Of a stretch of DNA of 33,527 nucleotides, positions 1-33,527 are shown one piece after another; the stretch's first letter is position 1, and every line of letters starts with the position of its first letter. This DNA is from Bacteroidales bacterium (GTDB lineage Bacteria; Bacteroidota; Bacteroidia; Bacteroidales; UBA12077). A model generated the notes under the pieces. That model did not search any database. It saw only the letters and a list, made by a program, of their open reading frames with translations, and was not told the origin of the DNA. The stretch lies in NCBI GenBank assembly GCA_027859205.1, contig JAQIBH010000068.1, positions 1-33,527 on the forward strand, given 5' to 3'. A program made the translations under genes and the position numbers.

Positions 1-1869
1 TATAATTGGAGTAACGGAGCATTAACACAAGATATTGTTAACTTACCGGCAGGCACTTATAGTGTTACAATAACAGATGATAATTCTTGTACATTACAAA
101 TTTCAGATCGTGTAATTTCCGAGCCGGAATTTGATTTAATTGCATCCACATCCATTGTTGATGAACCTTCTTATAATGGAGATTTTGATGGTAGAATCAG
201 GGTCGATGGTGCCGGGGGCAATGATGCACCTTTTACGTATCAGTGGAATGATCCTGGTAGTCAGACATCGCAAATAGCAGATGGACTGGATGCCGGGTTT
301 TACACGGTTACAGTTACTGATTTTAAAGGATGTGCAGCAACAGATAATGTTAACCTTACAGAACCGGATGTTCTCAGTGTGTCTGCCATTGTAGGAGACT
401 TAAATTGCTTTGATAATAATAGTGGTACAATTGCTTTAACAGTAACAGGAGGGACAGTACCAATGAGTTACCTTTGGAGTTCTTCAGATGGTATCGGATT
501 AGTTGCGGTTGATAAAAACCAAAGTGGTTTATCTGCTGGAACTTATGAAGTTATAGTAACTGATACATATGCATGCGAAGCTGTTGATTCTTTTCTTGTA
601 TCAGAACCGATACTTTTACAAATAGATACAGAAAATAAAACCGATGTTACAACTTGTAATGGAGACAATACAGGAACAATAACAATTGCAGCTTCTGGAG
701 GAACGGGTGTTTTAACTTACACATTAAACCCCGGAGCAGTTCAAACTAATACTACAGGAATATTTACAGGTTTAATTGCAGGAACATATAACGTTGACGT
801 AGATGATGTAAATGGATGTGGACCAATTACTTCAAGTACAATAGTAATAGGAGAACCAACAGTAATAAGCATTGCAGAAACATCAGTAAATGATATAACA
901 TGTAATGGATTAGCGGATGGGAGTATAGATATTACAGCATCGGGAGGAACTGTAGCAACAGTTTATACTTATTCATGGATTACAACCGAAGGATCTGGAT
1001 TAGTTGCGTCTTCCGAAGACCAGACAGGATTAGGAGCAGGAACATATAATTTAACCGTAACAGATGATAATACATGTACTGGAATTACTTCAATAGTAAT
1101 TACAGAACCAACAATTTTAAATATAACAGAAACTGCAGTATTAGATATAACATGTAATGGCTTAACAGATGGAAGTATTGACATAACAGTTTCAGGAGGT
1201 ATTCTATCATATACTTATTCATGGACTACAACTGATGGATCTGGATTAGTTGCAGCTTCGGAGGATCAAACAGGATTAGGAGCAGGCACTTATGATTTAA
1301 CTGTAACAGATGGTAATTTATGTACAGGAACTGGTACAATTGTAATTATTGAACCAACTGCAATAAGTATCGATTCGGAAAACTTTACAGATGCTACTAC
1401 CCAAACTGCAGCTGATGGAAGTGTAACCTTAACTGCTTCAGGCGGAACAGGAACTTTAGAGTATACATTATCTCCAGGAACTATAATAAATACTACTGGT
1501 GTATTCAGTAACTTAATCCCAGATGATTATACAGTGAATGTAACGGATGATAATGCTTGCGGTCCGGTAAGTTCTAACACAATTACTGTGGGATATCCAG
1601 ATGCAATTATAGATATTTCAAAATCTGATAAAATAAAAATGTATCCAAATCCTACATCTGATAAATTATTTATTGAGATTGATTATGAATTTGATAATCT
1701 GAAAATAGAAGTATTAAGTATTTCGGGTCAGATTATATTAAATAAAGAAATTAAATCTCACGGTATAACGAAGGAGGTGTTAGATTTATCGGCTTATCCA
1801 AAAGGGGTGTATTTTATTAGAATTTATAATAGTACGTTTATTTTTAAAGATAAAATATTATTGCAATAG
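1..1869 (+). CDS. SprB-repeat cell-surface protein with T9SS C-terminal sorting domain (5' partial)
   Basis: The frame is open from base 1, so the gene begins outside the window; the ORF track start at 379 is only an internal GTG. The visible 622 residues are tandem SprB-type repeats of about 80-84 residues, each built around CNG..DGSI, GTY..TVTD and ending in an EP motif. Unit boundaries fall at about 121, 361, 604, 853, 1105 and 1351. The last ~85 residues form a type A sorting domain (IKMYPNPTSDKL, then GVYFIRIYN and KDKILLQ), which directs export by the type IX secretion system and anchoring at the cell surface. SprB-repeat proteins of Bacteroidota are large adhesins, several involved in gliding or surface attachment. 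The cargo function here cannot be told, because only the repeat stalk and sorting tail are visible. Family assignment is firm; the role as adhesin is inferred. Confidence 0.9.
   Translation, partial: YNWSNGALTQDIVNLPAGTYSVTITDDNSCTLQISDRVISEPEFDLIASTSIVDEPSYNGDFDGRIRVDGAGGNDAPFTYQWNDPGSQTSQIADGLDAGFYTVTVTDFKGCAATDNVNLTEPDVLSVSAIVGDLNCFDNNSGTIALTVTGGTVPMSYLWSSSDGIGLVAVDKNQSGLSAGTYEVIVTDTYACEAVDSFLVSEPILLQIDTENKTDVTTCNGDNTGTITIAASGGTGVLTYTLNPGAVQTNTTGIFTGLIAGTYNVDVDDVNGCGPITSSTIVIGEPTVISIAETSVNDITCNGLADGSIDITASGGTVATVYTYSWITTEGSGLVASSEDQTGLGAGTYNLTVTDDNTCTGITSIVITEPTILNITETAVLDITCNGLTDGSIDITVSGGILSYTYSWTTTDGSGLVAASEDQTGLGAGTYDLTVTDGNLCTGTGTIVIIEPTAISIDSENFTDATTQTAADGSVTLTASGGTGTLEYTLSPGTIINTTGVFSNLIPDDYTVNVTDDNACGPVSSNTITVGYPDAIIDISKSDKIKMYPNPTSDKLFIEIDYEFDNLKIEVLSISGQIILNKEIKSHGITKEVLDLSAYPKGVYFIRIYNSTFIFKDKILLQ
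853..1350 (+). repeat. Near-identical tandem repeat pair within the SprB-repeat gene
   Basis: Two adjacent units, 853-1104 (252 bp, 84 residues) and 1105-1350 (246 bp, 82 residues), are very similar at DNA level. Both contain gatctggattagttgc and acaggattaggagcagg in the same place. The flanking units 604-852 and 1351-~1600 resemble each other instead (YTL.PG, CGP.SS) and form a second type, giving a B-A-A-B order. This suggests recent duplication of the A unit. Confidence 0.85.
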
Positions 1870-1890
1870 ACGACGGATGAGAATATTACA

Positions 1891-2020
1891 GAAGCTGTCT
1901 CAAAAGTAATAAAACTGTCATTCCCTTGAAAAAGGGAATCTCATACTTATCATATAAACAGGTAATTACGAGATCTCCAATCAAGTTGGAGATGACAAAA
2001 GTGACTTTTGAGACGGCTTC
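1891..2020. repeat. 130-bp nested palindromic element (MITE/REP-like, three-way junction)
   Basis: The ends gaagctgtctcaaaagt (1891-1907) and acttttgagacggcttc (2004-2020) are inverted repeats with one mismatch over 17 bp. Inside, tgtcat (1916-1921) pairs with atgaca (1992-1997), and two internal hairpins stand side by side: attccctt-gaaa-aagggaat (1920-1939) and atctccaa-tcaag-ttggagat (1973-1993). The neighbouring inner stems share a few bases, so not all pairs can form at once. A T-run follows at 2021, so the element may also terminate transcription of the SprB-repeat gene. It has no ORF and lies wholly between genes. Its layout looks like a non-autonomous mobile or dispersed repeat, but copy number is unknown. 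Confidence 0.75.
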
Positions 2021-2052
2021 TTTTTATTTGTGTAAAGACTTATGCAGATTAA

Positions 2053-2084
2053 TTTGTAGTCTATTATTTAGATAATTATCTTTG
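2053..2084 (+). promoter_or_regulatory. Bacteroidota-type promoter of purD
   Basis: TTTG (2053-2056), a 20-bp spacer, then TATCTTTG (2077-2084) match the -33/-7 consensus of the major sigma factor of Bacteroidota. Transcription would start near 2091, just upstream of the ATG at 2106. This supports that start over the TTG at 2082 used in the ORF track, which lies inside the -7 box. Confidence 0.65.
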
Positions 2085-2105
2085 GTTTCAATAAAATTAA
2101 AAACT

Positions 2106-3377
2106 ATGAATATACTTCTTTTAGGTTCAGGAGGGCGTGAACATGCAATGGCATGGAAAATAAACCAAAGCAAAAAAATCAACAATTTATATATTGCGCC
2201 AGGAAATGCTGGCACTTCAGAGTTTGGCCAAAATATCGATATTAATCTTTCGGATTTCGAAGCCATTAAAAATTGCGTTATAGAAAAAAACATCAATATG
2301 CTTGTTGTTGGTCCCGAACAATCTCTTGTTGATGGTATTAGCGACTATTTTTTAGAAGATTCAATACTTCATAAGATTCCGGTTATTGGACCTGTAAAAG
2401 CTGGAGCTATTTTAGAAGGAAGTAAAGATTTTGCAAAGGATTTTATGATGAAATATAATATTCCTACTGCGAAATACAAATCGTTTACTAAATCAAATGT
2501 AGAGGCGGGAAAAAACTTTTTAGAAACCTTATCCGCTCCTTATGTCTTAAAGGCGGATGGATTGGCAGCAGGGAAGGGAGTCATAATTCTTGATGATTTA
2601 GATCAAGCAAAAAAAGCCCTGGAAGAAATGCTTGCCGGACAGTTTGGGAATGCCAGCGCTACTGTTGTTATTGAGGAGTTTTTAGATGGAATTGAACTTT
2701 CAGTTTTTGTAATTACTGATAGCAAATCATATAAAATACTGCCAGAAGCAAAGGATTATAAACGAATTGGTGAGGGAGATACAGGATTAAATACAGGAGG
2801 CATGGGAGCAGTTTCTCCAGTTCCTTTTGCTAATAAAGAATTCTTAGATAAAGTAGAAGTGCAAGTAATTAAACCAACAATTGATGGTCTAATTAAAGAA
2901 AATATTAAATATAAAGGATTTATATTTTTTGGTTTAATAAAAGTTAAAGGTGAGCCTTTTGTTATTGAATATAATGTAAGAATGGGTGACCCGGAAACAG
3001 AAGCTGTAATTCCGCGCATTAAATCAGATATTGTTGATTTATTTATTCATACTGCGCAAGAAACGTTGGATGAAGCAGAATTTGAAACAAGTCCTGAATA
3101 TTGTACAACCGTGATGCTTGTTTCGGAAGGATATCCTGGAAGTTACGAAAAAGGGAAAAGAATTGAAAATATCGAAAACATACAAGATTCTATGTTATTT
3201 CATGCAGGGACTAAACAATCGGGTGAGAAAGTTCTTACAAATGGAGGTCGAGTTATAGCTGTTTCATCATATGGTGATAATATGATTGATGCACTGCGGA
3301 AAAGTTATAAAAATGCCGAGAAAATTGAATTTGCCGGGAAGAATTTCAGAAAAGATATTGGCTTTGATTTAAAATAA
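2106..3377 (+). CDS. purD: Phosphoribosylamine--glycine ligase (GAR synthetase)
   Basis: This enzyme joins glycine to phosphoribosylamine using ATP in step two of de novo purine synthesis. The protein has 423 residues, the normal length. It begins with the N-domain motif MNILLLGSGGREHAMAW, continues with the ATP-grasp region (VLKADGLAAGKGVII) and keeps the metal/phosphate segment YNVRMGDPETEAVIP. The ATG at 2106 is chosen because the family N-terminus starts exactly at MNILLLGSGG and because the -7 box overlaps the upstream TTG. The stop is only five bases before the next gene, a DUF6427-like membrane protein, so the two are probably co-transcribed. purQ of the same pathway lies 13 kb away with a promoter of the same layout. 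Confidence 0.97.
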   Translation: MNILLLGSGGREHAMAWKINQSKKINNLYIAPGNAGTSEFGQNIDINLSDFEAIKNCVIEKNINMLVVGPEQSLVDGISDYFLEDSILHKIPVIGPVKAGAILEGSKDFAKDFMMKYNIPTAKYKSFTKSNVEAGKNFLETLSAPYVLKADGLAAGKGVIILDDLDQAKKALEEMLAGQFGNASATVVIEEFLDGIELSVFVITDSKSYKILPEAKDYKRIGEGDTGLNTGGMGAVSPVPFANKEFLDKVEVQVIKPTIDGLIKENIKYKGFIFFGLIKVKGEPFVIEYNVRMGDPETEAVIPRIKSDIVDLFIHTAQETLDEAEFETSPEYCTTVMLVSEGYPGSYEKGKRIENIENIQDSMLFHAGTKQSGEKVLTNGGRVIAVSSYGDNMIDALRKSYKNAEKIEFAGKNFRKDIGFDLK

Positions 3378-3382
3378 TAGAT

Positions 3383-4378
3383 ATGTTATCAAAGATTTTA
3401 AAAAGTAACCAACCTTTTGTTATAATCCTTATTCTTCTTTTGGGTATGGGATTTTGGGTTCCTTCATTTATCGATCCTTTAGGAATTGCAATTCCAACCG
3501 ATAGTATTAATATGCCATTTTATGAGTTTATTGAAGGTTATATACAACACAATTCGTTTTTAGGAATATTAGCGACATTTCTGTTAGTTTTACTACAAGC
3601 CTTTTTGTTGGTACAGTTTAACAAAAAGCATATAATAATTAATTATAGAACATATTTACCAGCCTTTTTTTATATAGTTATTGCTAGTAGTTTTATACAA
3701 CTACATAGGCTTAATCCTGCAATAATTGGAACATTATTCATTTTCGCTGCAATTAACTTTATATTTAGTACATATAGGAGTGATTATTCATTAAACAAAC
3801 TTTATTTGGCAGGATTTTTTGTTGCCATAGCATCATTGTTCTGGGCACCATTAGCTATCTTCATTTTAATTATATGGATTTCTCTTTCAATTTTAAGAAC
3901 ATTTATCGGTAGAGAATGGATTGTTGGAATTCTTGGATTTTTAACTCCTTATTTTTTTGTATTTGTGTATTTTTTTGTATTCTTAAAAGAAGAAGAACTT
4001 TCTCGATTAACCGATTATTTTATTTCTAATTTTGAATTCATTAAGCCTCTTTATGCTCTTCATCATTCATATTATATATTTTATGGATTTTTGACCTTGT
4101 TAGTAATAGTATCAAGCTATGCAATAGTAACTAATTATCAAAAGAAGAAGATTAAATCAAGGAAATACTTTGAAATTAATTTTTGGTTTTTTCTAATAAG
4201 TTTGGGCCTATTTTTGGTTTTAAGAAATGTAACTTACGAGATAATTTATATAATTAGTATACCTATTTCATTTCTTTTAAGTGATTATTTTTATTATTTT
4301 AAAAAGAACTTATACTTAAGTAGTATTTTATTGATTTTACTAGCTTCTCTTTTCTACATACAAATTATTGCTCATTAA
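3383..4378 (+). CDS. Polytopic membrane protein, DUF6427-like
   Basis: The 331-residue protein is almost entirely hydrophobic, with about ten membrane-spanning segments separated by short basic loops and no soluble domain. It resembles the DUF6427 proteins of Bacteroidota, which are often encoded near purD and upp; the purD neighbourhood here fits that. It starts five bases after purD and probably shares its transcript. A possible role in envelope or polysaccharide assembly is suggested only by the membrane topology and is not established. The last codons and stop lie inside a perfect 18-bp palindrome. The assignment to the family rests on memory of its context and general appearance, so it is moderate. 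Confidence 0.65.
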   Translation: MLSKILKSNQPFVIILILLLGMGFWVPSFIDPLGIAIPTDSINMPFYEFIEGYIQHNSFLGILATFLLVLLQAFLLVQFNKKHIIINYRTYLPAFFYIVIASSFIQLHRLNPAIIGTLFIFAAINFIFSTYRSDYSLNKLYLAGFFVAIASLFWAPLAIFILIIWISLSILRTFIGREWIVGILGFLTPYFFVFVYFFVFLKEEELSRLTDYFISNFEFIKPLYALHHSYYIFYGFLTLLVIVSSYAIVTNYQKKKIKSRKYFEINFWFFLISLGLFLVLRNVTYEIIYIISIPISFLLSDYFYYFKKNLYLSSILLILLASLFYIQIIAH

Positions 4379-4387
4379 TTAATGAGC
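4370..4387. terminator. Perfect 18-bp palindrome between convergent genes, probable bidirectional terminator
   Basis: gctcattaattaatgagc is a perfect palindrome that contains the TAA stop of the DUF6427-like gene. It lies between that gene and the convergent minus-strand gene ending at 4416. The T-tracts on either side are weak, so termination strength is uncertain. Confidence 0.5.
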
Positions 4388-4415
4388 TATAATATTAATC
4401 TTTGAAGTTTGAAGT

Positions 4416-4871
4416 TTAGAATCGTTCAACAAATGATAAGAGCACAACTGACATGCCTTGCTTTCCTTCTCTAAAGTTTACGAAAACGTGATAGACACTA
4501 GTTTGTGTACATCTAAAATCAAAAGTTGGGTAGCTATTCCCTGTTGCTACCATATAGTTTGTTCCCAAAAGTCTATTGTTATCGAAAAGTTGAAGAATTG
4601 CTTCACCCGGGAAATCTCTGGAATTACAAATTGAGAATCTATATATAGTGTTTTTACTTAATAAAAGAGAATACCTATCGCTTTGTTGTTCTTCGCCAGC
4701 TTTAGAAGCTTCTAATTTTATTTGAAAATCTTTTAAATATGTAGCTTCACCATTCTGATTGGCTACCATTCCACAAATATCAACTAATTCCTGACCAGAC
4801 TGAGCGAATAAAGTGTTATTAGCCAGTAAAAAAACCACAAATAAAGTAAATATTTTATAAACGTTTTTCAT
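4416..4871 (-). CDS. Small secreted protein of unknown function
   Basis: The 151-residue product begins with a clear signal peptide (basic MKNVYK, hydrophobic core, cleavage expected after LFA or LFAQ). The mature part is mostly beta-prone, with three cysteines and segments such as YRFSICNSRDFPGEAILQL and VYHVFVNF that suggest a small beta-sandwich. It starts two bases after the stop of the upstream lipoprotein gene, so the two are almost certainly translated from the same message and likely act together in the periplasm or outer membrane. It is the last gene of the ten-gene minus-strand cluster. No family was recognised. Confidence 0.8.
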   Translation of the reverse strand: MKNVYKIFTLFVVFLLANNTLFAQSGQELVDICGMVANQNGEATYLKDFQIKLEASKAGEEQQSDRYSLLLSKNTIYRFSICNSRDFPGEAILQLFDNNRLLGTNYMVATGNSYPTFDFRCTQTSVYHVFVNFREGKQGMSVVLLSFVERF

Positions 4872-4873
4872 AT

Positions 4874-5785
4874 TTACAACTGTATTATTTTATTCCGAAC
4901 TTCAACAGTTTTATCAATAATTTTAAATAATATTTCATCGGAAATATCGATAAACTGTTTGTCATTTTGTTTAATTACTAACATTCCATCTTCTTCAACC
5001 ATTTCAGGTTCTCCTAATATAGAAGTAATAGTAACTTCTTTAAATAAAGCCTGTATTTCGGCCAAATCTGCAACTAATACTTTAAAGTCAGGATTTCTTT
5101 CATAATTTTTTAGTAGTAGCATTAAATTACTTAATATTATTTTTTGTTCTCCAATTTTTTCAGATAACTCTGAGTTAGGAGATTTTTTTATTACTTCACC
5201 TAATAAATATATACTTTCGATCCAAACACCGGCAACAATTAAAGAACTTAAATTACTTCTATTGTTCTCGGTCAAATATCGATCCATTTGATTAAAATTC
5301 TGAACAGAAATGTACATCAACGAATCTAAATTTTGATTATTTGTAGCTAATCTTTTTAGTGTGGTGAAGTCAAAGAACTGTCCAACATGTATTCCATCTG
5401 CTAGTGACTTAATTGCCGAAATATAATCAATAACTGAGCCAGTTTTATTGTACATGTTTTGGTAACCTAAATCTGCACCAAAAATTCCTAAACCTAAAGC
5501 TTTTTTAAAGCTTGTATTATACTTGTCAACAAAATCGGTAGTAGCAAGATAATCTTTAGAATATGGTACACCTACAGCTTTTATTAATGCTGCTATTTCA
5601 ACTGGAGAGGAAATATTTTCAACAATATCATCCATTGCTTCTGCAGAAATTGCAAGTTCTCCAGCATATCTCTGAGAATCAGGTATTTCAAATTCACTCG
5701 AGAAGTCATCTTTTTTTTGTTTATTCTCCCCGCACGAAGTAATTAATAACAAAAGTAAAAGTATGTAAATCAATCGTTTGCTCAT
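4874..5785 (-). CDS. Predicted lipoprotein of unknown function
   Basis: The product is a 303-residue lipoprotein: MSKRLIYI, a leucine-rich core, then the lipobox LLITSC with Cys18 as the lipidation site. The body is largely helical and hydrophilic, with no transmembrane segment and no recognised catalytic motif. The ATG at 5785 is preferred over the TTG at 5806 of the ORF track because it gives a compact signal sequence and because a -7-like element lies just upstream. It is separated by 80 bp from the ABC transporter gene and is followed after two bases by the small secreted protein. Its position suggests a partner, sensor or cargo receptor of the transporter system, which is inference only. 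Confidence 0.85.
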   Translation of the reverse strand: MSKRLIYILLLLLLITSCGENKQKKDDFSSEFEIPDSQRYAGELAISAEAMDDIVENISSPVEIAALIKAVGVPYSKDYLATTDFVDKYNTSFKKALGLGIFGADLGYQNMYNKTGSVIDYISAIKSLADGIHVGQFFDFTTLKRLATNNQNLDSLMYISVQNFNQMDRYLTENNRSNLSSLIVAGVWIESIYLLGEVIKKSPNSELSEKIGEQKIILSNLMLLLKNYERNPDFKVLVADLAEIQALFKEVTITSILGEPEMVEEDGMLVIKQNDKQFIDISDEILFKIIDKTVEVRNKIIQL

Positions 5786-5814
5786 AATTAATATGTTGTT
5801 TTTCAATTATATTG

Positions 5815-5822
5815 CAAATTTA
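5815..5822 (-). promoter_or_regulatory. Possible internal promoter (-7 element) for the lipoprotein gene
   Basis: On the minus strand this reads TAAATTTG, a match to TAnnTTTG, placed about 30 bp upstream of the ATG at 5785. No good -33 box is seen at the right spacing, so it may only add to read-through from upstream. Confidence 0.35.
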
Positions 5823-5847
5823 ACATATCTTATAAAGATATAAAAAT

Positions 5848-5863
5848 ATTCAATATCTTGAAT
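5848..5863 (-). terminator. Weak hairpin after the ABC transporter gene
   Basis: attcaa-tatc-ttgaat forms a 6-bp stem just past the transporter stop and is followed on the minus strand by an A/T run. A second hairpin, atatctt-ata-aagatat, lies at 5825-5841. Together they may attenuate rather than stop transcription into the lipoprotein gene. Confidence 0.35.
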
Positions 5864-5865
5864 AA

Positions 5866-8800
5866 TTATTTTTTAAACTTTAACTTTTCTGGCAGATCAA
5901 GTAATTTTTTAAGTAATTCGTAATACAATGTAATATAGAAAAACAATGTTAAAACCCAAATAAATATAAGATTAAACCAATAAGTTTCATGGAATTTGCC
6001 TGCAAAATACTTTCTTGGTGCAAAGAAATGGGATCTGAAATTAAGAAATCCTTCAATATCAGGATCTCTGTAAATTGGATCCTTTTGTTGAATCAATTCA
6101 TTTTTATATTGCACAATGTGATTTTTTTCGAATGCTTTTTTAACTTGATCTTCAACGCTTTCATTATGAAATGCTGCACGTTTTGAATTATAATGTTCTG
6201 GATTTGTTTTTAAAAGGTAACGAATAATATTTTCTTTTTCGTTATTGGCTTTTTGGTATATTAAACCGTAATATGAATCCAATTTTTCGATAAAATCAAA
6301 TACTTTGTAAAGTACAATTTCATTAAATTGTGTTGTGTCAAGTTGATGTCCTATTACTAATGGAATTCCCGTTCTTGTTTCTTCTTTTGAAAGTTCATTT
6401 TTAAGTAATCCTAAATAGTTGGTGATTTTTTCTTTAACCTTGTCATCAGAACTAAATTTATACCAATTATCTTCAATATAAGTCAAGCGTTCCTCAAGTT
6501 CTGGTATATAATATACGTTTTTAAAGTCTGCGGTACTTATTCTTTTTTCAATTTCATAAAAGGTCTTCTCAAACTTGTTATTCTTAAACTGATTAACCAT
6601 TAAAGCTTCAAATGACCATTTTGTAGGCATGAATTCTGCAATAAATGGAACTTTTTTAACACTGCCAATTGATCTATTCATTTTGTCGAACGGAAACATT
6701 GCACCACTTAAAATCATCATTGGAATCATTACTAATGGTATTAAGATATAAATAGTAACTGCAGAATTAAAAGAAGCAGAAACATTTAATCCAAGCATAT
6801 TCGCAAATGCAGCAGTTGTAAATAAAGCAAACCAGTATTCAAAGGTCATTGATCTAATTCCAAGGATGTTATTTGCAATTAACACAAAAAGAATTGCTTG
6901 TATTGCTGAAATTGTAAATAAGATAAAGATCTTGGAAACCAAATAACTTGACCGACTTAATTTAAGGAAAGCTTCTCGTTTTAATATTTTCCTATCGCGG
7001 AATATTTCTTCGGCACTTACAGTTAATCCTAAAAATAAGGCAACGATTAGGGCCATAAATATGTATATATGAATATTTTCGTTTTCGCGAAATATATAAA
7101 CCTTTGAATTGGGATCTGCAATGTATCTGATTATAAAAGATAGGATAAAACCTAAAACTGGAGCCTCTAATAAGTTTAGAGCAATATATTGTGTATTACT
7201 TATTTTTGAAAGAAAATCGCGAATTGTAAATATCTGAAGTTGCTTAAACCAAGACGGAATGCTTAGTGTAGATGGAGGTGCATCAGCTACAGTTTTTACT
7301 TTTTTACTTTTTACATTTTTTTTAAAATTTTCTTCCCATTTTGGTGGAGAAATCTTTCTTTTTCGAGTATATTTTCCATATTCATCAACGACTTTGGCTT
7401 CGATAATATTAAAAAGAAGTTCGGGATTAACATTACCACATGTAGGACATTCGCCAACATCGCTGTTTATTTGTGCGTCCAGCTTTTTAAAGTACATTAC
7501 ACCTTCAACAGGATTACCATAATAAATCATATAGCCACCTGTGTCAAGAATCATCATATTATCGAACATTTTATAAATGTCTGATGAGGGTTGATGAATA
7601 ACAACAAAAATGAGTTTTCCTTTAAGAGCAAGTTCGCGAAGTAAATCCATTACATTCTCAGAATCCCGTGATGATAAACCGGAGGTTGGTTCATCTACCA
7701 AAAGAATGGAAGGTTCTCTTATTAATTCAAGTGCAATATTTAATCTTTTACGCTGACCACCGCTAATCATTTTGTTCATGGGTGATCCTACCTTAAGATC
7801 TTTACGATCAAATAAACCAAGACTTGTAAGGGTTTTATTAACCAGTTCAACGATTTCTATTTCAGATTTATTGTTGAAACATAGTTTTGCATTATAATAT
7901 AGATTTTGAAAAACCGTTAGTTCTTCAATTAATAAATCGTCTTGAGGAATATATCCAATAATTCCTTCAAGTTTATCTTTTTCTTTATGAAGATCTATTC
8001 CATTAATGAGAATTTCTCCCGATGTAGGAACGCTTAATCCGGTAAGAACATTTAGTAATGTAGTTTTTCCGGCACCACTAGCACCCATTAATCCAATTAA
8101 TTTACCTTGATCCTCAGAAAATTGGATATTTCTTAATCCAATACCACCATTTGGGAATACATAATTAAGCTTGTTGGCAATAAATGAAATTTTTGTTGAG
8201 GTACTATCAGAAAGGTAATGAGCAACAATATCACTATAGTATATTGGTTTACCTTTTGGTAATTTTATTGTTCCTCCACTAGCGAACAGATATATTTTAT
8301 TATTGCTAACTGGTAATCCGTTTAAGAAAATATCTTCATTACCGGTATAACGCATGAAATAAAGATCAACACTTTTAATTTGCAGGATAAAAATATTGCC
8401 ATTTAAAGCTTCAACTCTTACGTGTTTAGCTTCTTTGCATTGATTTTCTTTATCGTTAATAATAAGGTTCCCGAACTTGTCAATTTCAGAAATTCCGTTA
8501 TGAATAACGAAATTTTCAATATTTCGGAATTCTTCTCTTGTAAGTTTAAATACTTCAGATACAGTGTGTATGATTGCCATACGTTGTTCAGAAAACTTTC
8601 GGTCGGCATTAACCAACTCAAAAAGTCTAACTAGAACAATAATCTTCTGTTTTTGAGTAAGAGTTTTATTAATTTTTTTACAAATCCCTAAAATCCTTAC
8701 AGAATCTTTAACAGAAGTTAGTTTTATTTCGTTATTTTTTTCAGCTTTTTGATCTAAAAAGCCAGCTTTTTCGTCGAAAAGCGCCATGTATTCAGGCACA

Positions 8801-8928
8801 GCTTCGTCATTTAATTGCTGTGTTAAGAAGTTATTTACAAATTCCCTTTCGCCAGTTTCTACACCTTGATCTTGTTTTGCTATAATAGCGAACAATTGCA
8901 TAAGGGCTTTTAAAATTTCTTCACTCAT
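5866..8928 (-). CDS. ABCG-type ABC transporter (ATPase-permease fusion) with N-terminal TerB-like domain
   Basis: The product is a 1020-residue half-transporter. Residues 1-~145 are helical and resemble the TerB tellurite-resistance fold. Residues ~170-245 are a beta-rich stretch that could be a degenerate FHA-like domain. The nucleotide-binding domain follows, with Walker A GASGAGKTT (282-290), signature SGGQ (389-392), Walker B ILLVDEP (408-414) and H-loop His445. A CPTC pair at 494-497 links to the membrane domain. About five helices lie between ~575 and ~760, then a long soluble segment, and a last helix near 990. The order NBD then permease with NPVEGVMYF is ABCG-like (ABC-2 exporters). 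All ATPase motifs look intact. The gene follows siaC by 46 bp, which suggests it is a target or output of that switch. Substrate unknown. Confidence 0.88.
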   Translation of the reverse strand: MSEEILKALMQLFAIIAKQDQGVETGEREFVNNFLTQQLNDEAVPEYMALFDEKAGFLDQKAEKNNEIKLTSVKDSVRILGICKKINKTLTQKQKIIVLVRLFELVNADRKFSEQRMAIIHTVSEVFKLTREEFRNIENFVIHNGISEIDKFGNLIINDKENQCKEAKHVRVEALNGNIFILQIKSVDLYFMRYTGNEDIFLNGLPVSNNKIYLFASGGTIKLPKGKPIYYSDIVAHYLSDSTSTKISFIANKLNYVFPNGGIGLRNIQFSEDQGKLIGLMGASGAGKTTLLNVLTGLSVPTSGEILINGIDLHKEKDKLEGIIGYIPQDDLLIEELTVFQNLYYNAKLCFNNKSEIEIVELVNKTLTSLGLFDRKDLKVGSPMNKMISGGQRKRLNIALELIREPSILLVDEPTSGLSSRDSENVMDLLRELALKGKLIFVVIHQPSSDIYKMFDNMMILDTGGYMIYYGNPVEGVMYFKKLDAQINSDVGECPTCGNVNPELLFNIIEAKVVDEYGKYTRKRKISPPKWEENFKKNVKSKKVKTVADAPPSTLSIPSWFKQLQIFTIRDFLSKISNTQYIALNLLEAPVLGFILSFIIRYIADPNSKVYIFRENENIHIYIFMALIVALFLGLTVSAEEIFRDRKILKREAFLKLSRSSYLVSKIFILFTISAIQAILFVLIANNILGIRSMTFEYWFALFTTAAFANMLGLNVSASFNSAVTIYILIPLVMIPMMILSGAMFPFDKMNRSIGSVKKVPFIAEFMPTKWSFEALMVNQFKNNKFEKTFYEIEKRISTADFKNVYYIPELEERLTYIEDNWYKFSSDDKVKEKITNYLGLLKNELSKEETRTGIPLVIGHQLDTTQFNEIVLYKVFDFIEKLDSYYGLIYQKANNEKENIIRYLLKTNPEHYNSKRAAFHNESVEDQVKKAFEKNHIVQYKNELIQQKDPIYRDPDIEGFLNFRSHFFAPRKYFAGKFHETYWFNLIFIWVLTLFFYITLYYELLKKLLDLPEKLKFKK

Positions 8929-8974
8929 AATTTAAAATTAAAAATGACAAAGGTAAATTATAAACATTCTCTTT

Positions 8975-9355
8975 TTACAAAGTATAACTTACTTGTTCGA
9001 ATGGTACGTCAACAATATCAGCATATTCTTCACCTGCTTCTTCCATATCTTCATCATCATCAGGGAAAAACCATTTAATTAAAACGTTTTTTCCGTCTTC
9101 ATGCATTTCTTCAAGTTTCATTAAAATGTCAAGAATTAATTTTGAAGATGCTGTATTGAAGTATACAAGTTTAAAAGCAAAGATTGTCTTTTCATTTGCT
9201 TCTTCATGATAATCGTCAAGCCAATTAAGTACAGGTTCGTAAAATGTTGTTACGTCTTCAGGAAGTGATCTACCCGAAATTTCAAAAATTCCACTATCCT
9301 TATCAAGTATGATTGTTGGAGTATCGTCAGTACTTTTTATCTTTATTACGTCCAT
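8975..9355 (-). CDS. siaC: SiaC-family regulatory phosphoprotein (DUF1987)
   Basis: This 126-residue acidic protein matches the SiaC/DUF1987 family in length and pattern: N-terminal TPTIILD..SGIFEISGRSLPED, then the central YFNTASSK segment. Thr68 falls at the position of the threonine that SiaB phosphorylates and SiaA dephosphorylates in Pseudomonas SiaC. In that system unphosphorylated SiaC binds and activates the diguanylate cyclase SiaD. No GGDEF gene is present here, so the partner must be different or encoded elsewhere. The gene sits between the siaB-like kinase (15 bp gap) and the ABC transporter. The very acidic segment DDDEDMEEAGEE near the C-terminus is conspicuous. Confidence 0.88.
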   Translation of the reverse strand: MDVIKIKSTDDTPTIILDKDSGIFEISGRSLPEDVTTFYEPVLNWLDDYHEEANEKTIFAFKLVYFNTASSKLILDILMKLEEMHEDGKNVLIKWFFPDDDEDMEEAGEEYADIVDVPFEQVSYTL

Positions 9356-9370
9356 AATATTGTTATTATT

Positions 9371-9946
9371 TTATAGGTTTCTAGAAACTGATGAGGTTAA
9401 AAGAAAAAACGAACTGCTTTCATCTATTGGTAAAAAGTGAAATTCAAGTTTGTTTCCTGTTTTTCGAGCTATGTCGATAAAGCCTAAACCTGCTCCACCT
9501 TTTTCAGAAAGTCTTCCCTCTTTCATCTGACTTTTATAAAGTTGCTTTAGACCTTCTCTGTCTAAGATGTTAATATGGTCAAGCATTTCAGTAAGTTCAA
9601 CGATCTTGTCGTTTTCGATAACATTACCAGTAGTAACATGATAGTCATCTTTCCCTTTACTTACCATAAATATTCCTCTGCCTGCAAATAAGAAATCATC
9701 CGATCCAAAAGAATCTGCATGCTTACTAATGTTTTGCAAACATTCAACCATAACATGAAATACCTTCTTCTGAACTGAATTTGCTTCTGACTCTTTTGCC
9801 ATGTTTGATTCAGTTAAAGAAGTAAACGCTTTGGTAATCTGGTGAGTAATCTCACCTTCGTATACCAGAGTGATTTCGTGTGCTTTCATAGAACGATAAA
9901 AATCATAGACAAATTCTAGAAAGCCTTTTACATTACTTTTATCCAT
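9371..9946 (-). CDS. siaB: SiaB-family protein kinase (GHKL-like fold)
   Basis: This 191-residue protein fits the SiaB family, which phosphorylates SiaC on a threonine using a GHKL-type ATP pocket. The N-box is visible as VECLQNISKHA (Glu68, Asn72), and the G-box as GGAGLGFIDIA (about 150-160). There is no dimerisation/histidine domain, so it is not a conventional histidine kinase; it resembles anti-sigma kinases of partner switches. It is followed by siaC after 15 bp and preceded by the GAF-PAS-SpoIIE phosphatase gene, giving a phosphatase-kinase-substrate order like siaA-siaB-siaC. Confidence 0.87.
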   Translation of the reverse strand: MDKSNVKGFLEFVYDFYRSMKAHEITLVYEGEITHQITKAFTSLTESNMAKESEANSVQKKVFHVMVECLQNISKHADSFGSDDFLFAGRGIFMVSKGKDDYHVTTGNVIENDKIVELTEMLDHINILDREGLKQLYKSQMKEGRLSEKGGAGLGFIDIARKTGNKLEFHFLPIDESSSFFLLTSSVSRNL

Positions 9947-9984
9947 AGTCTGTAAAATTAATATTTATTAAAATTAATAAAAAA

Positions 9985-12594
9985 TCAAAATTCTAATCCA
10001 ATTAGTAACACATCATCAATTTGTTTGGTTTTACCCTTCCATTTTTTAAAATACGTTGAAAACAGTGTTGAGTACTGTTGCATGGAAAGATCTTTATTTT
10101 CAACAATTTGAGATCTGATACGCTGTGGAGAATATTTTCTTCCTTCTGGTCCGCCTATTTGATCAGGCATGCCATCTGAGAAAATAAATATTTTATCTCC
10201 TTTAATTATTTCAATAGAATGATTAACAAAATCTTTTTCTGGTTTTTTTCTATGCGGAATACCACCAATTGCTTTCCGGTTTCCTTTATATTCAATTAAC
10301 TCACCATTTCTCAATAAATAGAGCGGTCTGTGAGCACCAGAATATTGTATTTCTTTCTTTTTTAAATTTATTCTACAAAATGCAATATCCATACCATCGC
10401 GAGCATCGGCATCAATTCTATCTTGTTTTAATGTTGTACGAACTCCATAATGCAATTTGTCAAGAATTTGTCCTGCATTATAATTAACATCGTGATCGAC
10501 AATATTGTTAAGTTGGAAAAACCCAATAAATGAAAGCAAAGCTCCAGGAACTCCATGGCCTGTGCAATCAACAGCAGAAATATACAATATATCTTCTTTT
10601 TTAAAGAACCATGGGAAATCACCACTTACAACGTCACGAGGCAAATAGAAGATAAAAGATTTTGGTAAATGCTCTTGTATTAGGGCAGTATTTGGTAGTA
10701 TTGATGACTGAATTCGTTGAGCATAATTAATACTTTCACTAATTTTCCTATTCTTATCTTTTATTTCAAGTTCGATTTGTTTTGCTTCGGTAATATCATG
10801 ACCTACAAACAAAATTGTCTCAAGTTCATTTTCATTAAATTCAGGAATAACATTATAATTCATTATTCTATTGCCAAGTTTTGCAGTAGGCATTGTTAGT
10901 TCTTGAATTATATTTTGATTGGTTCTTCTGATTTGTTTAATAGTATCTTTAAAGAAAGCAACAAGTGATGGCTCCATATCAAGTTCATCAATTCTTCCGT
11001 TTATTATATCTTTTGATTTAACCCCAATATAATCGTTAACCATAGGATTTGCATAAAAGAACTGTCCTTTTGTATTCATTCGAAGAATTAAATCCGGACT
11101 GTTTTCAGAAAGAGACTGCATTTTACTCTTCATTCTTTCTTCTTTCTCGGCTCTTTTTCTCTCTGTTATGTCTTGGGAGTTTAAAATAATTCCATTTATT
11201 GCAGGATCATTAAGTAAATTTCTACCAGTTGTTTCAATATGAATTTTTTGTCCATCCTTTTTAATGTAGGTATATTGAATGGCTCTTGGAGTGTGAGGAT
11301 CTTCTCTTAATTGATCAAACATTTCTTTCATTGCCGCTTCACCTTTTGCTGTCAATCGATCCATGTCTTTACCTCGCATCATTTCCTCAGGTGTATATCC
11401 AAGTATTTTTGTAACAGATGGACTTTGATATTTTAATTTAATATCACTATCGTATATTGATATTACTTCTGAAGCATTTTCTAATAAAGAGTGAAGTCTT
11501 TTTTGAGCATTTTCAACCTCTTTAATTTGAGTTTCAAGATTTTTATTTGAAATTTTAAGTTCCTCTTGAGTCGCTCTCATTTCCTCAGCATTCTGGCGGA
11601 GTTGCTCTTCGTTTGCTTTGAGTTCAACTGTCATTTGTTGAGACTCATGAAGCAACTTCTCCGTTTTCTGATTCATTCTTAAATTGTAGAGAGTACGAGC
11701 TATGATTTCTCCTAATTCTCTTAAAAACTCAATTGTTAGCTCTGGAAACTTGTCTTCAATTGAAGCAAATTCAATAATTCCTTGTAATTTCTCTTCTGCA
11801 ATTAAAGGAACAATTAATATACTCGAGGGTTTTTTATCTCCTAGAATCCCGGATGTTATAGAAGAATAATCTTCAGGAATTTCAGTTCGGTATACTATGT
11901 CTTGTTCGTAAGCACATTGACCAATTAATCCTTCTCCAATATGGAACTCCTGACTTATATATCTTTTTCTGTTATAAGCATAAGTAGCAACATTTCTGAG
12001 TTTTTTTGTCTCTTCATCATAGATATAAAAAGATCCTTGGAGTATGCTAATATATTTAATTAATTTAACGACTACTTCGTATGCTAACTCATCAATATCG
12101 TTGTTCATTCGAAGAATTCTAGAAATTAAATCATTACCTTCAGATATCCAGTTTTGTTCTTTTTCTTTTTTATTATTAGCAAGTAAATTGTTGCGCATAA
12201 CAATTAATGACCTTCCAATAATATCATCTTCGTTAATTAAATCTTCATTGTCATCGTAAACTCCTTCACCAATTTTTTTGGCAAAACGAGCATTCCTATT
12301 TATATCTTGGTCTCGCTGTTCTATTATTTTTTCAAAAGTAACTTTATCCTGTGCTCTTTTTTTAATTGAGAAGTATATTACAATTCCAACAATAATTGGA
12401 AGCAGATCAATTAACCAATGTATTGGGTTGGATTTGTGAATTTCAGTAATAGTATTAATAGAAACATTTAGATTATTATCTAATATATCAATCATCCAGG
12501 AGATAAAAAGAAATAATAGAGATGCTCCAACACCTATGATTATATCATTATATGTTATGGTACTTAATTTATTTTTCTGTTTCTTAACAGTCAT
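9985..12594 (-). CDS. Membrane GAF-PAS-PAS-SpoIIE serine/threonine phosphatase (SiaA-like role)
   Basis: The 869-residue protein has two N-terminal membrane helices (about 17-38 and 58-77), a GAF domain (about 150-310), a long coiled coil (about 310-370), two PAS domains (about 370-480 and 490-610, with DITERKRAE and DITEAKQ ends), and a C-terminal SpoIIE/PP2C phosphatase. Metal-binding acidic positions are kept: DVVSGDF, AVDCTGHGVPGA, IFSDGMPD and the final IDDVLLIG. In Sia systems the PP2C protein dephosphorylates SiaC, and the gene order here supports that role, although the sensory part differs from the HAMP-type SiaA. Ligands of GAF and PAS are unknown. The N-terminal half is similar in layout and sequence to the neighbouring GAF protein. 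Confidence 0.88.
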   Translation of the reverse strand: MTVKKQKNKLSTITYNDIIIGVGASLLFLFISWMIDILDNNLNVSINTITEIHKSNPIHWLIDLLPIIVGIVIYFSIKKRAQDKVTFEKIIEQRDQDINRNARFAKKIGEGVYDDNEDLINEDDIIGRSLIVMRNNLLANNKKEKEQNWISEGNDLISRILRMNNDIDELAYEVVVKLIKYISILQGSFYIYDEETKKLRNVATYAYNRKRYISQEFHIGEGLIGQCAYEQDIVYRTEIPEDYSSITSGILGDKKPSSILIVPLIAEEKLQGIIEFASIEDKFPELTIEFLRELGEIIARTLYNLRMNQKTEKLLHESQQMTVELKANEEQLRQNAEEMRATQEELKISNKNLETQIKEVENAQKRLHSLLENASEVISIYDSDIKLKYQSPSVTKILGYTPEEMMRGKDMDRLTAKGEAAMKEMFDQLREDPHTPRAIQYTYIKKDGQKIHIETTGRNLLNDPAINGIILNSQDITERKRAEKEERMKSKMQSLSENSPDLILRMNTKGQFFYANPMVNDYIGVKSKDIINGRIDELDMEPSLVAFFKDTIKQIRRTNQNIIQELTMPTAKLGNRIMNYNVIPEFNENELETILFVGHDITEAKQIELEIKDKNRKISESINYAQRIQSSILPNTALIQEHLPKSFIFYLPRDVVSGDFPWFFKKEDILYISAVDCTGHGVPGALLSFIGFFQLNNIVDHDVNYNAGQILDKLHYGVRTTLKQDRIDADARDGMDIAFCRINLKKKEIQYSGAHRPLYLLRNGELIEYKGNRKAIGGIPHRKKPEKDFVNHSIEIIKGDKIFIFSDGMPDQIGGPEGRKYSPQRIRSQIVENKDLSMQQYSTLFSTYFKKWKGKTKQIDDVLLIGLEF

Positions 12595-12609
12595 ATTTTC
12601 GATAATGAT

Positions 12610-13380
12610 TTAAAACTTTAATAAAGTTTTGCCAATTTGATTAGACATACCTTCGAACAAGTCACTAAAGTTACGTTTAAATTCTTTAAAAGAAGCGAGC
12701 TCAACAATTGCCAATGTTTTATCTTCTAATATAATTGGAATAATTATTAAATGATTTGGAGAGCTACTTCCAAGTCCCGATAATATTGTTACATAATTAT
12801 CGGGGATATCCTTTAAATTTAAAGCGATTTTATTTTTAGCAACTTGACCTGATAATGTTTCACCTAAACTAAAGCTTTTTGGTTCTTCATCGCCAAAGTA
12901 GGCATATTTGCCTGCAATATTATAGGTGTCTTTGTCTTTATTTTTTACAAAAAATAGTCCCTGTACAATATCAAACTCCTTTGCAATGTTTGATAATATT
13001 TTTTCTGTGTATTTTTCTAAACTTAGTTTTGAATCAACTTTTGGTAATATTTTCTTAATATAAATTTCAACATCTAATAATTCTTCTTCGGTTTCACCTA
13101 TATCAACAATTTGTTGTGTTGATTTTTCATTGAATATATCAATTCCGTTATTAGAGTATTTTTCTTGAGTACTTTGTTTAGAGGAAACTAATATAGAAAG
13201 TATAAAAAGAATTAAGGTTAAAATTATTGCAACAATTAACAAAGTATTAATTGAATGATTATCAGAGATATTATATTCTAATAGTAAGTTCTGAATTTTC
13301 CCAAAAAGCACAAAGAATACAATAAATGTGGCAATAAGAGCTACAGAAGATAATATTTTATAAGTTCTATTTGTGTCCAT
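12610..13380 (-). CDS. Membrane-anchored GAF-domain protein
   Basis: The 256-residue protein has two membrane helices (about 9-31 and 45-65) followed by a GAF domain (about 105-255). There is no output domain. The GAF segments SLGETLSGQVAKNK, IPDNYVTILSGLG and IIIPIILEDKTLAIVELAS parallel HIGEGLIGQCAYEQ, IPEDYSSITSGILG and LIVPLIAEEKLQGIIEFAS in the downstream phosphatase. The gene therefore looks like a duplicated sensor half of that protein. It lies between cheB (9 bp) and the phosphatase gene (15 bp). It could modulate the phosphatase by heterodimerising, or sense a second signal; both are inferences. Confidence 0.82.
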   Translation of the reverse strand: MDTNRTYKILSSVALIATFIVFFVLFGKIQNLLLEYNISDNHSINTLLIVAIILTLILFILSILVSSKQSTQEKYSNNGIDIFNEKSTQQIVDIGETEEELLDVEIYIKKILPKVDSKLSLEKYTEKILSNIAKEFDIVQGLFFVKNKDKDTYNIAGKYAYFGDEEPKSFSLGETLSGQVAKNKIALNLKDIPDNYVTILSGLGSSSPNHLIIIPIILEDKTLAIVELASFKEFKRNFSDLFEGMSNQIGKTLLKF

Positions 13381-13389
13381 TAGTAATTA

Positions 13390-13947
13390 TCATTTTAAAT
13401 TCAATAAAAATTTGATAATTTGTTCCGTTGTAAAAATATGATCAACACTTGTTAGGTTTAGCGAAGCTTCGGTCATTGTTTTTACTTGACATTCATTAGG
13501 ATCTTGAACAATTGCTAAGCCTCCTGCTTGTTTTAATTTCTTCAAACCATTCGCTCCATCGCGATTAGCGCCAGATAATATTATTCCAATTAATTTGTCG
13601 CGATAAGCTTGTGCTGCTGTTTCAAAAGTAAGATCAATCGATGGGCGAGAATGATTTACCGGTTCTTCGGTTGATAAAGCAATACGCTTATTTAATTCGA
13701 TATACATATGATAATTAGCCGGAGCAAGATATCCTTTCCCTGGTTTTATATTTTCTTTATCGTAAGGTTCAACAATAGGAATTGAAGATTTTATAGACAA
13801 AGCTTCGACAAAGCCTGAACGCACATGTTTTAATCTGTGCAAGCTTAATAATACAGGCAAAGGGAAATTAATAGGTAACGAATTTAAGATTTTCGTAATT
13901 ACCTGAAAACTTCCTGCTGACCCTCCAATTACTACTGCTTTGTACAT
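13390..13947 (-). CDS. cheB: CheB-type protein-glutamate methylesterase, catalytic domain only
   Basis: This 185-residue protein is a CheB methylesterase domain. The catalytic triad is visible as Ser10 (VIGGSAGS), His37 (SLHRLKH) and Asp130 (SGANRDGANGL). The family normally removes methyl groups from glutamates of chemoreceptors. Classical CheB carries an N-terminal receiver domain that activates it on phosphorylation; here the protein starts directly at the catalytic domain, so it must be controlled in another way or be constitutive. It lies five bases after the second cheR gene, a pairing common for methylation systems, but no receptor gene is present. Confidence 0.9.
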   Translation of the reverse strand: MYKAVVIGGSAGSFQVITKILNSLPINFPLPVLLSLHRLKHVRSGFVEALSIKSSIPIVEPYDKENIKPGKGYLAPANYHMYIELNKRIALSTEEPVNHSRPSIDLTFETAAQAYRDKLIGIILSGANRDGANGLKKLKQAGGLAIVQDPNECQVKTMTEASLNLTSVDHIFTTEQIIKFLLNLK

Positions 13948-13952
13948 TTAGT

Positions 13953-14783
13953 TTATGATAATTTCTTTTTATAAATACTTTCTTCTTTGTTAATTAATGT
14001 GAAATCTTTATCTGAATTCCAGTAATCGATTATTTCATTATTTCCTACAATTAAATAACCTCCTGGAACTAATCCATTATAATTAATTTTAGTGTATCGC
14101 TCTTGTAAAATTTGATTAAAATAAATCATCTGATTTCGGAACAATACTAACTTTACACCCTTCGGATAATCATCAAATATAATATTTTGTTTTATAAATT
14201 TAGTATTCTCAATCAAAGAAGTATCCCAAAAAGCTTTCTCTCCTTCTTGAGTAAAAAATTCAGAAAGATCGCCTTCGCTAAATATTCTTTTATAATTAGC
14301 ATCATTTACTTCGATCTTTTTTGCATCGAAAATTCCTTTTTGAGTATTTTCAATAACAAGGTCACTAAGACTTGAGGCTATAAATTTAACATTCTTAAGT
14401 AGATTCAATTTCTTAAGTATAATAGCTGTTGAATACAATTCCTCGCCAGAAGCAACCTCGGGGAACCATATTTTAAAATTTATTGAATCTTGTATTTTAT
14501 TTGGGAATATTTCTTCTTTTAAAACTCTCCAAAGTGAGGGATCACGAAACATCTCCGTAGTTTCAACACATATACTCTGTAAGAATATTTCGAAAAAATC
14601 TTTTTCAGCTATAATCTTATTAATAAAGCCATCGGCATCTTTTAAATTTTTACTAATTATGATTTTTTCCACTCTACGCTTAAAAAATGTAAGAGCGTAA
14701 TTTTTAAAATCATAATTATAGACATCTTGTAATGTCTTTATTATATTTCGTGTATCAACTATGCCTAGTTCATATCTATTCAT
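13953..14783 (-). CDS. Divergent CheR-like protein, methyltransferase activity doubtful
   Basis: The 276-residue protein follows the CheR plan: N-terminal helical domain with VETTEMFRDPSLW, then a Rossmann-like domain. Compared with its upstream neighbour, several signature segments are altered. The SAM loop reads FPEVASGEELYS where the neighbour has HAGCSTGQEVYS. The acidic segment FASDLNT is IASSLSD, losing the Asp expected to hold the SAM ribose. LCRNVIIYF is LFRNQMIYF. Fold and GEE motif are kept, so it may bind substrate or partner without efficient methyl transfer, or have a modified pocket. It lies 22 bp from the canonical cheR and 5 bp from cheB. Membership in the family is firm, activity is not. 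Confidence 0.8.
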   Translation of the reverse strand: MNRYELGIVDTRNIIKTLQDVYNYDFKNYALTFFKRRVEKIIISKNLKDADGFINKIIAEKDFFEIFLQSICVETTEMFRDPSLWRVLKEEIFPNKIQDSINFKIWFPEVASGEELYSTAIILKKLNLLKNVKFIASSLSDLVIENTQKGIFDAKKIEVNDANYKRIFSEGDLSEFFTQEGEKAFWDTSLIENTKFIKQNIIFDDYPKGVKLVLFRNQMIYFNQILQERYTKINYNGLVPGGYLIVGNNEIIDYWNSDKDFTLINKEESIYKKKLS

Positions 14784-14805
14784 TGCATAATGCTTTTAAC
14801 ATCGT

Positions 14806-15645
14806 TTACTTTTTTTGATATGCCTGTCCCTTTTTATCAAATTGAGATGTAATCTCTCCGAGCATTGTTTCGTGCATACCCAAAACTAACAATCCCTTGG
14901 TATAAAGATGATCATGAAAAAGTTTAAATACTTTGTTCTGTAAGCTATATTTAAAGTAAATAATTACATTCCTACATAGAATAAGATCAAATTTTGCAAA
15001 ATATAAATTGCCCCCGTGCACTAAATCGTGTTGCCGGAATATTGGCTTTTGTCTTAAGAAATCATTTATCTGAATTGAATCAGATACCTTATCAATCTTA
15101 AAGTATTTCGAATAAGGGACATCATTATATTCTTCATAATTGTATGGATTTTCTTTTATAACTTTATCAAAGTTGTCAAGATATCCAATATTAAATCGAT
15201 ACTTATAATTTCCTTTTTTTGCTGCTTCAAGTGCATCGGTATTTAAATCACTTGCAAATATTTTTGCTTTGTCCAAAAGCCCAAGTTCATTTAATAAAAT
15301 CATCATTGAATAAACTTCTTGACCTGTAGAACAGCCGGCGTGCCAAATATTAATATTCCTATTTTCAGAAAACTCAGGTAGAATTCTATAACGCAAAGTT
15401 TGCCAAATTTGAGGATCACGAAAAAGCTCAGTAGTGTTAACGGTAATATCTCTCACCGTTTTTTCTAAGAAAGATTTATTAGTTTTTAATTTATTAATAA
15501 GCCCAAGAAGATCGGTATTGTTATCGATAAGAATTTTTTGTAAACGACGTTTAAGTGACTTTTCAGAATACTCACTAAAATCGTATCCCGATGTATTTTT
15601 AATGGTATTTACAAAAAATTGTGCTTCTTGATCAGATAGAACCAT
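14806..15645 (-). CDS. cheR: CheR-type protein-glutamate O-methyltransferase
   Basis: The 279-residue protein has the full CheR pattern: an N-terminal domain with VNTTELFRDPQIW, SAM-binding loop GCSTGQEVYS (104 onward), the acidic ribose-binding segment FASDLNTDALE, and the substrate/N-motif LILCRNVIIYF. CheR uses S-adenosylmethionine to methylate receptor glutamates. It is the first gene of the minus-strand cluster, with a -7 promoter element about 70 bp upstream, and no receptor, CheA or CheW is encoded in the window. No fused TPR or PAS domain is seen. Confidence 0.92.
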   Translation of the reverse strand: MVLSDQEAQFFVNTIKNTSGYDFSEYSEKSLKRRLQKILIDNNTDLLGLINKLKTNKSFLEKTVRDITVNTTELFRDPQIWQTLRYRILPEFSENRNINIWHAGCSTGQEVYSMMILLNELGLLDKAKIFASDLNTDALEAAKKGNYKYRFNIGYLDNFDKVIKENPYNYEEYNDVPYSKYFKIDKVSDSIQINDFLRQKPIFRQHDLVHGGNLYFAKFDLILCRNVIIYFKYSLQNKVFKLFHDHLYTKGLLVLGMHETMLGEITSQFDKKGQAYQKK

Positions 15646-15714
15646 CCGGTATTTTCAGTTAAAAAGTGATATTCTTAGTACGCTAATTTTCTAAAATAGT
15701 TTGTTTTAAGTGTG

Positions 15715-15722
15715 CAAAAATA
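15715..15722 (-). promoter_or_regulatory. Candidate promoter (-7 element) of the cheR-to-secreted-protein cluster
   Basis: On the minus strand this reads TATTTTTG, matching TAnnTTTG, about 70 bp upstream of the cheR ATG. No TTTG/TTG box at 19-21 bp spacing was found, so this is a weak call. It is the only good candidate upstream of the ten-gene run. Confidence 0.35.
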
Positions 15723-16018
15723 GTTAATAAACTTGTATAGAAAAAATATGTCAATTTAAATTAATATAATTACTAAATATATTTCAAAATATGATTTTCA
15801 ATAAGTTAATGTCAAATTTGGGAATATAGAATTAAAGATATAAAAAATTCCGGATATCCTGTGTTTGTTCACGAGCATAATTTTTTTTAATATTGATAAA
15901 TTACATGGGGTAACAACGTTAAGAAAACATAACAATTAAACTGAAAATCAGACAGATAACATTTTAAAGAATAAAAGTACTATTTAACTCTTTCAACGAC
16001 TCTTAGATATTCCTTTGG

Positions 16019-16037
16019 GACTATCGATTTTATAGTC
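16019..16037 (+). terminator. Possible hairpin terminator in the divergent region
   Basis: gactat-cgatttt-atagtc followed by tttta resembles a short intrinsic terminator on the plus strand, with two G-T wobble pairs extending the stem. No gene lies just upstream on this strand, so it would only make sense for an unannotated small RNA. Low confidence. Confidence 0.25.
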
Positions 16038-16124
16038 TTTTATTAAAAGTAAGATGATTATCATGCGTTTAACTTATGGCTTAAAATACGATTGTATAAA
16101 TTGAGTTAAACTTGATTTTAAATA

Positions 16125-16156
16125 TTTGTTCGGAGTATTAAATAATTATATCTTTG
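16125..16156 (+). promoter_or_regulatory. Bacteroidota-type promoter of purQ
   Basis: TTTG (16125-16128), a 20-bp spacer and TATCTTTG (16149-16156) form a full -33/-7 match. The predicted leader is about 70 nt. The boxes and spacer length are the same as at purD. Confidence 0.65.
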
Positions 16157-16230
16157 AAGTGAAATCAAGTTAATTCTCAAGATTTAATTTATTGTATATC
16201 AATCAGTTTGTAAAATAAAAATATTTTCTA

Positions 16231-16920
16231 ATGAAATTTGGAGTTGTTGTATTTCCCGGTTCAAATTGTGATCAAGACATGATATATGTTCTTCAAAATA
16301 TTATGGAGCACGAAGTTGTGAAACTATGGCATAAAGATACCGATATTCAGAATGTTGATGCTATTGTTCTACCCGGAGGATTTTCATATGGTGATTATCT
16401 TCGATCTGGTGCAATAGCACGTTATTCACCAATTATGGAAAAAGTAATTGAGTTTGCTAATAATGGAGGTTTTGTTTTTGGTGTTTGTAACGGATTTCAA
16501 ATTCTTTGTGAATCGGGATTATTACCGGGAGCATTATTGCATAACGATAATCAAAAATTTATATGTAAGAATATTAATATTGTTCCAGATAATAACACAA
16601 ATAGTATAACAGGTTTATTAAATACTGAAAAAGCACTAAAAATCCCTATTGCTCATGGTGAAGGTAGATATTATGCAAAAAAAGAGGTGTTACAGGAGAT
16701 GCGTCAGAAAGATCAGATAATATTTAGATATTGTGATGAACAAGGTGAAATAACTTCAGATTCAAATCCTAATGGTTCGGTTGAAAATATTGCAGGTGTT
16801 TGTAATGAGAAAAAGAATGTATTTGGAATGATGCCACATCCGGAACGTGCAGCAGATGATGAGTTGGGAAATACAGATGGTAGATTAATATTTGAATCAA
16901 TGTTAGCATTTATGAAATAA
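16231..16920 (+). CDS. purQ: Phosphoribosylformylglycinamidine synthase, glutaminase subunit
   Basis: This 229-residue class I glutamine amidotransferase releases ammonia from glutamine for the FGAM synthase step of purine synthesis and works with PurL. The nucleophile elbow GVCNGFQ contains Cys86, and the partner His-Glu pair is visible in MMPHPERA near residue 203. The start MKFGVVVFPGSNCD is typical of the family. As a small stand-alone PurQ it needs a small PurL (and usually PurS) encoded elsewhere. It is a single-gene unit with its own promoter and a strong terminator. Confidence 0.96.
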   Translation: MKFGVVVFPGSNCDQDMIYVLQNIMEHEVVKLWHKDTDIQNVDAIVLPGGFSYGDYLRSGAIARYSPIMEKVIEFANNGGFVFGVCNGFQILCESGLLPGALLHNDNQKFICKNINIVPDNNTNSITGLLNTEKALKIPIAHGEGRYYAKKEVLQEMRQKDQIIFRYCDEQGEITSDSNPNGSVENIAGVCNEKKNVFGMMPHPERAADDELGNTDGRLIFESMLAFMK

Positions 16921-16943
16921 TAAAATCGAGAAGATATAATAGA

Positions 16944-16975
16944 AAGCTTGAAATCATTTATTTTCAGGCTTTTTT
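16944..16975 (+). terminator. Intrinsic terminator of purQ
   Basis: A 10-bp stem aagcttgaaa/ttttcaggctt (one G-T wobble) with an 8-base loop is followed by a T-run at 16970-16975, 24 bp after the purQ stop. Confidence 0.8.
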
Positions 16976-17076
16976 GTTTTGTGTTTGTACATTAAACATT
17001 ATTATTTAGCGATAAAATCAATATCTGTAAAAAACATTTTTTAGGTTAACAGCGATAGTTTAAAGTAAATAATCGA

Positions 17077-17084
17077 TAGATTTG
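17077..17084 (+). promoter_or_regulatory. Possible -7 element upstream of the arsC-like gene
   Basis: TAGATTTG matches TAnnTTTG and would start transcription about 60 nt before the ATG. A -33 box at the right distance is not clear. Confidence 0.3.
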
Positions 17085-17149
17085 ATTCTGATCACAAAGC
17101 CTTAAAAGATTAAACCAAAATAAATAAAAATTAATATAATTGAATAATT

Positions 17150-17497
17150 ATGGCATATAAAATTTATCACAATACAAGATGTCGAAAAAGTCGTGCTGGT
17201 TTACAATATCTTCAAGATAAAGGAATAAAACCAACTATAATTGAATATTTAAAAGACCAGACATTTTCAGAAGAGAGTTTAAGAGAGCTTTTAATTAAAC
17301 TTGAATTAAAACCAAGTGAAATAATTAGAACTCAGGAAGCAGACTACAAGAATAAGTTTAAAGGCAAAGAATTCTCAGACAAAGAATGGATAAAGATTTT
17401 AGTAGAAAACCCCAAATTGATAAAACGACCAATTGTCGAAAAAGAGGGCAAGGCGGTTCTTGGAGATATTGTAGAACATATTGATGTATTGCTTTAA
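17150..17497 (+). CDS. ArsC/Spx-family glutaredoxin-dependent arsenate reductase-like protein
   Basis: The 115-residue protein has the ArsC/YffB thioredoxin-like fold. The N-terminal YHNTRCRKSR carries the catalytic Cys11 followed by basic residues, and LIKRPIVEKEGKAVLG near residue 85 is the family's second signature, with an Arg in the position used for oxyanion binding. Such proteins reduce arsenate with glutathione or glutaredoxin, but many chromosomal members have no proven arsenic role. No arsenite pump or ArsR lies nearby, so a general redox function is as likely. It is a single gene between purQ and the fumarase gene. Confidence 0.85.
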   Translation: MAYKIYHNTRCRKSRAGLQYLQDKGIKPTIIEYLKDQTFSEESLRELLIKLELKPSEIIRTQEADYKNKFKGKEFSDKEWIKILVENPKLIKRPIVEKEGKAVLGDIVEHIDVLL

Positions 17498-17511
17498 ATT
17501 TTGTATCTTTT
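17481..17511 (+). promoter_or_regulatory. Possible promoter of the fumarase gene
   Basis: TTG (17481-17483), a 20-bp spacer and TATCTTTT (17504-17511) approximate the consensus, with T instead of the final G. It overlaps the 3' end of the arsC-like gene and would give a leader of about 85 nt. Confidence 0.3.
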
Positions 17512-17603
17512 CAATTCTTATTTCAATCAAACTTTTCTGCGTTAATGGCTTGATTATGTGCTGAATATAAAAATCATAAATATAAACTAAAAATTACTTT
17601 TTT

Positions 17604-19223
17604 ATGTCAACTCCCGAATTTAATTATCAAGAACCGTTTCCTTTGGGGAAAGATGAGTCAGAATATTATTTATTAACCAAAGATCACGTTTCCGTTTCTC
17701 AATTTGAAGGAGAAACAATAGTAAAAGTTGAGCCGGAAGGACTTACCAAACTTGCAAATGCTGCATTTAGAGACACTTCGTTTATGTTGCGAACCGAGCA
17801 CTTGGAACAAGTCGCCTCAATTTTAAAAGATCCAGAAGCCAGCGATAACGACAAATATGTTGCTCTCGCAATGCTTAGAAATGCAGAAGTTTCTGCAAAA
17901 GGGAAACTTCCTTTTTGTCAGGATACAGGAACAGCAACAATTGTAGCAAAAAAAGGACAAAAAGTATGGACTGGTGGAGGGGATGAAAAGGCACTTTCTC
18001 TGGGAGTATATAAAACATATCAAGAAGAAAATTTGCGATATTCTCAAACTATACCTTTGGATATGTATACAGAGAAAAACTCTAAAACAAACTTGCCTGC
18101 TCAAATAGATTTACATGCTTCCGATGGAGATGAATATAAATTTCTATGTGTTGCAAAAGGGGGTGGTTCTGCAAATAAAACAGCACTTTATCAGCAAACA
18201 AAAGCATTATTAAATCCTGAAAAATTAGAGGCCTTTCTTATTGAGAAATTGAAATCGCTCGGAACTGCTGCTTGTCCACCCTATCATGTTGCTTTTGTGG
18301 TTGGAGGAACATCTGCAGAAACAACATTAAAAACAGTTAAAATGGCATCCGCTAAATATTATGACAATCTTCCTACAAAAGGGAACGACGGTGGTCAGGC
18401 ATTTAGAGATGTTGAATTAGAAAAGGAAATATTAAATGCTGCTTATAAGTTAGGAATTGGAGCACAGTTTGGAGGGAAGCATTTTACTTTAGATATTCGA
18501 ATAATTAGATTACCCAGACATGGAGCTTCGTGTCCTGTAGGAATGGGAGTTTCTTGTTCTGCCGATCGAAATATTAAAGCAAAGATCAATAAAGATGGTA
18601 TTTGGATTGAGAAGATGGAAGAAAACCCGGGACGATTTATTCCTGAAGAACTAAGGAATTCTAATGAAGGAGGAGCAGTTACTGTCGACTTAAATCAACC
18701 AATGAAAAATATTTTGGAAGAATTGACGAAGCATTCTGTTGGTACACGTTTATCTCTTAATGGTACAATCATAGTTGGTCGTGATATAGCACATGCTAAG
18801 TTAAAAGAACGTATTGAAACAGGTGAAGGATTGCCTCAATATATTAAAGATCATGCAATATATTATGCAGGTCCGGCTAAAACACCTGAGGGAATGCCTT
18901 CTGGTTCATTTGGACCAACAACAGCTGGTCGAATGGATTCTTATGTAGATCTATTCCAAAGTAAAGGTGGAAGCATGATTATGATTGCTAAGGGTAATAG
19001 AAGTCTGGCTGTTACCGAGGCATGTAAGAAATACGGAGGTTTTTATTTAGGTAGTATTGGTGGTCCTGCAGCCTTGCTAGCTCAAGAAAATATTACAAAA
19101 GTAGAACTACTTGAGTATCCTGAGTTAGGAATGGAAGCTATTTATAGAATTGAAGTAAAAGATTTTCCAGCATTTATTCTTATTGATGATAAAGGGAATG
19201 ATTTTTATAGTATGTCCTGTTAA
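17604..19223 (+). CDS. fumA: Class I fumarate hydratase (4Fe-4S, FumA/FumB type)
   Basis: This 539-residue enzyme interconverts fumarate and malate in the TCA cycle. It is a single-chain class I fumarase carrying both the alpha and beta parts. The three cluster-binding cysteines are at Cys105 (FCQDTGT), Cys224 (AACPPYHV) and Cys318 (VSCSADR), the same numbering as E. coli FumA. The C-terminal beta part contains [25 protein letters not shown]. Length is normal and no frameshift is seen. As an oxygen-labile enzyme it is typical of anaerobic or microaerobic Bacteroidota, though found in aerobes too. Confidence 0.95.
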
Positions 19224-19260
19224 TAGCTGAGATTAAAAAATGTATAAATTGATGACTAAA

Positions 19261-19289
19261 TTAGCCTTGCAGATTTTCTGTAAGGCTAA
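19261..19289 (+). terminator. Intrinsic terminator of the fumarase gene
   Basis: ttagccttgcag, 5-base loop, ctgtaaggctaa form a 12-bp stem with one G-T wobble, followed by an AT-rich tail beginning ttta, 37 bp after the stop. Confidence 0.75.
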
Positions 19290-19423
19290 TTTATTATATT
19301 ATTAGGATTGAGCTTATAAGATGTTTGTATGATAGTTTAGTCCCGAAGTTTTTATTTCAATAACGCGCTAAGCGCCAGAGTAAATAATTCAATTATCATA
19401 TTATTTTTAATTCAAAACTAGAG

Positions 19424-19431
19424 TACATTTG
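19424..19431 (+). promoter_or_regulatory. -7 element of the TetM-like GTPase gene
   Basis: TACATTTG matches TAnnTTTG and lies 21 bp before the ATG, giving a very short leader. The -33 region is only T-rich. Confidence 0.45.
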
Positions 19432-19452
19432 TAGCATTATTAATTCTTATAA

Positions 19453-21432
19453 ATGAATCCAAACATTCGAAATATTGGTATTCTTGCACATGTTGATGCA
19501 GGTAAAACGACCATAACAGAGAATTTTCTTTTTTTAAGTGGAGCAACAAAGCAACTTGGCCGTGTTGATGCAGGAACTACACAAACAGATTTTTTAGACG
19601 TAGAGCGAGAACGTGGTATTTCTGTTCGATCATCAATTACTACTTTTGTTTGGGAAGAAACAAAAATTAATTTAATTGATACTCCCGGGCATGTTGATTT
19701 TTCAGCAGATGTAGAACGTATTTTGAGAGTCTTGGATTGTGCCATTTTGGTCATTTCCGCAGTTGAAGGAGTACAAGCTCATACTGAAACTTTATGGAAT
19801 GCCTTGCTAAACTTAAATATCCCCACAATTATTTTTATCAATAAAATTGATAGAGTTGGATCTGATGTTGATTTGGTCGTAAAAGAAATAAAAAAGGAGT
19901 TAGCCGATAAATTGGCTGTTATTTATAATGTTTCAAGAGAAGCGTCAAGTGACGTGCGAATTGAATCTATTTGGAATGAAACTAATATTAATGATTCAAT
20001 TCTTGAAGCAATTGCTAATACTGATGAGGTTATTCTTGAGAAATATTTGGATGAGGAAAAACTAACATTTCTAGAGCTAGATAATTCATTCGTAAAGGCT
20101 GTACATAACTGTAATTTATTCCCCGTTTTAATGGGCTCAGGAAAAAACACACTTGGGATTAAAGAACTTTTAAATGCTAGCTTACATTATTTCCCAGCAC
20201 CAAAAGCAAATACAACAGGAGCCTTGTCGGCCTTTGTGTTTAAACTTACTCACGATAAAACTATGGGGGCAATTGCTCATGTTAAAATTTACTGTGGAGT
20301 AATTAAAAATCGTGAAGTTATTAAAAATGCAAGCCAAAATATTGAAGAAAAAATAACACAAGTACGAAAGTTAATTTCCAATAAATTTGAAGATATAAGT
20401 GAAGCAAAAGCAGGTGATATTGTTGGAATATGGGGTTTAAAAAATACAAGAGTGGGAGATGTGTTGGGCGAATTTACAAAAGTATTACCAGATGAAGTTA
20501 GTTTAAGAACACCTTTACTTACAGTTCAAGTAAAACCTGCCCGTCCGGCAGGCGGGGCTGAAAATGACAAAGATTATCCAGCATTAGCTGTGGCCTTACA
20601 AATTCTTTCTAAAGAAGATCCGAGTTTGGATTTTGAGTGGTTACGTGAAGATAAAGAGTTACATGTTAAAATAATGGGATGGATTCAAATAGAAGTGTTA
20701 GAAAGAATTCTTGAAAATCGATTTAATATAAAAGCAAAATTCGATGACCCAACAGTAATTTATAAAGAAACTCCTGCAAAAAAAGGTGAAGGATTTGTAC
20801 AATATTGGATGCCGAAACCCTGTTGGGCTATTATGAAATTTATTATTGAACCTGGCGAACGAGGAAGTGGAGTCGTTTATGAATCGAAAATAAGTGTTGA
20901 TGATGTTCAAAGAAAATACCAAAACGAAGTCGAGCGTACAATTCCAAAAGCATTAAAACAAGGAATAAAAGGATGGGAAGTTACTGATTTAAAAATTACT
21001 TTAATTGAAGGTGAAGATCATCAAGTACATTCAAACCCAGGCGATTTTATTGTAGCAACTCCAATGGGAATAATGAATGGCTTGGTAAAAGCCGGTACAA
21101 CCTTATTAGAACCATTAATATCATTTAAAATATCTGCCATTGAAGATTTGTTGGGAGCAATTACAAGTGATATTACACAAATGCGAGGCAGCTTCGATAG
21201 TCCTGAAATGGGAAATGAAAAGTTTATATTAACAGGAATTTTGCCCGTTGCAACTTCACTGGACTTTCCTGTTCGATTAAGTTCTCGTTCAGGTGGTAAA
21301 GCTAAAATATCAACTAAATTTCATGGTTATCAGGAATGCACTGATGAATTAGGTCAAAAAAGAGAATACAAAGGTATTAGTCCACTGGATACTTCAAAAT
21401 GGATTTTAAAAGCAAGAAAAGCTTTGCAGTAG
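19453..21432 (+). CDS. TetM/EF-G-like ribosomal translation GTPase
   Basis: The 659-residue protein has the five-domain layout of ribosomal-protection proteins and EF-G. The GTPase motifs are intact: AHVDAGKTT (P-loop), DTPGH and NKID. Length and overall order match TetM/TetQ, not full-length EF-G, as the G' insert is missing. In the loop of domain IV where TetM has SPV, contacting the drug site, the aligned residues here read QVH (DHQVHSNPGDF), so tetracycline protection is doubtful. It may be a housekeeping or stress translation factor that Bacteroidota databases label as tetracycline resistance. Around residue 364-368 a GC-rich palindromic insert encodes PARPAGG. No mobile element or resistance gene flanks it. 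Confidence 0.85.
   Translation: MNPNIRNIGILAHVDAGKTTITENFLFLSGATKQLGRVDAGTTQTDFLDVERERGISVRSSITTFVWEETKINLIDTPGHVDFSADVERILRVLDCAILVISAVEGVQAHTETLWNALLNLNIPTIIFINKIDRVGSDVDLVVKEIKKELADKLAVIYNVSREASSDVRIESIWNETNINDSILEAIANTDEVILEKYLDEEKLTFLELDNSFVKAVHNCNLFPVLMGSGKNTLGIKELLNASLHYFPAPKANTTGALSAFVFKLTHDKTMGAIAHVKIYCGVIKNREVIKNASQNIEEKITQVRKLISNKFEDISEAKAGDIVGIWGLKNTRVGDVLGEFTKVLPDEVSLRTPLLTVQVKPARPAGGAENDKDYPALAVALQILSKEDPSLDFEWLREDKELHVKIMGWIQIEVLERILENRFNIKAKFDDPTVIYKETPAKKGEGFVQYWMPKPCWAIMKFIIEPGERGSGVVYESKISVDDVQRKYQNEVERTIPKALKQGIKGWEVTDLKITLIEGEDHQVHSNPGDFIVATPMGIMNGLVKAGTTLLEPLISFKISAIEDLLGAITSDITQMRGSFDSPEMGNEKFILTGILPVATSLDFPVRLSSRSGGKAKISTKFHGYQECTDELGQKREYKGISPLDTSKWILKARKALQ
20536..20557. 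repeat. GC-rich REP-like palindrome inserted in a coding sequence
   Basis: cctgcc-cgtcc-ggcagg (20536-20552), continuing into cgggg, is strongly GC-rich against AT-rich surroundings and can fold in two alternative ways. It stays in frame and encodes PARPAGG in a place where relatives have a short variable loop. It resembles the dispersed GC-rich palindromes known from Bacteroidota genomes. Confidence 0.6.
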
Positions 21433-21435
21433 AAA

Positions 21436-21470
21436 AATCCGTCTAGCAGTTCAAAACCGCTAGACGGATT
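21436..21470. terminator. Bidirectional intrinsic terminator
   Basis: aatccgtctagc (21436-21447) pairs perfectly with gctagacggatt (21459-21470) around an 11-base loop. It sits between the convergent TetM-like and sppA genes, four bases past the former's stop, with an A-run on one side giving U-rich ends for minus-strand RNA. Confidence 0.8.
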
Positions 21471-21514
21471 ATAAGATATTCTCTTATTTTAAAAATATTT
21501 ACACAAAATTTCAA

Positions 21515-23281
21515 TTAATAAATTTCTACTTCATAAGGAATTCTTGCTTGTATTCCGTCTTGGGCTGTTATATTTCTTAATGTTTTATAATACTTATATT
21601 CAGTACCAAGCTCTTGTTTTAATATTGATGCTTTAACATTTCCCTGAAAATCTTCTAGCAATTGCTCAAGTGGTTCTTTTAATTTAGGTAAATTAACTAT
21701 TCTGTAATTTTCAATATTGGCTTCTTCAGCAGCTAATTTAATAGCTTCATCTAGTCCGCCAAAACCATCAATTAAACCAATATCAAGAGCATTAGTGCCA
21801 CTCCAAACTCGTCCTTGTCCTATATCATCAACTTCTTTTATTGTCATGTTTCTACCATCAGCAACATGTTTTGTAAAAGTCTTATAAATTTCTTCAACAC
21901 TACCCTGAATAACTTCACGCTCTTGTGCGGTTAATCGTCTACTAAAAGATCCAATATCTGAAAACTTGTTTGTTTTGGCAACATCAACATGTATTCCTAA
22001 TTTTTTATTTAAAAGCTCTTTCCCATTAAATAATAAACCAAAAACACCAATTGAACCGGTTATAGTATTTGGGCTTGCAATAATTTTTTGTGCTGGAGCA
22101 ACAATATAATATCCACCAGATGCAGCCACATCACCTAACGAGGCAATAACTGGTTTAACTTCTTGAGCAAGCTTAACCTCTCGCCAAATAATTTCGGATG
22201 CTAGAGCGCTTCCTCCTCCTGAATTTACTCTGAAAACGATTGCTTTTATCGAAGAATCTTTTCTGGCTTTTCTAATGGCTTTTGATATTCGATCTGATCC
22301 GATTGTTCCTTCCGGACCTTCACCCATCATAACACTACCACTTGCATAAATTACAGCAATCTTATTTTTTTCGAATGATTTACGTTTTTTAATTGTTACA
22401 TGAGTATATCGTTCTAATGAAATAGCTTCAATTTTATCGTCATCTGATTTCCCGGTTAATTCTACTAATTCATCTAAAATTTCGTCTTTATATTTTAATC
22501 CGTCAATTAGACCATTATCAACTGCTGATTGAGCGTTATTTAAGATTAGATTATCAGCTAATTTATTTAATGTTTTTGTGCTGATTTGTCGTTCTTTTGA
22601 AATGCCGTCAAGAATTTGATTCCAAATAGAACCCATGTACATCATAACTTGTTCGCGGTTTTCTTCGCTCATTTTAGTATACATAAAGGGTTCAACAGCA
22701 CTTTTAAATTTACCGTGACGAATAATCTGTGGCTCGATACCCAGCTTTGCCATGGCTTCCTTAAAGAACATAATTTCAGAACGTAAACCAACAAATGTTA
22801 CTAATCCTTCGGGGTTAAGGTAGATTTTATCAGCAATACTTGCAAGATAATAAGTAGGTTGTGTATAAGAATCGGCGTAAGCTAAAATAAATTTGCCAGA
22901 TTCTTTGAAATTGATTAGTGCATTTCTAATTTCTCCAATGGTTGCTATTCCTGACGGAATAATTGTTAAATCAAGATAAATGCCCTCAATGTCCGAATCG
23001 TTTTTAGCTTTCTCTAAGTTTTTTAAAATATCATTCAAGCCTAATTGAATAATTGGTTTAAACGTTGAGAAATCAAAATTATCCATAGGATTATTGTTGC
23101 TTCTGTCCATAATTGGTTGACTTAATTGAACATGTAACACTGTTTGAGGTTTTATTTCTGCGACTTGATCTTGAGAGGAAACCATAGCTCCAACTCCACC
23201 TATTATGATAAATAATAATAAAATGCTACTCAATATAATTCCCAGCATTGTTGCTAATAAGTACTTAAAAAAACTTTTCAT
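21515..23281 (-). CDS. sppA: Signal peptide peptidase SppA (67-kDa type, protease IV)
   Basis: This 588-residue membrane-anchored serine protease degrades cleaved signal peptides. One N-terminal membrane helix (about 8-32) is followed by two tandem ClpP-like domains. The catalytic dyad is visible as Lys193 in the first domain (GKFKSAVEPF) and Ser388 in the second (GDVAASGGYY). Length equals the long SppA form. folK is divergent, sharing a 128-bp intergenic region; this pairing occurs in other Bacteroidota. Confidence 0.95.
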   Translation of the reverse strand: MKSFFKYLLATMLGIILSSILLLFIIIGGVGAMVSSQDQVAEIKPQTVLHVQLSQPIMDRSNNNPMDNFDFSTFKPIIQLGLNDILKNLEKAKNDSDIEGIYLDLTIIPSGIATIGEIRNALINFKESGKFILAYADSYTQPTYYLASIADKIYLNPEGLVTFVGLRSEIMFFKEAMAKLGIEPQIIRHGKFKSAVEPFMYTKMSEENREQVMMYMGSIWNQILDGISKERQISTKTLNKLADNLILNNAQSAVDNGLIDGLKYKDEILDELVELTGKSDDDKIEAISLERYTHVTIKKRKSFEKNKIAVIYASGSVMMGEGPEGTIGSDRISKAIRKARKDSSIKAIVFRVNSGGGSALASEIIWREVKLAQEVKPVIASLGDVAASGGYYIVAPAQKIIASPNTITGSIGVFGLLFNGKELLNKKLGIHVDVAKTNKFSDIGSFSRRLTAQEREVIQGSVEEIYKTFTKHVADGRNMTIKEVDDIGQGRVWSGTNALDIGLIDGFGGLDEAIKLAAEEANIENYRIVNLPKLKEPLEQLLEDFQGNVKASILKQELGTEYKYYKTLRNITAQDGIQARIPYEVEIY

Positions 23282-23371
23282 TATTTTATGTTTTAGTTAT
23301 TCCCTTTTTGATAAGGGATAAAATTATATTTTTAAAACTAATCTACAAACAATAAATTGATATATGATGTT

Positions 23372-23379
23372 TAAATTTG
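23372..23379 (+). promoter_or_regulatory. -7 element of folK
   Basis: TAAATTTG matches TAnnTTTG about 30 bp before the ATG. A -33 box at 19-21 bp was not identified. Confidence 0.4.
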
Positions 23380-23409
23380 TACAAGATAAAATGGTTTAAT
23401 TTATAATTT

Positions 23410-23892
23410 ATGAATCGGGTATTTTTATTATTAGGCGGAAATTTGGATGATAGATATGGCTTAATACGTTCTGCAAAAGAAATCATTTCAAAAGAGATAG
23501 GAACAATTGTGCAAGAATCATCAATATACGAAACTGCACCTTGGGGTTTTAAGTCAGATCAAGATTTCTTGAATCAGGTAATTATTGTTACAACAAGCTT
23601 AACTCCAATTCAATTATTAAAAGAATGTCAGATTATTGAAGATAAATTTGGAAGAGTTAGGCAATTGGATCAATATGCTTCAAGAACAATGGATATTGAT
23701 ATTCTTTTTTTTAATGATGAAATAATAAATAATAATGATTTGATAATTCCTCACGAGAGTTTGCATCAAAGAAGATTTACTCTAGAACCCTTGGTTGAAT
23801 TAGCACCCGATTTTATTCATCCACAAATAAAAAAATCGCTTTCTGAAATCATGATGGAATGTACAGATGTAGCGGAAGTAAAAAAGCTTTAA
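23410..23892 (+). CDS. folK: 2-amino-4-hydroxy-6-hydroxymethyldihydropteridine pyrophosphokinase
   Basis: The 160-residue enzyme transfers pyrophosphate from ATP to 6-hydroxymethyl-dihydropterin in folate synthesis. Family marks are the N-terminal LLLGGNLDDRYG, SSIYETAPWGF, and the catalytic core RTMDIDILFFND with the acidic pair that binds magnesium, then IPHESLHQRRFTLEPLVELAP. Length is normal for a stand-alone HPPK. Its stop is separated by two bases from the stop of the convergent upp gene, so no room for a terminator remains between them. Confidence 0.95.
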   Translation: MNRVFLLLGGNLDDRYGLIRSAKEIISKEIGTIVQESSIYETAPWGFKSDQDFLNQVIIVTTSLTPIQLLKECQIIEDKFGRVRQLDQYASRTMDIDILFFNDEIINNNDLIIPHESLHQRRFTLEPLVELAPDFIHPQIKKSLSEIMMECTDVAEVKKL

Positions 23893-23894
23893 TT

Positions 23895-24545
23895 TCACAT
23901 TTTGTTACCAAATGCTAAATCTCCGGCATCGCCAATTCCAGGCACAATATAAGCCTTAGATGTTAGTTCGTCATCAACATCACCAGCCCAAAAAGTAACA
24001 TTTTTCATGTTGATATGTTTTTTCACATAATTTATTCCCTGGTTACTCGAAATAATGGAAACTATGTGTGTATGCTCCGGAGTTCCTCTTTTAAGTAAAG
24101 CTTTGTAGGCAATTTCCATTGAGGCACCAGATGCTATCATTGGATCGGAAAGGATTAAAGTTTTACCCTCTATATTAGGACTAGAAATATGTTCAAGTTG
24201 AATTGCGAACGATCCGTCTTTATGATATTTTCTATGTGCAGAAATAAAAGCATTTTCTGCAGAGTCGAAATAATTTAGAATTCCATAATGAAAAGGTAAT
24301 CCTGCACGAAGAATTGTAGCATTAACAATATTAGTTGTTAAAACATTCATTTTGGAAATACCTAAAGGAGTAGTTATCTTTTTTTCTTTATAATTGAGGT
24401 GTTTGCTTATTTCGTAAGCAAAAATTTCGCCAATTCGTTCCATGTTTCTTCTGAAACGCAAACTGTCTTTTTGAATATCTATATCGCGCAACTCCGATAT
24501 AAACTGGGTAATTAAGGAGTTTTCTTGAGCAAGAATATGTACCAT
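23895..24545 (-). CDS. upp: Uracil phosphoribosyltransferase
   Basis: The 216-residue enzyme makes UMP from uracil and PRPP in pyrimidine salvage. The PRPP loop appears as LSDPMIASGASMEIAYKAL (Ser in place of the usual Thr-Gly: DPMLATGGS), and the uracil-binding C-terminus as YIVPGIGDAGDLAFG. Other family marks are RRNMERIGEI and ATILRAGLPFHYG. It has its own promoter and convergent overlap-close neighbour folK. Confidence 0.95.
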   Translation of the reverse strand: MVHILAQENSLITQFISELRDIDIQKDSLRFRRNMERIGEIFAYEISKHLNYKEKKITTPLGISKMNVLTTNIVNATILRAGLPFHYGILNYFDSAENAFISAHRKYHKDGSFAIQLEHISSPNIEGKTLILSDPMIASGASMEIAYKALLKRGTPEHTHIVSIISSNQGINYVKKHINMKNVTFWAGDVDDELTSKAYIVPGIGDAGDLAFGNKM

Positions 24546-24605
24546 GTTAATTAATTTTAATTAGCATTTTTAAACCTTTACACATATGAAATAATGCTTT
24601 GCGTT

Positions 24606-24635
24606 CAAAGTTAGTTTTTTTAATAATTAGAGCAA
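24606..24635 (-). promoter_or_regulatory. Bacteroidota-type promoter of upp
   Basis: On the minus strand, TTG (24635-24633), a 19-bp spacer and TAACTTTG (24613-24606) match the -33/-7 consensus. The leader would be about 55 nt. Confidence 0.6.
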
Positions 24636-24659
24636 TGAAATATTGCATTCTTAATTGCG

Positions 24660-25355
24660 CTAAAACTTTCCATCATCGGCATAACTATAATATTTAATAT
24701 CTGCAATAATAATATGATCAAGAACTTGTATATCTAATAATTCAGCTCCTTTTTTTAGTTTTTCAGTAATGCTATCATCGGCAGTACTTGGATTTATGTT
24801 TCCTGAAGGATGATTATGACATAAAATTATTGATGAGGCTAATTTCTCAATTGATTGTTTTAAAATTATTTTAATATCGATTACTGTACCTGAAATTCCA
24901 CCCTGGCTTATTTTAAATTTTTCTATTATTCTGTTTGATCTATTCAATAATAAAATCCAGAATTCCTCGTGAGGAAGATCTCCAAGTATTGGCTGAAATA
25001 GCTCAAAAATATCTTTGCTTTGTGTGATTTTCTTTTTGATAATTATTTCAGAACCTTTTCTTCTGCGACCTAATTCAAGAGCTGCAAGTATTGTTATTGC
25101 TTTGGCTTCTCCAATACCTTTTAGTTTGGTTAAATCGGGAATATTTAGTTTGCCTAATTCGTTTAAGTTATTATTGGCTGATTTAAGAACTTTCTTAGAT
25201 AATTCCACTGCAGATTCATTTCTCGAACCCGACCCAATTAAAAGGGCGATAATTTCTGCATCACTTAAAGTTTGAACGCCTTTTTTTAGAAGTTTTTCTC
25301 GTGGACGATCTTCAACGGCCCAGTCTTTAATAGTTAGGGTAGAATAGTTTTCCAT
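24660..25355 (-). CDS. radC: RadC/JAB-domain protein
   Basis: This 231-residue protein has an N-terminal helix-hairpin-helix part (IPDLTKLKGIGEAKAITIL) and a C-terminal JAB1/MPN metalloprotease-like domain with the motif HNHPSGNINPSTADD. It is annotated as DNA repair protein RadC, although the historical repair role of RadC is disputed and its biochemical activity is unclear. Length and both domains are complete. It is a single gene, not next to a mobile element, so it is the core chromosomal copy rather than the anti-restriction plasmid type. Confidence 0.93.
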   Translation of the reverse strand: MENYSTLTIKDWAVEDRPREKLLKKGVQTLSDAEIIALLIGSGSRNESAVELSKKVLKSANNNLNELGKLNIPDLTKLKGIGEAKAITILAALELGRRRKGSEIIIKKKITQSKDIFELFQPILGDLPHEEFWILLLNRSNRIIEKFKISQGGISGTVIDIKIILKQSIEKLASSIILCHNHPSGNINPSTADDSITEKLKKGAELLDIQVLDHIIIADIKYYSYADDGKF

Positions 25356-25493
25356 TATTAAATAAAACTTTTAAAATGATAATTTGCTTTAAGTTAATAA
25401 ATAAATATCAAAACAATAAACGAAAAGGAAAAACAATGGTTAAGTTTTTGAAAAAATGAGGATCTAATAAATTTGATTTTGTATATAATAACA

Positions 25494-25519
25494 AAGGCAT
25501 GGAGTGTTTTCCATGCCTT
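25494..25519 (-). terminator. Intrinsic terminator of trxA
   Basis: A 10-bp stem aaggcatgga/tccatgcctt with a 6-base loop lies 27 bp beyond the trxA stop and is followed on the minus strand by a T-rich tail. Confidence 0.75.
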
Positions 25520-25545
25520 GACGTTATATAATTTAAATTTGTTTT

Positions 25546-25863
25546 TTATAAAAGCGGCTTAAGTTTTGCCTCAAGATTACTTTTTGGAACTGCTCCAACT
25601 TGTTTATCAACAATTTCTCCATTTTTAAAGAATAATATTGTTGGAATATTTCTGATTCCAAATTTTGATGCTACGCCCGGACTACTGTCAACATCAACTT
25701 TTGCACACAATGCCTGATCTTTATAATCATCTGATAATTCTTCAACAATTGGTCCAATCATTCTACAAGGTCCACACCATTCAGCCCAAAAATCAACTAT
25801 TACTGGCTTGTCTGATTTTAATACTATTTCATCAAAATTTGAATCGTTTACTTCTACTGTCAT
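25546..25863 (-). CDS. trxA: Thioredoxin
   Basis: This 105-residue cytoplasmic disulfide reductase has the active site WCGPC at Cys30/Cys33 and the cis-proline segment RNIPTILFFKNGE. There is no signal peptide, so it is the housekeeping thioredoxin reduced by NADPH via TrxR. A -7 element lies about 50 bp upstream and a terminator follows, so it forms its own unit after dnaE. Confidence 0.97.
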   Translation of the reverse strand: MTVEVNDSNFDEIVLKSDKPVIVDFWAEWCGPCRMIGPIVEELSDDYKDQALCAKVDVDSSPGVASKFGIRNIPTILFFKNGEIVDKQVGAVPKSNLEAKLKPLL

Positions 25864-25913
25864 AATTTTATAGTTTTATTTTTTAATCAGTTTATACATT
25901 TTAAATAAGGATA

Positions 25914-25921
25914 CAAATTTA
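25914..25921 (-). promoter_or_regulatory. -7 element of trxA
   Basis: The minus strand reads TAAATTTG, matching TAnnTTTG, about 50 bp before the ATG. No clear -33 box; the region beyond it is the 3' end of dnaE. Confidence 0.4.
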
Positions 25922-25933
25922 AATATAAAATGT

Positions 25934-28900
25934 TTAATTTATAGAATATTGTATCTCTGTTTTTTTATTTAGGAATTCAATTAGTTCATTAGTTACATCA
26001 ATACGTTCTGTTCTCGAGAATAGCTCAACGCCAATATTCTCTTCAGTATCTATGATTTTGAACTTTAAATTTACTTTTCCTTTTTTTGCTAAGGCGTGTT
26101 TTTTGATTTCATCAATTAAATTCTGATTTATTGTTTTTAAAGGGATTGTTAATTGCAAGTTCTCGACCATCTCTTCGCGAACCTGACTAAGCATCGTTAT
26201 GGTTTTAATCTTAAATTCTAATTCTGCAACATTATAAGGTCTTGGTTGTACTTTGCCTTTTAACATTAAAGGATAATCCAAGTAGCAATATTTTCTAAAA
26301 TTTTCATAATCTTTTCCAAAAAGGGCTAGTTGGTATGAATCAGTATAATCCTGAATAGTTAAAAAGCCAAAAGGTTTTCCTGTTTTTGTCATTGAATGTC
26401 GAACACCAATAACAATACCTGCTACCGTTATATCTCTCCCTTGTAAATTTGAAATGTCATCGAATTCTCCAAAGGTTGCGTTGCAAAAATTATCGATTTC
26501 TAATTTAAAATCATCAAGTGGATGAGCCGATAAATAGATTCCTATAAGTTCCTTTTCTTTATTTAGTTTTTCTAGCTTTTGCCAGTTATTTGCTTCCGGG
26601 ATTGCAGGCTTTGCAATTTCTATTGTGTCATCTCCACCAAATAAAGATTGCTGATTGCTATTTTGATCATTTTGGAATTTTGTTCCATAACGAAGGAGGT
26701 TTTCTATAAATGTTTGATCTTTGTTGTCAACTGTAAAATATTGGCCGCGTTTAATGTTGTCAATATTGTCAAATGCTCCTGCTGTAGCAAGGGCTTCAAG
26801 CGTTTTTTTTGTTACCTGACTTAAATTAACGCGTTCAACAAAATCGAAAGTATCTTTAAATGGACCGTTTGCTTCACGCTCTTCTATTATTTTTAATACA
26901 GCGGTTTCGCCAACTCCTTTAATCGCACCTAAACCAAAACGAACATCTCTATTTTTGTTCACATTAAATTTTAATTTACTTTCATTTATATCGGGTCCCA
27001 AAACAGACATACCCATACGACGGGTTTCGTCCATAAATAGAGTAATCTTTTTTATATCTGTAAAGTTTCTGCTTAAAACTGCGGCCATATATTCAGCTGG
27101 GAAATGTGCTTTTAAATAAGCCGTTTGATATGAGACTAATGCATAGCAAGTTGAGTGAGATTTATTAAAAGCATACTGGGCAAATGCTTCCCAATCGGTC
27201 CATATTTTTTGTACGATTTTTACATCGTGTCCATTATTTTTACAACCTTCAATGAATTTTTCCTTTAAGTCTTCCATAAGGTCTTTTTTCTTCTTACCCA
27301 TAGCTTTACGCAATGAGTCTGCTTGACCTTTGGTGAAATTGGCTAGTTTTTGGGAAAGTAACATCACCTGCTCTTGGTAAACGGTAATACCATATGTTTC
27401 TCGCAGGTACTCTTCCATCTCGGGAAGATCATAATTAATAGGTTCTTTACCATTTTTTCGATCTATAAAAGATGGAATATATTCCATTGGTCCAGGACGA
27501 TAAAGGGCATTCATGGCAATTAAATCATCGAAGCGGTTAGGTTTTAATCCGCGAAGATGCTTTTTCATTCCGGGTGACTCGAACTGGAATAAACCAGTTG
27601 TTTCTCCATTACTGTATAGCTCAAATGTTTTTTCATCATCTAATGGAATATTGGCAATATCTATTGTAGTTCCGAACGACTCTTGAACATTTTCAACTGC
27701 ATCTTTAATAATAGATAAAGTTTTAAGACCAAGAAAATCCATCTTAAGCATTCCTACTGACTCAACATGATTGCCATCAAATTGTGTAACATAAAGATCT
27801 GAATCTTTAGATGTACACACAGGAATGTGTTCATATAAATCATCACGCCCAATAATAATGCCACAGGCATGCAATCCAGTATGTCGAACGGAGCCTTCGA
27901 GTGTTTCAGCGTATTTTAATGTTTTGGATATAAGAGGATTGTCTGATTTCCTAGCTTCTTTGAGCTCAGGTGCTTCTTTAAATGCCTGTTTCAAAGAAAT
28001 ACCAGGTCTCTCGGGAACTAGCTTTGCAAGTCGATCGGCTTCACTTAAAGGTAGTTTCTCAACACGGGCAACATCTCTGATAGCCATTCTTGCAGCCATT
28101 GTTCCGAATGTAACAATTTGAGCAACTCGTTTAGCTCCATATTTGTTAACAACCCATTTTATAACTTTCTCACGACCATCTTCATCAAAATCAATATCGA
28201 TATCGGGCATTGAAATACGATCCGGATTTAGGAATCTCTCAAAAAGAAGATTGTATTTAAGCGGATCAATATCTGTAATAGCATTACAATAAGCAACTAC
28301 AGAACCAGCAGCTGATCCTCGGCCTGGTCCAACGGCAACTCTCATTTCACGAGCAGCATTCAGAAAATCTTGCACAATAAGAAAATAACCAGGGAATCCC
28401 ATTTTTTTAATTACTGAAAGCTCGAAATCAATTCTTTCTCTTATTTCATCAGTAATCTCATCGTATCTTTTATTTGCACCTTCGTATGTCAAATGTCGTA
28501 AATAATCATCTTCATTTTCGAAACCTTCTGGCAATTCGAATTCCGGCATTACCGGTTCACGATTTAAATCATAATCTTCAACTTTTTCTACAATCTCATT
28601 TGTGTTTTCTATAGCTTCAGGAATATCTTGAAATAAGTTATTCATTTCTTCCTGAGTCTTGAAATATTCCTGTTTTGTATATGTCATACGATTAGGATCA
28701 TCAAGATCTTTACCCGTATTTAAACAAATTAAACGATCGTGTGCGTCAGCATCTTCCGCATTAACAAAGTGAACATCATTTGATGCGATTAATTTTATAT
28801 CGAGCTTTTTAGAGATTTTTACAAGTACTTCGTTTACTTTTACTTGATGCTCGTATACATCTTCGTCCTTTTTAGGATCACCCGACTTGTGACGCTGTAG

Positions 28901-29419
28901 CTCGAGGTAGAAATCATCTCCAAAAAGTTCTTTATACTGCAAAGCCATTTTTTCGCCAGCACTTTCACTTTCTTTCATAATGGCTTGAGGCACTTCACCC
29001 CCTAAGCAAGCTGATGAGGCTATTAATCCTTCGTGGTGTTCGCGAAGTAATTCCCAATCAATTCTGGGAGTGTAATAAAAACCATCAATCCATGCAAAAG
29101 AAACTAGTTTTGTTAGATTCTCGTAACCTTTTTTATTCTTCGCTAACAATATTAGATGAAATCCACTTCTATCTTCTTTTCCTGATTTACTATTTCGACT
29201 ACCTTTTGCAACATAAATTTCACAACCAATAATTGGTTTTATCCCTTGACTTTTTGCTTCATTAAAAAAATGTTTTACGCCAAACATGTTGCCATGATCT
29301 GTAATACAAACAGCAGGCATCTCATCTTTCTTAGCTTTTTTGATTAGAGTTCTAATATCAGAAGCTCCATCTAGAATTGAATATTGAGTATGAACATGTA
29401 TATGTGTAAACTTAGCCAT
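25934..29419 (-). CDS. dnaE: DNA polymerase III alpha subunit
   Basis: The 1161-residue replicative polymerase has an N-terminal PHP domain (FTHIHVHTQYSILDGA, ITDHGNMFG), the palm with catalytic aspartates in PDIDIDFDED (about 405-414), helix-hairpin-helix segments (IKGVGETAVLKI), and an OB fold near the C-terminus (GRDITVAGIVIG). Metal-binding histidines of the PHP domain look intact, as expected when proofreading PHP activity remains possible. Length is normal. It is divergent from rpsP across a 291-bp region. Confidence 0.97.
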   Translation of the reverse strand: MAKFTHIHVHTQYSILDGASDIRTLIKKAKKDEMPAVCITDHGNMFGVKHFFNEAKSQGIKPIIGCEIYVAKGSRNSKSGKEDRSGFHLILLAKNKKGYENLTKLVSFAWIDGFYYTPRIDWELLREHHEGLIASSACLGGEVPQAIMKESESAGEKMALQYKELFGDDFYLELQRHKSGDPKKDEDVYEHQVKVNEVLVKISKKLDIKLIASNDVHFVNAEDADAHDRLICLNTGKDLDDPNRMTYTKQEYFKTQEEMNNLFQDIPEAIENTNEIVEKVEDYDLNREPVMPEFELPEGFENEDDYLRHLTYEGANKRYDEITDEIRERIDFELSVIKKMGFPGYFLIVQDFLNAAREMRVAVGPGRGSAAGSVVAYCNAITDIDPLKYNLLFERFLNPDRISMPDIDIDFDEDGREKVIKWVVNKYGAKRVAQIVTFGTMAARMAIRDVARVEKLPLSEADRLAKLVPERPGISLKQAFKEAPELKEARKSDNPLISKTLKYAETLEGSVRHTGLHACGIIIGRDDLYEHIPVCTSKDSDLYVTQFDGNHVESVGMLKMDFLGLKTLSIIKDAVENVQESFGTTIDIANIPLDDEKTFELYSNGETTGLFQFESPGMKKHLRGLKPNRFDDLIAMNALYRPGPMEYIPSFIDRKNGKEPINYDLPEMEEYLRETYGITVYQEQVMLLSQKLANFTKGQADSLRKAMGKKKKDLMEDLKEKFIEGCKNNGHDVKIVQKIWTDWEAFAQYAFNKSHSTCYALVSYQTAYLKAHFPAEYMAAVLSRNFTDIKKITLFMDETRRMGMSVLGPDINESKLKFNVNKNRDVRFGLGAIKGVGETAVLKIIEEREANGPFKDTFDFVERVNLSQVTKKTLEALATAGAFDNIDNIKRGQYFTVDNKDQTFIENLLRYGTKFQNDQNSNQQSLFGGDDTIEIAKPAIPEANNWQKLEKLNKEKELIGIYLSAHPLDDFKLEIDNFCNATFGEFDDISNLQGRDITVAGIVIGVRHSMTKTGKPFGFLTIQDYTDSYQLALFGKDYENFRKYCYLDYPLMLKGKVQPRPYNVAELEFKIKTITMLSQVREEMVENLQLTIPLKTINQNLIDEIKKHALAKKGKVNLKFKIIDTEENIGVELFSRTERIDVTNELIEFLNKKTEIQYSIN

Positions 29420-29525
29420 TATAATTAATTGATTTAATGAAAATTAGCGAAAAGGGTGATGCAAATAAATTAGTTTTTAAAAGTAATAAATTTGGTGAAA
29501 ATAATTTTATCATGTTAATAATTAA

Positions 29526-29544
29526 TAATAACATTTTGTTATTA
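29526..29544. promoter_or_regulatory. Palindrome in the dnaE-rpsP divergent region
   Basis: taataac-atttt-gttatta is a perfect 7-bp inverted repeat around a 5-base centre, midway between the two genes. It could be an operator or a small hairpin; AT-rich sequence makes chance occurrence possible. The rest of the 291-bp gap holds the rpsP promoter and nothing else recognised. Confidence 0.3.
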
Positions 29545-29655
29545 AACCTATAAAAGAACCAGATTGTTTATTGTGTAAATTTTATGTTCATTTAACTTAC
29601 TGAAATTGATCATTTAAATAGATTTAAAAAATGTTTTTTTACTAAATTATTATTG

Positions 29656-29663
29656 TATCTTTG
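29656..29663 (+). promoter_or_regulatory. -7 element of the rpsP-rimM promoter
   Basis: TATCTTTG followed by CCGCA is a canonical Bacteroidota -7 element with typical downstream bases. The -33 region is a T-run. The leader would be about 40 nt. Confidence 0.6.
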
Positions 29664-29710
29664 CCGCACTATTTTAAAAATAGATTTATTAATTAATTAA
29701 AAAAAAGAGC

Positions 29711-30349
29711 ATGCCTGTAAAAATTCGATTAACAAGAAGAGGGAGAAAAAAAGCTCCGTTTTATCACATTGTTGTCGCGGATAGCAGAGCGCCACGAGAT
29801 GGTAGATTCATTGAAAGCTTAGGAAAATTCAATCCTTTGACAAATCCTGCTACTATTGAATTAGATTTCGATAAAGCATTAGATTGGCTACTAAAAGGCG
29901 CTCAACCTACAGATACCTGTAGATCTATTTTGTCGTACAAAGGTGTTATGATGAAAAAGCACTTACTTGAAGGAGTAAAAAAAGGTGCATTCACTGAAGA
30001 GCAAGCAGAAGAGAAATTCCAAAGCTGGCTTACAGAAAAAGGGAACAAGATTCAAACTAAAGTTGACATGTTGCAAAAAGGCGATGACGCTGATGCAAAG
30101 AAACGTTTAGATGCTGAAACTAAAGTTCGTGAAGCAAGAGCTGAAGAGCTAGCTAAGAGAAATGCTGAAGCTGCTGCAGCTGAAGCAAAAGCTAATGCTC
30201 CTGTAGTAGAAGAAACTCCAGAAGTTGTTACTGAAGATGCTGTTGAGGCTCCTGAAGAAACTGCTGAAACTCCAGCTGAAGAAACTCCAGAAGCAACTGA
30301 AGAAAAAGCTCCTGAAGCAGAAAATAAAGAAGAAGCACCAGAAGCTTAA
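29711..30349 (+). CDS. rpsP: 30S ribosomal protein S16 with long acidic C-terminal extension
   Basis: The first ~80 residues are a standard S16 ([35 protein letters not shown] begins the fold), a small-subunit assembly protein. The remaining ~130 residues continue as helical, charged sequence and end in a low-complexity Glu/Ala/Pro/Thr tail ([17 protein letters not shown]). Extended S16 tails are usual in Bacteroidota; this one, at 212 residues total, is on the long side. The tail is unlikely to be part of the ribosome core. rimM starts 13 bp after the stop, the usual S16-RimM order. Confidence 0.96.
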
Positions 30350-30362
30350 GATATTTTCATGC

Positions 30363-30884
30363 ATGAAAAAGGATGATCATTATTTGTTAGGATCACTTTT
30401 AAAAACGAAAGGAATTAAAGGTGAAATAATAATTAAGTTTAATAATGATTGTTCGGAAGAAATTTCAAAATTGGAATCAATTTTTATCGATGTAGATAAT
30501 AAATTGGTTCCTTTTTTTATTGAGAATATTAAACTAAAAACCTTATCTACCTCAATAGTCAAACTTGAAGGTATTGATGAGGAAGAAAAAGCTATTGAAT
30601 TTATCGGGTCTGATTTTTATATTTCTGTTGATCAATCAGAGGTTTTACAAATTAATAAAGTTGAATCTATTGATATAACCGGTTATAAGGTAATTGATCA
30701 AAACAAAAACAATATAGGTGTAGTTCTTGATTTTATTGATATTTCCAAAAATCCTTTACTGAATGTGAAAACGGATAATGGAGAAATTCTGATTCCTGCA
30801 AAAGATGAATTAATAATTGAAATTGATGATGATTTACAGGAAATTATTTTGAACATTCCAGAAGGACTTTTAGATATTAATTAG
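30363..30884 (+). CDS. rimM: Ribosome maturation factor RimM
   Basis: This 173-residue protein assists 30S head assembly and binds S19. The N-terminal RimM domain starts DHYLLGSLLKTKGIKGEI, and the C-terminal PRC-barrel holds NPLLNVKTDNGEILIPAKDEL. The ATG at 30363 is chosen because the family N-terminus begins there; the ORF track start at 30225 would add a Leu/Lys run that is only the shifted reading of the rpsP tail. The stop overlaps the stop of the convergent thioesterase gene. Confidence 0.93.
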   Translation: MKKDDHYLLGSLLKTKGIKGEIIIKFNNDCSEEISKLESIFIDVDNKLVPFFIENIKLKTLSTSIVKLEGIDEEEKAIEFIGSDFYISVDQSEVLQINKVESIDITGYKVIDQNKNNIGVVLDFIDISKNPLLNVKTDNGEILIPAKDELIIEIDDDLQEIILNIPEGLLDIN

Positions 30885-31318
30885 AAAGAAAGATCGTTTT
30901 CGTAATTAATAATTTTATTACACCAATCGTCCGGCAGAAGAATAGCTTCATTCTCTTTTGATCCAAAAGCAACTAAAACAGCATCGTTATGAGCTTTTAC
31001 CTCATTTGTAGCTGCGTTAACAATTTCCTGTTTCATTTGCAAACTTTTATTTCCAAGCTTATAAACTTTTGATAAAACAATAATATCTTCATGTAATAAT
31101 ATTGGATTAAGATATTCTATTGTAATTTTTGCCAGGACTAAGGCTCTTTCTTTCCAGTCCATTTTTTGTTCAAACACTTTTTCAAAATACTGCATACGCG
31201 CCATATCAAAGTAATTCTGATAAATAGAATTATTAACATGAGCTAAAATGTCAATGTCGTTAAATCTTATTTGGATTGGGGTTTTATGAAAAAATTTAGT
31301 GGTTGATTTAATTTTCAT
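30881..31318 (-). CDS. Hotdog-fold acyl-CoA thioesterase (4HBT, YbgC/FadM-like)
   Basis: The 145-residue protein is a single hotdog domain. RFNDIDILAHVNNSIYQNYFDMARMQYF holds the Asp and the HVNN segment of the 4-hydroxybenzoyl-CoA thioesterase family, in which the Asp is catalytic. Such proteins cleave acyl-CoAs; the substrate cannot be told. The ATG at 31318 is preferred to 31381 because the family N-terminus starts near MKIKSTTKFFHKTPIQIR and because the longer start lies deep within the upstream gene. The start overlaps the end of the dehydratase gene by 11 bp (ATGAAAATTAA), implying translational coupling. Confidence 0.87.
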   Translation of the reverse strand: MKIKSTTKFFHKTPIQIRFNDIDILAHVNNSIYQNYFDMARMQYFEKVFEQKMDWKERALVLAKITIEYLNPILLHEDIIVLSKVYKLGNKSLQMKQEIVNAATNEVKAHNDAVLVAFGSKENEAILLPDDWCNKIINYENDLSF

Positions 31319-33200
31319 AATCCTGTAATTCAATATCAAGTTCCTCGTAAATAGAGTTTTGACTTTTAAATTCGGGTACAATTTCTTTCATTTTACGAAC
31401 TATCTCAATATTGTTATGTGCTTCTTTAAGTTTAATTAAGTCCACAAATTTTCCTTTGATTTCTTTAAAATTATATTTTCTAACTTTAGCAATTAAAATT
31501 TTAGAATGATATGTAGGAATTGTATTTTCCAGATCATTTAGTAACTCTTCGTAAAGTTTTTCGCCGGGTCTTAATCCTGTGTATTTAATTTGAATATCTT
31601 TCCCAATAGATAATCCCGAAAGTTTAATCATTTTCTTAGCAAGGTCAAGTATTTTTACCGATTTGCCCATGTCAAAAATAAATATTTCTTCTCTTTTGCT
31701 AATAGCTCCAGCTTCAAGAACTAATTGACAAGCTTCGGGTATAGTCATAAAGTAACGTGTTATTTCGGGATGTGTTACAGTAACAGGGCCTCCTTTGTCA
31801 ATTTGTTTTTTAAACCTTAAAATCACAGAACCGTTTGATCCTAAAACATTTCCAAAACGTGTTGTAATAAAATTTGTTGAGCTTATTTGATTAAATGCCT
31901 GAATATAGATTTCCGCAATTCTTTTTGAAGCACCCATCACATTTGTTGGGTTCACAGCTTTATCTGTTGAAACCATTACAAATTGTTCCACCTTGAATTC
32001 ATTTGAAATATCGGCAATGATTTTTGTACCAAGAATATTGGTCCTTAAAGCTTCAGAAGGGTTGTTTTCCATCATTGGAACATGCTTATATGCAGCCGCA
32101 TGATACACAATTGATGGTTTGTATTCTTCAAAAAGTTTTTTTACTCTATATTCATCGGCAATATTACCAATAACTATTTCAAAATTATAGAAATTGAATT
32201 TTTCTTGAAGATCAAGTTCCATATCATATAATGGAGATTCAGCTTGATCAAACAAAACTATCTTATGCGGATTAAAATTTATTAATTGTCGAACAATCTC
32301 ACTTCCAATTGAACCTGCGGCACCTGTAACAAGTATTGTCTTATTGAGAATTTTTTTCTTGATTTTATTTATATCTAAAACAATAGGAGGTCGTTCAAGT
32401 AAATCTTCAATTTTTATTTCTTTAATTTGATTAAAACTCAGTTCCCCATTTATCCAAGTATTTATGTCAGGTACTGAAAGTACTTTAATATCATATTGCA
32501 AGCATTTTTCAATAATGTTCTGCTTTTCTTCAGACTTAATTCCTTCTTTGGCGATAATTAATTTCTCGATTGTATCTTTTTGCAATAAACTATCCAGATG
32601 GTCCGGATGGTAAATAGTTACACCTTCTAATGCTTTACCGATGTTTGAGTTAATGATATCTAAAAAGGCTAGAACCTTATATTTGCTCTGTGCATCACGA
32701 TCCAAAGTCCTTTTTGTTATTACACCAAACTGACCTGCACCATATATAATAACACTTGTTTTTTCTTTATTAGGGTTATAAATTTCTTGATATATAATTT
32801 TGGTAGCAAGTCTAAAAGAGGCCATCAAGAAAACTGTTAATAGAAAATCGATAACTACTATTCCAAATGGAATAATATATGTCCCATTAAAAAAGTAAAA
32901 GTTTATAATATTTACAATAGTAAATACAAGGCTACCTGAAATAGCAACTAAAAAAATTCGTTCGGTATCTTTTGCACCTGAATGTCTAATAATACCAGCA
33001 TAAGTTTTAAAAATAAGAAAGGTGATTGATCTGAAAAACAATACATAAGGTATAATAAACCCTAGTTCAATATAATATTCATGAGGGATTTCAAAATTAA
33101 ATCGTAATAAAAAAGAAGCAGAAATAGAAATTCCACAAATGATTAGATCAATCAGGAAAACAATCCACCTTGGAGTATATGACTTAGGGAATCTAATCAT
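31308..33200 (-). CDS. Membrane nucleotide-sugar 4,6-dehydratase (CapD/PglF/WbpM type)
   Basis: The 630-residue protein has four N-terminal membrane helices (about 12-130), a first Rossmann domain (VIIYGAGQFG, 150 onward) and a second short-chain dehydrogenase domain with the NAD-binding TGAAGSIGSE (292 onward). The catalytic stretch STDKAVNPTNVMGASKR has Met where typical epimerases have Tyr, as in the large membrane-bound UDP-GlcNAc 4,6-dehydratases of the PglF/WbpM group. These start synthesis of modified sugars for capsule, O-antigen or protein glycans. No glycosyltransferases lie within the window on its downstream side; a polysaccharide locus may lie outside it. Confidence 0.92.
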   Translation of the reverse strand: MIRFPKSYTPRWIVFLIDLIICGISISASFLLRFNFEIPHEYYIELGFIIPYVLFFRSITFLIFKTYAGIIRHSGAKDTERIFLVAISGSLVFTIVNIINFYFFNGTYIIPFGIVVIDFLLTVFLMASFRLATKIIYQEIYNPNKEKTSVIIYGAGQFGVITKRTLDRDAQSKYKVLAFLDIINSNIGKALEGVTIYHPDHLDSLLQKDTIEKLIIAKEGIKSEEKQNIIEKCLQYDIKVLSVPDINTWINGELSFNQIKEIKIEDLLERPPIVLDINKIKKKILNKTILVTGAAGSIGSEIVRQLINFNPHKIVLFDQAESPLYDMELDLQEKFNFYNFEIVIGNIADEYRVKKLFEEYKPSIVYHAAAYKHVPMMENNPSEALRTNILGTKIIADISNEFKVEQFVMVSTDKAVNPTNVMGASKRIAEIYIQAFNQISSTNFITTRFGNVLGSNGSVILRFKKQIDKGGPVTVTHPEITRYFMTIPEACQLVLEAGAISKREEIFIFDMGKSVKILDLAKKMIKLSGLSIGKDIQIKYTGLRPGEKLYEELLNDLENTIPTYHSKILIAKVRKYNFKEIKGKFVDLIKLKEAHNNIEIVRKMKEIVPEFKSQNSIYEELDIELQDYEN

Positions 33201-33246
33201 TATATACAGAACAATTATTGTAAATTAAAGACTAATTTTATATATT

Positions 33247-33254
33247 CAAAAATA
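33247..33254 (-). promoter_or_regulatory. Possible -7 element of the dehydratase gene
   Basis: The minus strand reads TATTTTTG, matching TAnnTTTG, about 50 bp before the ATG. No clear -33 box. Confidence 0.3.
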
Positions 33255-33300
33255 TTAAAAATATTGCAGCATAAATAATTTTTAATCGTCTTTTATCGAA

Positions 33301-33527
33301 ATGAAACGAAACGAAAAAATGAATATTATGAAAACTAAACAAATTAAAACACTCGTATTTACATTTCTTGTGTTATTAGGATTACAAGTAAATAACCTTA
33401 ATGCTTCTCCTTTATTTCAGGATAAAAAGGAGACAAGAAAAGTCGCTGAATTTGATAAGATAGGATTATCAATTCCAGCAAATTTATATTTAACACAAGG
33501 ATCAAAGAATGAAGTTGTAATTGAGGC
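33301..33527 (+). CDS. Secreted head-GIN (DUF2807) domain protein, 3' partial
   Basis: The frame is open to the window end and is not in the ORF track. In-frame ATGs occur at 33301, 33319 and 33328; the last (MKTKQIKTLVFTFLVLLG) gives the most compact signal peptide, so the true start may be 33328. After the signal comes EFDKIGLSIPANLYLTQGSKNEVVIE, the opening strand pattern of DUF2807/GIN-domain proteins, which are beta-helical periplasmic or surface proteins common in Bacteroidota. Function is unknown and most of the protein lies outside. Confidence 0.7.
   Translation, partial: MKRNEKMNIMKTKQIKTLVFTFLVLLGLQVNNLNASPLFQDKKETRKVAEFDKIGLSIPANLYLTQGSKNEVVIE

Follow-up and report, generated by a model that had tools for sequence, protein, structure and literature searches.

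In the 33,527-nucleotide stretch of DNA analyzed here (the window), an ABC exporter takes the position that SiaD holds in the SiaABCD operon, and we consider that there is about an even chance that this type V (ABCG) exporter is the output of the SiaA-SiaB-SiaC partner switch encoded next to it. The operon has ten genes, in the order CheR-CheR-CheB-GAF-SiaA-SiaB-SiaC-ABCG-lipoprotein-secreted protein (p151), and no GGDEF gene (SiaD diguanylate cyclase) was found in it. Its genes and the domains of the exporter, all on the minus strand, are as follows.

13953-14783 and 14806-15645, minus strand: two CheR-like methyltransferases, named by reading of the ORFs; operon conserved
13390-13947, minus strand: CheB-like methylesterase, 185 aa, named by reading of the ORF; operon conserved
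12610-13380, minus strand: membrane-anchored GAF protein, 256 aa; operon conserved
9985-12594, minus strand: SiaA-like PP2C/SpoIIE phosphatase with GAF and two PAS domains, 869 aa
9371-9946, minus strand: SiaB-family protein kinase, 191 aa (NCBIfam NF038262, 2e-51, above cutoff)
8975-9355, minus strand: SiaC homologue, 126 aa (PF09345, 2.9e-41; alignment to 6kko/7e6g)
5866-8928, minus strand: TerB/FHA-like/ABCG exporter, 1020 aa (40-51 homologues aligned)
8518-8907, minus strand: TerB domain of the exporter, residues 8-137 (Pfam PF05099, 7.6e-9; AF2 helices)
8650-8724, minus strand: residues 69-93 of the TerB region (linker plus helix 4), candidate for contact with SiaC, kept merely as a lead
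8212-8469, minus strand: FHA-like beta domain, residues 154-239, without the canonical phosphothreonine-binding residues (AF2, Foldseek against PDB, column counts)
7519-8136, minus strand: ABC ATPase domain (Pfam ABC_tran at residues 265-416, 3.2e-32, above cutoff)
7438-7449, minus strand: C494-P-T-C497, an invariant C-x2-C (51/51 homologues)
6586-7242, minus strand: ABC-2/ABCG membrane domain, residues 563-781 (Pfam PF01061, ABC2_membrane, 5.8e-25, above cutoff; hydropathy)
6034-6573, minus strand: large loop before the last transmembrane segment, residues ~786-965 (hydropathy; conserved HF.aP.K motif)
4874-5806, minus strand: helical lipoprotein, ~303-310 aa, of no known family (no Pfam match), co-occurring with the exporter
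4416-4871, minus strand: small secreted beta-type protein (p151), 151 aa, of no known family, conserved in the operon

The SiaC gene lies 46 nt upstream of the exporter gene, on the same strand, and its product aligns over the full length with solved SiaC (YFNTAS versus YLNTSS), with a Thr at the position of T68 of Pseudomonas aeruginosa. The window proteins scored below the NCBIfam equivalog cutoffs for SiaA and SiaC. At loci of the window type, the CheB-like and the two CheR-like genes (13390-15645) lie at the upstream end of the operon; no chemoreceptor was seen among the listed ORFs. At the other end, the lipoprotein is likelier to start at the ATG at 5785 than at the TTG at 5806, and its lipobox Cys is invariant (alignment A3, 20 rows). 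An AF2 model (pLDDT 79.9) is helical with a four-stranded insert, and the PDB search gave no credible fold match for it. At two loci (L134:6562-7955 and L135:6298-7687), the helical lipoprotein is likewise paired with a small secreted protein, although no exporter lies beside them.

The exporter ORF (5866-8928, ATG start) was confirmed as real. Its product consists of a TerB domain, an FHA-like beta domain, a type V (ABCG) ATPase and a membrane domain with a large loop before the last transmembrane segment, so that ~260 residues precede the ATPase. The complete set of ATPase motifs (Walker A GASGAGKTT at 282, ISGGQ at 388, Walker B ILLVDEP at 408 and the H-switch IHQPS at 444), together with the order of ATPase and then ABC2 membrane domain, identifies it at the sequence level as an ABCG, or type V, ABC exporter. 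Human ABCG1 is the closest solved sequence match spanning both domains (exporter residues 266-751, E 7e-39). Against the six transmembrane helices expected of an ABCG exporter, hydropathy indicates five clear hydrophobic ones, i.e., four transmembrane segments, a loop of ~200 residues and the last segment; the loop (~786-965) is probably periplasmic. The earlier note had pointed to a CPTC pair between the ATPase and the membrane domain. Both cysteines, C494 and C497, are indeed invariant in all 51 aligned homologues (as is C350), while the two residues between them vary (CTTC, CQIC, CPVC, CSVC and CDHC), and we therefore dropped CPTC as a specific motif in favor of C-x2-C. The CxxCG knuckle follows the ATPase, in the cytosolic part of the chain, and points to metal binding. 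The metal would probably be zinc, and the site may be shared by two protomers, since each chain offers only two ligands.

The same note had described the N terminus as TerB-like, followed by a domain reminiscent of FHA, and both descriptions held up, the second at the level of the fold. PF05099 matches the exporter with 36.3 bits (curated cutoff, 24.4) and recognizes 17 of the 18 family members in alignment A1. The AF2 model of residues 1-262, built on that 18-row alignment, has a pLDDT of 83.6 overall (ca. 90 in the beta domain, with residues 60-70 disordered) and is made up of seven to eight helices followed by the beta domain at 154-239. When this model was compared with the PDB by Foldseek, FHA domains came top and dominated the list (5yyx, CEP170, KIF1A and Rad53), and the TerB-like structure 2h5n was also among the matches. 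The best match, 5yyx, has an E value of 4.4e-3 (probability, 1.00), and none reaches 1e-3; the predicted resemblance to FHA is thus a moderately strong fold likeness, which convinces because the list is so uniform. The only match of the N terminus in the PDB sequence search, to a toxin binding domain (E 0.0019), was put down to chance, and the fold search gave it no support. At the sequence level, Pfam FHA (PF00498) missed 17 of the 18 exporter members (the single match had E 0.12), and no PF00498 domain was found in the source genome or 11 relatives. Profile-profile comparison with real FHA domains of other Bacteroidota gave a weak alignment (local P 0.0077) that covers the C-terminal half, including the V/L-N-G strand.

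The residues with which an FHA domain binds its phosphopeptide were, when looked for, missing. In column counts over 51 homologues, with pocket positions placed by sequence and secondary structure rather than by structural superposition, neither the Arg of the canonical GR nor the Ser of SxxH had a conserved counterpart: columns 157-158 hold I and then N/D/H/S, and column 166 holds E/N/K/H/Q. The structural His is partly kept (31/51). What is conserved in the domain is N203-G204, the adjacent G196, Y194 and Y230-Y231, and "degenerate FHA-like" is the most fitting description of the exporter beta domain.

The window comes from a Bacteroidales-type genome, and the nearest loci are 81 to 88% identical. 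The order SiaA-SiaB-SiaC-ABCG-lipoprotein-p151 is kept in about 30 loci from public genomes of Bacteroidota, down to an exporter identity of 52% (L029 and L032), with small variations in gene order upstream of SiaA at the more distant loci. The operon is also present on one contig labeled Kosmotogales (Thermotogota; L010), where the exporter is 81% identical to that of the window; this is almost certainly a misbinned Bacteroidales contig. Other arrangements are still SiaC adjacent, with SiaB-SiaC tail-to-tail in L050 and L074 and SiaC downstream in L051. The source genome itself (assembly G000, 3.6 Mb) has four exporter paralogues, all accompanied by the lipoprotein: that of the window (contig C15), one with SiaB-SiaC tail-to-tail (C4), one with SiaC next door (C117) and one whose contig ends upstream (C47). 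In three genomes (G049, G146 and G186), which are related and hence not independent cases, there is just one SiaC gene, and it sits in the exporter operon. This recurrent adjacency supports a functional linkage of the exporter to SiaC. In the exporter tree (n = 51), a single large clade is SiaC linked; L050, L074 and L051 branch more deeply and are linked as well, and a sister clade (L075-L080) is unlinked. No single supported clade unites the three types of linked SiaC. Several homologues keep the TerB and FHA-like domains although no SiaC is linked to them, and the genome G348 encodes the exporter but lacks SiaC altogether. The exporter family is lineage restricted, since only 8 of 396 genomes in a phylum census had any match, ca. 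6 of them with full-length proteins.

We also looked for a SiaC contact site by contrasting linked and unlinked exporters. In residues 66-93, a stretch picked after the fact for this contrast, 9 of 14 conserved columns are lost, versus 37 of 526 overall. However, the control showed that, within the N terminus, conservation is lowest at 66-93 whichever group is taken, with 0.46 kept in distant SiaC-linked members. The docking-site inference is weak because this stretch diverges everywhere and most unlinked exporter rows belong to one clade, and mapping by this contrast was dropped. Only S76-V-[RK]-x-L80 stays as a lead; this motif, at the start of the helix 73-89, is present in 12 of 13 SiaC-linked representatives and absent in 8 unlinked ones. 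L051 is SiaC linked, yet it has lost most of the motif. In the same conservation control, the FHA-like region was kept at 0.74 to 0.83 in unlinked copies versus 0.76 in distant linked ones. Such equal retention argues against a dedicated SiaC reader.

In P. aeruginosa, SiaB phosphorylates SiaC at T68 and SiaA removes the phosphate (PMC7647112). Without the phosphate, SiaC binds SiaD at its helical stalk, N67-T68-S69 being part of the interface, and phosphorylation of T68 abolishes binding; the authors of that study suggested a role of DUF1987 proteins in modulating the proteins next to them (PMC8457831). By analogy, the phosphorylation of SiaC at T68 would be set by the kinase SiaB and by the signal-receiving GAF/PAS phosphatase SiaA, which work against each other. 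The unphosphorylated SiaC would then bind the exporter at its N-terminal, cytosolic part and alter its activity. That contact would take place in the unphosphorylated state is the parsimonious inference, because of the SiaC-SiaD logic of P. aeruginosa and the conservation of T68; direct binding itself, its site and the sign of its effect are put forward on the same footing. The contact seems likelier to be helical (the TerB region, perhaps residues 69-93) than to involve the FHA-like domain, which, having lost its phosphate pocket, probably has a structural or NBD-coupling role in a putative homodimer. On the periplasmic side, the lipoprotein and the small secreted protein may act with the exported substrate.

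The earlier note had suggested a phospho-dependent docking region; in this model, the FHA-like domain would read pT68 and so dock SiaC to the exporter. The fold of the beta domain and the exporter-SiaC linkage would suit this model, and there is a precedent in the Mycobacterium tuberculosis ABC transporter Rv1747, whose FHA I reads pT237 of Rv2623 (PMC5549992). We nevertheless regard it as very improbable. The GR Arg and SxxH Ser are missing, Pfam FHA misses the domain, the source genome and 11 relatives have no canonical FHA, the logic is the reverse of that of SiaC, whose phosphorylation abolishes binding to SiaD, and conservation of the region does not follow SiaC linkage. Phospho-dependent docking in the form given is thus not supported, and the missing pocket residues plus the reverse logic rule out phospho-reading as the likeliest interpretation.

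Two other explanations deserve more weight, although each appears rather unlikely. SiaC might control another protein, e.g., a regulator elsewhere, with the exporter merely cotranscribed and both serving one response. The many SiaC genes of the source genome that are orphan or beside unrelated genes would fit such a situation, as would the existence of unlinked exporters and of an unlinked SiaB-SiaC pair in Ancylomarina. Against it, SiaC adjacency recurs in different gene orders and as the sole SiaC of three genomes, and the exporter occupies the position of SiaD. The TerB-FHA-like region might instead be a SiaC-independent module, family-wide, for dimerization or NBD regulation, with SiaC acting elsewhere on the exporter, if at all; we doubt this to a similar degree. 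The retention of the region without a linked SiaC, G348 included, does indicate that it has another role, and Y194, G196 and Y230-Y231 are invariant whatever the linkage, but such a module leaves the SiaC linkage unexplained. It is in any case not exclusive of an exporter gated by SiaC.

An exporter as the output of the switch would bear on a widespread family, SiaC (DUF1987), whose one characterized target is a diguanylate cyclase. The source genome has 19 SiaC (PF09345) genes on 15 contigs, many of them orphan and some in tandem pairs (contigs C66, C78 and C108), and one GGDEF only, which lies on a contig (C33) that carries no SiaC. Perlabentimonas gracilis has ~17 SiaC genes. We also noted a SiaC directly downstream of a MacB/FtsX-type ABC permease (L093:5847-7475), a pair kept in 11 of 11 evaluable genomes, the source genome included, one of which is from another family, and a 370-aa protein with two SiaB-type (DUF6272) matches adjoining a SiaC (L095:7409-8521). 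It is possible, and we propose it only tentatively, that SiaC-type threonine partner switches directly gate exporters, the TerB/FHA-like ABCG and, separately, the MacB/FtsX-type permease, with SiaC as a general post-translational adaptor of envelope transport in Bacteroidota with as many as 19 SiaC genes and hardly any GGDEF. An exporter at the target position of a conserved operon would represent a second, testable SiaC output and a route to the function of many Bacteroidota SiaC genes. If the switch does gate the exporter, it would be a new output for SiaA/SiaB/SiaC, and an ABCG transporter would be under phospho-switch control without a phosphothreonine-reading FHA domain.

Our literature search found no relevant work on SiaC with ABC exporters or on TerB-ABC fusions. 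The N terminus shares its helical TerB-type fold with the TerB-like protein PG1108 (PDB 2h5n), whose solved chain, unlike the window protein, is not fused to an exporter. The core resembles the eukaryotic ABCG half-transporters (ABCG1, ABCG2 and ABCG5) in its ABC2 membrane domain and in the order of ATPase and membrane domain, to which the window exporter adds the TerB and FHA-like domains, the segment with CxxC and, ahead of the last transmembrane segment, a far larger loop. Rv1747 of M. tuberculosis, an FHA-FHA-ABC exporter, likewise combines an N-terminal FHA-type domain with a Thr-phosphorylated partner (Rv2623). However, its FHA is a functional pT-binding domain, whereas that of the window has no phosphate-binding residues, is preceded by TerB and would have SiaC as the partner. 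With SiaABCD of P. aeruginosa, the window shares a SiaA phosphatase, a SiaB kinase and a SiaC that has T68; the three genes are arranged alike in a single operon, with an output gene, putative in the window, after them. Here, in contrast, the output would be an ABCG exporter with TerB and FHA-like domains instead of the diguanylate cyclase SiaD, and the set is preceded by CheR, CheB and GAF genes and followed by the lipoprotein and the secreted protein.
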